Positions 1 to 64,000 of a stretch of 64,000 nt of DNA are shown piece after piece. Position numbers and translations under genes: made by a program. Under the pieces are notes generated by a model. That model saw only the letters and a list, made by a program, of their open reading frames with translations, made no database searches and was not told the origin of the DNA. Source of the stretch: Kitasatospora phosalacinea (GTDB lineage Bacteria > Actinomycetota > Actinomycetes > Streptomycetales > Streptomycetaceae); assembly GCF_000716545.1 (NCBI RefSeq), contig NZ_JNWZ01000054.1, forward strand, positions 1-64,000. The letters are read 5' to 3'. Positions within the stretch are counted from its first letter, which is position 1. The number at the start of each line of letters is the position of its first letter.

Positions 1-62
1 CAGAAGACGGCATACGAGATCTAGTACGGTCTCGTGGGCTCGGAGATGTGTATAAGAGACAG
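1..62. other. Illumina Nextera P7/i7 adapter left on the contig end
   Basis: This stretch is not genomic. Bases 1-20 match the P7 flow-cell primer (its first four bases are missing). Bases 21-28 are an 8-base index, CTAGTACG, which is the Nextera N702 oligo index as I recall it. Bases 29-62 are the Nextera read-2 transposase sequence ending in AAGAGACAG. Translated on the minus strand it gives the contamination tail ending ISEPTRPY. Genomic sequence starts at 63. Confidence 0.98.
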
Positions 63-293
63 GGGCGGGAGGCTGTAGGGCGGTGCGCTGAGGTAGCGGG
101 CGACGAAGCGCGGCGGTTCGAGCGGCTCGCCGGGGGAGGGTGCGGGGCGGCTGGTGCCGGGGACCCAGGCGTGGCCGGCCCAGTAGCGGAGGAAGCCGGG
201 CACCGAGGGGTCGGGGTAGTAGCCGGGCGATCCGGCGTTCCCGGACAGGGTCGCGCCGAGAATCGAGCCTGCTGTGGAGGGCCGGTCCGTCAT
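63..293 (-). CDS. N-terminal fragment of a DUF2510-type protein, cut by the contig end
   Basis: The 77 genomic codons begin at an ATG at 293 with GGAAG seven bases upstream. Around residues 24-44 there is a YYPDPS..PGFLRYWAGHAWV motif. This is the DUF2510 signature, a short aromatic motif usually placed at the N-terminus of actinobacterial membrane proteins, often ahead of an RDD or other transmembrane domain. A Pro-rich stretch follows and then the reading frame enters the adapter at base 62. The real C-terminus is unknown, so no function beyond 'probable membrane protein' can be given. A gene call that includes the adapter would add a false tail of 13 residues. Confidence 0.8.
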
Positions 294-700
294 TGCGTCT
301 TCCTTCGTACCGGCACCGCGGCGTGCGGGTGTGCGGACGTGGGTGGGGGAGCCGCGGGCGGAGAGTCGCCGGGCAGTCACAAAGGGTAGTACCTCGAACG
401 ACCTCGTCCCCCGGGTTCACCGGAACTCGTGAAACGAGCGGGGACACGTGGTACTGCGGGTGCGCCCGGGGCGGCTGGGGCCGTTCCGGGGGCGGGAGGG
501 CGGGGCCGCGGTCGGGCGGTCCCGGCGTGCCGGTGTTCCCGTCCGGAACAACCGGGGCGGGGCGGAAAAGGTTCTGCTGGGGGCCGCCGGAAAAAGTTCC
601 GCGGGAAGTCGCGGAACCCGTGTAAGAGTCCGCGCCGTCCGGGCTCTCGGCTGGTGCGGGGGTCGAACGGCGGCCCCGCGAGGCGGAGAGGGTGAGGACG
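294..700. other. Intergenic region between divergent genes
   Basis: No convincing gene is visible in these 407 bases. They lie between the divergent DUF2510 fragment and the SsgA-like gene, so they must hold at least two promoters. The run around 555-620 (GGAAAAGG, GGAAAAAGTTCC) is locally A-rich for this genome and contains the dyad listed separately at 596-617. Confidence 0.6.
596..617. promoter_or_regulatory. Dyad upstream of the SsgA-like gene
   Basis: GTTCCGCG at 596-603 and CGCGGAAC at 610-617 form perfect 8-base inverted arms around a 6-base spacer, 84 bases before the SsgA-like start. It could be a regulator site or a short hairpin. No known regulator is recognised. Confidence 0.4.
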
Positions 701-1120
701 ATGGCCGGACAGTCGACCGGAGTGGTGGAGCAGGAGTTGGAGCTGAACCTGGTGCTGTCGCCGGAGCGCAGCGTCCCGGTGGCGGCGCGGCTGTCGTACG
801 GGAGCCACGACCCGTTCGCGGTGTACGTGACCTTCCACCTGGACAGCGGGACGCCGGTGACCTGGGTGTTCGCCCGCGAACTGCTGGTGGAGGGGACGTT
901 CCGGCCGTGCGGTCAGGGCGACGTGCGGATCTGGCCGACCAGGTCGGGGCGGCGCAGCGTGCTGTGCATGGCGCTGAGCTCGCCGGCGGGGGACGCGCTG
1001 CTGGAGGCGCCGCTGCCGACGGTGGCGGCCTGGCTGGAGCGGGCACACCGGCTGGTGCCGCCGGGGGCGGAGCTGGAGGCGATGGACCTGGACGGTTCGC
1101 TGGCGGAGCTGCTGGCGTGA
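701..1120 (+). CDS. SsgA-like sporulation/cell division protein (SALP)
   Basis: A 139-residue protein of the SsgA/SsgB family, found in morphologically complex actinomycetes, whose members help place septa and remodel peptidoglycan during sporulation. The family pattern is present in order: an N-terminal beta-rich part with SVPVAARLSYGSHDPFAV (24-41), TWVFARELLVEG (54-65), GDVRIWPT (73-80), ALSSPAGDALLEAP (91-104) and the C-terminal DLDGSLAELLA. Length and ending match SsgB-type proteins. ATG 701 is preferred, with GAGG just upstream; an in-frame GTG at 692 would add three residues. It stands alone, convergent to the GT87 gene. Which SsgA-G paralogue it represents cannot be decided here. Confidence 0.9.
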   Translation: MAGQSTGVVEQELELNLVLSPERSVPVAARLSYGSHDPFAVYVTFHLDSGTPVTWVFARELLVEGTFRPCGQGDVRIWPTRSGRRSVLCMALSSPAGDALLEAPLPTVAAWLERAHRLVPPGAELEAMDLDGSLAELLA

Positions 1121-1250
1121 GGGGGCGCGGACGGCCGGCCCGAGCGCGGGTACGGGCGCAGTCCGGCCCGACCCGCCCGCCCGGCCGTCCCCCGGAACGC
1201 CCGCCGTCGGGGCGCCCCGGACACCCGGAGGCGGGCACCCGCGCGGAAGC

Positions 1251-1310
1251 GGAAGGCAGCGGTGCGGAAGGCAGCGGCGCGGAAGGCGGCGGCGCGGAAG
1301 GCGGCGACCG
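1251..1310. repeat. 15-bp tandem repeat, four units
   Basis: Four head-to-tail units of the form GGAAGGCRGCGGYGC, the last one degenerate, lie between the convergent SsgA-like and GT87 stop codons. It is outside both genes. The reading frames crossing it are not credible genes. Confidence 0.75.
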
Positions 1311-1370
1311 GGGAGGCCGCAGCGCGAGGAGCAGCCGCGTGGAGGCGGGCGCCCGCGCGGCCGCCGGGGT

Positions 1371-2783
1371 TCAGCGGGCCGCGGGGGCCTTCTGGGCGCC
1401 GGAACTGCCGAGGCCGTCCGAGTCGGTGCGCGGGGCGGGGACGCGCACCAGCGGGGCGCCGGCCGCGAGCCGCCGGGAGCGGACCCGGAGCGCGGCGACG
1501 GCGAGGAAGCACAGGCCCATCAGCGGGTAGACGCCCGCCGGGAACTGCTCGAACGCCGACAGGTGCAGGTCGAGGTCGCCCTTGTGGGGGACTATCCACA
1601 TCGCGAAGGACAGGAAGCCGAGCAGCGTCAGGCCGAAGATCGGCCGCCAGCGCAGGCGCCGGACGGCGGCGGGGCGGGAGCGCTCGTGCGCGGCCTCGGC
1701 GGCGAGCAGCACCAGCACGGGCACGCACCACACCCAGTGGTGGGTCCAGCTGATCGGGGAGACCAGCACGGCGGTGACCAGGGCGGTGCACACGCTCCAG
1801 GCGTCGGCGCGCGGCGACCAGCGGGCGCTGCGGTGCGCCCAGACGGCGATGGTGAGGCCGGCGGCGGCGACCAGGGCGGCGAGCAGGGTGGCGACGGCGC
1901 CGGGGGTCTCGACGTGCAGCAGCCGGGCGACCAGGCCGCGCAGCGACTGGTTGTCGACGATGACGGTCTTGCCGACCCGGCTGGAGTCGAACATGTACTT
2001 CGTCCAGTAGCCGCGGGTGGCGTCGGGGAGCACCAGCGCGCCGATCAGGAAGGTGCCCACGAAGGTGGCGCCGGCCGTGAACGCGGCCCGGACCCGGCCG
2101 GTGATCAGCAGGTAGACGGCGAACAGGCCGGGGGTGAGCTTGATGCCGGCGGCGATGCCGATGGCCAGGCCCTTGCCGCGGGCGGAGTCGGGACGGGTGA
2201 GGTCCCAGAGGATCAGGCAGGCCAGTGCGAGGTTGATCTGGCCGTAGCGCAGGGTGGTGAAGACCGGCTCCAGCCAGACACCCAGTCCGGTGACGAGCAG
2301 GACGCCGACCGGACGCAGGTCGCGGCGCGGCCAGTCGACCAGTTTGAAGGACAGGTGGGCCAGGGTGGCGAGCAGCAGCAGGTTGCCGGCGGTGATGGCC
2401 ACCCGCAGGAAGGGGAGGCCGAACCAGGTGGTCGGCACGAACAGCATGGCGGCGAACGGCGGGTAGGTCGCGGGCAGGCTCCACTCGGTGACCCGCAGCG
2501 CGTACAGGTCGTGGCCGTCGGCGACGGCGGCGCCCTCGGCCCGGTAGACCACCATGTCGACCATCGAGGTGCCGGCGAGGTGCCGCACCACGGCGTAGCC
2601 GAGCAGCGAGAGCAGGGCGATCCCGGCGGCCGCCAGCAGCGGGCGCCGGGGGGCGGCGCGCAGGGCGGCGGTGACGGCGGCGCACTGGCGGACGGGGGCG
2701 GTGAGGGCGCGCTGCCAGGCCGGCGCGGTCGGCCGGGCGGGGCCGCCGGGGAGTGTGCCCCGTTCCGTTTGCACCGTGGTCAC
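1371..2783 (-). CDS. GT87-type (DUF2029) polyprenol-phosphate-sugar glycosyltransferase, membrane protein
   Basis: A 470-residue polytopic membrane protein of the GT-C fold family GT87, which includes mycobacterial alpha-(1->2) mannosyltransferases that use lipid-linked sugar donors at the outer membrane face. Family features seen are the first helix LLAAAGIALLSLLGYAVV, then a loop with MVDMVVYRAEG and DGHDLYA (acidic residues near the start of loop 1), SLPATYPPFAAMLF, RYGQINLALACLIL, GIAAGIKLTPG and VSPISWTHHWVW. About ten transmembrane segments follow. The start is GTG 2783 with GGAG eight bases upstream; a longer reading frame upstream is Arg/Pro-rich and unlike coding sequence. Substrate and product are unknown. 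Confidence 0.85.
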   Translation of the reverse strand: MTTVQTERGTLPGGPARPTAPAWQRALTAPVRQCAAVTAALRAAPRRPLLAAAGIALLSLLGYAVVRHLAGTSMVDMVVYRAEGAAVADGHDLYALRVTEWSLPATYPPFAAMLFVPTTWFGLPFLRVAITAGNLLLLATLAHLSFKLVDWPRRDLRPVGVLLVTGLGVWLEPVFTTLRYGQINLALACLILWDLTRPDSARGKGLAIGIAAGIKLTPGLFAVYLLITGRVRAAFTAGATFVGTFLIGALVLPDATRGYWTKYMFDSSRVGKTVIVDNQSLRGLVARLLHVETPGAVATLLAALVAAAGLTIAVWAHRSARWSPRADAWSVCTALVTAVLVSPISWTHHWVWCVPVLVLLAAEAAHERSRPAAVRRLRWRPIFGLTLLGFLSFAMWIVPHKGDLDLHLSAFEQFPAGVYPLMGLCFLAVAALRVRSRRLAAGAPLVRVPAPRTDSDGLGSSGAQKAPAAR

Positions 2784-3340
2784 TGTGTTGCTCCGTCCGA
2801 CGTCGACCTGCGCTGGGCCAGCAGCCGACACTACCCGAACGGTCGGCGGGCGCCACCGGTCGCGGTCGCCCCGGGCTCCCCTCCTGGGGCTGCCGTCCGG
2901 CCGCCGGGGAGGGCGGCCGGGCGGTCGGGCCCGGCCCGGGGCGACCGCGGTTCGGGTCCGGTCCCCGGGAACGGCACGGGCCTCGGCGCGTCGGCCGGTG
3001 GTCGGCGGTGCGGTCCCCGGCGGCGCGGACGGCGCGGTGCCGGTGCGCGCGGTGGTGCCGGTCACGTGCGGCGGCCGCACCGTCCGGGGCGGAACGGGCC
3101 CCGGCGCGCGCGTACGGGTCCCGGGGGTGGAGCGGCTCCCGGTTCGCGCACGTGTTCCGGGGTCGCTGACCCCGGTGCTGGCTGACGTTGGCCGGGGCGC
3201 CGGGCCCGATCGTCCGCGCCGGTGCGGCATGAGACGGCTTTGGTCGCCGCTTAGGACGCATTTAAGGGAGGAGGGGCCGGGCCGAGCTGTCGCCCCCGCG
3301 GTGACAGCTCCGGTGCCGGCGTCGTCCGTCTCCCGGTCCG
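2784..3340. other. Non-coding intergenic region
   Basis: No convincing gene is visible in these 557 bases between the GT87 start and the histidine kinase stop (both minus strand). The kinase operon should end here, but I see no strong hairpin followed by a T tract. The GT87 promoter must also lie here. Frames open across it have no family resemblance. Confidence 0.5.
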
Positions 3341-4747
3341 CTAGTCCTTGCGGATCAGTCGGCCGGTCCGGCGGCGTTGCTGCCGGGGCAGTTCGACTTC
3401 GGTGCGGGTGTTGATCCGCACCGTGACCTCGGCGCCGCCGAGGGCGGAGCGTCCGAGCCGGACTTCGCCGCCGGTGCCCTCGGCGAGTTTGCGGACGATG
3501 TCCAGGCCGAGGCCGGTGGAGCCCTCGCCGCCGTGGCCGGCGCCGCGGCGGATCGCCGTGGCCGGGTCGGTGATGCCGGGCCCGCCGTCGCCGACCAGGA
3601 CGGCCACCGTGTCCTCGGTGGCGACCACGTCGACGGCGAAGGGGGTGCCGACGGCGGTGTGCCGGAAGACGTTGCCGAGCAGCGCGTCGACGGCGGCGGC
3701 CAGGTCGCCGCGCTGCACCGGGACGGGTGCCGGGGCGTCGTCGCCGGCCAGCTGCCAGGGGCGTCCCTCGTCCTCGGCGAGCGCGGACCAGAACGCGACC
3801 CGGTCCCGGACCACTTCGACCGCGTCGCAGCCGAGGGCGACCGGCGGGGCGTCCACCGGGTCGCGGCGGGCGGTGCGGATGATCTGGTCGACCTCGCGCT
3901 CCAGTTGGGAGACCGCGTGCCGGGTGGCGTCGGCGGCGTCCCCCTCGCCCAGGGCGGCGGCGTTGAGCCGGAGCACGGTGAGCGGGGTGCGCAGTCGGTG
4001 CGAGAGGTCGGCGGCGAGTTCGCGTTCGGCGGCGAGCAGGTGGACGACCCGGTCGGCCATGGCGTTGAACGCGTAGGCGGCCTCCCGGAGCTCCTCGGGC
4101 GCGCCCGCCGCCTCGCGCCCCTCCACCGGGACCCGGACGCTGAGGTTGCCGGAGCCGAGCGAGCGGGCGGCGGTGGCCAGGCGGCGGGCGGAGCGGATGA
4201 TCCGGGTGCCCATCCGGTCGGCGACCGCGACGGACACCGCGACCAGGGCGAGCGCGACGCCGGAGAGCACCAGCCAGGCGGTGCCGACGCCGCGCGACAG
4301 GTCGGTGTCCGGGACGTACACCTCGACCATGGCGATCCCGCCGCCGTCGACGGCGACGGGCTGCAGCAGCACGTAGCCGCCGTCGACCCGGGCGGTGCCG
4401 GCCCGGACGGTGCGGGTCCAGCCCTGGTTCCCGGTGCCGGGCAGCTGGTCGTTGTCGGTGCGGGCGCTGCCGACCGTCACGCCGCCGGGCAGGTGGACGG
4501 CGAGCCGGTCCCGGGAGCCGGCGTCGGTGGAGGCCATGGCCTTGGCGACGGCCTGCTGGTCGGTGGTGATGGCGAGAGCCGGGCCGAGCGCGGCGGCCTG
4601 GCGCTCGGCGGCGGTGAAGGCCCGGTCCCGGGCGGTCTGCTGGACCATCAGGCCGAGCGGGATGAGGAAGGCGAGCGCGACCATGACGGTGCCGGCGATG
4701 GCGGCCTTGACCATCGCCCAGCGCAGCGAGCGGAGGACGCGTTTCAC
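3341..4747 (-). CDS. HAMP-containing sensor histidine kinase
   Basis: A 468-residue membrane sensor kinase, the partner of the response regulator directly upstream. TM1 spans about 12-35 (AIAGTVMVALAFLIPLGLMV). An extracytoplasmic sensor region covers about 36-155 and TM2 about 157-177. A HAMP-like linker leads to the H-box LSHRLRTPL with the phospho-accepting His near 250. The catalytic domain has NVFRHT (about 359), GDGGPGI (about 386) and GEGSTGLGLDIV. The start is GTG 4747, whose GTGA overlaps the regulator's stop by four bases, indicating translational coupling. The stimulus is unknown. The sensor domain is not a family I recognise. Confidence 0.9.
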   Translation of the reverse strand: MKRVLRSLRWAMVKAAIAGTVMVALAFLIPLGLMVQQTARDRAFTAAERQAAALGPALAITTDQQAVAKAMASTDAGSRDRLAVHLPGGVTVGSARTDNDQLPGTGNQGWTRTVRAGTARVDGGYVLLQPVAVDGGGIAMVEVYVPDTDLSRGVGTAWLVLSGVALALVAVSVAVADRMGTRIIRSARRLATAARSLGSGNLSVRVPVEGREAAGAPEELREAAYAFNAMADRVVHLLAAERELAADLSHRLRTPLTVLRLNAAALGEGDAADATRHAVSQLEREVDQIIRTARRDPVDAPPVALGCDAVEVVRDRVAFWSALAEDEGRPWQLAGDDAPAPVPVQRGDLAAAVDALLGNVFRHTAVGTPFAVDVVATEDTVAVLVGDGGPGITDPATAIRRGAGHGGEGSTGLGLDIVRKLAEGTGGEVRLGRSALGGAEVTVRINTRTEVELPRQQRRRTGRLIRKD

Positions 4748-5448
4748 GTCGCCCCCCCGACCGGTCCGGAGGGCGCCTCCAGACGCACCCCGACGCCGCG
4801 CACGGTGTGCAGGTAGCGCGGGTTGGAGGCGGTCTCGCCGAGCTTGCGGCGCAGCCAGGACAGGTGGACGTCGATGGTCTGGTCGCCGCCGTAGGTCTGC
4901 CGCCACACCTCGGCCAGGATCTCCTTGCGCGGGACGACCACGCCGGGGCGGGCGGCGAGGAAGGCCAGCAGGTCGAACTCGCGGCGGGTGAGGTCGAGCC
5001 GCTGTCCGTCGAGCAGGGCCTCGCGTCGCTGCGGGTCGATGGCGAGGCCGCCGACCCGCAGGATCTGGGGGGCCGTCAGGGCGCCGCCGCCCAGTCTGCG
5101 CAGGACGGCGGCCATCCGGGCGGTCAGGTGTTCACCGGAGAAGGGTTTCACCAGGTAGTCGTCGGCCCCGTCGTTCAGCAGCCGGACGATCTCCGCCTCG
5201 TCGTCCCGCGCGGTGGAGATGATCACCGGGACGTTGGTCAGGCCCCGGATCATCTTGAGCGCCTCGCTGCCGTCCAGGTCCGGCAGGCCCAGGTCGAGGA
5301 CCACCAGGTCGCAGCCGACCTGGGCGACTTCGCGCAGGGCCTCCAGGGCGGTGCCGACGGAGCGCACGGCGTGGCCGGTGTCGGCCAGATGGCGGATCAG
5401 GGCGGAACGCACAAAGGGGTCGTCCTCGACCACAAGCACTGTTGCCAT
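4744..5448 (-). CDS. OmpR/PhoB-type response regulator
   Basis: A 234-residue regulator with a receiver domain (acidic pair E8/D9/D10, phospho-acceptor D52 in LVVLDLGLPD, conserved K101 in YLVKPFSGEH) and a C-terminal winged-helix DNA-binding domain (about 135-230, with LTRREFDLLAFLAARPG and HLSWLRRKLG). It is first in a two-gene operon with the sensor kinase, overlapping it by four bases. ATG 5448 is the only sensible start. A divergent gene for an anchored Pro/Ser-rich protein begins 180 bases away, so the pair may act on that shared region. Confidence 0.92.
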   Translation of the reverse strand: MATVLVVEDDPFVRSALIRHLADTGHAVRSVGTALEALREVAQVGCDLVVLDLGLPDLDGSEALKMIRGLTNVPVIISTARDDEAEIVRLLNDGADDYLVKPFSGEHLTARMAAVLRRLGGGALTAPQILRVGGLAIDPQRREALLDGQRLDLTRREFDLLAFLAARPGVVVPRKEILAEVWRQTYGGDQTIDVHLSWLRRKLGETASNPRYLHTVRGVGVRLEAPSGPVGGAT

Positions 5449-5628
5449 GGGGCTGCACGGTACGGCATCGCGGTCGAGTGGTCTGTACCTCGGGGGGTGC
5501 CCTCCGCCCGGGCGGGAGGCGGCCGCTTGAGCTTCCCTGAAGCTCGGCGGTCCTTTTCCACAAGGTTCCCGCGGATACCCCGGCCCACTGACCTGCCCGT
5601 GACATTCGTACGGCAGGATGGGCCCGCG

Positions 5629-6174
5629 ATGCGGAGCGGACTGGTTCAACTGGGCGCCTGGACGGCAGCCACCGGAGCGGCGGTGGCGTTGTCCTGGCTC
5701 GGCGTGCACGCGGTGCTCGTCGACACGGTGTTCGAGCAGCCGACCGCGATCCAACTGCCCTCGGTGGCCTCGTCCGCGCCGGCGGGGACGCCCGGTCCTC
5801 CCGCCTCCCCGAGCGCTCCGCCGGCCTCCCCTAGCGGTTCGCCCCCGGCGGCGGCCCCGAGCCCGTCGCCCGACCCTGCCCGGACGACGGGGGCGACCGC
5901 GACCTCGCGGTCCACCCCCACGGCCCGCAAGAGCAGCAGCCCGCCCAGCACGGTGCACAGCTACCCGGTGCTGGGCGGCCGGGTGGCGCTCGACCAGCGG
6001 CCCACCGAGGCCAAGCTGGTGTCGGCGGTGCCGGATCCGGGCTGGTCGATGCAGGTCTGGCACGGCGACCAGTGGATGCAGGTCAGTTTCTCCAAGGACG
6101 ACCGGGCCTCGATGGTGATGGTGTCCTGGAACGGGCACGAGCCCGACGTACAGACCTTCGTCGTCGGCAACTGA
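5629..6174 (+). CDS. Membrane-anchored protein with Pro/Ser/Thr linker, unknown function
   Basis: I do not recognise this 181-residue protein. An N-terminal hydrophobic segment (LVQLGAWTAATGAAVALSWLG, about 5-25) should anchor it in the membrane. A long low-complexity Ala/Pro/Ser/Thr stretch (about 42-105) leads to a small folded domain of about 70 residues beginning HSYPVLGGRVAL and ending SWNGHEPDVQTFVVGN. The layout suggests an exported sensory or binding domain held off the membrane. It is divergent from the two-component operon and could be its target or accessory protein; that is inference. ATG 5629 is used; an ATG at 5618 is in another frame. Confidence 0.7.
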   Translation: MRSGLVQLGAWTAATGAAVALSWLGVHAVLVDTVFEQPTAIQLPSVASSAPAGTPGPPASPSAPPASPSGSPPAAAPSPSPDPARTTGATATSRSTPTARKSSSPPSTVHSYPVLGGRVALDQRPTEAKLVSAVPDPGWSMQVWHGDQWMQVSFSKDDRASMVMVSWNGHEPDVQTFVVGN

Positions 6175-6267
6175 CCGGCCGCCGGGCGCGAGGCTGACGC
6201 GCGGGCCGCGCCGCCCGCACAATGTCGGTCGACGCCCGACCCCCTCGCACCGCCCTGGAGCCGCCCC

Positions 6268-6762
6268 GTGCCCCCGCAGCCCGACGCCATCGACGCGCTG
6301 GACGGAAAGCTGATCCGGCTGCTCGCCGAGGAGCCGCGGATCGGCGTGCTGGAGTGCTCGCGCCGCCTGCAGGTGGCGCGCGGGACGGTGCAGGCCCGGC
6401 TGGACCGGCTGCAGGCGCGCGGGGTGATCGGCGGTTTCGGCCCGCAGGTGGACCCGGCGGCGCTCGGCTACCCGGTGACGGCGTTCGCGACGCTGGAGAT
6501 CTCGCAGGGGCAGGGCGCGGACGTCCGGGCGCACCTGGCGGCGGTGCCGGAGGTGCTGGAGCTGCACACCATCACCGGCCACGGGGACATGCTGGTGCGG
6601 ATCGTGGCCCGTTCGAACGCGGACCTGCAGCGGGTGATCGACCGGGTGGTGGGGTTCGACGGGATCGTCCGGGCGTCCACCGCGATCGCGCTGGAGAACC
6701 CGGTGCCGTACCGGGTGCTGCCGCTGGTGGAGCAGGCGGCCGGTGCGGGGGGCGGCGGCTGA
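6268..6762 (+). CDS. Lrp/AsnC-family transcriptional regulator
   Basis: A 164-residue regulator with an N-terminal helix-turn-helix (DGKLIRLLAEEPRIGVLECSRRL region, recognition helix near 34-45) and a C-terminal RAM/AsnC ligand-binding domain (about 68-155, HTITGHGDMLVRIVARS). Lrp/AsnC proteins form dimers and octamers and respond to amino acids. The start is GTG 6268 with GGAG upstream. Related regulators sit beside 4-hydroxyphenylpyruvate dioxygenase genes in Streptomyces, but none is present here. Ligand and targets are unknown. Confidence 0.88.
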   Translation: MPPQPDAIDALDGKLIRLLAEEPRIGVLECSRRLQVARGTVQARLDRLQARGVIGGFGPQVDPAALGYPVTAFATLEISQGQGADVRAHLAAVPEVLELHTITGHGDMLVRIVARSNADLQRVIDRVVGFDGIVRASTAIALENPVPYRVLPLVEQAAGAGGGG

Positions 6763-6816
6763 GCCTGCTCCGGTGCCCGTCCTCCTGGGCGCGCCTCCCC
6801 TTGCCGGAGGTTTTTT

Positions 6817-6826
6817 GGCATATGCC
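6817..6826. promoter_or_regulatory. GGCATATGCC palindrome ahead of the IclR gene
   Basis: A perfect 10-base palindrome follows a T6 run in a locally AT-rich pocket between the Lrp and IclR genes. A second CATATG lies at 6861-6866, 44 bases downstream. The position fits an operator or promoter for the IclR-family gene at 6951. No regulator is identified. Confidence 0.4.
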
Positions 6827-6950
6827 TTCTGCTCGTGCACGCAAAGATCGCAGCCATGAGCATATGGACCGCACTCCCCGAGTGCCCACCGGCCGTCCCT
6901 CCGTCAGCGCCCCTCCCCGGACGGGCCGTTCGTCCACGGGAGGTCCAGCG

Positions 6951-7712
6951 ATGAGCCGGGCCGCCGAGCCGCAGACGACCCTGATCACCTCCGCGCAACG
7001 GGCCCTGCGGCTGCTGGAGGCCGCCGCCCGGCACCCCTCCGGCGCCACCGCCAAGCAGCTCGCCCGGGACACCGGACTGGCCCTCGGCACCACCTACCAC
7101 CTGCTGCGCACCCTGGTCCACGACCGGTACCTGGAGCGCCACGAGGGCCTGTACTGCACCGGCCCCGCGGTCTCCGGCCTGACCCGGGAGGAGAGCCCGG
7201 CGGCCGGCCGGTCCCGGCTGGACGGGCTGCTCGGCCGGATCGCCCACCAGCTGTCCGCCGCCGTGCACTTCGCCCGGTACAAGGACGGCGAGGTCGACCT
7301 GGTCGCCGCGGCGCCCGCCCCCGGCGCCCCCACCGCCGACCCGCGGCACTTCCGGGCCGGGGCGCACGCCCACGCGGCCGGCAAGACGCTGCTGGCCCTG
7401 ATGTCCGCCGACGAGCGGCGCCGGCACCTGGCCCGCTACCCGATGGTGCCGTTCACCCCTTACACCCTGCGCGAACCCGCCCACCTGCCGCTGCTGCCCC
7501 GGCACGGGCCGCAGCGGGCCGCGCCGATCACCCAGTACCAGGAGTACGCGCTGGGCATGGCGGGGGCCGCGGTCCCGATCGTGCTGGGCAGCGGGCTCGC
7601 CGCGATCGCGGTGGCGCTGCCGATGACCCAGGCCCACCGGTTACCGGAGATCGCCGCACGACTGCGCGCCCGGGTCGGCGACGACCTGGTGACGGCCGCG
7701 TTCGGGCTGTAG
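6951..7712 (+). CDS. IclR-family transcriptional regulator with a TTA codon
   Basis: A 253-residue regulator. The N-terminal winged helix (ITSAQRALRLLEAA through TYHLLRTLVHDRYL, about 11-65) and the C-terminal IclR effector domain (about 85-250, RAGAHAHAAGKTLLALM and a YALGMAGAAVPIV segment) are both recognisable. ATG 6951 has GGGAGG seven bases upstream. Codon 231 (7641-7643, Leu in HRLPEI) is TTA. In Streptomyces TTA is read only by the developmentally controlled bldA tRNA-Leu, so full translation should depend on bldA. It is the only in-frame TTA I noticed in the window. The target genes are unknown. Confidence 0.88.
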   Translation: MSRAAEPQTTLITSAQRALRLLEAAARHPSGATAKQLARDTGLALGTTYHLLRTLVHDRYLERHEGLYCTGPAVSGLTREESPAAGRSRLDGLLGRIAHQLSAAVHFARYKDGEVDLVAAAPAPGAPTADPRHFRAGAHAHAAGKTLLALMSADERRRHLARYPMVPFTPYTLREPAHLPLLPRHGPQRAAPITQYQEYALGMAGAAVPIVLGSGLAAIAVALPMTQAHRLPEIAARLRARVGDDLVTAAFGL

Positions 7713-7812
7713 GCCCGGCCGCTCCCCGGGGGAAGTACGCGTACGAGGGCCGGGCGCACGGGGGTGCCACGCCCGGTCCCAGCTGTCCGCCGCGACCGCC
7801 CGCGCCGGGCCG

Positions 7813-8619
7813 TCAGCAGTGCGGGACGGCGCCGCCGCCGTTCAGCGCCTGGAGCGCGGCGACCGAGTCGGAGAGGGTGTCCACCGGGATCAGCTGCAGG
7901 CCGTCGGGGGTGTTGACCTTGCCCTGCGCGCACTCGCTGCGCGGTAGCAGGAACACCGTGGCCCCGGCCTCGCGCGCCGCCTGGGTCTTGAGCGGAATGC
8001 CGCCGACCTGGCCGACCCGCCCGTCCGCGTCGACCGTGCCGGTGCCGGCCACGTTCCGCCCGCCGGTCAGATCGCCGCCCCTGCCGTCGCCGGCGATCTT
8101 GTCGATGATGCCCAGCGCCAGCATCTGGCCGCCGCTCGGCCCGCCGATCTGGCCGAGGTCGATCTCCACCTTGACCTGGTCCGGCGACAGTTTCAGGTAG
8201 CCCAGCGCCGCCAGGGTGGCGCTGTCCTGGGACTGCGTCATCTGCTGCTGCGTCGCCTCGTCGGCCTTCTCCGGATCGCCCTGCGGGTAGACCTCGTCGG
8301 TGGGCACCACGGCCTGCTTCGGGTCGCCCCAGGCCGTCACCGCGTCCCACAGGGTGCTGCGCACGCCCGGGTTGGTGGCGCTGACGGTGACCACCCGCAG
8401 CTGCCCGGAGGTCTCCCGCTGCTGCGTCCCGCTGATCGTGATCACCCGGGCGCCGTCGTACGTGCCCAGGGTGTCGGCGGTCTCCCCGGGCGACTCCAGG
8501 GTGTAGGGCAGCGGCACGAAGGCGGCCACCGCGAACAGCGCGAGCACCGGCAGCGCGCACAGTCCGAGGGCCCGGGTGCGCGGGGAGGTCAGGACCGGGG
8601 GCAGGTTCTGGGAAGCCAC
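7813..8619 (-). CDS. Membrane-anchored Lon-like serine protease (YlbL type)
   Basis: A 268-residue protein with an N-terminal membrane anchor (ALGLCALPVLALFAVAAFVPLP, about 17-38) and a C-terminal Lon-type proteolytic domain. The Ser/Lys dyad is visible as S162 in IGGPSGGQMLALGIID and K211 in GGIPLKTQAAREAG. YlbL-like proteins usually have a PDZ domain between anchor and protease; here the intervening region (about 45-150) is not an obvious PDZ. The start is uncertain: GTG 8619 is preferred, and an upstream in-frame start at 8652 would add 11 residues. Likely role is proteolysis at the outer face of the membrane; the substrate is unknown. Confidence 0.85.
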   Translation of the reverse strand: MASQNLPPVLTSPRTRALGLCALPVLALFAVAAFVPLPYTLESPGETADTLGTYDGARVITISGTQQRETSGQLRVVTVSATNPGVRSTLWDAVTAWGDPKQAVVPTDEVYPQGDPEKADEATQQQMTQSQDSATLAALGYLKLSPDQVKVEIDLGQIGGPSGGQMLALGIIDKIAGDGRGGDLTGGRNVAGTGTVDADGRVGQVGGIPLKTQAAREAGATVFLLPRSECAQGKVNTPDGLQLIPVDTLSDSVAALQALNGGGAVPHC

Positions 8620-8687
8620 CCCCGCATCCAAACACACCGCGGCGCCCGGCACGGACGCCCGCGCGGATCGCCGCGGTGCGGCCGGGC

Positions 8688-9338
8688 TCAGCGCAGCGCG
8701 TCGGCGACCTCGGTGGCGGCCTCGATCACCCGCGGGCCGACCCGCTCGGGGACGAGGCCGTTGAGCATCACCACGCCGACGCTGCCCTCGATGCCGCTGA
8801 GGCCGATCAGCGCGGCGGCCGCGCCGCTGGCCCCGGACTGCTCCTCGGCGCGGGTGATCACGCAGCCCTGCTCGGGGCGGCGCTGGCCGGGGAAGTTGCG
8901 GGCCTCCAGGATGGCCCGGCCGGCCGCGCTCTCGGAGAGCGGGTGGCGCAGGCCGGTGCGGTAGGCGACGTGGAAGTCCGTCCAGGTCGGTTCGACCACC
9001 GCGACGGCGAGCGCCTCGTTGCCGTCGACCAGGGTGAGGTGGGCGGTGGCGCCCAGGTCCTCGGCGAGCGAGCGCAGCGCGGGCAGCGCGGCCTCGCGCA
9101 GCAGCGGGTGGACGCGGTGGGCGAGCCGGAGCACGCCGAGGCCGACCCGGGCCCGGCCGCCGATGTCCCGGCGGACCAGCCCGTGCTGTTCCAGGGTGGC
9201 GAGCAGGCGGTAGACCACCGTGCGGTTGACGGCCAGCCGGGCCGCCAACTCGGTCACCGTCAGCCCGCGTTCGGAGTCGGCGAGCAGTTTCAGCACCCGG
9301 ACACCCCTGTCCAGGGTCTGGGAGGTCTCAGCAGTCAC
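8688..9338 (-). CDS. IclR-family transcriptional regulator
   Basis: A 216-residue regulator with a winged helix-turn-helix at the N-terminus (LDRGVRVLKLLADSERGLTV, then LAVNRTVVYRLLATLEQHGLV, about 8-55) and an IclR effector-binding domain (about 75-215). It starts with GTG 9338; the ribosome binding site is weak. The effector domain is short for the family (usually about 180 residues). The divergent neighbour is 2.5 kb away, so it most likely controls itself or distant genes. The two IclR genes here (this and 6951) are not close duplicates. Confidence 0.88.
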   Translation of the reverse strand: MTAETSQTLDRGVRVLKLLADSERGLTVTELAARLAVNRTVVYRLLATLEQHGLVRRDIGGRARVGLGVLRLAHRVHPLLREAALPALRSLAEDLGATAHLTLVDGNEALAVAVVEPTWTDFHVAYRTGLRHPLSESAAGRAILEARNFPGQRRPEQGCVITRAEEQSGASGAAAALIGLSGIEGSVGVVMLNGLVPERVGPRVIEAATEVADALR

Positions 9339-9718
9339 GAGGCGCCAGGTCCTTTCCGCGGCAGGTCCGACCTTACGACAGAACTGCCTTTGGCCGCACC
9401 GGAATTGATCGCGCGCGGGGAGGGTGTTCCAGCGCGGGAGTCCGGCCTCGGCGACATCGACAGGGCACGGGACTCCGCGACACCCGACCGGGCCGGCGGG
9501 TGGGGTCCGGGTGAGTGTGGGGAGACGCTAATGAACGAGGGCGCCCGGTGGAAGTGGTTGTCCAAAATTCGGGCGTCATCGATGGAAAGTCGTGATGACA
9601 AACCGGACCAAGCGGCGCATAGTCCGCGCCGCGAACGCTCGAGCGTCCGATATCTGGGCGCCGCCCCGACCGGTCGGCACCCGGTCGGGGCGGTCCGGCC
9701 GCGGCGGCCGGGCGGGGC
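9339..9718. other. Intergenic region upstream of the IclR gene
   Basis: No gene is convincing in these 380 bases. The segment 9557-9605 is AT-rich for this genome and carries GTCATC and GATGAC arms 13 bases apart, a plausible promoter or operator area. The small open frames crossing it lack family features. Confidence 0.5.
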
Positions 9719-11566
9719 TCAGCCCTGGACGGCCCACTCGCGGATCCGGGCGATCCGCGCCTTGAGCTGGTTGGCGGTGGCCTGCGCGGTGAGCGGCCCG
9801 CCGCACTGCCGGCGCAGCTCGTTGTGGATGCTGCCGTGCGGCTGCTCGGTGCGGTGGTGCCAGGCGGCGACCAGCGCGTTCAGCTCCTTGCGCAGTTCGC
9901 GCAGCTCCTGGTGGGTGACCACGGGCCGCTCGTCGGCGGGCAGTTCGAGCAGGTCGGCCTCCTCGGCGGGCCTGCCCTTGGAGCGCTGGATCTGCCGGTG
10001 CTGGCGCTTCTGCAGCAGCATCTGCACCTGGTCGGGTTCGAGCAGGCCCGGGATGCCGAGGTAGTCCTCCTCCTCCTCGCTGCCGGGGTGCGCCTGCATG
10101 CCGAACTCCATGGCGTTGTACAGCACCCGGTCGAAGACCGCGTCGCTGCCCAGCGCCTCGTAGGAGAACTCCTCGGTGCCGGTGTCGGCCCCGTCGTTGG
10201 CCTTCTCGGCCTCGGCGAGCAGCCGGTCCTCCTCGTCGAACAGGCCCTCGCCCTCCTTCTTGGGCCGGTCCAGGACGTGGTCGCGCTGGAGCTCCATCTC
10301 ATTGGCGAAGCCGAGCAGCATCGGGATGGTCGGCAGGAACACCGAGGCGGTCTCGCCGCGCTTGCGGGCGCGCACGAAGCGGCCGACGGCCTGGGCGAAG
10401 AACAGCGGGGTGGAGATCGAGGTGGCGTACACGCCGACGCACAGCCGGGGCACGTCGACGCCCTCGGAGACCATCCGGACCGCGACCATCCAGCGCGAGG
10501 TGCCCTCGGCGTAGTCGGAGATCCGCTTGGACGCCTCGGCCTCGTCGGAGAGCACCAGGGTGACCTTCTCGCCGGTGATCTCGCGCAGCATCTTGGCGTA
10601 CGCGCGGGCCACCGTCTGGTCGGTGGCGATCACCAGGCCGCCGGCGTCCGGGATGCCCTTGCGGACCTCGGTCAGCCGCCGGTCGGCGGCCTGCAGCACC
10701 GCCGGGATCCACTCGCCCTGCGGGGAGAGCGCGGTGCGCCACGCCTGGGCGATCAGGTCCTTGGTCATCGGCTCGCCGAGCCGGGCCTCCAGCTCGTCGC
10801 CGGCCTTGGTGCGCCAGCGCATGTTGCCGGAGTAGCTGAGGAAGATCACCGGGCGGACCACGTGGTCGGCCAGCGCGTGCCCGTAGCCGTAGGTGTAGTC
10901 GGCGACCGACTTGCGGATGCCGTCGCCGCCCGCCTCGTACTGGACGAACGGGATCGGGTTGGTGTCGGAGCGGAACGGGGTGCCGGTGAGGGCGAGCCGG
11001 CGAGTGGCCGGCTCGAACGCCTCGAAGCAGGCCTCGCCCCAGGACTTGGAGTCGCCGGCGTGGTGGATCTCGTCCATGATCACCAGCGTCTTGCGGGCCT
11101 CGGTGCGGTTGCGGTGCAGCATCGGGTTGACGCCGACGCCCGCGTACGTGATCACGATGCCGTGGTAGTCCCTGGACAGCGGGCCCGAGGAGTACGCCGG
11201 GTCGAGCCGGATCCCTATCCGGGCGGCGGCTTCGGCCCACTGCTTCTTCAGGTGCTCGGTGGGCGCGACCACGGTGATTTGCTGCACCAGGTGGTTGTGC
11301 AGCAGGTAGGACGCCAGGGTCAGGGCGAAGGTGGTCTTTCCGGCGCCCGGGGTGGCGACCGCCAGGAAGTCCCGGGGCTGCTTCTCGATGTACAGGTCCA
11401 GCGCGCCCTGCTGCCAGGCCCGGAGGCTGGCGGCGGTGCCCCAGGGGGCGCGGCCCGGGAAGGCCGGGGAGAGGTGCGCGGCGGCGGAGGTGCCGCTCGG
11501 GCGGGGGTGGGTGCTGTCGGCGTGCGAGAACAGCGGGGCCATCGAGGAGGAGGCGGCGGTAGTCAC
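9719..11566 (-). CDS. DEAD/DEAH-box superfamily 2 helicase
   Basis: A 615-residue helicase of about the usual length for the stand-alone actinobacterial family. Motifs in order are the Q-like LRAWQQGALDLYIE (48-61), Walker A ATPGAGKTT (71-79), a DEIHHAGD Walker B box, LALTGTPFRSD (motif III area), the domain 2 motif VRMVSEGVDVPRLCVGVYAT and QAVGRFVRARK (motif VI). A charged C-terminal region with coiled-coil character follows (LDRPKKEGEGLFDEEDRLL onward). GTG 11566 is the likely start. It probably remodels nucleic acid or nucleoprotein using ATP. The substrate (DNA or RNA) is not decidable. Confidence 0.88.
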   Translation of the reverse strand: MTTAASSSMAPLFSHADSTHPRPSGTSAAAHLSPAFPGRAPWGTAASLRAWQQGALDLYIEKQPRDFLAVATPGAGKTTFALTLASYLLHNHLVQQITVVAPTEHLKKQWAEAAARIGIRLDPAYSSGPLSRDYHGIVITYAGVGVNPMLHRNRTEARKTLVIMDEIHHAGDSKSWGEACFEAFEPATRRLALTGTPFRSDTNPIPFVQYEAGGDGIRKSVADYTYGYGHALADHVVRPVIFLSYSGNMRWRTKAGDELEARLGEPMTKDLIAQAWRTALSPQGEWIPAVLQAADRRLTEVRKGIPDAGGLVIATDQTVARAYAKMLREITGEKVTLVLSDEAEASKRISDYAEGTSRWMVAVRMVSEGVDVPRLCVGVYATSISTPLFFAQAVGRFVRARKRGETASVFLPTIPMLLGFANEMELQRDHVLDRPKKEGEGLFDEEDRLLAEAEKANDGADTGTEEFSYEALGSDAVFDRVLYNAMEFGMQAHPGSEEEEDYLGIPGLLEPDQVQMLLQKRQHRQIQRSKGRPAEEADLLELPADERPVVTHQELRELRKELNALVAAWHHRTEQPHGSIHNELRRQCGGPLTAQATANQLKARIARIREWAVQG

Positions 11567-11872
11567 GGTCTCCGAACGGGGTCGTCGCAGGTCAGAGCCT
11601 GTTTCAGGCCCTTCCCCCGCGGTCGGCGGGCGGTCGTGGAACCCGCCCAGCCTAGCCCCTTCCGGAGCCCCGACGGCCGCCGCGGCACGCCTCTGTGGCG
11701 CGCGTCCCACCGGATTCGTACGACTGTCACCACACCTTCACACGGCAGGGCCGGCCGTCCGGCGCGACCGCCTCCCGGGCCGGCCGCGGGTGCGTCCGGC
11801 CGCCGCCGAATGCCCGGATCGGCCCGCTGGAGTGTGGCGCGGATCACTCGGAACGGCCCCGGAACCGGCGTC
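11567..11872. other. Intergenic region between the helicase and the second SsgA-like gene
   Basis: These 306 bases are a divergent promoter region. No gene is supported. Two strong Shine-Dalgarno-like AGGAGG/GGAGG boxes occur only after 11900, inside the annotated start of the next gene, with no start codon in register behind them. Confidence 0.45.
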
Positions 11873-12487
11873 ATGGTTCCCGTCCCCCGTGACTCCCCAT
11901 CAGCAGGAGGCGACACCGGTCGCACCCGCACCACCACGCACCCCCGGAGGAACGCCGCGTCCGCAGCGCCCGCGCCGGTCGAACAGACCACGCACGCCCG
12001 GCTGATCGTCAGCACCCACCGCTCCGCGCTGCTGCGGGTCACCCTGCGGTACCGGGCCGACGACCCGCTGGCGGTCCGGATGGTCTTCCCCGCCGAGTAC
12101 GCGCTGGAGGCGGTCGACGCGCCCGACGGGCCGCCGGACGACCTGCCCGGCCCGGCCGACGACCCGGCCGACGGGGTCGAGTGGGTGTTCGCCCGGCAGC
12201 TGCTCGCCTCCGGGCTCGACCTGCCCAGTGGCGAGGGCGACGTCCGCGTCCGCCCCGCGCCCGAGCGGTGCACCGTCGTCGAGCTGCGCTCCCCCGACGG
12301 CGTCGCGCTGCTCCGGTTCGACCGCGCCGAACTGCGCCGCTTCCTGCGGCACAGCCACCTGGCGGTGCCCGAGGGGCAGGAGCTGCGCCACCTGGACTGC
12401 GACCGGGCGCTGGCCGAACTGCTGGCCCGAGACGGCCGCCGTCCCGGCCGGGCGCCCTCGCGGCCCCGCCAGGACGGCGACCGCTCA
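11873..12487 (+). CDS. SsgA-like protein with an acidic insertion and no in-frame stop
   Basis: An SsgA-family protein. Core motifs are LRVTLRYRADDPLAVRMVF, VEWVFARQLLASGL, GEGDVRVRP, VELRSPDGVALLRF and CDRALAELLAR, which is where the family normally ends (near 12430). Two oddities appear. First, about 25 residues rich in Asp and Pro (after MVFPAEYALE) are inserted before VEWVFARQLL. Second, no stop follows: the frame stays open to 13132 across the antisense of the sortase gene. A one-base shift would end it at 12539 or 12555. The end given is the sortase stop. The start is also unclear; ATG 11873 is in frame but lacks a good ribosome binding site. Confidence 0.75.
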
Positions 12488-13105
12488 GGCCCGCTGGGTG
12501 CGCACCAGGTGCGCGTACACCACCACGTTCCCGTCGTAGCCGCCCTCCCGGGTGAAGCCGCCGCCGCAGGTGATCAGGCGCAGCTGGGCGTCCGGGGTGG
12601 CCGCGTACACCTTGCGGTCCGGGAACTCGCTCTTCGGGTAGACCTCCACGCCGTCGACCTGGAACCAGGCGCCGGCCCCGTCCGCCCGGGAGACCTCCAG
12701 CTGGTCGCCCTTGCGCAGCGTGCCCAGCCGGTAGAACACCGCCGGGCCGTGCGCGTTGTCGACGTGCCCGGCCAGCACCGCCGCCCCGCTGGAGCCGGGC
12801 GCGGCGCCGTCCCGGTACCAGCCGGCCAGGTTGCGGTCCTCCTGCGGGGGCGGCTGCAACCGCCCCTCGTCGTCCAGGCCGAGCCGGGCCACCGGGGCGT
12901 CCACCCCGAGCACCGGGATCCGCACCCGCACCGGCGGCGAGGGCGGCAGCGCGGGGACGGCCGGGCCCACCGGGGTGCCGTCGTACGCCTGCGCCGCGGC
13001 CGGCGCCGGCGGCAGGGTGCCGGCCAGCCCGCCGTGCAGCAGCCACGCCCCCGCGACGACGGCGGTCGCGGCCGCCACCGCGCCCTTCCACGTCCGTTCG
13101 CCCAC
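12485..13105 (-). CDS. Class E/F-type sortase
   Basis: A 206-residue sortase, a membrane-anchored transpeptidase that cleaves a C-terminal sorting signal and links proteins to the cell wall. It has an N-terminal signal anchor (about 8-32) and a Pro-rich linker. The sortase domain starts at VRVRIPVLGVDAPV and holds H114 (LAGHVDN), catalytic C180 (RLITCGGGF) and R186. The short 'TC' motif followed by Gly-rich sequence is typical of actinobacterial class E/F enzymes. GTG 13105 is used. No LAXTG-type substrate lies next to it. It overlaps the end of the convergent SsgA-like frame. Confidence 0.88.
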   Translation of the reverse strand: MGERTWKGAVAAATAVVAGAWLLHGGLAGTLPPAPAAAQAYDGTPVGPAVPALPPSPPVRVRIPVLGVDAPVARLGLDDEGRLQPPPQEDRNLAGWYRDGAAPGSSGAAVLAGHVDNAHGPAVFYRLGTLRKGDQLEVSRADGAGAWFQVDGVEVYPKSEFPDRKVYAATPDAQLRLITCGGGFTREGGYDGNVVVYAHLVRTQRA

Positions 13106-13197
13106 CGCACGCCCTCCGCCCGCCGACCCTGACCCGCCCAGTTCACCCGGCGGCGGGGGCCGCAGCACCCCGTGGGTTCTGTCCGGGTGACGCCGGG

Positions 13198-15783
13198 TCA
13201 GGGGGTGCGGCCGCCGCGGCGCAGCCGGGGCCTGGTCAGGAAGCCCTCCGCCCACATGGTGGCCAGGCCGATCGCGGGCAGCTCGGAGGCCTTCTCGTAC
13301 AGCACGTAGCGCGGCTCCCAGTCGGGCCGGTAGCGCGCGTTGGCCCGGTACCGGGACTCCAGCCGCCACCACCGGGACAGCAGGCGCAGCACTCCGCGCC
13401 ACAGCCGCAGCACCGGCCCGGCGCCCAGCCGCGGTTCGAACGCCTCGCGGAACATCGTGAAGTTCAGCGACACCCGGGCCGTCCCGCTCCCGGCGGCCCG
13501 GCCCAGCAGCGCGACGACGGCGTACTCGACCAGCCCGCTGTCGGACTCCCGGTCGCGGCGCACCAGGTCGAGCGAGAGCCCGTCGTCGCCCCACGGGACG
13601 AAGGACAGCAGCGCGGCCGTCCGCCCGGCCCGGTCGCGGCACTCGGCGAGCACGCAGTCGCCGTCCGCGGGGTCGCCGATCCGGCCCAGCGCCATCGAGA
13701 AGCCGCGCTCGGTGCGGCCGTGCCGCCAGGCGTCGGCCAGCCGGGCCAGGTCGGCGAACTCCTCGGGCGGGACGTCCCGGTGGCGGCGGACCAGCACCGT
13801 GTACCCGGCCCGCTCCACCCGGCGGCAGGTCTGCCGCAGGCCGCGCGCCTCGCGGCCCTCCAGGGTGAAGCCGGCCGTGGCGACCACCGCCTCGTCGCCC
13901 AGGTGCAGCGCGCGCAGCCCGGCGGTCCGGGCGTAGACGGTGCCGCCGCGCTCGCCGGCGCCGGTGACGGCGGGGATCCAGGCGTGCGTCCGGGCCAGCC
14001 GGTGCCACTCCTCGATCGCCTGCGGCCACGCCTGCGGGTCGCCCACCGGATCGCCGGAGGCCAGCGCCACGCCGCCCACCACCCGGTAGGCGACGGCGGC
14101 CTTGCCGCTGGGCGAGAAGCACACCGACTTGTCGCGGCGCAGCGCGAAGTAGCCCAGCGAGTCGCGTCCGCCGTGCCGCTCCAGCAGGGCCCGCAGCGCC
14201 AGTTCGTCCTCGGGGCCCTGCCACCCGGCGCCGTGCGGGGAGCGCAGCAGGATCCGCAGGGTGAGCAGCAGCAGGGCGGTGGCGAGCAGGTTGAGGGAGA
14301 GGTCGAGCCAGCCCGGCACGTCCACGCCGGCCGCCTCGACCACGCCGGAGACGGTGACCAGCCGCAGCACCGCGTACCGGGCGGCCTCCCCCCAGCCGGG
14401 CACCGCGCCGGTGTGCCAGAGCCGGACGGCGAGGGCGCCCAGCCCGGTCAGCAGCGCCCCGCCGAGCAGCAGCACGGCGGCGGCCAGCGGCAGGTTGCCG
14501 CGCCCGCCGCGGACCCGGAACACCGGGCGGGCGGCCAGCAGGACCAGCAGCAGCGCCAGGGTGAGCGCGGTGGAGACCCAGTTGAACGGGTGCGCGCGGT
14601 ACTCGGGGAAGGCCAGCGCGAGGGCGTAGACGGCGGTGTGCGCGGCGGTGATCGCCAGCGCGGCGATCCAGGCGGCCCGCTTGCGGCGGCGCAGCATCAC
14701 CGCGAGCAGGCCGGCCAGCAGCGCGGTGGTGAAACCGGAGGTGACCAGCACCGGGGTGAAGTACTCGCCCCGGTCGGCCCGCTCGACCTGGGCCCGGAAC
14801 GGGGCGACCAGCGCGCCGGCCAGGTTCAGCAGGGTGGCGGCCAGCAGGTACCACCGCGCGAGCACGGCGCAGCGCAGCCGCCAGGGCGCGTGGGGCGGCT
14901 CGGCCTCCGTCTCCGTCTCCGTCTCGGCTTCGGCCTTGGCCTCGGCCTTGGCTTCGGCCTTGGCTTCGGCGAGCGCGGGCACGGGTGCGGGTGCGGGCAC
15001 GGACGCCGGTGCCGGTGCGGGTTCGGGCCCCGGGGCCTCCGGGTCGGCGTCGGGCTGGCCGGCCACCAGGTCGTACGCGGCGGTCTTGACCGCGACCAGG
15101 CGGCGGTGGAACCGGTCCTCGCGGCGTTCGGCCCGGGCCAGCCGACGGGGGCGGGAGCGGTAGCGCCAGCGGGCCCACGGGCTCGCGGGGCGGGCCAGTC
15201 GGACGGCGCCGACCAGGGCGACCGGCCAGAGCATGATGCCCAGCAGCCCCGTCCAGGTCTTGCCCTTGAGCAGGCTGACCATCACCAGCGCCAGCAGCAC
15301 GGCCGCCCCGGCCAGGGTCGGCCCGTCGGGGTGCCGGGCGAAGCCGCCGAGCGGGAGTTCGCCGACCAGCAGCAGGCCGATCATGGCGACGGCGAACATC
15401 ACGGCGTCCACCGAGGTGCGGCCCTGGGTGGACCAGTAGACGTCCTTGAGGTGCAGGACCAGCGCGAACTCGTCCAGCACCAGGCCGGCGCCGACGCCGA
15501 AACCGAAGCCGAGCAGGTTCCACCAGGCGCCGCCGTCACCGCGCACCGCGAACGCGGCGACCCCGCACACCAGCAGCAGGGCCTGGCCGAACACCACGTG
15601 GTGGATGTGCACCCCGCCCGGGGAGACGTTGCCCGGCCACCAGCGGACCCGGGCGCGGATCATGCGGGTGCTGAGCCGGATGAACAGGAACGACAGCACC
15701 AGGCCGAGCAGCAGCAGGAACAGCGGCTCCCGCCCGGTGTCGACGATCCGGTCCCGGTAGGCGTCGATCAGCGGCTGCCACAT
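13198..15783 (-). CDS. Fusion of an N-terminal membrane domain and a DUF2156 (MprF-like) synthase domain
   Basis: An 861-residue protein. Part 1 (about 1-190) is a membrane domain with a VHIHHVVFGQ motif that I associate with separate actinobacterial membrane proteins. Next comes a cytosolic low-complexity linker (about 255-302; APAP then AEAKAEAKAE and ETETET repeats). Then six or more helices and a C-terminal DUF2156 domain (about 510-861; FSPSGKAAVAYRVVGGVALASGDP, FSMALGRIGDP, VSLNFTMFREAFEP, YRANARYRPDWEPRYVLYE). DUF2156 transfers amino acids from tRNA to phosphatidylglycerol in MprF/LysX. No lysyl-tRNA synthetase domain is fused here. Predicted role: aminoacyl-lipid formation or export in the membrane. 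Confidence 0.85.
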   Translation of the reverse strand: MWQPLIDAYRDRIVDTGREPLFLLLLGLVLSFLFIRLSTRMIRARVRWWPGNVSPGGVHIHHVVFGQALLLVCGVAAFAVRGDGGAWWNLLGFGFGVGAGLVLDEFALVLHLKDVYWSTQGRTSVDAVMFAVAMIGLLLVGELPLGGFARHPDGPTLAGAAVLLALVMVSLLKGKTWTGLLGIMLWPVALVGAVRLARPASPWARWRYRSRPRRLARAERREDRFHRRLVAVKTAAYDLVAGQPDADPEAPGPEPAPAPASVPAPAPVPALAEAKAEAKAEAKAEAETETETEAEPPHAPWRLRCAVLARWYLLAATLLNLAGALVAPFRAQVERADRGEYFTPVLVTSGFTTALLAGLLAVMLRRRKRAAWIAALAITAAHTAVYALALAFPEYRAHPFNWVSTALTLALLLVLLAARPVFRVRGGRGNLPLAAAVLLLGGALLTGLGALAVRLWHTGAVPGWGEAARYAVLRLVTVSGVVEAAGVDVPGWLDLSLNLLATALLLLTLRILLRSPHGAGWQGPEDELALRALLERHGGRDSLGYFALRRDKSVCFSPSGKAAVAYRVVGGVALASGDPVGDPQAWPQAIEEWHRLARTHAWIPAVTGAGERGGTVYARTAGLRALHLGDEAVVATAGFTLEGREARGLRQTCRRVERAGYTVLVRRHRDVPPEEFADLARLADAWRHGRTERGFSMALGRIGDPADGDCVLAECRDRAGRTAALLSFVPWGDDGLSLDLVRRDRESDSGLVEYAVVALLGRAAGSGTARVSLNFTMFREAFEPRLGAGPVLRLWRGVLRLLSRWWRLESRYRANARYRPDWEPRYVLYEKASELPAIGLATMWAEGFLTRPRLRRGGRTP
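14905..14970. repeat. Low-complexity coding repeat in the DUF2156 fusion
   Basis: CTCCGT hexamers followed by 12-base GGCCTTGGCTTC-type units encode alternating Glu-Thr and Ala-Glu-Ala-Lys on the minus strand. The repeat lies in the inter-domain linker, where slippage would change length without touching the domains. Confidence 0.8.
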
Positions 15784-16082
15784 CGGCGGGTGCGACCTCC
15801 GTGTCTGCGGGCGGGCCCGGTGCGGTGCGGCGCGGTGCGCCGCCTGATGCCAAGTCAACTCCCCCGGAGCACCGCCGCTCCGACCAGGTGAGCCGAACAG
15901 GTGAGCGTCCCGGCGTGCCGTCCCCCGGTCATCCGTACCAGGGCCGTGCTTACCGGCACGACGGGCGGACGCGTGCCATGCTGAGGCCGAATCCCCCGGA
16001 CGACGCATCTCTCCATTTCATCCGATGGACCGTTCATCCGGCCGGTGACTTCCCCTTGCTCCCTGGTGAACGGATGTGAGAC

Positions 16083-17384
16083 ATGGACGCCCTCTCCCGC
16101 AGGACGCTGCTGGCCGCCGGTGCGGCGACCGCCGCCACCCTCGCCGCGGGCTGCGCGAGCACCTCCGGGAGCGGGGGCTCCGCCCCGCCCGCGCAGGCCG
16201 ACGGCCTCGCCTCGAGCGGCAGCCCCAGCGCCGTCCCCAAGCCCCCCGCGACCCTGATCGGCGACGGCTCCACCTCCGACACCGGCCCGCAGCCCAACCA
16301 GCCGCAGGCCGTCCCGCTGGAGGCCGGCCAGCGGCCCCCGCAGTTCGTGGTCTTCTCCTGGGACGGCGCCGGCGAGCTCGACAACCAGCTGTTCAGCCGG
16401 TTCCGGAAGCTCGCCCGGGAGCACGACGCCACCATGACGTTCTTCCTCAGCGGCATCTACACGCTGCCCGAGTCGAAGAAGTCGCTGTACCACCCGCCGC
16501 AGCACCCGGTCGGCGCCTCCGACATCGGCTACCTCAGCGACCAGCACATCCGCGCCACCATCGAGCAGGTCAGCGCGGCCTGGCTGGAGGGCCACGAGAT
16601 CGGCACCCACTTCAACGGCCACTTCTGCGGCGCCAACGGCGGCGGGAAGTGGTCCCCCGAGGACTGGGACAGCGAGATCCAGCAGGCCATGGACTTCGTC
16701 ATGAACTGGCGCACCAACACCGGCAACACCGACCTGCCCGCGCTGCCCTTCGACTACCGCAAGGAGCTGATCGGCGGCCGCACCCCCTGCCTGGAGGGCC
16801 AGCGCGGGCTGCTCCCCACCGCCGTCAAGCGCGGCTGGAAGTACGACAGTTCGGGCCCCGGCGGCCTGCAGATGTGGCCGCAGAAGTTCGCCGGCGGCGC
16901 GCTGTGGGACATGCCGCTGCAGTCCATCCCGTTCCCCGGGCACACCTTCCAGGTGCTCTCGATGGACTACAACATCATGTACAACCAGTCCGGCGACAAC
17001 ACCAAGGGCGACCCCGGCAAGCAGGCCTTCTGGCAGACCCAGGCCCGCGACGCGTACCTGGCCGGCTTCGACCGCGCCTACAACGGCAACCGGGCGCCGT
17101 TCATCATCGGCAACCACTTCGAGCAGTGGAACGGCGGCATCTACATGAACGCCGTCGAGGAGACCATCAAGCGGATCGCCGACAAGCCCGAGGTCCGGAT
17201 GGTCTCCTTCCGGCAGCTCGTCGAGTGGCTGGAGGCGCAGGACCCGGCGGTCCTCAAGAAGCTCCAGGCGCTCGCCCCCGGCCAGGCCCCGAAGGAGGGC
17301 TGGAACGCCTACCTCGGCGGGACCGGCGCACCGGCCGGCGGGGCGGCGTCGCCGTCCGTCCCGGTGGTGTCCGGCGGCAAGTAG
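16083..17384 (+). CDS. Tat-exported lipoprotein, polysaccharide deacetylase-like
   Basis: A 433-residue secreted protein. R6-R7 followed by a hydrophobic stretch and the lipobox LAAGC (C24) predict Tat export and lipid anchoring on the outer face of the membrane. After a Ser/Gly/Pro linker (25-75), a NodB-like fold begins: VVFSWDGAGE (metal-binding Asp candidate) and later EIGTHFNGHFCG (His pair), then FIIGNHFEQWNGG near the end. Family members remove N- or O-acetyl groups from wall polysaccharides, but the motifs are atypical (WDGAGE rather than TFDDG), so the substrate and even the reaction are uncertain. ATG 16083 directly precedes the Tat signal. Confidence 0.82.
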   Translation: MDALSRRTLLAAGAATAATLAAGCASTSGSGGSAPPAQADGLASSGSPSAVPKPPATLIGDGSTSDTGPQPNQPQAVPLEAGQRPPQFVVFSWDGAGELDNQLFSRFRKLAREHDATMTFFLSGIYTLPESKKSLYHPPQHPVGASDIGYLSDQHIRATIEQVSAAWLEGHEIGTHFNGHFCGANGGGKWSPEDWDSEIQQAMDFVMNWRTNTGNTDLPALPFDYRKELIGGRTPCLEGQRGLLPTAVKRGWKYDSSGPGGLQMWPQKFAGGALWDMPLQSIPFPGHTFQVLSMDYNIMYNQSGDNTKGDPGKQAFWQTQARDAYLAGFDRAYNGNRAPFIIGNHFEQWNGGIYMNAVEETIKRIADKPEVRMVSFRQLVEWLEAQDPAVLKKLQALAPGQAPKEGWNAYLGGTGAPAGGAASPSVPVVSGGK

Positions 17385-17395
17385 CCTCCGCCACC

Positions 17396-17443
17396 GGCTC
17401 CGGCCGGGTCGTGCTCCCCCGGAGCCGCGGCCCGGCCGGAGCC
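17396..17443. terminator. Hairpin between convergent genes
   Basis: Perfect 13-base arms (17396-17408 and 17431-17443) with a 22-base loop sit between the deacetylase stop and the MFS stop. The position fits a bidirectional terminator. There is no T tract, as is common in Streptomyces. Confidence 0.55.
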
Positions 17444-17462
17444 CTGTCCGGCGCCCGTCCCG

Positions 17463-18911
17463 TCAGGACTTCCCGGCCGCCGTCGCCCGCCCGGACAGCA
17501 CCGCACCGACCAGCGCCACCACCGGCATGGTCAGGAACACCGCGGCGAACGCCCCCGCCGGCAGCGCCGCCCCGTCGTGGGCGGCCGCGCCGACCGCGCC
17601 GCCGCCCAGGGCCGCGAACAGCACCCCGGCCAGGCCGGTCAGCAGCACGTTGCCCAGCGCGTCGCTGAGCTGCAGGGCCGCCGAGTTCCCGCCGGTCTCC
17701 TCCGGCTTGGACAGCTTCATCATCAGCACGCTGATGCTGGCGATCGCCAGCCCCATCCCGGCGCCGCCGACCGCCCAGAACACGGCGGTCACCCATACCG
17801 GCACCGACGGGAACAGCACCAGCGCCGCCCCGCCGACCGCCACCGCCGTCGACACGAAGCCGGTCCGGATCAGCGCCGCCCGGTGCCGGTCCACGCCCGG
17901 CCGCCCCTGCAGCCAGGAGCCGAACGCCCAGGACAGCCCGCCCGGCGCCAGCGTCAGGCCCGCCATCGTCACCGACAGCCCGCGCTGGGTCTGCATCATC
18001 AGCGGGATGAACAGCTCGGACGCGAAGAACGCGCCCGCCGCGACCCCGCGCAGCAGGATCACCGTCGGCAGCCCGCGCACCGCCCGCAGCGTGCCGCGCG
18101 GCAGCAGCCGCAGCACCGCCGGGCCGAGCAGCGCCAGCCCCGCCGCCGCCGGCAGCAGCGCCCAGCCGTCCAGCCGCTGCCCCGCGTACTGCAGCAGCGC
18201 CGCGCCGACCGCGACCATCGCCGCGTCCCGGGTGCGCCGCCAGTCGTACGGGCCGGCCTGCGGCGGCTGCTGGGACTTCTCCGAGCGGCGCAGCGCCGGG
18301 CCCATCACGGCGAGCGGCAGCAGCACCAGCACCGGCACGGCGAGGAACACCCAGCGCCAGCCGAGGTGCTGGGTGACCGCGCCGGAGATCACCGGGCCGA
18401 GGATCGAGGGCAGCACCCAGGCCGCCGAGAACGCCGCGAACACCGACGGCCGCAGCCGCTCCGGGAACGCCCGGCCGACCACCACGTACAGCGCGACGAT
18501 CACCAGGCCGCCGCCCAGGCCCTGGACCGCCCGGCCCGCGACGAACATCCACATGTTCACCGCCGTGCCGGCCGTCACCAGCCCGGCGGCGAACACCGCG
18601 ATGCCGCTGAACAGCGGCGCGAGCGGGCCGCCGCGGTCGCACCACTGCCCCGAGACCACCATCGCCAGCAGCGTGGTGGTGAAGTACCCGGAGAACGCGA
18701 AGGCGTACAGGCCGATGCCGTCGAGCTGCTGGGCGGCCGTCGGCATCGCGGTGTTCACCGCCGTCGCCTCGAAGGCCAGCAGCAGCACCACCGACACGAT
18801 GCCCAGGGTCAGCGCCCGCCAGGGGCCGCTGAGCACCCCGCCGGTGCCGTCGTCGGGGAGGGGCGGACGCGAGGGTGCTGCCGTTTCGGCCGGGGAGGTG
18901 CTGGTCACCAC
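17463..18911 (-). CDS. MFS drug-type exporter, about 14 transmembrane helices
   Basis: A 482-residue major facilitator protein of the DHA2-like drug:H+ antiporter group. Visible features are TM1 with LLAFEATAVNTAMPTAAQQL, motif A-like GQWCDRGGPLAPLF, motif C-like WVLPSILGPVISGAVTQHLGWRWVF and paired helices thereafter. GTG 18911 is used; GTG 18908 is equally possible. The ribosome binding site is poor. The substrate is unknown. It lies just downstream of the guanidinium exporter on the same strand but 98 bases away, so joint transcription is possible yet unproven. Confidence 0.85.
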   Translation of the reverse strand: MVTSTSPAETAAPSRPPLPDDGTGGVLSGPWRALTLGIVSVVLLLAFEATAVNTAMPTAAQQLDGIGLYAFAFSGYFTTTLLAMVVSGQWCDRGGPLAPLFSGIAVFAAGLVTAGTAVNMWMFVAGRAVQGLGGGLVIVALYVVVGRAFPERLRPSVFAAFSAAWVLPSILGPVISGAVTQHLGWRWVFLAVPVLVLLPLAVMGPALRRSEKSQQPPQAGPYDWRRTRDAAMVAVGAALLQYAGQRLDGWALLPAAAGLALLGPAVLRLLPRGTLRAVRGLPTVILLRGVAAGAFFASELFIPLMMQTQRGLSVTMAGLTLAPGGLSWAFGSWLQGRPGVDRHRAALIRTGFVSTAVAVGGAALVLFPSVPVWVTAVFWAVGGAGMGLAIASISVLMMKLSKPEETGGNSAALQLSDALGNVLLTGLAGVLFAALGGGAVGAAAHDGAALPAGAFAAVFLTMPVVALVGAVLSGRATAAGKS

Positions 18912-19009
18912 GACATGGTAAGTGCCGTTGACGTGTTTCGATCCTGACCTGCAGGCGGAACGGGGGCTCCGCCGACAGACCTAGGACGCACCCGGCCGCT
19001 CCGGCCGCC

Positions 19010-19324
19010 TCAGTGCAGCGCCTTCAGCCCGACCACCCCGGACAGGATCAGCACCAGGCAGGTGATCCGGGCCGCGCTCGCCGCGTCCCCCATCGCCGCC
19101 ATCCCGTACAACGCGGTGCCCACCGCGCCGATGCCCACCCACACCGCGTACCCCGTACCCAGCGGGATCGACCGCATCGCGTACGCCAGACCACCCATCG
19201 AGAGCGCCAGCGCCACCGCGAACACCACGCTCGGCACCAGCTTCGAGAACCCCTTGGACGCCTCCAGTGCCACCGCCCACACGGTCTCCAGCACTCCGGC
19301 GACGATCAGAACGACCCAGGCCAT
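19010..19324 (-). CDS. gdx: Guanidinium exporter Gdx (SugE-type SMR protein)
   Basis: A 104-residue small multidrug resistance protein with four transmembrane helices. The active-site Glu lies in the first helix (VLIVAGVLETVWAVALEAS, E13). The Gdx/SugE subgroup exports guanidinium in exchange for protons, and the riboswitch 37 bases upstream strongly supports this substrate. ATG 19324 is preceded by GAAGGAG at good spacing. The family works as an antiparallel homodimer; the absence of a second SMR gene fits that. Confidence 0.93.
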   Translation of the reverse strand: MAWVVLIVAGVLETVWAVALEASKGFSKLVPSVVFAVALALSMGGLAYAMRSIPLGTGYAVWVGIGAVGTALYGMAAMGDAASAARITCLVLILSGVVGLKALH

Positions 19325-19361
19325 GACGACGGACTCCTTCGCAGTAGTCGAACCACCTACC

Positions 19362-19401
19362 GCGCCGTCTTGTCCTGCCGGGTACGACGCACCTCGTCCG
19401 G
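19362..19401 (-). promoter_or_regulatory. Guanidine-III (ykkC-III) riboswitch
   Basis: Read on the minus strand this 40-base element begins CCGGACGAGGTGCG, continues TCGTACCCGG and ends GGACAAGACGGCGC. It is almost identical to the Thermobifida fusca guanidine-III riboswitch as I recall it, differing by one C-to-U change that keeps a G-U pair in the pseudoknot helix and by one base fewer in a junction. Both conserved ACGA/ACGG motifs are present. It lies 37 bases before the gdx start, with the Shine-Dalgarno just beyond it. Class III switches usually turn translation on when guanidine binds. Confidence 0.95.
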
Positions 19402-19469
19402 GGGGCCGCGAACGACCGCCTCACTTCGAAGGTAACACGGCGCCGACACACGGAATTCACCGGCGAATA

Positions 19470-19500
19470 TTGACGCCGCCCCGCTTCCGCCCGCTATAGT
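19470..19500 (+). promoter_or_regulatory. Candidate sigma-70-type promoter of the Cys-peptide/tRNA-Cys unit
   Basis: TTGACG (19470-19475) and TATAGT (19495-19500) are close to consensus but 19 bases apart, longer than ideal. Transcription would start near 19507, about 45 bases before the small peptide gene. The divergent gdx transcript begins within about 100 bases on the other strand. Confidence 0.6.
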
Positions 19501-19550
19501 GAATTCACCGGAACGAACCGGCGCAGCCCTTACGGCGACAGGAGACGGCG

Positions 19551-19637
19551 ATGAACAGGAAGACGGTGGCCCTCGCGGCGCCCCGCACCTGTGCCCCCTG
19601 TCCCGGCTGCGCGTGTTCCTGTCGCTGTTGCGCCTGA
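19551..19637 (+). CDS. 28-residue cysteine-rich peptide upstream of tRNA-Cys
   Basis: A small gene too short for routine calling. ATG 19551 has AGGAGA at ideal spacing. The peptide starts MNRKTVALAAPR and then has Cys at 14, 17, 20, 22, 24, 26 and 27 of 28 residues, ending Ala-stop. Five of seven Cys codons are TGT, unusual for so GC-rich a genome, where TGC dominates. It lies between a promoter and the tRNA-Cys gene in the same orientation. Two readings are possible: a leader peptide whose translation senses Cys-tRNA supply (poly-Cys attenuator ORFs are known in mycobacteria), or a tiny metal- or thiol-active peptide. The first fits the neighbour better. Expression is not shown. Confidence 0.6.
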   Translation: MNRKTVALAAPRTCAPCPGCACSCRCCA

Positions 19638-19647
19638 GTCGCAGCCG
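19604..19647 (+). promoter_or_regulatory. RNA hairpin overlapping the Cys codons
   Basis: CGGCTGCG (19604-19611, covering Cys codon 20) pairs perfectly with CGCAGCCG (19640-19647, just past the stop). A ribosome stalled in the Cys run would block or release this stem. There is no T tract, so it is not a classical terminator. Confidence 0.4.
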
Positions 19648-19698
19648 CCCTTCTCCGCAGGCCCGTTGACGCCCGCCGTCCCGCCTCGCCCCACGCCT

Positions 19699-19773
19699 GA
19701 CCATGTGCCCGAGTGGCTTAGGGAACCGCCTGCAAAGCGGTTTACACGGGTTCGATTCCCGTCATGGTCTCCA
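19699..19773 (+). tRNA. tRNA-Cys (anticodon GCA), CCA encoded
   Basis: The cloverleaf can be drawn by hand. The acceptor GACCATG pairs with CATGGTC, the D-stem is CCC/GGG with a GG in the loop, and the anticodon stem ACCGC/GCGGT holds loop CTGCAAA (anticodon GCA). The T-stem is ACGGG/CCCGT with loop TTCGATT. The discriminator is T, as expected for Cys, and CCA is encoded. It reads UGC and UGU, the codons that fill the peptide gene 61 bases upstream. Confidence 0.97.
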
Positions 19774-19775
19774 CC

Positions 19776-19826
19776 CGGAATTCACCGGTCACCCCTCCTT
19801 CCCGGACGGGCGACCGGTGAATTCCG
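19776..19826 (+). terminator. Long hairpin directly after tRNA-Cys
   Basis: Perfect 15-base arms (19776-19790 and 19812-19826) with a 21-base loop begin two bases after the CCA end. The arms contain the GAATTCACCGG repeat. Likely a terminator or 3'-processing signal for the tRNA transcript, and it also protects against readthrough from the convergent type VII gene. Confidence 0.75.
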
Positions 19827-19957
19827 CTGCCGTTTTCCTTTTCCGTCGGCGTTATCGGATTTCCGACGGCCCCGGGAATTCCGGCCGTACGACGGCGGCG
19901 GGCGCCGGCGGCGGCCCCCCAGGACCACCGCCGGCGCCCGCCGGCCACCCCGTCCGC

Positions 19958-21484
19958 CTACTCGATGACGCCGGGGTTCGCCTCGCCACCGCGCCAGGTG
20001 TCCTCGTCCTCGACGAGGTAGTCCGGGCGGTTGCTCTGGTTCTTCTTCTTGCTGTTCGCACCGCCGGTGCCGCCGTGCATCCCGGCCGCGCCCGCCTGTC
20101 CGGCGGCGCGCCCCTTCCCGATGCCCGAACCGCCCTCGGTGAACGCCCGCGCACCGGCACCGCCGGCCTTGGCCCCGCCCACCGTGCCGCCGGCCTTGCG
20201 CACCAGGCCGCTGCCGCCGCTCTTGCCGCCGGCACCGCCCCGCGCGCCACCACCGGCACCGCCGTGCATGCCGCCCATCCCGCCGGCGCCCGCGGCCCCG
20301 CGGCCACCCGCGGCACTCGCGCCGCCGGCCCCCGCACCGCCGCCCGCACCGCCGGCGACACCGCGGCCCGCCGAACCCGTCGAGCCGGAGCCCGCCGTCC
20401 GACCGCCACCGGCACCGCCCGTCCCGGCCAGGCCGCCGCCGGTCACCCGGCCGCCACCGCCGAGACCGCCGCCACCGGGCACGTACCCGCTGCCGCCGAT
20501 CCCCGGCAGGTACCCGGCACCGCCGATCCCGCCGCCACCGCCGGCGCCACCGCCGCCGGAACCGACTCCGGGCAGCGTGCCGACGCCGCCGGGCGTCCCG
20601 ACACCGGGGCCGATCGGCACCCCCACCGAAGGCGGCAGGTCGATCCCGTCGATCCCCGTCCCCGGCGAGTGCACCGGAGGGAGCTGCCCGGGCGCGGGCA
20701 GGGTCGAGAGCGGGGGGACTCCGGGCAGCCCAGGCTGGTTCGGGATGCCCGGGAGGCCCGGGTGGTTGATCCCCGGCAGAGACTGACCCGGCTGCGTGGG
20801 CTGCGTCGGCTGCTGCGGCGGCACGCCCTCGGGGTACTTCGGGGTCGGCATGCTCGGCGGGGTGTGGCCGGGAGGCGCGACCGTGGTCGGCGGGTCCGGC
20901 GGGAAGTTCTGCGACGGCTCCGAGACACTGCCGTCACCCAGGAGCTTCACGGCCTCGATGTACTGCGGGCTCAGGTGCTCCATCACGCCGATCGCGTACT
21001 GGTGCGCGACCTCGGTGGCGGACAGGTCCTCCGCGTTCTTGTTGACCGCGTCGATCCGGTTCATGCCCGAGGCGAGGTCGCGCTTGAAGCCGGCGTCCGA
21101 GCTGGCGAAGCCGTCGGACAGGGTCTTGCCGACCCGGTCCATGAAGCTCGGGACCTTGATCCGGTCCATGGTCGACTTGGTCTGCTCCAGGGCCTCCCCC
21201 GCGTAGTTCATCGCGACGGACGTGTTCTGCGCGTGCGCGGCGGTGGCGGTCATGCCCTGCTGGATCTGCGCGCCCTTCGCCGCGAAGCCCTGCGCGGCGG
21301 CGCCCGTCCAGTTCGCGGTGGCGTGCTCGATCGCCGCCTGGAGATCCGCGGCCGCCTGCATCAGCTCCTGGTGCACGTTCTGCCAGTGCTGCCCGACTTC
21401 CTTGATCAGTCCGGGATTCGAGCCGCTGACCATGTTCTTGAGCGGGATCAGGGCGTAGTTGTCGAACTGAGTCCTCTGGGCCAT
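19958..21484 (-). CDS. WXG100-fold, Gly-rich type VII secretion substrate
   Basis: A 508-residue protein. Residues about 1-190 are helical with a W-x-G turn at 59-61 (ATANWTGAAAQGF), as in WXG100/PPE-like ESX substrates. A Pro-rich region (about 195-290) and a long Gly/Ala-rich tail (about 300-470) follow. The end has a basic patch (SKKKNQSNRPD) and the motif YLVED, which fits the Y-x-x-x-D/E type VII export signal. It is next to a WXG100-like partner and a mycosin. I infer export through an ESX-type system encoded elsewhere. The function outside the cell is unknown. Confidence 0.85.
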   Translation of the reverse strand: MAQRTQFDNYALIPLKNMVSGSNPGLIKEVGQHWQNVHQELMQAAADLQAAIEHATANWTGAAAQGFAAKGAQIQQGMTATAAHAQNTSVAMNYAGEALEQTKSTMDRIKVPSFMDRVGKTLSDGFASSDAGFKRDLASGMNRIDAVNKNAEDLSATEVAHQYAIGVMEHLSPQYIEAVKLLGDGSVSEPSQNFPPDPPTTVAPPGHTPPSMPTPKYPEGVPPQQPTQPTQPGQSLPGINHPGLPGIPNQPGLPGVPPLSTLPAPGQLPPVHSPGTGIDGIDLPPSVGVPIGPGVGTPGGVGTLPGVGSGGGGAGGGGGIGGAGYLPGIGGSGYVPGGGGLGGGGRVTGGGLAGTGGAGGGRTAGSGSTGSAGRGVAGGAGGGAGAGGASAAGGRGAAGAGGMGGMHGGAGGGARGGAGGKSGGSGLVRKAGGTVGGAKAGGAGARAFTEGGSGIGKGRAAGQAGAAGMHGGTGGANSKKKNQSNRPDYLVEDEDTWRGGEANPGVIE

Positions 21485-21491
21485 CTCTGAC

Positions 21492-21815
21492 TCACCTCGC
21501 CTGGATCTGGGTCATGGTCGCCTGGCCGTCGTCCTCGCGGCCCACGTAACGGTCGTGGACGAGCTGGGTCTTGTCGCCGTACTCGTTGATGAGCGCGTCG
21601 ATGGACGAGATCGTCTGCGTCAGGAACGCCTGCATGTTCCCGTGCGCGGCGTACAGCGCCCGGGCTTCGGCGAAGTTGCCGCCGAAGGCGTCCGGAGTGA
21701 TGTCTGTCTTGTACTTGGTGTTCGTCCCGCAGGTGCTGATGTTCTGCTGGAGGGCCCGCAGTCGCTTGACGACTGCCTCCAGCTCTGCAGGGTTCACGCT
21801 GTATCCGTCGGACAC
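21492..21815 (-). CDS. Small WXG100-like (ESX-associated) protein
   Basis: A 107-residue helical protein (NPAELEAVVKRLRALQQNI ... ISSIDALINEYGDKTQLVHDRYV) with the size and helix-turn-helix layout of ESX-secreted small partners. The turn lacks a clear W-x-G (AFGGNFAEARALYAAHG), so it may belong to a related subfamily. YVGRE near the C-terminus fits a Y-x-x-x-E export signal. It precedes the Gly-rich substrate by only seven bases, so the two are probably co-translated and may form a heterodimer. Confidence 0.8.
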   Translation of the reverse strand: MSDGYSVNPAELEAVVKRLRALQQNISTCGTNTKYKTDITPDAFGGNFAEARALYAAHGNMQAFLTQTISSIDALINEYGDKTQLVHDRYVGREDDGQATMTQIQAR

Positions 21816-21933
21816 GAGGCCCTCTCCCCCTGGAGTGTCGAAAACTTCCCCGTGATGCTGCTCCGGCTGTCGGGTTGTCCGTCAAGCCAGAGCGTTCGAT
21901 CGTATCGCGCTTGGGCGGTGTACTGACACACCG

Positions 21934-23349
21934 TCAACGCGATTGGTTTCCGCCCTGGTACGGGTTGTCGTAGGGCGGTTGCTGCTGGGGCGGGTAGCCA
22001 TACGGCGGCGGGGGCTGCTGCCCCGGCTGGCCGTACGGTTGCTGTGCGGACTGGCCGTACGGCTGTTGACCGGGCTGGCCGTACTGCGGCTGGGCCGGGG
22101 GCCACCCCGGCTGGGCGCCGTACGGGCCCGGGGCACCGGCCTGGGGCGGCAACTGCTGTGCGCGGTTGCGCTTGCGGCTGCTCGCCACGGCGAGCGCGAT
22201 GACCACGACGAGCAGCACCAGCAGGGCGCCGGCGATGCCCAGGATCAGTGGCAGGGACGATCCTGACGACTGCTTGACGTTCGGCAAGGCTCCCGGGGAG
22301 GGGGCCCTGCCGGTGTCCGCGCCGCCGCTGCCCGAGCCCTTCGAGGTCTCGGCTCCGGCGGACGGGGCGGTTTCGGCACCGGCGGCGGCCAGCGGGCCCT
22401 GCGCCGGTCCGGCCGGGATGTTCGCGGTCAGCGCCTTGTACGGCTGGACGATGCCGTAGCCGTAGTGGGCGTCCGGCAGTTTGGCGGCTCCGGCGGGGGC
22501 GGCGGCGGTCTTCACCAGCCGGTTCGCCACCTGGCCCGGCGTCAGGTCGGGGTACTTGGCGAAGACCAGGGCCGCCGCGGCGGAGACGTACGCGGTGGCG
22601 TCCGAGGTGCCGTCGGCCTTGCAGTACTGCTTGGTGCAGGTGCCCGATCCGATGCCGGCCATCACGATGTCCACGCCTGGTGCGGTCAGCATGAGTTCGG
22701 GGCCGTAGTTCGACTTCGCCCAGACCTGCTGGTTTTTGTCCACCGCACCGACTGCCAGCACGCCGGGGACGTTCGCGGGAGTTCGGACCGGTCCCGCGTC
22801 GTTGCCGGCACCCGCCACGACCAACACCTTGTGTTGGAGGGCGTATGCCACTACCTCGGCAAAGCCGTCGTCCGCTCCTACCGGCGTGACCTGGGAGATG
22901 TTGATGACCTTGGCACCGTGCTCGACCGCCCACTTGATGCCGTCCTGCATGGATCCACCTTCGCCCCGGTAGATCGGCAGGATCTTGACACCGGGCGCGA
23001 GGCCGAGCATCCCCTCGCCGTTGCCGTGGCCGTGGGCGGCGATCAGGCTCGCCATGCCCGTCCCGTGGTCCTCCGTCGGATTGGTCTCCCGGCCGTTGCC
23101 GTCCGGGTCGTACCCGGGCAGCAGCGACCCCGCCAGGTCCGGGTGGTCCGGCTTCACCCCGGTGTCGATCAACGCGACGGTCACGCCGTCGCCCTTGGTG
23201 ATCGACCACACCTTGTCGAAGTCGAAGTACTGGTTGACCCACTGCGCGTCCCGCACCTGGTCCGCCGACGCCACCGGCGCCGACGTGAACAGCGTGCCCG
23301 CTGTCAGGGCCGTCGCGCCGAGCACGCCCGCCAGTCTGGTCAGCCTCAT
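21934..23349 (-). CDS. mycP: Mycosin (type VII secretion-associated subtilisin-like protease)
   Basis: A 471-residue exported S8 protease. A signal peptide (1-29, ending APVASAD) precedes the catalytic domain, with D62 (VALIDTGV), H95 (EDHGTGMASL) and S249 (ADGTSDATAYVS). After the domain come a Ser/Gly linker, a transmembrane helix (SLPLILGIAGALLVLLVVVIALAV) and a cytoplasmic Pro/Gln/Tyr-rich tail with repeated PYGQPGQQ. Mycosins anchor to ESX membrane complexes and stabilise or process secretion. ATG 23349 is used; GTG 23352 is the codon just upstream. The tail composition resembles the N-terminus of the next, divergent gene's product. Confidence 0.92.
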   Translation of the reverse strand: MRLTRLAGVLGATALTAGTLFTSAPVASADQVRDAQWVNQYFDFDKVWSITKGDGVTVALIDTGVKPDHPDLAGSLLPGYDPDGNGRETNPTEDHGTGMASLIAAHGHGNGEGMLGLAPGVKILPIYRGEGGSMQDGIKWAVEHGAKVINISQVTPVGADDGFAEVVAYALQHKVLVVAGAGNDAGPVRTPANVPGVLAVGAVDKNQQVWAKSNYGPELMLTAPGVDIVMAGIGSGTCTKQYCKADGTSDATAYVSAAAALVFAKYPDLTPGQVANRLVKTAAAPAGAAKLPDAHYGYGIVQPYKALTANIPAGPAQGPLAAAGAETAPSAGAETSKGSGSGGADTGRAPSPGALPNVKQSSGSSLPLILGIAGALLVLLVVVIALAVASSRKRNRAQQLPPQAGAPGPYGAQPGWPPAQPQYGQPGQQPYGQSAQQPYGQPGQQPPPPYGYPPQQQPPYDNPYQGGNQSR

Positions 23350-23623
23350 CACACACCCCGTCGGTCGACAGCCCGTCCGCCCTAGCAACGCCCCCGGAAC
23401 GCGGGACGGTTCCGATCGTATCGTCCGTCACCCGGCCGGACACGGCCGCCCGTGACGGGACCGCTACATTTCACCGGACCATGACTCCCCGTCGGCCGCC
23501 CCCGCGCGGGAGGAGACCGGTCGCATCGCCCACGGAGGGTCCGGCGGTGGGCGGGGAAAGCGGCCGGTGGGGGTGGTGGGGGGCTGTGCTATGAATGGCG
23601 CGTCGTTCACCCAGGGGGATCTC

Positions 23624-25174
23624 GTGACGTACCCGCCGCAGCCCGGTGCTCCCGCGCCGGGCCAGCCGCCCTACCAGCAGCAGCCGTATCCGCAGGCTCC
23701 GTACCAGCAGGCTCCGTACCAGCAGCAACAGCCTTACCCGGTACAGCAGTTCCCGCCGTACGGGGTGCCGGGGCAGCAGCCGCCACCGCCGCCCCGGCGG
23801 GGTGGGGCGGGGCGGACGCTGGCCTGCCTGGGGGTGTCGCTGGTCGTGCTGCTGGGGGTCGCGGTGGGCGGGGTGGTGGTGCTGCGCGCGGTCCGGCAGC
23901 CGCCGAAGATGGACGCGTTGAAGTCCGACACCGAGCCCTGGCAGAAGCTCACCAAGGGGCTGACGGACGCGCTGGCGGCCAAGGACGAGGAGGCGTTCGT
24001 CAAGCCGTTCGCGGCGGGGGCGACCAAGGAGAAGCAGCGGAAGGTGTTCCGCAACCTGGTCAAGATCCCCTGGGCGACGGCCCGTTGGGAGAGCAGCCTG
24101 GTGATCGACGGGCGGCTGACGGTGGACTTCGTGCACCAGGTGAAGGGGGTGGACAACTACCCGATCAGCGAGCGCTACGAGTGGAGGGTCCTGGGCCCCG
24201 ACACCAAGGCGACCGGGGCGGGGCCGGAGACGGCGGTGCCCGAGGGCGCGGAGGTGGTCACCGAGGTCGGCGGCCCCACCGACAACCGGGGCAAGACCAT
24301 GAGCGACGGCTACTACCCGTCCCCGTGGGACGCGTACGACGAGCTGTCCGTGCAGGTCCGGGACCACCTGGTGGTGATGTCCGACAAGGGCCAGGAGGCC
24401 GAGCTGAACCGGGACGCGGACGTCCTGGCCCGGGCGGCGAAGGACGACCTGGACGCCTGGCAGAAGTGCGCGCCGGCGCCGACCGGGAAGACCAAGGGGG
24501 CCGAGGGCTTCTTCGTGGTGCTGGAGAAGAACCGGGACGTCTACAACAAGCTGTACCAGGGCGACGGGAAGCCGGACGACAGCCTGGAGGCCGGCGTCAA
24601 CATGTCGGTCTGGGCGTCGTCCTCGGCGCAGCCCGACCCGGGCCGGCCGGTGATCGGCGGCAGCCGGATCGTGATCGACACCACCGACGGCCGCTTCACG
24701 GGCAAGCAGTGGCAGGAGGGCGTGACGAACATCGGCCGGCACGAGATGGCGCACGCGACCGTCGCCACGCTGGTCTCCTCGGACGGGACGTACGCGCCGA
24801 CGGACCGCCGGCAGGACTGGGTCGCCGAGGGCTTCGGCGAGTACATGGCGCTGCGCGGCAAGGACGACCGGGCCCGCGAGGACCTGGCCGTCGTGAAGCA
24901 GGTGTCCTTCGACGGGAAACTGCCCGGCGACGGGGAGGACTTCTACTCCTTCGACGCCGCCCGGCGCTCCGCGAACTACGCGCTGGCCGGTGACGCGCTG
25001 CGGTACATGGCGTCGAAGTACGGGGACGCCAAGGTCTGCGGGTTCGTGGCGGCGCAGTACACCCGGCCGAAGGAGTACGAGCAGCAGATCGCCGCGGCGA
25101 CCGGGCAGCCCCTGGACCAGTTCCAGTCGGCCTGGGCGGCGCACGTCCGCGCCACGGCGTCCGTCCGCCGCTGA
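23624..25174 (+). CDS. Membrane-anchored HExxH metallopeptidase-like protein
   Basis: A 516-residue protein of a family I do not know by name. A cytoplasmic Pro/Gln/Tyr-rich N-terminus (1-60) is followed by one transmembrane helix (about 66-88). The outer part ends in a gluzincin-like domain with HEMAH at 373-377 and a downstream Glu in WVAEGFGEYMAL (402/406) as third zinc ligand. Early in the domain there is a repeat-like, stress-response-type region (about 100-190). GTG 23624 has AGGGGG upstream; ATG 23591 would add 11 residues. The shared tail composition and divergent placement suggest a link to the mycosin module, but that is inference. Confidence 0.8.
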   Translation: MTYPPQPGAPAPGQPPYQQQPYPQAPYQQAPYQQQQPYPVQQFPPYGVPGQQPPPPPRRGGAGRTLACLGVSLVVLLGVAVGGVVVLRAVRQPPKMDALKSDTEPWQKLTKGLTDALAAKDEEAFVKPFAAGATKEKQRKVFRNLVKIPWATARWESSLVIDGRLTVDFVHQVKGVDNYPISERYEWRVLGPDTKATGAGPETAVPEGAEVVTEVGGPTDNRGKTMSDGYYPSPWDAYDELSVQVRDHLVVMSDKGQEAELNRDADVLARAAKDDLDAWQKCAPAPTGKTKGAEGFFVVLEKNRDVYNKLYQGDGKPDDSLEAGVNMSVWASSSAQPDPGRPVIGGSRIVIDTTDGRFTGKQWQEGVTNIGRHEMAHATVATLVSSDGTYAPTDRRQDWVAEGFGEYMALRGKDDRAREDLAVVKQVSFDGKLPGDGEDFYSFDAARRSANYALAGDALRYMASKYGDAKVCGFVAAQYTRPKEYEQQIAAATGQPLDQFQSAWAAHVRATASVRR

Positions 25175-25190
25175 CCGACGGCCCGGGCCG

Positions 25191-25219
25191 CGGCCCCCGC
25201 CCGTCGCGGGCGGGGGCCG
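25191..25219. terminator. Bidirectional terminator hairpin
   Basis: Perfect 13-base arms CGGCCCCCGCCCG (25191-25203) and its complement (25207-25219) with a TCG loop lie exactly between the convergent stops of the metallopeptidase and the molybdenum hydroxylase subunit. Confidence 0.85.
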
Positions 25220-27541
25220 TCAGGCCAGGACGGTGGCGTCCTCCGGCAGGATCGGCAGCCGCCCGACCGGCAGCCCGGTGGCGGCCCGGACGGCGGCCGC
25301 GACCGCGGCGGGGGCGACCACGGCGGGCACCGCGCTGACCGCCTTGGCGCCGAACGGGGCGACCACGTCGCGCTCCTCCAGCAGGGCGGCGATCCGGACG
25401 TCGGGGGTGTCCAGCGCGGTGGGCAGCCGGTAGCCGGTGAGCGAGGCGTTGACGGGCACGCCGCCCTCGGTGCGCAGGTTCTCCAGCAGGGCGAGGCCGA
25501 CGCCCTGGGCGACGGCGCCCTCGATCCGGTCCTCGATCTGCCGGGGGTTGAGCGCCCGGCCGACGTCCTGGGCCACGGTGACGTCGACGACCCGGACGGC
25601 GCCGAGTTCGATGTCGACGTCGACGACGGCCCGCATCGCGCAGAACGCGATGGAGACGAACGCGTCACCCTGCCCGGTCTCGGGGTCGAGCGGCTCGGTG
25701 GGGTGCGGCCGGCACTGGGCGGTGGCCCAGAGCTCGCGGCCCTCCAGCGCCTCGCTGACCGGCATCCCGAGCACGCCGTCGTAGCTGGTGATCTTCCCGT
25801 CGTTGATGGTGAGCAGTTCGACGGACATGCCGAAGTCGGCGGCGATCGGCTGCAGCATCTGGTGGCGGACCATCAGCGCGGCCCGCTCGACGGCGCCGCC
25901 GGAGACCCAGGTGTGCCGGCCGCGGGCGGACGGGCCGGCCGCGGACTGGTCGGAGTCGACGGGCGCGATGTACACCTCGCTGACGCCGAGCACCGACTGC
26001 ACGATCTGCCGGGCGAGGGTGGCGAAGCCCTGCCCGGAGTCGACGGCCGCGCAGATCACGGTGGCGTGGTCGCCGGAGACCCGGACGGTCGCGGTGGAGA
26101 CCTCGTCCTCGCCCTCGGCGCCGAGCATGTGCACCATGCCCACCGCGTAGCCGATGCCGCGCCGCACCGCGGCGGGGTCGCCCGCGCCGCCGGGGCCGCC
26201 GGGCAGCAGCCAGTCGGCCTCCGGGTCGTCCAGCGGGAGGGCGGGCAGCGGGGCCCCGTCGAGCGCGTCGAGCAGCGCGGCGACGGGGGCGGGGCAGGTG
26301 ACGGCCTGTCCGGTGGGCAGCGGGTCGCCGGTGGCCATGGCGTTGCGGCGGCGGATCTCCACCGGGTCGACGCCGAGCTGCCGGGCGATCTGGTCGAGCT
26401 GCGACTCGTACGCGAAGCAGGTCTGCAGGGCGCCCTCGCCGCGCATCCGGCCGGCCGGCGGGTTGTTGGTGCGCACCGCCCAGGCGTCGACGAACACGTT
26501 GGGGCAGGTGTAGGGGCCGACCGAGAAGGCGACGGCGGAGGCCAGCGCCTCGGCGGAGACGTCGGCGTAGGCGCCGCCGTCGAGCAGGATCTGCGCCTCG
26601 ACCTTGACCAGCCGGCCCTCGGCGTCGGCGTGGTGGCGGTAGCGCAGCAGGGCGGGGTGCCGGGTGGTGTGGGCCTGGAAGGACTCGGCGCGGGTGAGCG
26701 TCATCTTGACCGGCCGGCCGGTGCGCAGCGCGAGCAGCGCCAGGGTGACCTGGAAGGAGAGGTCCTCCCGGTCGCTGCTGGCGCCGGGGACGCCGGTGAC
26801 GACCAGGCGGACCCGGTCGGGGTCGATGCCCAGGCAGGCGGCGGTGCGGTCGCGGTCGCCGTGCGGGTCGGTGGAGGACAGGTGCAGTTCGACGCCGCCG
26901 TCGGGGCGGGGCACGGCGAGTCCGGCCTCGGCGCCGATCGGGGCCGGGTCCTGCCGGCCGACCTGGTAGAGGCCCTCGACGACGATCTCGCCGACCGCGT
27001 CCGGGTCTCCGGTGCGCAGCGGCAGGTGGCGCAGCAGGTTGCCGTCGGGGTGCAGCGGGGGGGCGTGGAAGGCGGCCTCGGGGTCGGTGACGGGCTCCAG
27101 CACCTCGTACTCGACCAGGATCGAGGCGGCGGCCAGCCGGGCGGTGTCGGGGTGGTCGGCGGCGACGGCGGCGACGGGCTCGCCGTGGTGGCGCACGACG
27201 CCGGCGGCGAGCACCGGGCGGTCGGCGGTGACCGTGCCGGCGGGGGCGCCGTCGGGGGTGCCGTCGGGGCCCGGGGGCAGGTCGGCGGCGGTGACCACGG
27301 CGTGCACGCCGGGGATGGCGAGGGCGGGGGCGGTGTTCACCGAGACGATCCGGGCGTGCGGGTGCGGGGAGCGCAGCACGGCGCCCCACAGCAGTCCTTC
27401 GGCCCACAGGTCGGCGGCGTAGGGGTAGATGCCCAGCGCCTTGGGGAGGGCGTCGGTGCGCAGCGGGGAGGTGCCGAGGCCGGTGGTGCCGGTCTCGTGG
27501 TCCGCGGGGGCGGCCGCCGGGAGCTCGGTGGCGGAGGTCAT
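25220..27541 (-). CDS. Molybdopterin-binding subunit of a xanthine dehydrogenase-type hydroxylase
   Basis: A 773-residue large subunit. The N-terminal a/b hammerhead domain (LWGAVLRSPHPHARIV) and Mo-cofactor domains (TNNPPAGRMRGEGALQT, SGQGFATLARQIVQSVLG, DVGRALNPRQIEDRIEGAVAQGVGLALLE) are recognisable. It is last in an FAD - 2Fe-2S - Mo operon, overlapping the 2Fe-2S gene by four bases. Two features are odd. The usual GGFGGKE-type loop reads PGASSDREDLSF, and the GVGE motif carrying the catalytic Glu reads AVSA (in FGAKAVSAVPA). The substrate may therefore not be a purine. Maturation factors are not in the window. Confidence 0.85.
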   Translation of the reverse strand: MTSATELPAAAPADHETGTTGLGTSPLRTDALPKALGIYPYAADLWAEGLLWGAVLRSPHPHARIVSVNTAPALAIPGVHAVVTAADLPPGPDGTPDGAPAGTVTADRPVLAAGVVRHHGEPVAAVAADHPDTARLAAASILVEYEVLEPVTDPEAAFHAPPLHPDGNLLRHLPLRTGDPDAVGEIVVEGLYQVGRQDPAPIGAEAGLAVPRPDGGVELHLSSTDPHGDRDRTAACLGIDPDRVRLVVTGVPGASSDREDLSFQVTLALLALRTGRPVKMTLTRAESFQAHTTRHPALLRYRHHADAEGRLVKVEAQILLDGGAYADVSAEALASAVAFSVGPYTCPNVFVDAWAVRTNNPPAGRMRGEGALQTCFAYESQLDQIARQLGVDPVEIRRRNAMATGDPLPTGQAVTCPAPVAALLDALDGAPLPALPLDDPEADWLLPGGPGGAGDPAAVRRGIGYAVGMVHMLGAEGEDEVSTATVRVSGDHATVICAAVDSGQGFATLARQIVQSVLGVSEVYIAPVDSDQSAAGPSARGRHTWVSGGAVERAALMVRHQMLQPIAADFGMSVELLTINDGKITSYDGVLGMPVSEALEGRELWATAQCRPHPTEPLDPETGQGDAFVSIAFCAMRAVVDVDIELGAVRVVDVTVAQDVGRALNPRQIEDRIEGAVAQGVGLALLENLRTEGGVPVNASLTGYRLPTALDTPDVRIAALLEERDVVAPFGAKAVSAVPAVVAPAAVAAAVRAATGLPVGRLPILPEDATVLA

Positions 27542-28506
27542 GCGTTCTCGTCCTCGGGGAGGCGGATGCCGTGGGCGGGGGTGGCGTCGTAGCCGGGGTA
27601 CTGGGCGCCGTAGCCGTCGGTGGCGTAGACGGTGCCGTCGTAGGCGCCCGCGTCCTGGTAGGTGGCGGTGCCGAACGGGTCGGTGCCCGCGGGGGCGGTG
27701 CCGAACGGGTCGGTGCCCGCGGGGCCGTGCTGCCAGTCGGCCGGGACGGCGGTGCCGTGCGGCGGGGTGGGCGGGTAGGCGTAGCCGCCGGCCCGCGGGG
27801 TCTCGCCCTGCGGCTGGGCGGGGATCAGCTGGTCGGCCTCGTGCCAGAGTTCGGAGTCGGCGTACAGCGGGAGCTCGCCGCCCTGGTCGGGCTGCGGCGG
27901 GGGCGCGGCGGCCGGGGCCGGCTGTTCGGCGGCCGGGCCCGCGGCGGCGGCCTGTTCGGCGGCGTCGAGTTCGGCTTCCAGGGCGGCTTCGCGGGCGTCG
28001 GCGACGGCCTGGACGGCGGCGAGCGCGCCCCGGTACCCGGTGCAGCGGCACAGGTTGCCGCACAGCGCCTGGCGGGCCTCGACCTCGCCGGGCCGGTGGT
28101 TGCGCTGCAGCAGGTCGTGCACGGCCATGGCGAGGCCGGGGGTGCAGTAGCCGCACTGGACGGCGCCGGAGTCGGCCAGCGCCTGCTGGACGTCGCTGGC
28201 GCCGCCCGCGCCGGACAGGCCCTCGACGGTGCCGATCTCGCTGTCGGCGGCGAGCGCGGCGGGCACCAGGCAGCCGTTGACCAGCTGCCCGTCGACCTGG
28301 ACCGAGCAGGCCCCGCACTCGCCCTGTTCGCAGCCGTCCTTGGCGCCGGCCAGGCCGAGCCGCTCGCGCAGCACGTACAGCAGGCTCTCGCCGATCCAGG
28401 CGTCGGTGACGGGCCGTTCGACGCCGTTGACGCGCAGCGTGTACGAGGCGGTGGGGCGCACGTCGCCGGTGAGCGCCCCGGGGTGGTTCAGCAGTTCGTC
28501 CGTCAC
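27538..28506 (-). CDS. 2Fe-2S subunit of the molybdenum hydroxylase, with an unusual C-terminal tail
   Basis: A 322-residue protein, twice the usual 160. The N-terminal plant-type ferredoxin domain has Cys 59, 64, 67 and 79 (DGCEQGECGACSVQV). The second [2Fe-2S] domain has C118-x2-C121 (CGYC) and C153-x-C155 (LCRC). The remaining 150 residues are Ala/Pro/Gly/Tyr-rich and predicted disordered, containing a doubled AGTDPFGTA unit. The enzyme's electrons pass through these clusters to FAD. GTG 28506 overlaps the FAD gene's stop by four bases. A tail of this kind is not part of the known enzyme core. Confidence 0.88.
   Translation of the reverse strand: MTDELLNHPGALTGDVRPTASYTLRVNGVERPVTDAWIGESLLYVLRERLGLAGAKDGCEQGECGACSVQVDGQLVNGCLVPAALAADSEIGTVEGLSGAGGASDVQQALADSGAVQCGYCTPGLAMAVHDLLQRNHRPGEVEARQALCGNLCRCTGYRGALAAVQAVADAREAALEAELDAAEQAAAAGPAAEQPAPAAAPPPQPDQGGELPLYADSELWHEADQLIPAQPQGETPRAGGYAYPPTPPHGTAVPADWQHGPAGTDPFGTAPAGTDPFGTATYQDAGAYDGTVYATDGYGAQYPGYDATPAHGIRLPEDENA
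27666..27724. repeat. 30-bp tandem duplication in the 2Fe-2S subunit tail
   Basis: Two head-to-tail copies of a 30-base unit starting CGGTGCCGAACGG (27666 and 27696), the second one base short of a full match at its end. It encodes AGTDPFGTA twice and keeps the frame. Confidence 0.85.
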
Positions 28507-29399
28507 TTGAGCGCCCTTCCCAGTGCCCGGCGGGCCAGCACCGCCACGGTACGCCGCAGGCGGGCCGCGTCCGCGCCCGCCCCCTCTCCGTGTGCCCCGC
28601 CCTCGGGGACGCACGCCCCGGCCACGTACTCGCCGAAGGCGACGAGCGCGGCGGGGTCGATCAGCACCGCGCCCTCGGCGCCGCGGGCGTCCCAGTCGAT
28701 GCAGCCGGCCACCCAGCTCTCGGCCTCCAGCGGCCGCAGCGGGACGGGGGCGACGGCGCCGACGGCGCAGCGCACGCCGCGCCGGGCGGGGTCGAGGACG
28801 AGGGCGACGGAGGCGGCGGCGCGGGCCGGGCCGCTGCGGCCGCTGGACTTCAGGAACACCTGGGGGGCGTGCAGCAGCGGGACCCGCACCCAGGTGAGCA
28901 GTTCGCCGGGGCGCAGCGGGTCGAGGCCGGTGAGCAGGTGGCTGACCGGTACGTCGCGGACGGCGCCGGCCCGGGCGAGGGTGGCGGTGGCCTCCAGGGC
29001 GGCGAGCACCGGGAGGGTGTCGCCGGCCGGGGCCGCGGTGGCGATGTTGCCGCCGAGGGTGCCGACGTTGCGCACCTGCGGGGGGCCCGCGGTGCGGGCG
29101 GCGTCGGCGAGGGCGGGGATGAGCGCGGCGAAGTCGGGGCGGTCCATCCGGGCGTGGGTGAGCCCGGCCCCGAGGACGGCGGTGCCGCCGTCCTCGTAGC
29201 GCCAGCCGCGCAGTTCGGTGATCCGGCCGAGTCCGATCAGTGCGGCGGGCCGCAGCCGCCCCGCGTTGACGGCCTCCATCAGGTCGGTGGCACCCGCCAC
29301 CGGTACCGCCCCCGGGGTGGCGGCGAGCGCTTCGACGGCCTCGTCGACCGAGGCCGGCAACATGATCGTCCGGTTCACCAGGTTCCCACCGTGCTCCAT
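28503..29399 (-). CDS. FAD-binding subunit of the molybdenum hydroxylase
   Basis: A 298-residue CoxM/XdhB-type flavoprotein subunit. The FAD-binding PCMH fold is seen as VPVAGATDLMEAVNAGRLRPAALIGL (an unusual form of the AGGT-type loop) and RNVGTLGGNIATAAPAGDTLPVLAAL. It is first in a three-gene operon whose genes overlap by GTGA/ATGA. ATG 29399 is annotated; GTG 29378 is an alternative that removes seven residues and has GGTGGGA upstream. The operon promoter should lie in 29400-29636. Confidence 0.87.
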   Translation of the reverse strand: MEHGGNLVNRTIMLPASVDEAVEALAATPGAVPVAGATDLMEAVNAGRLRPAALIGLGRITELRGWRYEDGGTAVLGAGLTHARMDRPDFAALIPALADAARTAGPPQVRNVGTLGGNIATAAPAGDTLPVLAALEATATLARAGAVRDVPVSHLLTGLDPLRPGELLTWVRVPLLHAPQVFLKSSGRSGPARAAASVALVLDPARRGVRCAVGAVAPVPLRPLEAESWVAGCIDWDARGAEGAVLIDPAALVAFGEYVAGACVPEGGAHGEGAGADAARLRRTVAVLARRALGRALK

Positions 29400-29636
29400 T
29401 TGCAGTGCGGCCTGCCGCCCGTAGGGTACGGGCGATCGGTGCGGGTTGGGCAACTCTGGCACACAAAGACCGCTGATCACTTCCCGGGTCACGGACAGGT
29501 CCGAACAACTCGGGACAACTCCGGACGCGGCCGCGATCGGCGCGTGTCCGAGGTGATCGGTTGTTCACCTGGTCACGACGATCGGGCCGCGCCCGGAGTT
29601 CCCCCTCCCTGACTCTCCGTCACCGGCTCCGCGGGC

Positions 29637-31274
29637 TCACGGGGCGGTGCCCGCACCGGACGGTCCGGGCGGACCGGCCAGCGGGCGGCCGACGATGCCG
29701 GGCTTGCGCTGCCAGGGGCGCGGGCCCTCCGGGCGGCGGTACTCGATGCCGAGCGCGTCCAGGCGCGGGTAGTGGCCGGCCATCCGGCGCTCGAAGCCCG
29801 CCCAGTCGCGGGCGGCCGGGTCGCGGGGCAGGTCGGACCAGGCGACCTCGGCGAACGCGGCCAGCCGCGGGAAGGCCTTGTAGTCGACGTCCCGGCCGTC
29901 GTTCATGAACTCGGTCCAGATGTTCGCCTGGGCACCGATGACGTGCGCGGCGGCGGCCTCGTCGAGCTGCGGCGGGACGGGCTCGAAGCGGTAGACGTCC
30001 TCCAGCGTGCGCACCCAGCCGACCGGGACCGGCTCGTCCTCGCCGTCGGCCTGCCGGTGGTCGAGGTACACGTGCTGCTCGGGGCACATCACCACGTCGT
30101 GCCCGGCGTTCGCGGCGACGATCCCGCCCTCGTACCCGCGCCACGACGACACCGCCGCGCCGGGGGCGAGCCCGCCCTCCAGGATCTCGTCCCAGCCGAT
30201 CAGCCGGCGGCCGCGCTCGGCCAGCCAGCGGTCGAAGTGCCGGATGACGTGGCTCTGCAGCTCGAACTCGTCCTTCAGGCCGAGTTCGGCGATCCGGGCC
30301 TGCGCGGCGGGACTGGCCTTCCACTGGTCCTTGGGGCACTCGTCGCCGCCGAGGTGCACGAAGGTGGAGGGGAAGATCTCCAGCACCTCCTCCAGCACGT
30401 TCTCGTAGAAGCGCAGGGTGGCCTCGGAGGGGTTCAGGATGTTCTCGCTGACGCCCCAGTCGGTCCAGGTGCCGAGCGCGGCGGTGTCGACCACGTCGGT
30501 GTTGCCGAGCTCGGGGTAGGCGGCGATGGCGGCCTGGTTGTGGCCGGGCAGGTCGACCTCGGGGACGACGGTGACGTGCCGGGCGGCCGCGTAGGCCACG
30601 ATCTCGCGCAGGTCGTCCTGGGTGTAGTAGCCGCCGTGCGGCTGGTCGTCACGCCGGCCGCCGGCCCGGTAGCCGACCATCGAGCGCTCGCGCCAGGCGC
30701 CCGCCCCGGTGAGCTCGGGGTAGCGCCGGATCTCGATCCGCCAGCCCTGGTCGTCGGTCAGGTGGAGGTGCAGCACGTTGAGCTTGTGCGCGGCGAGCTG
30801 GTCGATGAAGCGCAGCACCCCGGCCTTGGGCATGAAGTGCCGGGAGACGTCCAGCAGGGCGCCGCGCCAGCCGAACCGGGGCGCGTCGCGGACCTCGACC
30901 GCGGGCACCGTCCAGCTCGCGCCGGGCAGCGGGGCGCTGCGGTACGCGGCGGGGCCGAGCAGTTGGCGCAGGGTCTGCCCGGCGTGCGCCAGGCCCGCGG
31001 GGCCGCCACCGGTGAGCCGGACGCCGTCGGCGCCGGCGCTCAGCCGGTACTCCTCGGCGGCGAGCTCCGGGTCGAGCTCCAGCACCAGGTCGCCGTCCCG
31101 GCCGGCCGGGGCCGGGTCGAGGTCGAATCCGGTGGCGGCGGAGAGTTCGGCGCGCAGCCGGCGGGCGGCGGCCTCGGTGCCGGGGGCGGCGGCGATCCGG
31201 GTGCCGGCGTGCAGGACGAAGGGCGGGGCACCGGCGCCGGTCTGGACGTGCAACGGGGCGGGGATGAGGTCCAT
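29637..31274 (-). CDS. GH20 beta-N-acetylhexosaminidase
   Basis: A 545-residue family 20 glycosidase that releases GlcNAc (or GalNAc) from the non-reducing ends of chitin or wall-derived oligosaccharides. Residues about 1-130 form the GH20b domain. The catalytic barrel has FGWRGALLDVSRHFMP, NVLHLHLTDDQGWRIE, VVPEVDLPGH and the Asp-Glu pair D311-E312 (HLGGDECPKD) that supports substrate-assisted catalysis. No signal peptide is seen, so it probably acts in the cytoplasm. ATG 31274 has AGGA eight bases upstream. A DasR site directly in front predicts repression when GlcNAc-6-phosphate is low. Confidence 0.93.
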   Translation of the reverse strand: MDLIPAPLHVQTGAGAPPFVLHAGTRIAAAPGTEAAARRLRAELSAATGFDLDPAPAGRDGDLVLELDPELAAEEYRLSAGADGVRLTGGGPAGLAHAGQTLRQLLGPAAYRSAPLPGASWTVPAVEVRDAPRFGWRGALLDVSRHFMPKAGVLRFIDQLAAHKLNVLHLHLTDDQGWRIEIRRYPELTGAGAWRERSMVGYRAGGRRDDQPHGGYYTQDDLREIVAYAAARHVTVVPEVDLPGHNQAAIAAYPELGNTDVVDTAALGTWTDWGVSENILNPSEATLRFYENVLEEVLEIFPSTFVHLGGDECPKDQWKASPAAQARIAELGLKDEFELQSHVIRHFDRWLAERGRRLIGWDEILEGGLAPGAAVSSWRGYEGGIVAANAGHDVVMCPEQHVYLDHRQADGEDEPVPVGWVRTLEDVYRFEPVPPQLDEAAAAHVIGAQANIWTEFMNDGRDVDYKAFPRLAAFAEVAWSDLPRDPAARDWAGFERRMAGHYPRLDALGIEYRRPEGPRPWQRKPGIVGRPLAGPPGPSGAGTAP

Positions 31275-31302
31275 GCGCCCCATCCTGCCCCGGGCCACCC
31301 CT

Positions 31303-31318
31303 ATTGGCATAGACCAGT
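31303..31318. promoter_or_regulatory. DasR-responsive element (dre) before the GH20 gene
   Basis: On the minus strand the site reads ACTGGTCTATGCCAAT. It matches the DasR consensus (A-C/G-TGGTCTAGACCA-C/G-T) perfectly in the left half and loosely in the right. It lies 29-44 bases before the hexosaminidase start, where DasR (a GntR regulator of aminosugar use) usually blocks transcription. Confidence 0.85.
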
Positions 31319-31346
31319 TGAGGGGTATCTGCGCAGGTGACCGCGG

Positions 31347-31622
31347 TCAGTCCTTCTTGTCGTCCCCGCCGGGGTTGTTCAGCCCGTCGAAGATCTCCTT
31401 GCACATCGGACAGACCGGGTACTTCTTCGGGTCGCGCCCGGGCACCCAGACCTTGCCGCACAGCGCCACCACGGGGGACCCGGAGAGCGCGCTCTCCATG
31501 ATCTTGTCCTTCTGGACGTAGTGGGCGAAGCGCTCGTGGTCGCCGTCCCCGTGCGAAGTCTGCGGGACGGGCTCGACCAGGGTGCCGGTGCCGAGACCGC
31601 GCTCGGGCTCAAGAGTGCTCAT
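31347..31622 (-). CDS. DUF3039 protein, possible zinc-binding
   Basis: A 91-residue actinobacterial protein of the DUF3039 family, function unknown. Conserved features are GDHERFAHYVQKDKIMESALSGSPVVALCGKVWVPGRDP and CPMCKEIFDGL; the three Cys (LCG and CPMC) could bind a metal. ATG 31622 begins the STLEPERGLGTGTL region; no strong ribosome binding site is seen. It sits 60 bases downstream of the YqgE/AlgH gene on the same strand and may be co-transcribed. Confidence 0.88.
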   Translation of the reverse strand: MSTLEPERGLGTGTLVEPVPQTSHGDGDHERFAHYVQKDKIMESALSGSPVVALCGKVWVPGRDPKKYPVCPMCKEIFDGLNNPGGDDKKD

Positions 31623-31682
31623 GGGGGCCAAGTCTATGGGGGCCGCCCGGGACCGGGCCACTACAGGAGGAGACCCGGCGGC

Positions 31683-32261
31683 TCAGTTCAGCAGCGGGTC
31701 GTCGGGGTAGGTGGCGAGCATCGCCAGCGGGCCGCGCTGGCGGCGCAGCACCTCCCGCCAGAGCCGGTCCGGCTCGGTGCAGGAGAGGTCCCCCGCCTCG
31801 CAGTCGACCAGGTGCCAGGCGCCCTCGGCGATCTCGTCCTCCAACTGGCCGGGCGACCAGCCCGAGTAGCCGGCGAACACCCGCATCCCGCCGAGCACCC
31901 CGGCCAGCACCTCGGGCGGCGCCTCCAGGTCGACCAACCCGATCGCGCCGTGCACCCGCCGCCAGCCGAGCGGCGCGGCGCTGTGGTCCTCGCCGGGGAC
32001 GACCGCGACGGCCAGCGCGGAGTCCAGCGCCACCGGGCCGCCCTGGAAGAGCACCGCCGGGTCGCCGGCCAGCGGCGCCCAGCCGTCCAGCACCGCCGCG
32101 ACGTCCACCGGGGTGGGGCGGTTGAGGACCACCCCGAGCGCGCCCTGGGCGTCGTGGTCGAGCAGCAGGACCACCGACCTGGCGAAGTTCGGGTCGGTCA
32201 GCACGGGCGTCGCCACGAGCAGTCGCCCGGTGAGCGAGGGGGCCGCTTCCATGTCTGACAT
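31683..32261 (-). CDS. YqgE/AlgH family protein
   Basis: A 192-residue member of the YqgE/AlgH (UPF0301) family. Motifs seen are GRLLVATPVLTDPNFARSVVLLLDHD, GALGVVLNRP, FQGGPV and GYSGWSPGQLEDEI. The family's biochemical role is not settled; in Pseudomonas, AlgH has been tied to alginate regulation. Here it is probably cytoplasmic. Three in-frame ATGs cluster at the start (32264, 32261, 32252); 32261 gives the best distance to GGGG. Confidence 0.9.
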   Translation of the reverse strand: MSDMEAAPSLTGRLLVATPVLTDPNFARSVVLLLDHDAQGALGVVLNRPTPVDVAAVLDGWAPLAGDPAVLFQGGPVALDSALAVAVVPGEDHSAAPLGWRRVHGAIGLVDLEAPPEVLAGVLGGMRVFAGYSGWSPGQLEDEIAEGAWHLVDCEAGDLSCTEPDRLWREVLRRQRGPLAMLATYPDDPLLN

Positions 32262-32478
32262 CATGCCCCGTACCGGCCTTCCCGGGACACCCGGCGGCTG
32301 TGGCCGGGAGCCACCCGTCCGGCCCAGTGGCACTGCCGTCGAACCGGCCTTACAGCATGATCACCATTAGGGCACACCGCAACCAATCGTCCACCCCCTA
32401 CCATCTAGTGGTGGCGAAGGGCCCTTCCCCCAACTCCGCAGCCGAAAACCTCCCCTGCGCACCCGGATTGCGAGAACG

Positions 32479-33834
32479 ATGACCGACGACGTCCTGCTGG
32501 TCCACGGCGGAAACCCGCTCGAAGGCGAGATCCAGATCCGCGGCGCCAAGAACCTGGTCCCCAAGGCCATGGTCGCCGCACTGCTCGGCCAGGGCCCCAG
32601 CAGACTGCGCAACGTGCCGGACATCCGGGACGTCAAGGTCGTCCGCGGCCTGCTGCAGCTGCACGGGGTGACCGTCCGCACCGGTGACGAGGACGGTGAG
32701 CTGATCCTCGACCCGTCGCACGTGGAGTCCGCCAACGTCGCGGACATCGACGCGCACGCCGGCTCCTCGCGGATCCCGATCCTCTTCTGCGGCCCGCTGC
32801 TGCACCGGCTCGGCCACGCGTTCATCCCGGGCCTGGGCGGCTGCGACATCGGCGGCCGGCCGGTCGACTTCCACTTCGAGGTGCTGCGCCAGTTCGGCGC
32901 GACCATCGAGAAGCACCCGCAGGGCACCTACCTGGTCGCCGCCCAGCGGCTGCGCGGCACCAAGATCGAGCTGCCGTACCCGTCGGTCGGCGCGACCGAG
33001 CAGGTGCTGCTGACCGCGGTGCTCGCCGAGGGCGTCACCGAGCTGCGCAACGCCGCGATCGAGCCGGAGATCGTCGACCTGATCTGCGTGCTGCAGAAGA
33101 TGGGCGCGATCATCTCGCTGGGCACCGACCGCACCATCCTGATCACCGGCGTGGACGAGCTCGACGGCTACACCCACCGGGCCCTGCCGGACCGCCTGGA
33201 GGCGGCCTCCTGGGCGTGCGCGGCGCTGGCCACCAAGGGCGACATCTACGTCCGGGGCGCCGAGCAGATCCCGATGATGACCTTCCTGAACACCTTCCGG
33301 AAGGTCGGCGGCGCCTACGAGATCGACGACGCGGGCATCCGGTTCTGGCACCCGGGCGGCGAGCTCAAGGCCATCGCCCTGGAGACCGACGTGCACCCGG
33401 GCTTCCAGACCGACTGGCAGCAGCCGCTGGTGGTGGCGCTGACCCAGGCCGCCGGCCTGTCCATCGTGCACGAGACGGTGTACGAGTCGCGGCTGGGCTT
33501 CACCGGGGCGCTCAACCAGATGGGCGCGCACATCCAGCTCTACAGCGAGTGCCTGGGCGGCACCCCGTGCCGGTTCGGGGCGCGCAACTTCAAGCACTCC
33601 GCGGTGGTCTCCGGCCCGTCCAAGCTGATGGGCGGCGAGCTGGTCATCCCCGACCTGCGCGGCGGCTTCTCGTACCTGATCGCGGCGCTGGCGGCCGAGG
33701 GCACCTCCACGGTGCACGGCATCGACCTGATCAACCGCGGCTACGAGAACTTCATGGACAAGCTGCGCGACCTGGGCGCGCACATCGAGCTGCCGTCGGC
33801 GACCGAGGTGGCCGAGGTCCTGCTGACCGCCTGA
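32479..33834 (+). CDS. murA: UDP-N-acetylglucosamine 1-carboxyvinyltransferase
   Basis: A 451-residue MurA, catalysing the first committed step of peptidoglycan synthesis: transfer of enolpyruvate from PEP to UDP-GlcNAc in the cytoplasm. K24 (RGAKN), the active-site loop GLGGCDIGGRPVD with the fosfomycin-target C122, and the repeated inverse a/b barrel are visible. It has an actinobacterial-style extension relative to E. coli MurA (419 residues). ATG 32479 follows a short untranslated region. It is monocistronic: a strong hairpin follows at 33861 and HU converges on it. A Cys rather than Asp in the loop suggests fosfomycin sensitivity. Confidence 0.95.
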   Translation: MTDDVLLVHGGNPLEGEIQIRGAKNLVPKAMVAALLGQGPSRLRNVPDIRDVKVVRGLLQLHGVTVRTGDEDGELILDPSHVESANVADIDAHAGSSRIPILFCGPLLHRLGHAFIPGLGGCDIGGRPVDFHFEVLRQFGATIEKHPQGTYLVAAQRLRGTKIELPYPSVGATEQVLLTAVLAEGVTELRNAAIEPEIVDLICVLQKMGAIISLGTDRTILITGVDELDGYTHRALPDRLEAASWACAALATKGDIYVRGAEQIPMMTFLNTFRKVGGAYEIDDAGIRFWHPGGELKAIALETDVHPGFQTDWQQPLVVALTQAAGLSIVHETVYESRLGFTGALNQMGAHIQLYSECLGGTPCRFGARNFKHSAVVSGPSKLMGGELVIPDLRGGFSYLIAALAAEGTSTVHGIDLINRGYENFMDKLRDLGAHIELPSATEVAEVLLTA

Positions 33835-33860
33835 GCGCGGCGCGCGGGAAAGCGGAAAAG

Positions 33861-33898
33861 CCGGTGGCCGGCCTCCCCGAGGGGAGGCCGGCCACCGG
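33861..33898. terminator. Bidirectional terminator between murA and hup
   Basis: Perfect 18-base arms (33861-33878 and 33881-33898) with a minimal GA loop lie between the convergent stops of murA (33834) and hup (33918). GC-rich throughout and without a T tract, as is typical of Streptomyces. Confidence 0.9.
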
Positions 33899-33917
33899 TG
33901 CGTTCAGCTGCGGGGGG

Positions 33918-34199
33918 TCACTTGCCCTTCGCGGCTTCCTTCAGCTTCGAGCCGGCGCTCACCTTGACGCTGTAGCCCTCGGCGATCTGGATCGGCTCGC
34001 CGGTCTGCGGGTTGCGGGCGGTGCGGGCCGCGCGCAGGGTGCGCTCGAAGGTCAGGAAACCGGGGATGGTGACCTTCTCGTCGCCCTTGGCGACGACCTC
34101 GCCGGTGATCTCGGCGAAGGCGGCCAGCACGGCGTCGGCGTCCTTGCGGGTCACCTCGGCACGCTCGGCCAGCGCGGCCACCAGCTCACTGCGGTTCAT
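33918..34199 (-). CDS. hup: HU-type nucleoid protein
   Basis: A 93-residue histone-like HU protein that binds and bends DNA as a dimer. Family motifs are MNRSELVAALAERAEVTRKDAD, EKVTIPGFLTFE and the DNA-binding arm RTARNPQTGEPIQIA. It ends KEAAKGK, so it is the short HupA type and not the lysine-rich HupS type of Streptomyces. ATG 34199 has AGGAG five bases upstream. Confidence 0.95.
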   Translation of the reverse strand: MNRSELVAALAERAEVTRKDADAVLAAFAEITGEVVAKGDEKVTIPGFLTFERTLRAARTARNPQTGEPIQIAEGYSVKVSAGSKLKEAAKGK

Positions 34200-34639
34200 G
34201 TGTACTCCTGTGGTCTGTTGCTCTGCCGTGCGCGGAGGCATGGCCGGTCCGCGCGACGGTGCTCGTTCAGGCGAGGGGTGGTCAGGGGCCGGGCTCGCAC
34301 CGCGAAGCGCCGCAAACTGCCCGCCTGGGTACGAATCCTGCCCCGACCGGCACTGAGAAAGCCAATCGGGAACCGGCGTGGTTGACCCGAACAGCGCCCG
34401 CCGGACGGAGGTGTGACGCTCCGTCGGCTCCGGAGTGGCCGGAGCGGGCGGCGGTCGGGACGACACGCCGTGACGCAACCAGGGACGTACCGTACTTGTC
34501 GGACACGCCTCCCCGTCGCAGGGCTACCGTACGCCCTGGCACCGACAAGCCCAAACACACCCCTTGCCCTTGTGTCGCAAGGGCTCCGGCGCCCTCGTCG
34601 CGAGCCGGGCCCGGCGGGGGGCCGGACCCGGCCGCGGCA
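34200..34639. other. hup upstream region, no gene
   Basis: These 440 bases between the hup start and the malic enzyme stop contain no convincing gene. The hup promoter should lie here. On the minus strand a TACGGT hexamer near 34530 is 17 bases after TTGGGC, and CTTGTCGG and its inverse CCGACAAG occur about 50 bases apart. The last 75 bases hold the hairpin listed next. Confidence 0.5.
34566..34584. terminator. Small hairpin downstream of the malic enzyme gene
   Basis: GCCCTTG and CAAGGGC (34566-34572, 34578-34584) form a perfect 7-base stem with a five-base loop, about 55 bases past the minus-strand malic enzyme stop. A candidate terminator. Confidence 0.5.
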
Positions 34640-36115
34640 CTAGAGCTGAACGGCCGGGAAAGCGCCGGTGTCGAGCGTCCCGACGATGCCCGCGGTGGGC
34701 TTGTCCGGGGCCGCCTCGGCGCCGCCGCGGGCGGCCACCGCGGCGTCCCGGACGGCGGCCGCGACGGTCTTGGCGACGCCCGGGTGGAAGACGCTGGGGA
34801 TGATGTAGTTCGGGTTCAGTTCCTCGTCGGTGACGGTGGTGGCCAGCGCCCGGGCGGCGGCCAGCATCATCTCGGTGTCCACGCTGGCGCTCTGCGCGTC
34901 CAGCAGGCCGCGGAAGACGCCGGGGAAGACCAGCACGTTGTTGATCTGGTTGGGGAAGTCGCTGCGGCCGGTGGCGACCACCGCGGCGGTCTGCCGGGCC
35001 ACCGCCGGGTCGACCTCCGGGTCGGGGTTGGCCAGCGCGAAGACGATCGCGTCCTTGGCCATGGTGGCCAGGTCGTCGCCGTCCAGCACGTTCGGGGCGG
35101 AGACGCCGATGAACACGTCGGCGTCGGCCACCGCCTCCTTGAGGGTGCCGGTGCGGCCGGAGCGGTTGGTGTTCTCGGCGATCCAGCGCAGGCTGCCGTC
35201 CAGGTCGTCGCGGCCCCGGTGGACCACGCCCCGGACGTCCGCCACGGTGGCGTGCGCGACGCCGGCCGCCATCAGCAGCTTGAGGATCGCGGTGCCCGCG
35301 GCGCCGGCGCCGCTCATCACCACCCGGATCTCGCCGATCTCCTTGCCGACCACCTTCAGCGCGTTGGTCAGCGCGGCCAGCACCACGATCGCGGTGCCGT
35401 GCTGGTCGTCGTGGAAGACCGGGATGTCCAGCGCCTCGCGCAGCCGGGCCTCGATCTCGAAGCAGCGCGGCGCCGAGATGTCCTCCAGGTTGATGCCCGC
35501 GAAGCCCGGCGCGATCGCCTTGACGATCGCCACGATCTCGTCGGCGTCCTGGGTGTCCAGGCACAGCGGCCAGGCGTCGATGCCCGCGAACCGCTTGAAC
35601 AGCGCCGCCTTGCCCTCCATCACCGGCAGTGCGGCCTTCGGGCCGATGTTGCCCAGGCCCAGCACCGCCGAGCCGTCGGTGACCACCGCGACGCTGTTGC
35701 GCTTGATGGTCAGCCGGCGGGCGTCCTCCGGGTTCTCCGCGATCGCCATGCAGACCCGGGCCACGCCGGGGGTGTAGATCATGCTCAGGTCGTCGCGGTT
35801 GCGGATCGGCAGCTTCGAGGACATCTCGATCTTGCCGCCGAGGTGCATCAGGAAGGTGCGGTCGGAGACCTTGCCGATGCTCACGCCGTCGATGGTGCGC
35901 AGCTTCTCGACGATCTCCTGGCCGTGCGCGACCGAGGACGCCGCCACGGTGACGTCGATCCGCAGCGCCTCCAGGCCGGAGGCCGTGACGTCGAGACCGG
36001 TGACCGAACCCCCGGAGGACTCCACCGCGGTGGTGATCGAGCTCACCGCGTTGCCGGTGGCCGGGACCTCCAACCGGACAGTGATCGAGTTCGAGACGCT
36101 GGGCACCGTCGCCAT
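34640..36115 (-). CDS. NAD(P)-dependent malic enzyme with an N-terminal ACT domain
   Basis: A 491-residue enzyme that oxidatively decarboxylates malate to pyruvate. Residues about 9-85 form an ACT-type regulatory domain (SITVRLEVPATGNAVSSITTAVESSGGSV). The catalytic part has SMIYTPGVARVC, LGLGNIGPKAALPVMEGK (catalytic Lys), NLEDISAPRCFEIE (metal ligands Glu/Asp), VFHDDQHGTAIVVLA and the nucleotide loop VVMSGAGAAGTAI. ATG 36115 has GAAGGAA five bases upstream. The ACT domain implies amino acid or other small-ligand control. A 15-base palindrome lies just before the ribosome binding site. Confidence 0.93.
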   Translation of the reverse strand: MATVPSVSNSITVRLEVPATGNAVSSITTAVESSGGSVTGLDVTASGLEALRIDVTVAASSVAHGQEIVEKLRTIDGVSIGKVSDRTFLMHLGGKIEMSSKLPIRNRDDLSMIYTPGVARVCMAIAENPEDARRLTIKRNSVAVVTDGSAVLGLGNIGPKAALPVMEGKAALFKRFAGIDAWPLCLDTQDADEIVAIVKAIAPGFAGINLEDISAPRCFEIEARLREALDIPVFHDDQHGTAIVVLAALTNALKVVGKEIGEIRVVMSGAGAAGTAILKLLMAAGVAHATVADVRGVVHRGRDDLDGSLRWIAENTNRSGRTGTLKEAVADADVFIGVSAPNVLDGDDLATMAKDAIVFALANPDPEVDPAVARQTAAVVATGRSDFPNQINNVLVFPGVFRGLLDAQSASVDTEMMLAAARALATTVTDEELNPNYIIPSVFHPGVAKTVAAAVRDAAVAARGGAEAAPDKPTAGIVGTLDTGAFPAVQL

Positions 36116-36135
36116 CGACGTTCCTTCTTCCTGAA

Positions 36136-36150
36136 TCAACAAATTGTTGA
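36136..36150. promoter_or_regulatory. TCAACAAATTGTTGA palindrome in the malic enzyme leader
   Basis: Seven-base perfect arms with one central A, strikingly AT-rich for this genome, end 21 bases before the malic enzyme start. It resembles an operator. Binding here would block transcription or translation start. The rest of 36151-36396 shows no gene. Confidence 0.55.
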
Positions 36151-36396
36151 AGTTCATGCCGCTCGGCATGCTAGACCTCGATGGTCGCACCGACCAAGGG
36201 CTCGCCAGAAATAACGGTCGGGGAGTGTGCGGATCCGACAAACCGACCGGCCCGGAGCCGGTTCTCCTTGCCCGTCGGCAGGGATGCGTTACATTGGAAC
36301 GGCACCGGCTCGATCCAAGCCCCCGGGCCCAACCTTCGTCCCTTCGAGGGACCACTTGCCGCGAGGCGAGCATGGCGGGCCGGTGTTCAACGTGAC

Positions 36397-36428
36397 GAAG
36401 GCCCCCCACCTCCGGGTGGGGGGCCTTC
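36397..36428. terminator. Terminator downstream of helD
   Basis: GAAGGCCCCCCACC (36397-36410) pairs perfectly with 36415-36428 around a TCCG tetraloop, 14 bases past the minus-strand helD stop. Confidence 0.9.
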
Positions 36429-36442
36429 GGTCTTCCCGGCCG

Positions 36443-38737
36443 CTACTTCAGCAGCGCGGGGACGCCCGCGGCGTCCGGCAGGTCGTCCGGGCCGGACAGC
36501 ACCGTCAGCCGCTGGGTGGCCCGGGTCAGCGCCACGTACAGCACCCGCAGGCCCGCCTCCGACTCGCCCGCGATGCCGGTCGGGTCGGCCACCACCGTGG
36601 CGTCGTACTCCAGGCCCTTGGCCTCCAGGCTGCCCAGCGCCACCACGCGCCCGCCCAGCCCGGCGGTCCAGCCCGCCGCCTCGGCCCGGCGGTCCATCGG
36701 GACCACCACCGCGACGGTGCCGTCCACCTCGGCCAGCAGCCGCTCCAGCTCCGCCCGGGCCGCCGCGCCGAACGCCGCCGCGTCCGGCTCGCGGACCGCC
36801 GCGAACCGCGGGTGCGCGCCGGTGGCCCGCACCGCGCTCGGCGACGGGGTGCCCGGAGCGGCCAGCTCCAGCACCTTCGCCGCCACCTCGGCGATCTCCG
36901 CCGGGTTGCGGTAGTTCACGGTCAGCGTGTGCCGGCGGCGCGGCTTGCCCGCCAGCACCTCGTCCATCGCCGCCTGCGCCTCCTGCGGGAACGGCCAGGA
37001 CGACTGCGCCGGGTCGCCGACGATCGTCCAGGTCGCCATCCGGGAGCGGCGCCCGATCATCCGCCACTGCATCGGCGTGAGGTCCTGCGCCTCGTCGACG
37101 ATCACGTGCGCGTACTCGCGCCGCTCCTCCGGGACGCGCTCGCGCTGGCGGTACGCCCGCTCGCCGTACGTGGTGACCTCGTCCAGGCCGGTGAGCAGGT
37201 CCACCGCGTCCACCTCGCGCACCTTCGGGCGGGCCGGCTCGCCGAGCAGCACCTGCAGCTCGTCCACCAGCGCCACGTCGTGCGCGGACAGCTCGCCCGC
37301 GCCGCGCTCGTCCAGGTGCCGCCAGGACGCGGCGAGCAGCCGGGCCTCCTCCGGGGTGACCGCGCGGCGGGCGATCCGGTTGGTGTGCCGGTGCTGCTTG
37401 AGGGTGGCCAGCACCCGGCGCGGGGTGATCGCGGGCCACCAGGCGTCCAGGAAGGCCAGGAACGGGGCCTCGTCGGACACCTGCTCGTCGAAGGACTCGC
37501 GCTCCTCCTGGCGCTGCTCGCGCTCGGCGTACGTGCCCGGCTTCGGCAGGTCGCGGACCGCCTCCGACCACAGCGCGTCCAGCAGCAGGCGGCGGGCCCG
37601 CGGGCGCAGCAGGTTCAGCGGCGTGCCGCCGCCGCCCACCACGTTGCCGCGCACCGCCTTCAGCCGGCCCGCGTCCAGCCGCAGCACCCGGCCCCGGGCG
37701 AAGATCCTCAGCTCGGTCGGCGCGCCCAGCTCCAGGGCCGCCCGGGCGGCCCGGCGCAGCAGCTGCACCATCCGCGCCGAACCCTTGATCCGGGACACCT
37801 CGGGGCTGTCGTAGCGGGACGCCTCGATCCCGTCCACCAGGCTGCCGACCGCGCGGATCGCCACCTGCCCCTCCTCGCCCAGCGAGGGCAGCACGCCCTC
37901 GGTGTACGAGACCAGCAGCGGCGTCGGGCTGACCACCAGGATGCCGCCCGCGTACCGGCGGCGGTCCTGGTAGAGCAGGAACGCCGCCCGGTGCAGCGCC
38001 ACGGCGGTCTTGCCGGTGCCGGGGCCGCCGGTCACCAGCGTCGCGCCCGCGGCGGGCGCGCGGATCACCTCGTCCTGCTCCTTCTGGATGGACGAGACGA
38101 TGTCGCGCATCGAGTGGCCGCGGGCCCGGCCCAGCGTCGCCATCAGCGCGCCGTCGCCGACCACGGCCAGCTCCTCGCCGTCCAGCGTCGGCGCCAGGTC
38201 GGGGCGGAGCAGGTCGTCCTCGACGCCGATCACCTTCCGGCCCTTCGACCGGATCACCCGCCGCCGGACCACCCGGCCCGGCTCCAGCGGCGTGGCCCGG
38301 TAGAACGGCGCGGCGGCCGGGGCCCGCCAGTCGATCACCAGCGGGCCGTACTCGGCGTCCAGCACGCCCAGGCGCCCGATGTGCAGGCTCTCGGCGACGG
38401 CCGGGTCGGACGGGTCCAGCGGAGTCTGGGACGGGATCCCGTGCTCCTCCGGCGCGTCGGCCTGCTGGAGGTCGATCCGGCCGAACAGGAAGTCCTCGAA
38501 CTCGTTGTTCAACCGCTGCAGGTGCGCCCCGGCCCGGTACACCTGCGCGTCCCGCTCGGCGAGGGCGCCGGGCGTGCCGACCTGCACCCGCTTGGCGGCG
38601 TCCTCCAGGATGTACTCCGCCTCGGCCAGCTTCTCCTCCAACCGCCGGTAGACGGTGTCGAGATGCGACTGCTCCCCGGCGATCTCGCGGTCGCGGACAG
38701 TGTCGGATCGGTGCTCGGTGGAACCGTGCGCGCCCAA
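36443..38737 (-). CDS. helD: HelD-family RNA polymerase-associated ATPase
   Basis: A 764-residue UvrD-like superfamily 1 protein of the HelD class, which binds RNA polymerase and helps recycle or release stalled complexes. The N-terminal helical arm (SHLDTVYRRLEEKLAEAEYILEDAAKR) enters the polymerase secondary channel in known HelD structures. Walker A VTGGPGTGKTAVALHRAAF, VIVDEAQDLTPMQW, VGDPAQSSWPF, LTVNYRNPAEIAEVA and YVALTRATQRL follow in order. The start is uncertain; TTG 38737 is given, and a GTG inside TVRDREI is an alternative. Some Streptomyces HelD proteins (HelR) give rifampicin tolerance; I see no rifampicin-associated element upstream. Confidence 0.9.
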   Translation of the reverse strand: MGAHGSTEHRSDTVRDREIAGEQSHLDTVYRRLEEKLAEAEYILEDAAKRVQVGTPGALAERDAQVYRAGAHLQRLNNEFEDFLFGRIDLQQADAPEEHGIPSQTPLDPSDPAVAESLHIGRLGVLDAEYGPLVIDWRAPAAAPFYRATPLEPGRVVRRRVIRSKGRKVIGVEDDLLRPDLAPTLDGEELAVVGDGALMATLGRARGHSMRDIVSSIQKEQDEVIRAPAAGATLVTGGPGTGKTAVALHRAAFLLYQDRRRYAGGILVVSPTPLLVSYTEGVLPSLGEEGQVAIRAVGSLVDGIEASRYDSPEVSRIKGSARMVQLLRRAARAALELGAPTELRIFARGRVLRLDAGRLKAVRGNVVGGGGTPLNLLRPRARRLLLDALWSEAVRDLPKPGTYAEREQRQEERESFDEQVSDEAPFLAFLDAWWPAITPRRVLATLKQHRHTNRIARRAVTPEEARLLAASWRHLDERGAGELSAHDVALVDELQVLLGEPARPKVREVDAVDLLTGLDEVTTYGERAYRQRERVPEERREYAHVIVDEAQDLTPMQWRMIGRRSRMATWTIVGDPAQSSWPFPQEAQAAMDEVLAGKPRRRHTLTVNYRNPAEIAEVAAKVLELAAPGTPSPSAVRATGAHPRFAAVREPDAAAFGAAARAELERLLAEVDGTVAVVVPMDRRAEAAGWTAGLGGRVVALGSLEAKGLEYDATVVADPTGIAGESEAGLRVLYVALTRATQRLTVLSGPDDLPDAAGVPALLK

Positions 38738-38879
38738 GGAGCCCCCAAAGGTGCGGAGAAAAAGGCGGACGGAAGATCTTACAGGGAACCGGACACCTTT
38801 CCGACGACCAGGGCACCGGGAGGGCCCCGCCGCTCCCCGGGCCCCTGGTTCCGCGCCTCCTCCGCCGCGGGCCCTCCCG

Positions 38880-40025
38880 TCAGTGGTCGAGCGTCAGCCG
38901 GTAGCCGCGCTTGACGACGGTGGTGATCAGCCGCGGCGCGCCCAGCGCCTGGCGCAGGCGGGCCATCGCGGTCTCGACGGCGTGCTCGTCGTCGCCGCTG
39001 CCCGGCAGGGCCTTGAGCAGGTCGGCGCGCGGGACGACCCAGCCGGGGTGGCGGGCGAGGGTGCGCAGCAGGGCCATGCCGGCCGGGGGGACGGGGCGCA
39101 GGCGGCCGTCGACCAGGGCGGCCTGGCCGCGCAGTTCGAGGGTGTGGCCGGCCACCGGGAGGCGGCGGGCGCGTTCGGGGAGGGCGGTGGTGAGGGTCTG
39201 GACCATCGCGCCGAGCCGCATCCGCTCGGGCCAGACGGTGGGGACGTCGAGCTGGTCGAGCGGGGCGGAGGTGACCGGGCCGACGCAGACCGCCAGGACG
39301 TCGCGGCGCAGGGCGTGCAGCAGTTCCTCCGTGCGGCCGCGCTCCGCGGCCCGGTCGAGGAGGCTGATCGCGGCGGGCGCGGAGGTGAAGGTGACGGCGT
39401 CGAGCGCGCCGGCGCAGGTCGCGTCGAGGAGGCGGTCGAGCGGGCCGAGGTCGGCGGGCGGGAGCCAGCGGTAGACCGGGACCTCGACGACGTCCGCGCC
39501 GGCGGTGCGCAGCGACTCGACGAAGCCGGGCAGCGGGGCGCCGTGCAGCTGGACGGCGATCCGGCGGCCGTCGACGCCCCGGTCGAGGAGGTGGGAGAGC
39601 ACCTCGGTGGAGGACTCGGTGGCGGCGGAGAAGGACTCGCGCAGCCCGGCGGCCCGGATCGCGCCCTTGGCCTTGGGGCCGCGGGCGAGCACGGAGGCGT
39701 GGCCGAGGGCGGCGCGCAGGTTCTCGCCGAGGTCCCAGCCGTCGGCGGCCTCCAGCCAGCCGCGGAAGCCGATGCCGGTGGTGGCGACGGCCAGGTCGGG
39801 CGGGTCGGCGATCAGGGAGCGGGTGGCGTTGTGGAGTTCGGTGTCGTCAGCGAGCGGCACGATCCGCAGCGCGGGCGCGCGCAGCACGTTCGCGCCGCGG
39901 CGCTGCAGCAGGGCGGTGAGCTCGTCGGCGCGGCGGGCGGCGGTGATGCCGATGGTCCAGCCGGCGAGCGGGCCGCTCTCGGCGGGCTCGGGTTCGTCCT
40001 GCAGGCGTCGGGTCGGGTCGGCCAT
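38880..40025 (-). CDS. nnaR: HemD-like/winged-helix regulator of nitrate assimilation
   Basis: A 381-residue two-domain protein: an uroporphyrinogen-III synthase-like domain (about 20-270; WTIGITAARRADELTALL, FTSAPAAISLLDRA, VCVGPVTSAPL) and a C-terminal winged helix (about 290-380; VPPAGMALLRTLARHPGWVVPRADLLKAL, VETAMARLRQALGAP). This layout and its place next to narK match Streptomyces NnaR, a co-activator with GlnR of nitrate and nitrite genes. It probably acts as a regulator and not as the housekeeping HemD. ATG 40025 is used. The 176-base gap to narK on the same strand makes co-transcription uncertain. Confidence 0.9.
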   Translation of the reverse strand: MADPTRRLQDEPEPAESGPLAGWTIGITAARRADELTALLQRRGANVLRAPALRIVPLADDTELHNATRSLIADPPDLAVATTGIGFRGWLEAADGWDLGENLRAALGHASVLARGPKAKGAIRAAGLRESFSAATESSTEVLSHLLDRGVDGRRIAVQLHGAPLPGFVESLRTAGADVVEVPVYRWLPPADLGPLDRLLDATCAGALDAVTFTSAPAAISLLDRAAERGRTEELLHALRRDVLAVCVGPVTSAPLDQLDVPTVWPERMRLGAMVQTLTTALPERARRLPVAGHTLELRGQAALVDGRLRPVPPAGMALLRTLARHPGWVVPRADLLKALPGSGDDEHAVETAMARLRQALGAPRLITTVVKRGYRLTLDH

Positions 40026-40201
40026 GCGGTGTCGTCCTTAGGTGCGCCGTCCCGGGGCGTCCTGGCTGGGGACGGGACGGCGGTCGGTCGGGTGGGTGGG
40101 TGGTGGTCAATCGTGGCCGGTCACGGTGTCACCCCCGGGTCGCTCCGATTACCGGCGTGTTTCGCCGCTGGTCGGAACGGTCCCGGGGGTGTGACGGCGG
40201 C

Positions 40202-41572
40202 TCAGACCTGTGCGAGGGCGGGGGCGTCGGCGCTGGCCGCGGCGGGGGCGGGGCGGCGGAGGTAGACGGTCCAGGTGAGGGCGAAGCAGACGGCGTAGGC
40301 GGCGAGGAAGGAGACGAAGGCGGGGGTGCCGGACTTGGCGACCAGGAAGGACTGCCGGAAGGCCAGGTTGATGAAGAGGCCGCCGAGGGCGCCGACCGCG
40401 CCGATCACGCCGATCGCGGCGCCGGACATCTTGCGGGACCAGGCGGCGGCGTCCTCGGGGGTGTCGCCGGCCGCGATCCGGTCCTGGGCCTTGGCGTCGA
40501 AGATGCCGGGGATCATCTTGTAGGTGGAGCCGTTGCCGAGGCCGGCCAGGGCGAACAGGGCGACGAAGCCGGTGAGGAAGACCGGCAGCGAGCGGATCGA
40601 CGAGGCGTAGGTGACGACGCCGGCGGCGACGGCCATCGCGGCGAAGTTCCACAGGGTGATCCGGGCGCCGCCGAAGCGGTCGGCGAGCTTCCCGCCGAGC
40701 GGGCGGACCACCGAGCCCAGCAGCGGGCCGAGGAAGGTCAGCTGGGCGGCCTGCAGCGGGGTGCGGCCGAACTGGTTCTGCAGCACCAGGCCGAAGGCGA
40801 AGGAGAAGCCGATGAAGGAGCCGAAGGTGCCGACGTACAGCACCGACATCAGCCAGGTGTGCTTCTCCCGGACGATCGCGGCGAGCGATCCGGTGTCGGC
40901 CTTCATCGGGGCCAGGTTGTCCATGAACAGGGCGGCGCACAGCGCGGCGACCACGATCAGCGGCAGGTAGATGCCCAGGACCAGGCGGGGGTGCCCGGCG
41001 CCGGCCCAGGAGATCACGCCGAGCGAGACCAGCTGGATCACCGGCACCCCGATGTTGCCGCCGCCCGCGTTGAGGCCGAGCGCCCAGCCCTTGTGCCGGG
41101 CCGGGTAGAAGGCGTTGATGTTGGTCATCGAGGAGGCGAAGTTGCCGCCGCCGAACCCGGTCAGCGCCGCGACCAGCATGAAGGTGGTGTACGAGGTGCC
41201 GGGGTGCATGACGTACGCGGCGGCGAGGGTCGGCAGGAGCAGCAGCAGCGCGGAGACCACCGTCCAGTTCCGGCCGCCGAAGCGGGCCACCGCGACGGTG
41301 TAGGGGATCCGGACGAAGGAGCCGACCAGGGTGGGCATCGCGACCAGGAAGAACTTCCCGGCCGGGTCGATGCCGTACTCCTTGCCCATGAAGAGCACCA
41401 TCACCGACCACAGGCTCCAGATCGAGAAGCCGATGTGCTCGGAGAGCACCGAGAAGGCGAGGTTGCGCCGGGCCGTCCGGCGGCCGGTGGCCTCCCAGAA
41501 CGCGGCGTCCTCCGGGTCCCAGTGCTGGATCCAACGGCCGCCCGTCCTGCTGTTCGTGGTGGTGCCGTCCAT
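40202..41572 (-). CDS. narK: NarK-type nitrate/nitrite transporter
   Basis: A 456-residue MFS protein with about 12 transmembrane helices. Nitrate signature motifs are GGGNFASSMTNINAFYPARHKGWALGLNAGGGNIG (the first NNP motif, highly conserved) and the second NNP-type region SRKMSGAAIGVIGAVGALGG. The N-terminus (WDPEDAAFWEATGRRTARRNLAFS) is typical. It imports nitrate or exports nitrite across the cytoplasmic membrane. ATG 41572 has GAAGGAG seven bases upstream. NnaR lies directly downstream. I searched the upstream bases for a clear GlnR box and found none I would defend. Confidence 0.93.
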   Translation of the reverse strand: MDGTTTNSRTGGRWIQHWDPEDAAFWEATGRRTARRNLAFSVLSEHIGFSIWSLWSVMVLFMGKEYGIDPAGKFFLVAMPTLVGSFVRIPYTVAVARFGGRNWTVVSALLLLLPTLAAAYVMHPGTSYTTFMLVAALTGFGGGNFASSMTNINAFYPARHKGWALGLNAGGGNIGVPVIQLVSLGVISWAGAGHPRLVLGIYLPLIVVAALCAALFMDNLAPMKADTGSLAAIVREKHTWLMSVLYVGTFGSFIGFSFAFGLVLQNQFGRTPLQAAQLTFLGPLLGSVVRPLGGKLADRFGGARITLWNFAAMAVAAGVVTYASSIRSLPVFLTGFVALFALAGLGNGSTYKMIPGIFDAKAQDRIAAGDTPEDAAAWSRKMSGAAIGVIGAVGALGGLFINLAFRQSFLVAKSGTPAFVSFLAAYAVCFALTWTVYLRRPAPAAASADAPALAQV

Positions 41573-41720
41573 GGGGTCGCTCCTTCGAGTGCGGGTGTCC
41601 AAGACCCTGTGCCACTGACGCTAGGAGCCCGTGATTTCGGGTTCGTTGTGCGGTGTGAAGCGTGCGGAACCGTCCTCTCACCCGCCGCCGGCCCGGCGTG
41701 TGAGGGGCCGGGAACGCACG

Positions 41721-41751
41721 AGAGCCGCCCTCCGGAACGGAGGGCGGCTCT
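41721..41751 (-). terminator. Terminator of the tmRNA transcript
   Basis: AGAGCCGCCCTCCG (41721-41734) pairs perfectly with 41738-41751 around a GAA loop, 16 bases past the tmRNA 3' end on the minus strand. Confidence 0.9.
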
Positions 41752-41766
41752 GCGATGCACATGGGG

Positions 41767-42145
41767 TGGTGGAGATGCCGGGAATCGAACCCGGGTCCAG
41801 TGAAGTGGATTCAGGACTTCTCCGAGCGCAGTCCGCTGTGATTTTCTCGGCCCTGGCGGTCACGCGGACAAGCCGCCAACAGGCCCAGTCACTGTTTGGT
41901 TTCCCCGCCACCCCCGTGACCGGGGTGGAAGGTTGAGTTCCCTAGATTATGCCAGGATCCGGGTCGGGAACGCCCCGGGCTGACACCCATTCACTTTCGC
42001 AGATCAGGCTGCGAGAGCGAACTGCTGGGAATCGCGCTTAGAGTTGGCGATTATTTTTTTGCGACAGGTGGTTAACGAGATCATTGCCGCGTTCCTCGGC
42101 TCGCTTCTCCTGTTTCGACTGCCACTGTCGAAACCGATCATCCCC
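41767..42145 (-). ncRNA. ssrA: tmRNA (transfer-messenger RNA)
   Basis: 379 bases. The 5' end GGGGATG pairs with the 3' CATCTCC, followed by ACCA, so CCA is encoded. The T-arm is CCGGGTTCGATTCCCGG. The tag reading frame (42004-42048) starts at GCC and gives the peptide ANSKRDSQQFALAA followed by TGA; the ALAA end is the ClpXP/ClpAP degradation signal. It rescues stalled ribosomes together with SmpB, whose gene is directly upstream on the same strand. A TACTAT hexamer on the minus strand near 42209 is a possible -10 box. Confidence 0.97.
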
Positions 42146-42258
42146 ATGTTTTTTTGACAAACAACTCCGGCGGGAGGCGGACCGCCCTCCGGGTGGTGCA
42201 CCGCCATAGTACTCAACCGGCCCGTCAAGGGTCCAGCGCATTAACCGCGGGTGGCGGC

Positions 42259-42741
42259 TCAGCCCTGTCCGGAGCGCCGGCGGGCGGCGGCCACCGCCCG
42301 GTCGGTCTCGCGGCGGTCCTGCCGTTCGCGCAGGGTCTGCCGCTTGTCGTACAGCTTCTTGCCGACCGCGAGGGCGAGTTCGAGCTTGGCGCGGCCGTCC
42401 TTGAAGTACAGGGACAGCGGGACCAGCGTGTGGCCGGTCTCCTTCACCTTGGACTCGATCTTGCGGATCTCCATCTTGTGCAGCAGCAGCTTGCGCTTGC
42501 GCCGCGCCGAGTGGTTGGTCCAGGTGCCCTGGGCGTACTCGGGGATGAAGACGTTGTCGATCCAGGCCTCACCGCCCTGGACGTACGCGTAGCCGTCGAC
42601 CAGGTTGGCCCGGCCCTCGCGGAGCGACTTGACCTCGGTACCGGTGAGCACCATGCCGCACTCGTAGGTGTCGAGAATGGTGTACTCGTGCCGCGCCTTC
42701 TTGTTCTGCGCGACCAGCTTCTTGCCCGTTTCCTTTGCCAT
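42259..42741 (-). CDS. smpB: SsrA-binding protein SmpB
   Basis: A 160-residue tmRNA partner that binds its tRNA-like domain and replaces the missing anticodon arm in the ribosome. The core includes [34 protein letters not shown] and [16 protein letters not shown], and the basic C-terminal tail ([23 protein letters not shown]) enters the mRNA channel. ATG 42741 is used. It lies 44 bases after ctpA and 113 bases before ssrA, all on the minus strand. Confidence 0.97.
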
Positions 42742-42785
42742 AGCCCGGCCATTCTCGCACCTCGGCGGCGAACGCGGCAGCCCCT

Positions 42786-43964
42786 TTACGGCGCGGCGGG
42801 CCCGGCGGGGTCGGTCGGGCCGGCGGGCCGGGCGGGCGCACCGGGCCCGGCAGGGTCGGTCGGCCCGGAGCCGGTCAGCCCGTCCAGCACCCTGAGTGCG
42901 AGCGCCCCCGGGTCCTCGCCGGCGGCCGGCACGTCGGGCTGGACGCCGGTGCCGTCCGGGGAGCGGCCGGCCGGGGTCTGGTAGCGGCCGACGGTGAGCT
43001 CCAGCACCGAGCCGTCGGCGAGCCGGCTGGGCTGCTGGACGGTGCCCTTGCCGAAGGTGCGGCTGCCGACCAGGACGGCCCGGCTGCGGTCCTGGAGCGC
43101 GCCGGCCAGCAGTTCGGCGGCGCTCATGGTGCCGCCGTCGACCAGCACCACCAGCGGGACGGAGGTGTTCCCGCCCGGGGCGGCGGTCAGTTCGCGGTGC
43201 TCGCCGCGCACCTGGTAGCTGGCCACCGGTCCGCCGTCGAGGAACACCGAGGCGGTGGCGACGGCCTCCTCGACCAGCCCGCCGGAGTTGCCGCGCAGGT
43301 CGAGCACCACGCCCCGGGCGCCGGCCGCGGCGGCCCGCACCTGGTCGCCGACGCCCTCGGTGAAGGCGTGCACGGCGATCCGGGCCACTCCGGGCGCCGG
43401 GTGGTCGGCCTCGACCTCGCGGGTGGACAGCTCGGCCCGGGTGAGGGTGAGTTGGCGCACCGGCCCGGCCTCGCCCCCGCCCTCGACGCCGACCGCGACC
43501 GCGCTGCCGGCCGGCCCGCCGCGCAGCCGGGAGACCACCTCGGTGACCGGCAGTTGCTCGGCCGGCGTCCCGTCGACGGTGACCAGCCGCTGGCCGGCCT
43601 CGATGCCGGCCCGGGCGGCGGGCGAGCCGGGCAGCACCTCGGCCACCAGGGTCGGTCCGCCGGCCTCCCGGTCCACGCTCAGCCCGACGCCCGCGTACCG
43701 GCCGCCGGTGAGGTCCGCGTACTGCTGCGGGCTCAGGTAGGCGGCCCAGCGGTCGCCGCTGGCGCCGACCAACTGCCTGGCCTGCTGCGGGCTCAGGTCG
43801 GCCCCGGTCAGGTCGGTGGCGGGCGGCCCGGCGTCGGACGACGAAGGGGCCCGGGAGGAGCCGTCCGGCTCTCCCCAGGCCCCCGAGGCGGCTCCGGCGA
43901 ACAGCACCGCGCCGAACACCAGCCCGAGCGTCATCCCCTGGCGTACTCGCGGTGCTGTCGGCAT
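42786..43964 (-). CDS. C-terminal processing peptidase (S41) with PDZ domain
   Basis: A 392-residue exported serine protease. The signal peptide or anchor is at 11-30. The PDZ domain (about 90-165) shows [41 protein letters not shown]. The S41 core has [24 protein letters not shown], catalytic Ser in [16 protein letters not shown] and Lys in [13 protein letters not shown]. It lies between ftsX and smpB in a minus-strand gene row. CtpA homologues trim cell-wall enzymes and their regulators, which fits the FtsEX neighbour. The C-terminus is Pro/Ala/Gly-rich. Confidence 0.92.
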
Positions 43965-44015
43965 GCCAGCGAGTCTAGGCGGGCGGGTGCGCCGACCGGT
44001 AGCACCGACGGTGCG

Positions 44016-44924
44016 TCAGACCTTCAAGTACTTGCGGAGGGTGAAGAACGCGGCGATCGCCGCCATCCCCATGCCGACCACCACCAGCAGCGGGATGACC
44101 GCCAGCACCGAGGACAGGCCGATGAAGGTGATGAACCCGACCTTCTTCGCCAGCCACCCGTGCACGAAGAAGTGCCCGCCGATCAGCAGTCCGGAGGCCA
44201 GCACCGAGCCGAGCAGCGCGGCGAACGCGGCCTCCGCGATGAACGGCATCTGCACGTAGAAGTTGGACGCGCCGACCAGGCGCATGATGCCCGTCTCGCG
44301 CCGTCGGCTGAACGCGGACACCCGGACGGTGTTGACGATCAGCAGCAGTGCGACGAACAGCATCAGCACCATGATCACGAACGCCGCGGTCTGCAGGCCG
44401 CGCAGCAGGCCGAACAGGTTCTCCAGGATCTTGCGCTGGTCGTCGACCGACTTGACGCCCGGCTTGCCCGCGAAGGCGCTCTGGATCACGTCGAACTTGG
44501 TCGGGTCGCTCAGCTTGACCCGCCAGGACTGCGGCATCGCGTCCGGACCGACCGCCGCCAGCAGCGGGTTGTCCGGGTTGCTCTCCTTGAAGTGCTTGTA
44601 CGCCTCCTGGGAGGACTCGTAGGTCGAGCTCTGCACCAGCGGCGCCATCTTGTCCAGGTCCGCCTTCACCTGGGCGACCTGGTCGTCGGTGGCCGCACCC
44701 GACGCGCACTGCGGCGAGTTGTGGTCCGCCTTGATGCAGAAGTAGATGCTGACTTCGACCTTGTCGTACCAGTAGTCCTTCATGGAGTTGACCTGGTCGC
44801 GGACCAGCAGCGAGGCACCGGCGAGGGCGAGCGACAGTGCGACGCTGACCACGACGGCGATGGTCATGGTCAGGTTGCGGCGGAGGCCGACGCCGATCTC
44901 CGACAGAACGAACTGGGCGCGCAT
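44016..44924 (-). CDS. ftsX: Cell division protein FtsX
   Basis: A 302-residue membrane protein with four helices: one after residue 17 (LTMTIAVVVSVALSLALAGASLLV), a large extracytoplasmic loop (about 47-170, with Cys 63 and Cys 73) and three C-terminal helices. With FtsE it forms an ABC-type complex that activates peptidoglycan hydrolases (RipC/NlpC-P60 enzymes in actinobacteria) at the septum. It follows ftsE by 11 bases. Confidence 0.96.
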   Translation of the reverse strand: MRAQFVLSEIGVGLRRNLTMTIAVVVSVALSLALAGASLLVRDQVNSMKDYWYDKVEVSIYFCIKADHNSPQCASGAATDDQVAQVKADLDKMAPLVQSSTYESSQEAYKHFKESNPDNPLLAAVGPDAMPQSWRVKLSDPTKFDVIQSAFAGKPGVKSVDDQRKILENLFGLLRGLQTAAFVIMVLMLFVALLLIVNTVRVSAFSRRRETGIMRLVGASNFYVQMPFIAEAAFAALLGSVLASGLLIGGHFFVHGWLAKKVGFITFIGLSSVLAVIPLLVVVGMGMAAIAAFFTLRKYLKV

Positions 44925-44935
44925 GCTTCTCTCTT

Positions 44936-45625
44936 CTAGCTCTGGTAGCCGTAGACGCCGCGAGCCTGGTCGCGGACCAGCAGGCCCTTGTCGAGTTCGA
45001 TGACGCGCTTGCGCATCTGGTCGACGATCGCCTGGTCGTGGGTCGCCATCAGCACGGTGGTGCCGGTCCGGTTGATGCGGTCGAGCAGCTTCATGATGCC
45101 GACCGAGTTCTGCGGGTCGAGGTTGCCGGTGGGCTCGTCGGCGATCAGCAGCATCGGCCGGTTCACGAACGCCCGGGCGATCGCCACGCGCTGCTGCTCA
45201 CCGCCCGACAGCTCGCCGGGCATCCGACCCTCCTTGCCGCCGAGGCCGACCAGGTCGAGCACCTCGGGCACCACCTTGTTGATGGCGCTCTTCGGCTTGC
45301 CGATGACCTCCAGGGCGAACGCCACGTTCTGCCCCACCGTCTTGTTCGGCAGCAGGCGGAAGTCCTGGAAGACGGTACCCAGTTGGCGCCGCATGTGCGG
45401 CACCTTCCAGTTCGAGAGCTTGCCCAGGTCCTTGCCCAGCACGTGCACCGCGCCGGTGGACGGGCGCTCCTCGCGCAGGCACAGGCGCAGGAACGTCGAC
45501 TTGCCGGAACCTGACGAACCGACCAGGAAGACGAACTCGCCCTTCTCGATCTCCAGCGAGACGTTGTCCAGGGCCGGACGGTTCTGCTTGGGATAGGTCT
45601 TGGAGACGTTGTCGAATCTGATCAC
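44936..45625 (-). CDS. ftsE: Cell division ATP-binding protein FtsE
   Basis: A 229-residue ABC ATPase. Walker [10 protein letters not shown] (36-44), Q-loop FQDFRLL, signature [16 protein letters not shown], Walker [13 protein letters not shown] and switch His in MATHDQ are all intact. It powers FtsX. GTG 45625 starts the conserved [13 protein letters not shown]; the longer frame upstream lacks similarity. The short gap to ftsX indicates an operon that may continue through ctpA and smpB. Confidence 0.96.
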
Positions 45626-45735
45626 GGCTGCATCACGGGGCCATCCTAGGTGGATCGGAGCCAGTGACCTTACGCGATGCCCCACCGCACTCGCAGTCGC
45701 CGGACGCCTACCGACCGTGGTTTCGTCAGGTGTTG

Positions 45736-45753
45736 TTCCGGTTCGGACCGGAA
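45736..45753. promoter_or_regulatory. Dyad in the ftsE / zinc-ribbon divergent promoter region
   Basis: TTCCGGT and ACCGGAA (45736-45742, 45747-45753) are perfect seven-base arms around TCGG, midway between ftsE and the small gene at 45886. It may be a regulator site shared by both promoters or a UUCG-like RNA hairpin. Confidence 0.45.
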
Positions 45754-45885
45754 ATTGCGAGGTACGTCACAGATCGATAACCCTTCCCCTCCGGGAGCCG
45801 AGGGGTACGGAACCTGGCAGAGTGGTAAGCAGTCGGAACCGAATCCGCCTCCGGCGCGTTGGCTATGCAGCAAGGAGGAGATCGC

Positions 45886-46074
45886 ATGACCTGCGACCAA
45901 CTGGTGTGCGCCAACTGCAACGGCCGCGTGAGCGACGGCCGCTGCCCGGTGTGCCGCGCCAACCGCGCCCGGCTCCAGCAGGAGCAGCACGGGCCGTTCC
46001 CGACGCTCAACAACGCGGTGCTGCTGGCCCTGCTGTTCGCGGCGGTGCTCGCCCTGGCGCTGCTGCTGCGCTGA
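45886..46074 (+). CDS. Zinc-ribbon, tail-anchored small membrane protein
   Basis: A 62-residue protein. Residues 3-32 have Cys at 3, 8, 11, 20 and 23-type spacing (CDQLVCANCNGRVSDGRCPVC), a likely four-Cys zinc ribbon. A C-terminal helix (NNAVLLALLFAAVLALALLLR) reaches the end, which fits tail anchoring. AGGAGGAG stands at ideal spacing before ATG 45886, and a strong terminator follows, so it is a genuine single-gene unit. It lies between ftsE (divergent) and prfB (convergent). The function is unknown. Confidence 0.82.
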   Translation: MTCDQLVCANCNGRVSDGRCPVCRANRARLQQEQHGPFPTLNNAVLLALLFAAVLALALLLR

Positions 46075-46088
46075 CCCGAGAGACCACG

Positions 46089-46120
46089 AAGGGCCCCACC
46101 GCCGAGGCGGTGGGGCCCTT
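46089..46120. terminator. Terminator after the zinc-ribbon gene
   Basis: AAGGGCCCCACCGCC (46089-46103) pairs perfectly with 46106-46120, loop GA, then TTC on the plus strand. Confidence 0.92.
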
Positions 46121-46140
46121 TCGCTGCGCGCGCTCACGCT

Positions 46141-46268
46141 TCGCGCCCCGCGATCAGTTCTCGCGCTGCTCGCGCCACCGGATGCCGGCCTCGATGCTGC
46201 GTCCATCGTTCATCTCGGCCGGCCTCCTCGCGCCCCGCGATCAGTTCTCGCGCTGCTTGCGCCACCGG
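46141..46268. repeat. 41-bp direct repeat at the prfB 3' end
   Basis: Copies at 46141-46181 and 46228-46268 differ at one base (C/T). On the minus strand each encodes the RF2 C-terminal RWR-x-QREN followed by TGA, but only in a frame shifted relative to the annotated prfB. Between the copies lies a stretch encoding [10 protein letters not shown], again RF2-like. This looks like a duplication/deletion of the gene's last 40-70 bases. Confidence 0.85.
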
Positions 46269-47277
46269 CGGTGCGCAGGTCCTTGACCATCTGGTACGGG
46301 TGCAGGACGTAGGAGCGCATCTGGTTGCCCCAGGACGAGCCGCCGTCCTTGAGGGCGTCCATCGCGGCGCGCTCCTCCTGGCGGCGGCGCTCCAGCAGCT
46401 TGGCCTGGAGGACGTTCATCGCCGAGGCCTTGTTCTGGATCTGGGAGCGCTCGTTCTGGCAGGAGACCACGATGCCGGTGGGCAGGTGGGTGATGCGGAC
46501 GGCGGAGTCGGTGGTGTTGACGCCCTGGCCGCCGGGGCCGGAGGCGCGGTAGACGTCGATCCGCAGGTCGCCCTCGTCGATGTCGACGTGGTCGGAGGTC
46601 TCGACGACGGGGAGCACCTCGACGCCCGCGAAGGAGGTCTGGCGGCGGCCCTGGTTGTCGAACGGGGAGATGCGCACCAGGCGGTGGGTGCCCTGCTCGA
46701 CGGAGAGGGTGCCGTAGGCGTAGGGGGCCTTGACGGTGAAGGTCGCGGACTTGATGCCGGCCTCTTCGGCGTACGAGGTGTCGTAGACCTCGGTCGGGTA
46801 GCCGTGCCGCTCGGCCCAGCGCAGGTACATGCGCATCAGCTGCTCGGCGAAGTCGGCGGCGTCGACGCCGCCCGCCTCGGCCCGGATGTTGACCAGGGCC
46901 TCGCGGGCGTCGTACTCGCCGGAGAGCAGGGTGCGGACCTCCAGCTCCTCGACGGCCTTCTTGACGGACGTCAGCTCGGCCTCGGCCTCGGTGCGGGTGT
47001 CCGCGTCGTCCTCGTCCTCGGCCAGTTCGAACAGGACGCCCAGGTCCTCGACCCGGCCGCGCAGGGTCTCGAACTTGCGCAGTTCGCCCTGGAGGAAGGA
47101 GAGCCGGCTGGTGACCTTCTGCGCGTTGACGACGTCGTCCCACAGGGTCGGGGCGGCTGCCTCCTCCTCCAGGGTTGCGATGTCGGCCCGGATCTTGTCC
47201 AGGTCGAGGACTGCCTCGATCGACGCCATGGTCGAGTCGAGGTTCTTGAGCTCTTCGGAAGGATCGACGGCTGCCAC
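46210..47277 (-). CDS. prfB: Peptide chain release factor 2, altered C-terminus
   Basis: A 355-residue RF2 that terminates at UGA/UAA. The stop-recognition motif SPF (204-206) and the catalytic GGQ (249-251, in [10 protein letters not shown]) are intact. There is no internal UGA frameshift site. Up to [11 protein letters not shown] (residue 336) the sequence is normal; the last 19 residues (AGGASS...GGRPR) are not. The typical ending (about 35 residues finishing EAGIRWRKQ-type) is instead found out of frame or downstream, see the repeat at 46141-46268. RF2 is essential, so either the variant works or the assembly is wrong here. Confidence 0.93.
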
Positions 47278-47311
47278 GCCTCAAGGGTAATGGTTCCGCG
47301 GGGGGGCTCGG

Positions 47312-48565
47312 CTACAACCGGGGGTGCCAGGAGGTGCGCACCGCCGCGGAGGCGCCGGCCGGGGGTTCGGCGGCGAACGCCGTCCACGCGGCGGCGGCGC
47401 CGGCCAGCAGCAGGACGACGGCGATCAGCACGGCCAGGGTGCGGCGGCGGCGGATCATCTGGGCCCGGGTGCGGCGGTGGGCGGCGGCGGGCCGTTCGCG
47501 CTGGGCGCGGGACTCCTCGGCGTAGGAGGCGAGCTCCCGGGCGGAGGGGCGGCGCAGGCTGGTGTGGGTGTCCCGGGTGGAGTCGGGCTGCGGGGGCGGC
47601 ACCAGCGGGACGGCGGGGCCGCGGCGGCGGCGGTGGGTGCCGCTGCCGGCGAAGGCGTCGGCCTCGGCGTAGACGGCCTCGCCGGGGGTGGGCACCTCCT
47701 CGGGGACGCCGCGCTGGGCGGGCACCGCGAGCGGGCCGAGCCCGGCCAGTTCGGGGAGCAGTTCGCGCAGCCGGGCGGCGAGTTCGGCGGCGCGCAGCCG
47801 GGAGGCGGGGGCCTTGGCCAGGCACTCGGAGATGATCCGCCACAGGCCGTCCGGCATGCCCTCGACCGGGGGGACGTTCTCGGTGACGTGCCGGCGCAGC
47901 ACCGCGCCGGTGTGGCCGCCGCCGAACGGGGTGGTGCCGGTGAGCAGTTCGTACAGCACGGTGGCGGTGGCGTAGATGTCGACGGCGGCGCGCGGCTCCA
48001 GGCCCTCGATGATCTCGGGGGCGAGGTAGTCGGGGGTGCCGATGATCCGGGTGGCGCGGGTGCGGCGGGGGGCGTCGACCAGGCGGGCGATGCCGAAGTC
48101 GGTGAGCTTGGCGCGCGGGGCGCCGCCGGGGCCGGGCGGGGCGGCCAGGTCGAGCAGGACGTTCTCCGGCTTGACGTCCCGGTGCACGATGCCGGCGGCG
48201 TGCGCGGCGGCCAGGCCGTCGGCGACGTCGGCGATCACCGCGGCGGCGACGGCCGGGCTGAGCACGCCGTCGCGCTCCAGCCGGGTGCGCAGGTCGCTGC
48301 CCCGGACCAGGTCCATCACCAGGGCGAGGTCGTTGCCGTCGACCACCATGTCGTGGACGCCGACCACGTGCGGGTGGTCGAGACCGGTGAGGGCGGCGCG
48401 CTCCTGGACGAAGCGGCCGACCAGCACCTGGTCGGCCGCGAGGTCCTCGCGCAGCAGCTTCACCGCGACCGGGCCGTCGGGGCCCTCGCCGAGCCACACG
48501 GTGCCGGCCGAGCCGCGGCCGATCACCTGGTGGACGGTGTACCGGCTGCCGATCTTGCGTGCCAA
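47312..48565 (-). CDS. pkaB: PknB-type Ser/Thr protein kinase, PkaB-like
   Basis: A 417-residue membrane kinase. The N-terminal kinase domain (about 9-265) has GRGSAGTVWLGE, VAVKLLRE (Lys), HRDVKPENVLLD, TDFGIARL and APEII. A Pro/Arg-rich linker is followed by one transmembrane helix near 372-395 (TLAVLIAVVLLLAGAAAAWTAF) and a very short outer tail without PASTA repeats. The symbol follows from position next to prfB and the second kinase, as I recall for Streptomyces coelicolor. It is separated by 142 bases from the next kinase on the same strand. Confidence 0.85.
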   Translation of the reverse strand: MARKIGSRYTVHQVIGRGSAGTVWLGEGPDGPVAVKLLREDLAADQVLVGRFVQERAALTGLDHPHVVGVHDMVVDGNDLALVMDLVRGSDLRTRLERDGVLSPAVAAAVIADVADGLAAAHAAGIVHRDVKPENVLLDLAAPPGPGGAPRAKLTDFGIARLVDAPRRTRATRIIGTPDYLAPEIIEGLEPRAAVDIYATATVLYELLTGTTPFGGGHTGAVLRRHVTENVPPVEGMPDGLWRIISECLAKAPASRLRAAELAARLRELLPELAGLGPLAVPAQRGVPEEVPTPGEAVYAEADAFAGSGTHRRRRGPAVPLVPPPQPDSTRDTHTSLRRPSARELASYAEESRAQRERPAAAHRRTRAQMIRRRRTLAVLIAVVLLLAGAAAAWTAFAAEPPAGASAAVRTSWHPRL

Positions 48566-48707
48566 TGCTGCTCCGTGGGCTCGTGAGGTCGGTGCTCGAC
48601 GAACAACCTACGCGTCCGCGGGGCCTCCGGGGGCGCCGGAGGGGCCCCTCGGCGGTACCGATCCGGTGGAATTTCGCGGGATTGTCGACAAAGCGTCAAT
48701 TCCACCG

Positions 48708-50549
48708 TCAGGTGTGGCTGGTGACCCAGTCGCTCGCCGAGTGGTACCAGCCGACCACGTTGTCCCAGTAGTGCGGCAGGGGCGTGAAGTTCCACAGCGC
48801 CAGGCAGCCCAGCGCCAGCACCACCAGCACCAGCAGGCAGCCCTTGAGGCAGCCCAGGCCGGGGATCCGCGTCCGGTTCGGGCTGCGCCGCCGCGGCTCC
48901 CGCTCCCGGGGCGCCTCGCGGACCGGCTCCGGTTCGCGGTACGGCGGCTCCTGGCGGCGCGGCGGCGCGGGCTCGGGACGGCGCTGCGGCGCGCCGCGGC
49001 CCTCCGGCCGGCCGCCGTAGCCGGGCGGCGGGCCGGGCTGCTGGGCCTGGTACGGCGGCGGGGCGACCGGCGGGCGGCCGCCGGGCCCCTGCTGCGGGTG
49101 GCGGCCCGGCTGGGGGTGCGGCGGCTGCGGGGGCTGGTACGGGCCCTGCTGCGGGGCGTAGCGGCCGTCCTGCGGGGGCCGGCCGCCCGGCGGGGCCTGG
49201 TACGGCGGCGGGGCCACCGGCGGGCGGCCGCCGGGGCCCGGCTGCGGGTACTGGCCGGCCTGGTAGGGGCGCGGGGCGACCTGCGGCTCGCCCGGGCCCT
49301 CCGGCTCGAAGTAGCCGATCCGGGTCTGCGCGTTGCGGTCCCGGGCGGCGCGCAGCTGGGTCTGCCACGGGTGCGGCCCCTCGGGCTGGGCCGGGGGCTG
49401 CTCGGGGCCGGGCGGCACCGCGGGCATCACCCGGGTGCGGTCCGCGGGCGGCGCGGCCGGCGGCGGGGCGATCAGCTGGGTGTGCTCCTCGGCGCCCGGC
49501 ACGGCCGGCCGGTGCGCCATCACCTGGGTCGCGGCGGCCGGGTCGTACCCGCCCCCCAGGGTGGCGTCGTGCGCGGCGGGCGCGTCGTGCGCGGCGGGCA
49601 CGGCGGGGGCCGGCGCCGGGTCGGGCACCAGCAGGCCGCCGACGGCCATCGCGGCGTCCACCGCGGCCGGGGAGGAGTGCACGCCGACGCCGGCCGCGAC
49701 CACCCGCAGCGCCTCGGCCAGCGAGACGGCGGTGGGGCGCTGGGCCGGGTCCTTGCGCAGGCAGCGCTCGACCACCGTCCACAGCGGCTCGGGCATGGTG
49801 CGGGGGCGCTGCGGCTCCTGCGCGAGGTGCGCCTGGAGGACGGCCATCGGGTTGTCGCCCTGGAACGGCGGGCGGCCGGTGACCAGTTCGTACAGCAGGA
49901 TGCCGGCGCCGTAGACGTCGACCGCGGCGGTCTGCGGGCGGCCCTCGGCGGACTCGGGGGCGACGTAGGCGGGGGTGCCGACGAACTCGTGGGTGCGGGT
50001 GATGCCCGGGGAGTCGGCGAGCCGGGCGATGCCGAAGTCGGTGAGCATCGGGTGCATCCGCTCGCCGCCGTCCACCGCGAGGGTGGCCAGCAGCACGTTG
50101 GCGGGCTTGAGGTCCCGGTGCACGACGCCGTCGGCGTGGCTGGCGGCCAGCGCGTCGGCGATCTGGGCCATCAGCAGGGACCCGGCGATCGGCGACAGCG
50201 GGCCGGACTCGCGCAGGTAGCGGTACAGGTCGGGGCCGTCGACCAGGTCCATCACCAGGGCGAGCAGCTCGCCCTCGACCACCAGGTCCCGGGTGCGGAC
50301 GATGTTGGGGTGGGTCAGCCGGAGCAGGACGGAGCGCTCGCGCAGGAAGCGCATCACCACGTCCGGGTCGGCGGCGAGCTCCTCGCGCAGCACCTTGACC
50401 GCGACCGCCTGCCCGGGCAGCAGGCCCGGCACCGCGGCGTCCTCGCGCACCCGGCCGCGCCAGACCGTTCCGGTCGCGCCGCGCCCGAGGCTCTCCTCCA
50501 ACACGTACTTGCTGCCGACAGGCCGCACCTGTGCACTCCGTTCGGTCAC
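48708..50549 (-). CDS. pkaA: PknB-type Ser/Thr protein kinase, PkaA-like
   Basis: A 613-residue membrane kinase. The N-terminal kinase domain has GRGATGTVWRGRV, VAVKVLREEL, HRDLKPANVLLA, TDFGIARLAD and VGTPAYVAPESAEG. A long disordered Pro/Gln/Gly linker (about 330-560) contains GGRPPVAPPPYQA twice, and one transmembrane helix (LKGCLLVLVVLALGCLALW) and a short tail end it. GTG 50549 is likely, since the start is close to VGSKYVLEES; GTG 50582 would add 11 residues. The kinase pair and the FHA protein across the divergent promoter suggest a phospho-signalling module. Confidence 0.87.
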   Translation of the reverse strand: MTERSAQVRPVGSKYVLEESLGRGATGTVWRGRVREDAAVPGLLPGQAVAVKVLREELAADPDVVMRFLRERSVLLRLTHPNIVRTRDLVVEGELLALVMDLVDGPDLYRYLRESGPLSPIAGSLLMAQIADALAASHADGVVHRDLKPANVLLATLAVDGGERMHPMLTDFGIARLADSPGITRTHEFVGTPAYVAPESAEGRPQTAAVDVYGAGILLYELVTGRPPFQGDNPMAVLQAHLAQEPQRPRTMPEPLWTVVERCLRKDPAQRPTAVSLAEALRVVAAGVGVHSSPAAVDAAMAVGGLLVPDPAPAPAVPAAHDAPAAHDATLGGGYDPAAATQVMAHRPAVPGAEEHTQLIAPPPAAPPADRTRVMPAVPPGPEQPPAQPEGPHPWQTQLRAARDRNAQTRIGYFEPEGPGEPQVAPRPYQAGQYPQPGPGGRPPVAPPPYQAPPGGRPPQDGRYAPQQGPYQPPQPPHPQPGRHPQQGPGGRPPVAPPPYQAQQPGPPPGYGGRPEGRGAPQRRPEPAPPRRQEPPYREPEPVREAPREREPRRRSPNRTRIPGLGCLKGCLLVLVVLALGCLALWNFTPLPHYWDNVVGWYHSASDWVTSHT

Positions 50550-50869
50550 CCGGCGCCCGCTGCCGGGGCCGCGTTCCGGCACTCCCCCGTTCCCGTGAAC
50601 GGCGCCGGGGCCTGGGGAGTCCGCCCGGCCGGACGGGCTCCCGTATTTTCGGCAACTCTAACGGTGCCCGCCCGGGTTTCCGAGGTGTTGCCCGGCCGGG
50701 CCGCGCGCTGCGTGCGGCGGGGCCGCCCGGGTCTCCTTGACCTGACTCCCCGTCGGATTCACCATGGCGGTGATCGCAAGATCGTCAAATCCGGTACCGT
50801 GCGCGGACTGTCCGTCCCGAGTGGCAGGATGGCACGCACCACACGTGTGCAGAAGGGACCCCGGGCGAG
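50550..50869. other. Divergent promoter region of the kinase and FHA-FtsK genes
   Basis: No gene is credible in these 320 bases. AT-rich pockets at 50641-50662 (CCGTATTTTCGGCAACTC) and 50770-50795 are the likeliest promoter sites. Confidence 0.5.
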
Positions 50870-53581
50870 ATGCAGATCCGGCTCACCGTCCTTCGACCGC
50901 GCAGCGGCCCGGCCGCCCCCGGCAGCGCCGTCGACGTCCTGGTCACGGCACCGGCCGGCACCGTGCTCGGCGCCGTCGCCACCGCCCTGGCCGGCGCGGT
51001 CGGCGTCCGGGGTGCCCGCTCCGCCACGCACGTCCACCTCTACGACGGGGAACGCCGGCTGGACGAGCAGACCCCGCTCGGCCACCCCCCGCTGGTGGAC
51101 GGCGCGGTCCTCTCCCTCGGCGAACCCGACCCGGACGCCGAGGGCGCCGACGAGCGCCCCGCCGCCGAACTGCGGGTGGTCGGCGGTCCCGACGCCGGCG
51201 GCGTCCACCGCCTGCACGGCGAGCGGATCCGGATCGGCCGCTCCACCGAGGCCGACGTCCCGCTCGACGACCCGGACGTCTCCCGCCTGCACCTGGCCCT
51301 GCACCTGGCCGAGGACGGCCGCGCCACCGTCCAGGACCTCGGCTCCACCAACGGCACCCGCCTCGACGAGCAGTGGCTGCCCGAGGGCCCCGCCGAACTC
51401 GCCCCCGGCGCCCTGCTGCGGATCGGCGAGTCCACCCTGCAGCTCGCCCGCGCCGAGGGCATAGCGGCCCGCCCCACCGTCCCCGACGGCGAGGGCCGGC
51501 TCCGGCTCGCCCCGCGCACCGGCGCCCGCACCGCCCCCGGCCGCCCCGCCGCGCCCCCCGCCGACGGCGGCGACCGGTCCGACGAGCCCCCCGCCGGCGG
51601 GGGCGTCGGCCGCTGGCTGCGCCGCGGCAAGGCCGAGCCGCCCGCCGCCGACGGCGGCCGCCAGCACGACGCCGCCCGACTGCGGCAGGCCGCCAACCAG
51701 CGCGAGCGCTGGCCCGACCCGGCCGCCCTGCTGCTCACCGCGCTCGGCACCGGCCAGCGGCTGTGGGAGCGCGGCCCCGACCACCCGGACGCGCTGACCC
51801 TCCGGCTCGGCACCGCCGACCTGCCCGGCGGCCCCGGCACCGTCCCCGGCAGCCTGCTGCCCGCCGTCCCCGTCACCGTCGACCTGCAGACCGCCGGCAG
51901 CCTGGGCCTGGCCGGTCCCCGGCACCGCCTCACCGGCCTGGCCCGCGCCGCCCTCGCCCAGCTCGCCGCCCTGCACCCGCCCAGCGGCCTCGCCCTGGTC
52001 GTGGTCAGCGCCGAGCAGCCCGCCGAGGACTGGGCCTGGGCCCAGTGGCTCCCGCACCTGCGCCCCGCCCACGGCCAGGCCTGCCGGCTGCTCTACGGCC
52101 TGGGCCCCGCACAGGCCGAGGCCCGGCTCGCCGAGCTCGCCGCCGCCACCGCGGGCCCGCCCGCCACCGTCGTCCTGGTCGACGGGGACCCGGGCACCGA
52201 AGCCGGCCGGCACGCGCTGGCCCTGCTGCTGCGCCAGGGCCCCGCGGCCGGGGTCTTCACCCTCTGCCTCGCCGCGGCCCCCGAGGAGCTCCCCACCGGC
52301 CTCGGCGCGCTGGGCCTGATCACCGGCGAGGTCTCCACCCGCCTCACCCTCGACCGCCCGGCCGTCGGCGGCCGCGAGCGCCTCACCGACGTCGCCCTCG
52401 ACGCGGTCTCCCCCGCCTGGGCCGAGCGCCTCGCCCGCACCCTCGCCCCGCTCGCCGAGACCGACACCGGGGCGCCGCCGCGCGGCCCGCTGCCCGACGC
52501 GCTGCGCCTGCTCGACCTGCTGCGCGCCGAGTCCCTCTCCCCCGCCCGGCTCGCCGAGGGCTGGCAGTCCCTGCCCGCCGGGGCCGGCGGCGCCACCGCC
52601 CTGCTCGGCACCGCCCGGACCGCCGGCGGCGAGGAGGACTGCACCGTCGACCTCGCCGAGGACGGCGACCACCTGCTGATCGGCGGCGGCCCCGGCTCCG
52701 GCAAGTCCGAGCTGCTGCGCAGCCTGGCCGCCTCGCTGGCGGTCTCCGAGCCCCCCGGCCGGCTCGCCCTGCTGACCGTCGACGGGGACCGCGCCGAGGA
52801 CGGCGGCCTGGCCGGCTGCACCGACCTCCCGCACGTCACCGCCCACGTCAACGCCGCCGAGGACCCGCGCGGCGCGCTGCTCGCCGCCGAGCGCCTCACC
52901 GACGAACTCGCCCACCGCGAGGCCCTGTTCAACGGCCTGACCTTCACCGAGTGGCACACCCGCCGGGCGCTCGCCAAGACCCCCGCGCTGGTCGGCGGCC
53001 CCGCCGCGGACTCCACCGCGCAGGTCCGGGTGGTCGAGCCCCGCCGCTCCCCCGACGCGCCCCCGGCCGACGCGGTGCCGCCCCGGCTGGTCGTCCTGGT
53101 CGACGACTACGACGCGCTGCTCGGCCCCGCGTCTCCCGGCGGCCGCCCGCTGGCCCGCGCCCTGGCCGCCGTCGCGGTGCACGGCGCCCGGCTCGGCGTG
53201 CACGTGATCGCCGCGACCGGCTCGCCCGAGGCCACCGCCGGCACCGAGGTCGACGAGGCCGCGCAGCTGCGGATCGCCCTGCGCACCGAGCAGTCCGGCG
53301 ACTCCGCCCTGCTCGTCCACCTCCCCGACGCCGCCGCCCTCCCCGGCACCACCCCCGGCCGCGGCTACCTCCGCCGCCCGGACGGCGCCGTCACCGCCTT
53401 CCAGGGCGCCCGGGTCAGCGGCCGCATCCCCCGCACCGCGACGCTCCGCCCCACCGTCGTCGCCCAGCGCCTGGAGGACCACGGCGCCGCGCCCTCCCCC
53501 CGCCCGGTCCGCGAACTCGGCAACGGCCCCACGGACCTGGCCCTCCTGGCGTCCGCCCTGCGCCGCGCGACGGAGAGCTGA
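50870..53581 (+). CDS. FHA-domain FtsK/SpoIIIE-type ATPase (EccC-like)
   Basis: A 903-residue protein. Residues 1-90 form a ubiquitin-like b-grasp (AVDVLVTAPAGTVLGAVATALA). An FHA domain follows at about 95-185 (IRIGRSTEADVPLDDPDVSRLHLALHL, LGSTNGT), which binds phosphothreonine. After a linker there is a degenerate ATPase-like region, then an FtsK/EccC ATPase domain with Walker A IGGGPGSGKSELL (about 604-613) and a Walker B-like LVVLVDDYDAL. The adjacent kinases are the natural writers for its FHA domain. It is related to ESX pump ATPases, but no other Ecc genes lie nearby. Confidence 0.87.
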   Translation: MQIRLTVLRPRSGPAAPGSAVDVLVTAPAGTVLGAVATALAGAVGVRGARSATHVHLYDGERRLDEQTPLGHPPLVDGAVLSLGEPDPDAEGADERPAAELRVVGGPDAGGVHRLHGERIRIGRSTEADVPLDDPDVSRLHLALHLAEDGRATVQDLGSTNGTRLDEQWLPEGPAELAPGALLRIGESTLQLARAEGIAARPTVPDGEGRLRLAPRTGARTAPGRPAAPPADGGDRSDEPPAGGGVGRWLRRGKAEPPAADGGRQHDAARLRQAANQRERWPDPAALLLTALGTGQRLWERGPDHPDALTLRLGTADLPGGPGTVPGSLLPAVPVTVDLQTAGSLGLAGPRHRLTGLARAALAQLAALHPPSGLALVVVSAEQPAEDWAWAQWLPHLRPAHGQACRLLYGLGPAQAEARLAELAAATAGPPATVVLVDGDPGTEAGRHALALLLRQGPAAGVFTLCLAAAPEELPTGLGALGLITGEVSTRLTLDRPAVGGRERLTDVALDAVSPAWAERLARTLAPLAETDTGAPPRGPLPDALRLLDLLRAESLSPARLAEGWQSLPAGAGGATALLGTARTAGGEEDCTVDLAEDGDHLLIGGGPGSGKSELLRSLAASLAVSEPPGRLALLTVDGDRAEDGGLAGCTDLPHVTAHVNAAEDPRGALLAAERLTDELAHREALFNGLTFTEWHTRRALAKTPALVGGPAADSTAQVRVVEPRRSPDAPPADAVPPRLVVLVDDYDALLGPASPGGRPLARALAAVAVHGARLGVHVIAATGSPEATAGTEVDEAAQLRIALRTEQSGDSALLVHLPDAAALPGTTPGRGYLRRPDGAVTAFQGARVSGRIPRTATLRPTVVAQRLEDHGAAPSPRPVRELGNGPTDLALLASALRRATES

Positions 53582-53642
53582 CTCCGGCGAGGCGGGGCGA
53601 GGCGAGGCGGGGCGGGAGCGGGCAGGGGCCCTCCCCGGCCGT

Positions 53643-54170
53643 TCAGCCCGCCGCGTCGGGCCGTTGCGCCGGGCAGGTGCCGCCCGGCGCGGTGAGCAGT
53701 TCGAAGTGCCACATCTCGTTGGCGTACACCTGGCAGAGCCCGTAACGGGCGCCGTGCCGGTTCAGCCAGTCGTCGGCGTCGGTGGGGCCGATGTCGACGG
53801 CGCGGCCCGAGACGTGGGTGGACTTCTCGGGGGTGTTGACGTAGCGGCGGGCCAGGTCGGGGGAGCCGTAGCGGGTGACCGCCTCGTCGAGGAGGCGCTG
53901 CTGGTCGGCGGGGCTGCGCCGGCCGGAGGTGACGCGGAGCTCGATGCCCTGCTGCCGGGCGTCGGCCGCGGCGGCGCGGAGGGCGGCGAGCAGCTGCGGG
54001 TCGAGGCCGCGGACGGCGGGGACGTCCGCGTCGAGGGCGACCGAGCCGCCGGCCGGGATGCCGTCGGCCGTGCCGCCGCGGCCGTCCGGGAGCACGCTGT
54101 ACGCGGCCACCGCGCCGAGCAGTGCCACCGCGGCCAGTCCGGTGACCGTGGTCCGTGTGTGCTTCTTCAT
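53643..54170 (-). CDS. VanY-type D-Ala-D-Ala carboxypeptidase (M15B)
   Basis: A 175-residue exported enzyme. A signal anchor (about 8-26) precedes a compact M15 zinc peptidase domain with SGRRSPADQQRLLDEA, STHVSGRAVDIGP (His and Asp zinc ligands) and NEMWHFEL (catalytic Glu and third ligand His). It trims D-alanine from wall stem peptides. ATG 54170 has GGAG upstream. The divergent two-component pair starts 142 bases away, as for VanRS/VanY clusters, but no vanHAX genes are present. Confidence 0.9.
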   Translation of the reverse strand: MKKHTRTTVTGLAAVALLGAVAAYSVLPDGRGGTADGIPAGGSVALDADVPAVRGLDPQLLAALRAAAADARQQGIELRVTSGRRSPADQQRLLDEAVTRYGSPDLARRYVNTPEKSTHVSGRAVDIGPTDADDWLNRHGARYGLCQVYANEMWHFELLTAPGGTCPAQRPDAAG

Positions 54171-54311
54171 CGTCTCCGCCTCTTCCTGCTCTCCGGTTGC
54201 CGCTCCCATTGCAGGTCGGGCGGTGTTGCGCGGGCGTCTGCGTCCGCGCATACGTTTTCGACACGCCCGGTGGTGTCCAATGGCGGGGAGCGTCGAGGAA
54301 CGGAGCCGTGC

Positions 54312-54974
54312 GTGCGGGTGCTGGTGGTGGAGGACGAGGAGTACCTCGCCGAGGCCGTGCAGGCGGGGCTGCGGCTGGCGGCGATCGCCTGCGACGTGGC
54401 GGGGGACGGGGAGGCGGCGTGGGAGCGGCTCTCGGTGCACCGGTACGACGTGGTGGTGCTGGACCGGGACCTGCCGGGGATGCCGGGCGACGAGGTATGC
54501 CGGCGGATCGTCGCGGCGGGGCTGGGCTGCCGGGTGCTGATGCTGACCGCGGCGGCCCGGCTGGACCAGAAGGTCGCCGGGTTCGAGCTGGGCGCCGACG
54601 ACTACCTGACCAAGCCGTTCGACCTGGCGGAGCTGGTGGTGCGGCTGCGTTCGCTGGCCCGCCGCCCGGCCGGGTCGGCACCGCCGGTGCTGGAGCGGGC
54701 GGGCGTGCGGTTGGACCCGTTCCGCCGGGAGGTGTTCCGGGACGGCCGCTACGTCGCGCTGTCCCGCAAGCAGTTCGCGGTGCTGGAGGTGCTGATGGCG
54801 GCGGGCGGCGGCGTGGTGAGCGCCGAGGACCTGCTGGAGCGGGCCTGGGACGAGCACGCCGACCCGTTCACCAACGCGGTGCGGATCACCATCTCGGGCC
54901 TGCGCAAGCGGCTCGGGGAGCCGTGGGTGATCCACACCGTGCCGGGCGTCGGCTACCGGCTGGACGCGGTGTGA
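54312..54974 (+). CDS. OmpR-type response regulator
   Basis: A 220-residue regulator. Receiver domain with acidic pair in VVEDEE, phospho-acceptor Asp in VVVLDRDLPGMPG and Lys in DDYLTKPFDLAEL. The C-terminal winged helix spans about 130-218 (LSRKQFAVLEVLMAAGG, RITISGLRKRLGEPWVIHTVPGVGYRL). GTG 54312 has GGAG six bases upstream. It overlaps the sensor kinase by four bases and is divergent from the VanY-type gene, a likely target. Confidence 0.92.
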   Translation: MRVLVVEDEEYLAEAVQAGLRLAAIACDVAGDGEAAWERLSVHRYDVVVLDRDLPGMPGDEVCRRIVAAGLGCRVLMLTAAARLDQKVAGFELGADDYLTKPFDLAELVVRLRSLARRPAGSAPPVLERAGVRLDPFRREVFRDGRYVALSRKQFAVLEVLMAAGGGVVSAEDLLERAWDEHADPFTNAVRITISGLRKRLGEPWVIHTVPGVGYRLDAV

Positions 54975-56089
54975 ACCGCCCGCGGCGGCTGACCGCGCGG
55001 ATGCGGCTGACGCTCAGCTACACCCTGTTCACCATCACCACGGGCGTGCTCTGCCTGGCCGTGGTGTACGTGGGCATGCGGTACGTGCCGAACTACCCGC
55101 TGATGCCAGCCAATCCGCGCGACCGGGCGGACGCGCCGTCCCGGCAGGAGATCCTGGAGTCGCTGCTGACGGCGTCGGGGTACGCGCTGGCGCTGCTGAC
55201 GGCGGTCGGGATGGCGGGCGGCTGGCTGGTGGCCGGGCGGGTGCTGCGCCCGCTGCAGGAGGTGACGGCGGCGGCCCGGCGGGCGTCGGACGGCGACCTG
55301 GGGCACCGGATCGCGCTGGCCGGGCCGCGCGACGAGTTCACCGAGCTGGCCGACGCGTTCGACGAGATGCTGGCCCGGCTGGAGCGGTCCTTCGACGCCC
55401 AGCAGCGGTTCACCGCGAACGCCTCGCACGAGCTGCGCACCCCGCTGGCGATCAACCGGACGATGCTGCAGGTCGCGGCGGCGGACCCGGCGCACCAGGA
55501 CTGGCCGCGGCTGGTGGCCCGGCTGCAGGACACCAACCAGCGCGGCATCGAGGTCACCGAGGCGCTGCTGCAGCTGGCCGAACTCTCGCACCGGGAGCCC
55601 GAGTCGGCGCCGCTGGAGCTGTCGGCGGCGGTCCGCGAGGCGCTGGCCGCGACGGCGCCGGAGGCCGGGGCGCTGGGTGTCGGGGTGCGGGCCGAACTGG
55701 ACCCCGCACCGACCGTGGGCAACGCGGTCCTGCTCCGGCAGGCGGCCGTCAACCTGGTGCAGAACGCGCTGCGGCACAACCTGCCCGCCGGCGGCGGGGC
55801 CGAGGTGCACACCGGTCCGGACGACCGGCGGCCGGGGTGGGTGCGGCTGGTGGTGCGCAACTCCGGCCCGGTGCTGGACGGGGCGCTGGTGACCACCTTG
55901 ACCGAGCCGTTCCTGCGCGGCGGGGGGCGGACGGCGCAGCGCGATCCGGCGCGGCGCGGCCACGGGCTAGGCCTGGCGATCGTGGCGGCGGTGGCCCGCG
56001 CGCACGGCGGGGAGCTGCGGCTGACGGGCCTGCCGGAGGGCGGCCTGGAGGTGGTGCTGGCGCTGCCCGGCCGGACCGTTCCCGTCTCA
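54971..56089 (+). CDS. Sensor histidine kinase without an in-frame stop codon
   Basis: A HAMP-type sensor kinase of about 373 recognisable residues. TM1 is near 17-37, a short outer loop follows, and TM2 is near 66-90. HAMP comes next, then the H-box NASHELRTPLAINRTML, N-box QNALRHNLPAGGG and G-box GHGLGLAIVAAVARAHGG. Similarity ends at GGLEVVLALPG. No stop follows: the frame stays open across the antisense of gdh to 61066. A one-base shift would stop it at 56153 or 56199. The annotated end is the codon where gdh's stop begins. It overlaps the regulator by four bases. Confidence 0.85.
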
Positions 56090-59000
56090 GCGTCCGTTGC
56101 GCAGCAGGGTGCGGATCACCCGCATCGCGACGGAGAGGCTGGACAGCTCGTAGTTGCCCGAACCCCTTATGTCGTCGAGCGTGGCGCGGGCCCGGCTGAG
56201 CAGCGTGCTGTTGAGCTCGGCCCAGGCCGAGTAGCGCTCCTCGGGGCTGGACCCGGCGGGCCCGGCGGCGAGCACGTCCGCGGTGAGGGCGGCGTGCGCG
56301 GCGAACAGGTCCTCGCGGATCGCGGCGCGGGCCATCGAGGACCACCGGTCGGTGCGCGGCAGGTCGATGACCCGGTCGAGCAGGTGGCTGATCTGGAGCC
56401 GGTCCCCGAGGTCGTAGTACAGCTCGGCGACCTCCATCACGTCGGTGCCCGAGCGGTCCGCGACGCCGACGATGTCGAGGGTCGGGAACGCGGAGGACAG
56501 GCCGGCGATCCGGGTGGCGAGTTCGTCCGGGACGCCGGCCTCGGACAGCTCGCGGTGGACGGACTCGAACCAGGCGAGGTCCTCTCCGGCGAGCGGCTTG
56601 GGCAGCGCGTCCCAGACCTGGTTGACCCGGTCGTGGAAGAACTCGATGGTGTCGGCGATGTCCAGCGGCTGGCGGTTGTTGAGCATCCACCGGGTGGCGC
56701 GCTCGACCAGTCGGCGGGCGTGCAGCCGCATCTTGGTCTGGACGCGGGCGGCGACCTTGTTGTCGAGCCGCTCGATCCGGTCCCAGAGCTGTTCCAGGCC
56801 GAAGATCGCGCGGGCGGCGGCGTGGGTGCGGGCGATCTCCTCCATGGTCGCGCCGGTCTCCTCGCGGAGCCGGAACGCGAAGGTGCAGCCCCCGCGGTTG
56901 ATCGTGTCGTTGACGATCAGGGTGGTGATGATCTCGCGGCGCAGCGGGTGGTGGTCGATCTGCTCGGCGAACCGGGCCCGCAGCGCGCTGGGGAAGTACT
57001 GGTGGAGCACGTCCCGGAAGTACGGGTCGTCGGGCAGGTCGGTGGCGAGCAGCTCGTCGGCCAGGGTGATCTTGGTGTAGGCGAGCAGCACCGACAGCTC
57101 GGGCTGGGACAGGCCGCGGCCGGCCTGCTGGCGGTCGCGGATCTGCTTCTCGGTGGGCAGGTACTCCAGGGCCCGGTCGAGCTGCCCGTTGGCCTCCAGC
57201 CGGTTGATCATGCGGGAGTGCACGTTGACCATGCTGGCGGCCTGGGCGACGGCGTTGGCGAGCACGACGTTCTGCGCGTAGTTGTTGCGCAGCACGAGGT
57301 GGCCGACCTCGTCGGTCATCTCGGCGAGCAGGGCGTTGCGCTGCTTGACCGTCATGTCGCCGTCGGCGACGACCTGGTTGAGCAGGATCTTGATGTTCAC
57401 CTCGTGGTCGGAGGTGTCCACGCCGGCCGAGTTGTCGATGGCGTCGGTGTCGATCCAGCCGCCGGTGCCGCCCGGGCCGCCGGTGGAGGCGAACTCGATC
57501 CGGCCGAGCTGGGTGCAGCCGAGGTTGCCGCCCTCGCCGATGACCCGGGCCCGGACGTCGCCGCCGTTGACCCGGATCGCGTCGTTGGCCTTGTCGCCGA
57601 CCTCGGCGTTGGTCTCGGTGGCGGCCTTGACGTAGGTGCCGATGCCGCCGTTCCAGAACAGGTCGACGGGGGCCTGCAGGATGGCCTTCATCAGCTCGGC
57701 GGGGGTGAGCTTGGCGGCGTCGGTGCCGAGCCGCTCGCGGACCTGCGCGGAGAGCTGGATGGACTTGGCGGAGCGCGGGTAGACGCCGCCGCCGGCCGAG
57801 ATCAGCGACCTGTCGTAGTCGTCCCAGGAGCTGCGCGGCAGGTCGAACAGGCGGCGGCGCTCGGCGAAGGAGGCCGCCGCGTCCGGGTTCGGGTCGAGGA
57901 AGATGTGCCGGTGGTCGAACGCGGCGACCAGCCGGATGTGCTCGGACAGCAGCATGCCGTTGCCGAACACGTCGCCGGACATGTCGCCGATGCCGATGAC
58001 GGTGAAGTCCTCGGACTGGGTGTCGACGCCGAGTTCGCGGAAGTTGCGCTTGACGGACTCCCAGGCGCCGCGGGCGGTGATGCCCATGCCCTTGTGGTCG
58101 TAGCCGGCCGAGCCGCCGGAGGCGAACGCGTCGCCGAGCCAGAAGCCGTACTGCTCGGCGACGCCGTTGGCGATGTCGGAGAAGGTCGCGGTGCCCTTGT
58201 CGGCGGCGACCACCAGGTAGGTGTCGTCCTCGTCGTGGCGCACCACGTCCAGCGGGTGCACGACCTCGCCGGCCACCAGGTTGTCGGTGATGTCGAGCAG
58301 CGCGGAGATGAAGGTCTTGTACGAGGCGACGCCCTCGGCCATCCAGGCGTCCCGGTCGACCGACGGGTCGGGCAGCTGCTTGGCGACGAAGCCGCCCTTG
58401 GCGCCGACCGGCACGATGACGGTGTTCTTGACCATCTGGGCCTTGACCAGGCCGAGGATCTCGGTGCGGAAGTCCTCGCGCCGGTCGGACCAGCGCAGGC
58501 CGCCGCGGGCGACCTTGCCGAAGCGCAGGTGGACGCCCTCGACCCGGGGCGAGTACACCCAGATCTCGAAGGCGGGGCGCGGCGCGGGCAGGTCGGGGAT
58601 GGCCTTGGGGTCGAACTTCATCGACACGTACGAGTGCCAGCGGCCCTCGCTGTCGTGCTGGAAGAAGTTGGTCCGCAGGGTGGCCCTGATCAGGTGCAGG
58701 AAGGAGCGCAGGATGCGGTCCTCGTCCAGCGAGACGACCTCGTCGAGGGCGCCGGACAGCTCCTCCAGGATGCCTTCGGTGAGTTCCTCGCTGCCGGAGC
58801 GGTGGCTGGGCGAGAGCCGGGCCTCGAACAGGTTGACCAGCAGCCGGGTGGTGTGGGTGTTGTTGCGGAGCGCGTCCTCCATGTAGTCCTGGGAGAACGT
58901 GGAGCCCGCCTGCCGCAGGTACTTGGCGTACGCGCGCAGCACCACGGCCTGGCGCCAGGTCAGCTTGGCGGTGAGGACGAGCTCGTTGAAGCCGTCGTTC

Positions 59001-61024
59001 TCGGCCTCGCCGCACCAGGTGGCGGAGAAGGTGTCCTGGAAGCGCTCGCGGTCCTCCTCGGTGAGGTCGGTGCCCTCGCGGAGCTTGAGGCCGAAGTCGA
59101 TCACCCAGGCGGTGGTGCCGTCGGTTCGGCGCAGCGCGTACGGGTGCTCGTCGAGGACCTCGACGCCCAGGCGCTGCAGGACGGGCAGCACCTCGGTGAG
59201 CGAGATCGGGCCGCCGACCCGGTAGATCTTGAAGCGGCGCTCGTCGTCGCCGGCGCCGACCGGCTGGTACAGGTTGAGCCGGAAGTCGCCCTCGCCGGTG
59301 AGCGACTCGATCTGCTTGAGGTCGGCGACGGCGGTGCGCGGCGGGAAGTCGGCGCGGTAGCCGTCGGGGAAGGCGGTGGCGTACTTGTGGGACAGCTCGG
59401 CGGCCCGCTCCTCGCCGAACTCGCTCTGCAGCTGGTCGTTGAAGCCGTCCATCCAGAACCGGGCGGCCTCGGCGAGCCGGTTCTCGATCCGCTCGATGTC
59501 GGCGTCGGACAGCTGCGGCAGCTCGGTGCCGGGGGCGACCCGGACGACGAAGTGCAGGCGGGTGAGGACCGACTCGGTGGCGTACACCGTGTAGTCGATG
59601 GTGTCGCCGCTCAGCTCGCTCTTGAGGATGTCGGTGAGGGCGAGCCGGATCCGGGTGGTGTAGCGGTCGCGCGGCAGGTAGACGTACGCCGAGTAGTAGC
59701 GGCCGTACTCGTCCTGGCGCAGGAACAGCCGCAGCCGGCGGCGCTCCTGGAGGTACAGCACGCTGGTGGCGATCGACTGGAGCTCGGCGGCGGCGGTCTG
59801 GAACATCTCGTCGCGCGGGAAGGTCTCCATGATCTGGAGCAGGTCGCGCCCGTCGTGGCTGTCGCCGGAGAAGCCGGCCCCGTTCATGACCTCCTGCACC
59901 TTGCGGCGCACCACCGGGATCCGGGTGACCGACTCGGTGTACGCGGCGGAGGAGAACAGGCCGAGGAAGCGGCGCTCGCCGACCGGCTCGCCGGCCTCGT
60001 TGAACTTCTTCACGCCGACGTAGTCCAGGTACGCGGTGCGGTGCACGGTGGCGCGGCTGTTGGCCTTGGTGAGGACCAGCAGCTTCTTCTCGTGCGCCTT
60101 GGCGCGGACGGGGGCGGAGAGCCGGCCGAACGCCTCGGAGACCGGGTGGTGGTCGGTGTCGTGGCTGAGCGGGTCGGCGCGCAGGATGCCCAGGCCGGTG
60201 CCGGCGACCGCCTTGAGCACCTCCTCGCCCTCGTGCTCGACCAGGTCGTACTCGCGGTAGCCGAGGAAGGTGAAGTGGTCGTCGGCGAGCCAGCGCATCA
60301 GCTCCCAGGCCTCGCCGACCTCCTGCTCGGGCAGGTGCGCGGGGGGTTGCTCGGCGAGCTCGTCGGCCAGTCGGAGCGCGGAGTCGCGCATCTTCGACCA
60401 GTCCTCGACGACCTCGCGGACGTCGCCCAGTACCCGGCGCAGGCCCGCTTCGAGGGTGCGCAGGTCGTCGCGGTCGGTCTCGCGGTCGATCTCGATGTGC
60501 ATCCAGGACTCGACCACGGTGTCGGCGGGCCAGTCGGTGCCGGCGGCCTGGGCGCGGTTGCACGCGTCGGTGTCGAGGATCTCCAGCAGCTTGCCGGTGA
60601 TGTCGCGGCGCACGGCGAGCTGGGGGTGCACGACCAGGTGGATGGCGCGGTCCAGGCGGGTCAGCTCGTTGGTGACCGAGTCGACCAGGAACGGCATGTC
60701 GTCGGTGACCACCTCGACCACGGTGTGGCCGCAGGACCACCCGTTCTCCTCGACGGTCGGGGTGTGCACCCGGACCTCGGCGGTGCCCTGCGGGCGCTTG
60801 AGGCCCAACCGGTAGTGGGAGGCCGCGGCCCCGTACACGTCCACCTGGTCCCGGTTGATGACGTCCTCGGGGGCGGTGTGGAGGTAGTAGTGGTGCAGGT
60901 AAGCGGCCAGAGCACCGTTGCTCAGGCCCTCCCCCGGCGCCGCTCCCCCCACCTGGCTGTTCTCAGCGGCTGCTGCTGCTTTCCTGAGCAGGTCGGCCTT
61001 GGCTGCGTCCAGCTTGGTCTGCAT
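56087..61024 (-). CDS. gdh: Large NAD-specific glutamate dehydrogenase (GDH180 type)
   Basis: A 1645-residue enzyme matching the roughly 180-kDa family first described in Streptomyces clavuligerus (about 1650 residues). It deaminates glutamate to 2-oxoglutarate with NAD+, feeding the TCA cycle. N-terminal ACT-like regulatory regions (about 60-700) precede the catalytic core with KVARGGLRWSDRREDFRTEILGLVKAQMVKNTVIVPVGAKGGF (substrate-binding Lys) and the NAD domain with IGIGDMSGDVFGNGMLLS. The helical C-terminal third follows. ATG 61024 has AGGAG upstream. The opposite strand has a long open frame; see the rejected list. Confidence 0.96.
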   Translation of the reverse strand: MQTKLDAAKADLLRKAAAAAENSQVGGAAPGEGLSNGALAAYLHHYYLHTAPEDVINRDQVDVYGAAASHYRLGLKRPQGTAEVRVHTPTVEENGWSCGHTVVEVVTDDMPFLVDSVTNELTRLDRAIHLVVHPQLAVRRDITGKLLEILDTDACNRAQAAGTDWPADTVVESWMHIEIDRETDRDDLRTLEAGLRRVLGDVREVVEDWSKMRDSALRLADELAEQPPAHLPEQEVGEAWELMRWLADDHFTFLGYREYDLVEHEGEEVLKAVAGTGLGILRADPLSHDTDHHPVSEAFGRLSAPVRAKAHEKKLLVLTKANSRATVHRTAYLDYVGVKKFNEAGEPVGERRFLGLFSSAAYTESVTRIPVVRRKVQEVMNGAGFSGDSHDGRDLLQIMETFPRDEMFQTAAAELQSIATSVLYLQERRRLRLFLRQDEYGRYYSAYVYLPRDRYTTRIRLALTDILKSELSGDTIDYTVYATESVLTRLHFVVRVAPGTELPQLSDADIERIENRLAEAARFWMDGFNDQLQSEFGEERAAELSHKYATAFPDGYRADFPPRTAVADLKQIESLTGEGDFRLNLYQPVGAGDDERRFKIYRVGGPISLTEVLPVLQRLGVEVLDEHPYALRRTDGTTAWVIDFGLKLREGTDLTEEDRERFQDTFSATWCGEAENDGFNELVLTAKLTWRQAVVLRAYAKYLRQAGSTFSQDYMEDALRNNTHTTRLLVNLFEARLSPSHRSGSEELTEGILEELSGALDEVVSLDEDRILRSFLHLIRATLRTNFFQHDSEGRWHSYVSMKFDPKAIPDLPAPRPAFEIWVYSPRVEGVHLRFGKVARGGLRWSDRREDFRTEILGLVKAQMVKNTVIVPVGAKGGFVAKQLPDPSVDRDAWMAEGVASYKTFISALLDITDNLVAGEVVHPLDVVRHDEDDTYLVVAADKGTATFSDIANGVAEQYGFWLGDAFASGGSAGYDHKGMGITARGAWESVKRNFRELGVDTQSEDFTVIGIGDMSGDVFGNGMLLSEHIRLVAAFDHRHIFLDPNPDAAASFAERRRLFDLPRSSWDDYDRSLISAGGGVYPRSAKSIQLSAQVRERLGTDAAKLTPAELMKAILQAPVDLFWNGGIGTYVKAATETNAEVGDKANDAIRVNGGDVRARVIGEGGNLGCTQLGRIEFASTGGPGGTGGWIDTDAIDNSAGVDTSDHEVNIKILLNQVVADGDMTVKQRNALLAEMTDEVGHLVLRNNYAQNVVLANAVAQAASMVNVHSRMINRLEANGQLDRALEYLPTEKQIRDRQQAGRGLSQPELSVLLAYTKITLADELLATDLPDDPYFRDVLHQYFPSALRARFAEQIDHHPLRREIITTLIVNDTINRGGCTFAFRLREETGATMEEIARTHAAARAIFGLEQLWDRIERLDNKVAARVQTKMRLHARRLVERATRWMLNNRQPLDIADTIEFFHDRVNQVWDALPKPLAGEDLAWFESVHRELSEAGVPDELATRIAGLSSAFPTLDIVGVADRSGTDVMEVAELYYDLGDRLQISHLLDRVIDLPRTDRWSSMARAAIREDLFAAHAALTADVLAAGPAGSSPEERYSAWAELNSTLLSRARATLDDIRGSGNYELSSLSVAMRVIRTLLRNGR

Positions 61025-61316
61025 GGCTGTTTGGCTCCTGTCGCGCGCCGTTGCGTGACTCGGTGATGACTGTGGGTGCACCGCCGGGCCCCGTCGGCAA
61101 TCCTCCCGTACACGAGGGGTGAAAAGCGCTCAAGGCATGCATGAGTCGCGTTCCGCCCGGGTACGACAGCACGTTTGGCCTGCCTGACCGATAACCGGCG
61201 ACGTCGTCAGCCTAGCCTGGCGAAACGAAGGTGTCAGGGGACACCGAGGCACAAACCCGCAGGAAGACCGAGCCTTCCTGGACACCTTGTCCAACGCCTT
61301 CCCACGACGTCGTCCG

Positions 61317-62906
61317 TCATTCGGGTGACCACTCCATGTGCGGGTGGACGTAGTCGGTCGGCGGAGTGAACGTCTCCTCCACCGAACGGGTGGACGTCCA
61401 GCGGGCCAGGCCGCGGGCCGTGGCCGCCGTGCCGCCGCCACCGGACGGCCCGCCGTTGACCCGCAGGTCGTCCGCGGCGAACCGCAGCCGCTCCACCGCC
61501 CCCGCCAGCGCCGACCGGTCCCGGCCGAACACCGACCCGGACGGGCGGCCGTCCGGTTGGTCCGCGCCGACCCGCTCCAGCGCCTCCTCCCAGCGGGCGT
61601 CCTCGTACACCCGCACCGCCAGCAGCGGCCCGGCGCACCCGCCGTAGCGGTCGGTGCCGCCGAGCAGCACGGTGGGCCGGACGAACCAGCCGATCGCGTC
61701 GTCGTGCTGGCCGCCCGCCAGCACCTGCACCCCGGGGTCGGCCTCGGCCCGCTCGATCGCGCCGACCGCGTCGGCGAACGCCCGGCCGTCGATCAGCGCG
61801 CCCATGAAGTTGCTCGGGTCGGTGACGTCGCCGACGGTCAGTTCGTCCACCTCGCCGAGGAAGTCGTCCCTGATCCGCCGCCACAGGCCGCGCGGCAGGT
61901 ACGCCCGGGACAGCGCCGAGCGGCCCTGGCCCTGGTAGGCGAAGGCGCCGCGGATCAGCGCGGTGCGCACCGCGGCCGGCTCGGCGGAGGGGTGGGCGAG
62001 CAGGAAGTCCCCGCCGCCGGCGGTGCCGACGATCCGCGGGAAGCCCCGGTAGCGGGCGATGTTCACGCCGATCTCCCGCCACAGCCGGCGCAGCACCCCG
62101 GTGGAGCCGGCGAAGTGCAGCCCCGCCAGCGCCGGGTCGCGCAGCGCCACCTCGGTCACCGCCTGCCCGTCGCCGGTGACCAGGTTGACCACGCCGGGCG
62201 GCAGCCCGGCCTCCTCCAGCAGCAGCATCGTCAGGTGCGCGGCCAGGGTCTGGGCGGGCGCGGGCTTCCACAGCACGGTGTTGCCCAGCAGCGCGGGCGC
62301 GGTGGGCAGGCTCCCGGCGTCGGCGGTGGAGTCGGCCGGGGTGATCGCGCAGACGAAGCCCTCCAGCGGGCGGTGGTCGGCCCGGTTCCACCCCCCGGGC
62401 CCGGAGACCGGCTGCCGGGCCAGCAGCAGCCGGGCCGCGTGCGCGTCGCCGCGCCAGCGGTCGGCCAGCGCGCACACCGCGTCGGCCTCGGCCTGCTGCA
62501 CGCTCTTGGACTGCCCGAGCACGGTCGCGGCCACCAGGGTCTCCCGCCACGGCCCGGCCAGCAGGTCGGCGGCGCGCAGGAACACCGCCGCCCGCTCGTC
62601 GAACGGCAGCTCCCGCCACTCCCGCCCCGCCGCCAGCGCCGCGTCCACCGCGGCCCGCACGTCGGCGGCCGTCGCCGCGCCCAGCACGCCGAGCTTCGCC
62701 GCGTGGTGGTGCGGCTGCGCCAGCTCGGTCCGCTCGCCGCCGCCGAGCCGGCGCTCCCCGCCGATCACCATCGGCAGCGAGGTGTGCCGCCCGGCCAGGT
62801 CGTCCAGTCTCCGCTCCAGCCCGGCCCGTTCGGGGCTGCCCGGCGCGTACCCCAGGGGCGGCTCGGTGACGGGGGCGGGGACGTTGGTGACCGCGTCGAT
62901 CGGCAT
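61317..62906 (-). CDS. P5C dehydrogenase homologue lacking catalytic residues (pseudoenzyme)
   Basis: A 529-residue aldehyde dehydrogenase-fold protein clearly related to 1-pyrroline-5-carboxylate dehydrogenase along its length (YAPGSPERAGLERRL, GQSKSVQQAEADAVCALADRWR, HRPLEGFVCAITP, LLGNTVLWKP, MGALIDGRAFA, RWTSTRSVEETFTPPTDY). The usual GQKCSA reads GQGRSA, so the catalytic Cys is Arg329. GETGGK reads GTAGGG (Glu to Thr295), and the oxyanion Asn of ITPFNF is Asp192. The GQQPFGGG loop near the C-terminus is deleted. It should not oxidise P5C. It may be regulatory or decaying. ATG 62906 is used. Confidence 0.88.
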   Translation of the reverse strand: MPIDAVTNVPAPVTEPPLGYAPGSPERAGLERRLDDLAGRHTSLPMVIGGERRLGGGERTELAQPHHHAAKLGVLGAATAADVRAAVDAALAAGREWRELPFDERAAVFLRAADLLAGPWRETLVAATVLGQSKSVQQAEADAVCALADRWRGDAHAARLLLARQPVSGPGGWNRADHRPLEGFVCAITPADSTADAGSLPTAPALLGNTVLWKPAPAQTLAAHLTMLLLEEAGLPPGVVNLVTGDGQAVTEVALRDPALAGLHFAGSTGVLRRLWREIGVNIARYRGFPRIVGTAGGGDFLLAHPSAEPAAVRTALIRGAFAYQGQGRSALSRAYLPRGLWRRIRDDFLGEVDELTVGDVTDPSNFMGALIDGRAFADAVGAIERAEADPGVQVLAGGQHDDAIGWFVRPTVLLGGTDRYGGCAGPLLAVRVYEDARWEEALERVGADQPDGRPSGSVFGRDRSALAGAVERLRFAADDLRVNGGPSGGGGTAATARGLARWTSTRSVEETFTPPTDYVHPHMEWSPE

Positions 62907-62997
62907 GGTGCTGGGGTGCTCCCTAGGGGCTCGTCGGTACCTGCTGTGTCACTCCCACCCTGGACGCGTCTGCCCCCGCCGCCCGGGCGTGACACGC

Positions 62998-63654
62998 CTA
63001 CCGGACGAGTTCCTCCGCCACCGCGACGGCCTCCGCGAGCGAGTCCACCACCGGCACGCCGAGGTGGACCAGCTTCTCCCGGGTGTGCGAACCCCCGGTG
63101 TACAGCACCGACTTGATGCCCGCCGCCAGCGCCGCCTCGGCGTCGTCCGCGGCATCCCCGATCAGCACCGTCCGCCCGCGGTCGATCCCGTCGCCCAGCG
63201 CGTCCAGGTGCACCGCCAGGTGCCCAGCCTTGCGGCCGCCGGACTCCCCGCGCCGCCCGTCCACCCTGGTGAAATGGTGGGTGATCCCGAACGCGTCCAC
63301 CGCCGGGACCAGCCTCTCGTGCCCGTACATCGACAGCACCGACTGGCTGTGCCCGGCCTCGACCCACTGCGACAGCAGCCCCTCGACGCCGGGCGTCAGG
63401 GCGCAACTCGGGAACAGCTCGCTGTACTTGGCGTCGAACGCGTCGTCCAGCACCAGCCACTCCTGCGCGGTCGGCACCCGGCCCATCAGCCGCTCGTAGA
63501 ACCGCGGGATCGGGATCTCGTAGTGTGCCCGGTACTCCTCCAACGTGATCGGCGCGACCCCCACCGTCGCGAACGCGGCGTTGCTCGCCCCGACCACGGC
63601 CGTCATGTCCGACAGCAGGGTGCCGTTCCAGTCCCAGACTATGTGTGTGCGCAC
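62998..63654 (-). CDS. HAD-superfamily phosphatase-like hydrolase
   Basis: A 218-residue HAD protein with a cap. Motif I is VWDWNGTLL: the nucleophile Asp is present, but the general acid Asp two residues later is Asn. Motif II-like Ser is in SVLSMYG, motif III Lys in GRKAGHLAVHL and motif IV GDAADDAEAALAAG. The Asp-to-Asn swap seems common in this actinobacterial subgroup. The family often includes phosphoglycolate phosphatase-type enzymes. GTG 63654 gives the conserved MRTHIVWDWNG start. Confidence 0.85.
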   Translation of the reverse strand: MRTHIVWDWNGTLLSDMTAVVGASNAAFATVGVAPITLEEYRAHYEIPIPRFYERLMGRVPTAQEWLVLDDAFDAKYSELFPSCALTPGVEGLLSQWVEAGHSQSVLSMYGHERLVPAVDAFGITHHFTRVDGRRGESGGRKAGHLAVHLDALGDGIDRGRTVLIGDAADDAEAALAAGIKSVLYTGGSHTREKLVHLGVPVVDSLAEAVAVAEELVR

Positions 63655-63705
63655 CCGCCAAGCGTACGTGCGGGTCCGGGCCGGCACGCGCGCCTCCCGG
63701 GCGGG

Positions 63706-64000
63706 TCAGTTGAAGGCGTCCGGGTCCGGGCCGGTGCGCAGGCCGCGGTCGGTGGCGGCGATCGCGGCCATGTCCCCGTCGGTGAGGGCGAAGTCGAGGA
63801 CGTCGAGGTTCTGCCGGATCCGGGCCGGGGTGACCGACTTGGGGATGACCAGGTTGCCGAGCTGCAGGTGCCAGCGCAGCACCACCTGGGCGGGGGACCT
63901 GCCGGTGCGCGCGGCGATCGCGGTGATCGCCGGGTCGTCCAGCACGGCGCCCTGGGCGAGCGGGCTCCACGCCTCGGTGGCGATGCCGTGCGCGGCGTGG
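63706..64000 (-). CDS. Aldo/keto reductase, C-terminal part (continues past the window)
   Basis: About 98 codons read from the window edge. Typical AKR features are GIATEAWSPLAQG, PAQVVLRWHLQLGNLVIPKSVTPARIRQNLDVLDFALTDGDMAAIAATDRGLRTGPDPDAF. The conserved SVTPARI and the C-terminal end are complete; the N-terminus, with the active-site Tyr and Lys, lies outside. It would be a cytoplasmic NADPH-dependent reductase with unknown substrate. Confidence 0.92.
   Translation of the reverse strand, partial: HAAHGIATEAWSPLAQGAVLDDPAITAIAARTGRSPAQVVLRWHLQLGNLVIPKSVTPARIRQNLDVLDFALTDGDMAAIAATDRGLRTGPDPDAFN

Follow-up and report, generated by a model that had tools for sequence, protein, structure and literature searches.

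The window (the whole stretch of 64,000 nucleotides of Kitasatospora phosalacinea DNA that was analysed) contains a small unit in which a promoter, a short open reading frame (ORF) rich in cysteine codons, a tRNA-Cys(GCA) gene and a long hairpin follow one another on the same strand. The features of the unit are listed below, together with the kind of evidence on which each of them is based.

19470-19500 (+): promoter, TTGACG (19470-19475), 19-nt spacer, TATAGT (19495-19500); comparison with relatives
19501-19509 (+): GAATTCACC, directly 3' of the -10 hexamer; promoter comparison
19540-19544 (+): Shine-Dalgarno (SD) sequence AGGAG of the leader ORF; sequence and relatives
19551-19637 (+): leader ORF of 28 codons, seven of them Cys codons (five TGT), with TGA stop; sequence and comparison
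19590-19631 (+): Cys-codon stretch, TGT at 19590, 19599, 19614, 19620 and 19626, TGC at 19608 and 19629
19627-19645 (+): small hairpin around the stop codon, GTTGCG/CGCAGC
19638-19698 (+): spacer of 61 nt from stop codon to tRNA, C-rich, candidate Rho-loading stretch
19699-19773 (+): tRNA-Cys(GCA), CCA encoded; ARAGORN and Rfam
19776-19826 (+): long GC-rich hairpin with T-rich tail; folding against shuffles

A preliminary description made from the sequence alone had proposed most of these elements, and they were borne out. The sigma-70-like promoter TTGACG-19-TATAGT is backed by the related loci: upstream of the ORF a hexamer of the TTGA(C/G) type is followed by a -10-like one in 58 of 59 ORF-bearing loci (spacer 19 nt in 40, 18 in 13 and 17 in 5; no promoter was found in L015), and in the promoter comparison GAATTCA comes right after the -10 hexamer in 42/58 ORF-bearing and 16/18 ORF-less rows. 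This promoter was missed by a generic sigma-70 scan of the window, which admits spacers of 16-18 only. Transcription of the unit would start near 19507. The 28-codon ORF with its SD sequence and its 5 TGT and 2 TGC codons was recovered as described; its peptide is MNRKTVALAAPRTCAPCPGCACSCRCCA, and in many relatives the SD sequence is part of a wider block, CGACAGGAG. The tRNA was identified as tRNA-Cys(GCA) by both ARAGORN and Rfam, and in the region 19430-19850 it is the only Rfam covariance model match that reaches the gathering score: no T-box or riboswitch was matched there, and four sub-threshold matches fall on the downstream hairpin. The latter is real (-39.2 kcal/mol, z = -7.3) and is the probable terminator of the tRNA unit. 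By eye, similar hairpins follow the tRNA in many relatives, the ORF-less ones included.

The genome of the window has three tRNA-Cys genes by ARAGORN in the parts read. The leader-bearing copy is distinct from the one in a Gly-Cys-Val cluster (L002), and the third (L004; G000 contig 44, 82830-82900, minus strand) is a degenerate-looking tRNA-Cys-like gene whose anticodon arm is altered and whose Rfam score is lower (45 bits); it is possibly decaying. Several features of the surroundings may be mentioned. The element GAATTCAC or GAATTTAC is, by eye, repeated upstream of the -35 and after the -10 hexamer in many Kitasatospora loci; in the window it is found at 19452-19461, at 19501-19509 and also within the hairpin 19776-19826, and it may be a putative operator for a regulator. 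Divergent from the tRNA unit, a Guanidine-III riboswitch (19359-19422, minus strand) lies ahead of a small multidrug resistance family gene (19010-19324, minus strand), which we take to be a likely guanidine exporter, and, by eye, many ORF-less tRNA-Cys genes of Kitasatospora also have a riboswitch-like sequence upstream. Convergent with the unit, at 19958-21815 (minus strand), are a gene for a PPE/WXG100-like protein and a small neighbour that has no Pfam match; the two resemble a type VII secretion substrate pair.

Distribution of the leader ORF

The leader-bearing tRNA-Cys copy has a match in all 70 Kitasatospora genomes searched, one of them decayed (L069). All 70 loci were read, and a Cys-codon ORF with an SD sequence stands between promoter and tRNA in 51 of them; 47 of these ORFs have at least three Cys codons, those of L051, L052 and L054 have two and that of L053 has one. 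Beyond the genus, the search covered 227 genomes of the family, and 76 loci were read among the matches listed (G283, with a match at a contig edge, was omitted). Among the 13 loci of the Streptacidiphilus group, which holds Streptacidiphilus carbonis, 6 have the ORF, as do both loci of the group of Peterkaempfera griseoplana. The ORF is absent from all 61 other family loci read, mostly from a group (g10) taken to be Streptomyces, and from all nine named Streptomyces loci. Five ORFs seen among the 61 (two long ones with at least three Cys, three with two Cys) look like chance occurrences.

The set of ORFs used below was obtained from 60 loci listed by an automatic finder, from which three two-Cys ORFs were dropped as chance (L135, L150, L163); two were corrected by hand (L053, L105) and two added (L030, L113), giving 59 ORFs. 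The Streptacidiphilus-group locus L119, in which Cys codons stand in a row but the frame is broken from the conserved start, is outside all counts, and L002-L004 are outside the ORF count as other tRNA-Cys genes of the window's genome or a duplicate locus. In two loci a single leader is followed by tandem tRNA-Cys genes, three in L051 (G068) and two in L117 (Peterkaempfera griseoplana).

The homologous loci might, as the preliminary description allowed, have lacked the ORF or shown random substitutions in it; instead, many keep the ORF, the SD sequence and the Cys codons, while 19 of the 70 Kitasatospora loci are ORF-less. Since 18 of these 19 keep a tRNA-Cys called by ARAGORN and the remaining locus is decayed, the leader is evidently dispensable. 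The exception, L069, has a tRNA-Cys copy with damaged arms, no ARAGORN call and no leader ORF, and is apparently a decayed copy of the leader/tRNA-Cys locus; it is counted as ORF-less in the figure of 51 out of 70 and excluded from the 18 rows of the promoter comparison. Judged from these sequences, loss of the leader by deletion in some Kitasatospora appears more likely than repeated gain, because related genera carry the ORF.

Wider searches gave little. When 394 genomes of the class were scanned with a pattern, a weak test as the pattern misses CCCGAGTGG tRNAs and gave no match to the window's own genome, matches were obtained in 147, and those listed look by eye like chance coding matches. 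In a contig scan of at least 120 loci, six with a leader were found among the matches listed (L182, L217, L219, L224, L267, L271), where most other loci were not tRNA-Cys. A search of plasmids found nothing.

Codon use in the leader ORF

The Cys codons of the leader are tied to the reading frame. Across the 59 ORFs, 220 TGT are found in frame as opposed to 1 and 0 in the other two frames; for TGY the counts are 311 as opposed to 8 and 32. Cysteine makes up 311 of the 1502 residues after the start, i.e. about a fifth, compared with 1% in a reference set of 52 window ORFs (at least 150 codons, GC3 > 0.88; some may be spurious frames). The rarity of TGT, which the preliminary description had pointed out, is confirmed by the same reference set: TGT accounts for 71% of the Cys codons in the leader ORFs and for 3% (6/209) in the window ORFs (TGT:TGC 220:91 versus 6:203; Fisher p = 2e-62, which is nominal as the sequences are related). 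TGT outnumbers TGC in 52 of the 59 loci. The last Cys codon is an exception, with 22 TGT and 37 TGC; at this place a small hairpin extends over the stop codon in much of the core group.

The other codons of the leader ORFs end in G or C in 1103 of 1184 cases (93%), and in 135 of 137 cases in the two-fold families. Because they stay G/C-ending, selection acts on the Cys codon itself and not through a general drop in G+C. This bears on the idea that TGT serves a translation-linked insulation, i.e. that it keeps the RNA unstructured or pyrimidine-rich and that the Cys level is not sensed. TGT does lower the G+C content, and the commonest context of the Cys codons is CC-TGT (112/311), but such insulation would leave the lack of a third-position push towards A or T in the other codons unaccounted for, as it would the fact that it is the Cys codons that are multiplied; we regard it as improbable. 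Pairing of CCTGT with an ACAGG in the SD sequence was considered as a cause of the TGT preference and was rejected, as the preference is equally strong where ACAGG is lacking (TGT:TGC 75:22 in 23 loci without it, 145:69 in 36 loci with it).

Conservation points in the same direction. In each of 16 close pairs chosen by hand, the ORF shows greater similarity than the spacer; it is not the sole conserved part, as the 45 nt upstream of it surpass the ORF in similarity in 5 of these pairs. Cys residues are retained at 0.89 as compared with 0.60 for other residues (1013 pairs, aligned with BLOSUM62, which favours Cys matches). That the ORF lies beside the tRNA by chance can be regarded as refuted: the frame-specific TGT counts, the greater likeness of the ORF in every one of the chosen pairs and its presence in three genus-level groups all speak against it. 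It is thus almost certain that the leader ORF is real and under selection, and its SD sequence and conservation suggest that it is translated.

The ORFs are 12-39 aa long, contain 1-9 Cys and have N-termini that differ between clades, which is hard to reconcile with a small Cys-rich peptide (a metal or redox binder, or a precursor peptide) being the point of the locus and the extra tRNA-Cys a help to its translation. The N-terminus MNRKT/MDRKT is conserved within one clade, the Cys content can be high, and two weak, sub-cut-off NCBIfam matches to Cys-rich or thiazolyl precursor peptides were obtained (E = 0.37 and 5.1); on the other hand, none of seven peptides tried had an NCBIfam match above the cut-off, no modifying enzyme was found among four neighbouring proteins scanned, and the selection is seen at the level of the codon TGT, for which a peptide function gives no reason. 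We therefore give a peptide product little credence.

Among the tRNA genes examined in the genome of the window, the arrangement is specific to this tRNA-Cys gene. Of 68 distinct tRNA genes examined, 25 have an SD-bearing short ORF within 250 nt upstream, and only the one at this tRNA-Cys is a cognate-rich leader ORF: the share of cognate codons is 30% Cys in the best-scoring start, followed by 14% Ala in an ORF upstream of a tRNA-Ala. This survey was built on ARAGORN calls, one of which falls within an MFS gene, and the stretch upstream was short in some cases. A genome search for other Cys/TGT leaders gave 302 matches, and the readings given here rest on the matches listed. One candidate, a TGTTGTGCC repeat on contig 9, was rejected, as the opposite and probably coding strand reads there as an Ala-Gln repeat. 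In the surroundings of cysS and cysH the only short ORF (8-60 codons) seen to contain at least four Cys lies on the strand opposite cysS. A leader-like ORF of the same genome, MSSAGTTLVGRLHVDLLRVSSAICPVT (L378, 1735-1818, plus strand), has one TGT Cys near its end and lies upstream of a probable sulfite reductase/cysH operon, presumed to be one from its gene order; it is a different sort of sulfur leader from that of tRNA-Cys.

Transcript, RNA structure and spacer

The preliminary description had named a promoter of the tRNA's own after 19637, with no joint transcript, as a finding that would speak against it. In 16 of the 18 ORF-less Kitasatospora loci the tRNA starts 9 nt after the -10 hexamer of a like promoter, and in 15 of these 16 it is directly preceded by GAATTCACT. 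As the like promoter abuts the tRNA in these relatives, the ORF lies within the tRNA's own transcription unit, and the two most likely form part of a single RNA, as far as can be judged from sequence. No promoter-like site was found between ORF and tRNA in the window scan, a weak test; it is the comparison, not the scan, that carries this point, because the same scan also missed the real promoter with its 19-nt spacer. The near-leaderless tRNA-Cys genes are those of L049, L050, L056-L062, L064, L065, L067, L068 and L071-L073, and their precursors would have a 5' leader of 2-3 nt.

An RNA stem overlapping the Cys codons, also proposed at the outset, is present and strong in the window: the SD region pairs with the Cys codons in 13 pairs counting G-U (ACGGCGACAGGAG with TTCCTGTCGCTGT), and the stem scored above 100 of 100 codon-order shuffles. 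It is not a general property, since it beats such shuffles at 5% in 10 of 59 loci, the window's included. An unusually stable leader structure was rejected, as the window leader as a whole folds like its dinucleotide shuffles (z = 0.46). The small stop-codon hairpin has its like in much of the core Kitasatospora group and is weak or absent in distant members. It beats shuffled 3' arms at 5% in 11 of 59 loci, the window's (0.13) not among them, and when arms were exchanged between loci the native ones came out ahead in all 200 trials, a result inflated by relatedness. No universal alternative leader structure was found among the relatives.

Compared with an amino-acid attenuator, the locus has a short leader ORF in which codons of the regulatory amino acid are enriched, a downstream gene concerned with the same amino acid and, by the promoter comparison, both on the same transcript. 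Mutually exclusive antiterminator and terminator hairpins with a T-run before the gene were not found in the window, and neither was an intrinsic terminator between ORF and tRNA; as the leader also folds unremarkably, we do not count the locus among the classical intrinsic attenuators.

Upstream of the tRNA the RNA is rich in C and poor in G and as such compatible with Rho. C minus G is +0.22 in the 59 ORF-bearing loci and -0.01 for 65 other tRNA genes of the genome; the ORF-less loci are C-rich too (+0.15 in 59 loci outside the genus, +0.12 in 18 inside). In L051-L053 the spacer from stop codon to tRNA is only 10-12 nt, which is too short for Rho to act between the two, and these loci better fit a control over processing or over termination inside the tRNA.

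One reading that works at any spacer length, including these short ones, is that the leader affects how the tRNA precursor matures or how stable it is, and not transcription, the position of the ribosome altering RNase access or folding; Cys-tRNA may still be sensed in this way. The reduction of the leader to a few nt in 16 ORF-less relatives would suit it as well. Folding predictions lend it no help. The mean predicted pairing of the acceptor stem, 0.98 for the tRNA alone, drops to 0.25 when the leader is present and to 0.22 when a stalled ribosome is modelled. Shuffled leaders depress it further (0.13 versus 0.25, Wilcoxon p = 0.09), so that the effect is one of composition and not of design. 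A leader-tRNA misfolding switch was rejected for this reason, and an action on maturation, with no disturbance of the tRNA beyond that caused by shuffled leaders, seems to us rather unlikely.

A possible sensor of cysteine decoding

We think it probable, on the strength of the sequence comparisons, that the leader is a sensor of Cys decoding for the tRNA-Cys gene behind it. As the signature lies at the level of the codon TGT, decoding is a more plausible target than the peptide. TGT is read by the GCA anticodon through G-U wobble, which would make the run of TGT codons a sensitive place for stalling. When Cys-tRNA is short, ribosomes would slow down on these rare, wobble-read codons, and a ribosome held there could shield the C-rich RNA up to the tRNA, so that RNA polymerase would finish the tRNA. 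When Cys-tRNA is plentiful, ribosomes would come off at the TGA, and the C-rich RNA, then unprotected, would let Rho (or a nuclease) cut the output of tRNA. In this manner tRNA-Cys would feed back on its own production. Rho as the output device is a tentative suggestion, which we put forward with less confidence than the sensing itself. In tnaC of E. coli the position of the ribosome near the stop codon controls the access of Rho, and the peptide arrests with free tryptophan. The control suggested for the present leader would be analogous with respect to ribosome position and Rho, and different in that it would depend on codon hunger.

It is useful to compare the leader with known systems. Mycobacterial polycysteine leaders are reportedly leaderless, going by the title of a 2020 paper by Canestrari et al.; here there are 50 nt from the -10 hexamer to the ATG, an SD sequence, and a tRNA downstream instead of sulfur genes. 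According to passages of PMC4633059 and PMC1262725, the polycysteine leaders of mycobacterial cys operons are, like the present one, short ORFs of actinobacteria with Cys codons near the stop and no clear intrinsic terminator; the leaders treated in these passages precede genes of cysteine metabolism or other protein-coding genes, while ours precedes a tRNA gene and prefers TGT. A passage of PMC1262725 suggests Rho for the mycobacterial Cys leaders and names tnaC-type Rho-dependent attenuation as a model. The second relative is uORFC-8-2 upstream of cysS in Rhodobacterales, described in part of PMC8632094, which also has tandem Cys codons and an output that raises Cys-tRNA; as presented there, it differs in its target, a synthetase mRNA, in the dominance of UGC, in the intrinsic terminator of its model and in belonging to alphaproteobacteria. 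Thirdly, the leuS, trpS, alaS and thrS leaders of Streptomyces lividans, a member of the same bacterial family, are cognate-rich and control tRNA charging according to a section of PMC8079986. The eight leaders named in that section precede protein-coding genes, and none is given there as Cys-dependent or as lying before a tRNA gene.

We found no leader peptide described ahead of a tRNA gene in the open literature searched, subscription papers being mostly beyond reach. The output of bacterial tRNA genes is mostly ascribed to promoter strength, copy number and the stringent response. Our overall reading, towards which we lean with some reserve, is that a tRNA gene is here under ribosome-mediated feedback through chosen slow UGU codons, and that this may be the first amino-acid leader to target the tRNA itself; it would occur in Kitasatospora, Streptacidiphilus and Peterkaempfera, and some lineages seem to have lost it, so that their tRNA genes are now nearly leaderless. 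The retention of TGT amid G/C-ending codons offers a clean signature for seeking decoding sensors in GC-rich genomes, and the natural occurrence of leader-plus and leader-minus species in one genus, with a like promoter and tRNA, makes the question directly testable. If true, a leader that senses the decoding of its cognate codon and feeds back on a single tRNA gene would be a new way to match the supply of a tRNA to demand.
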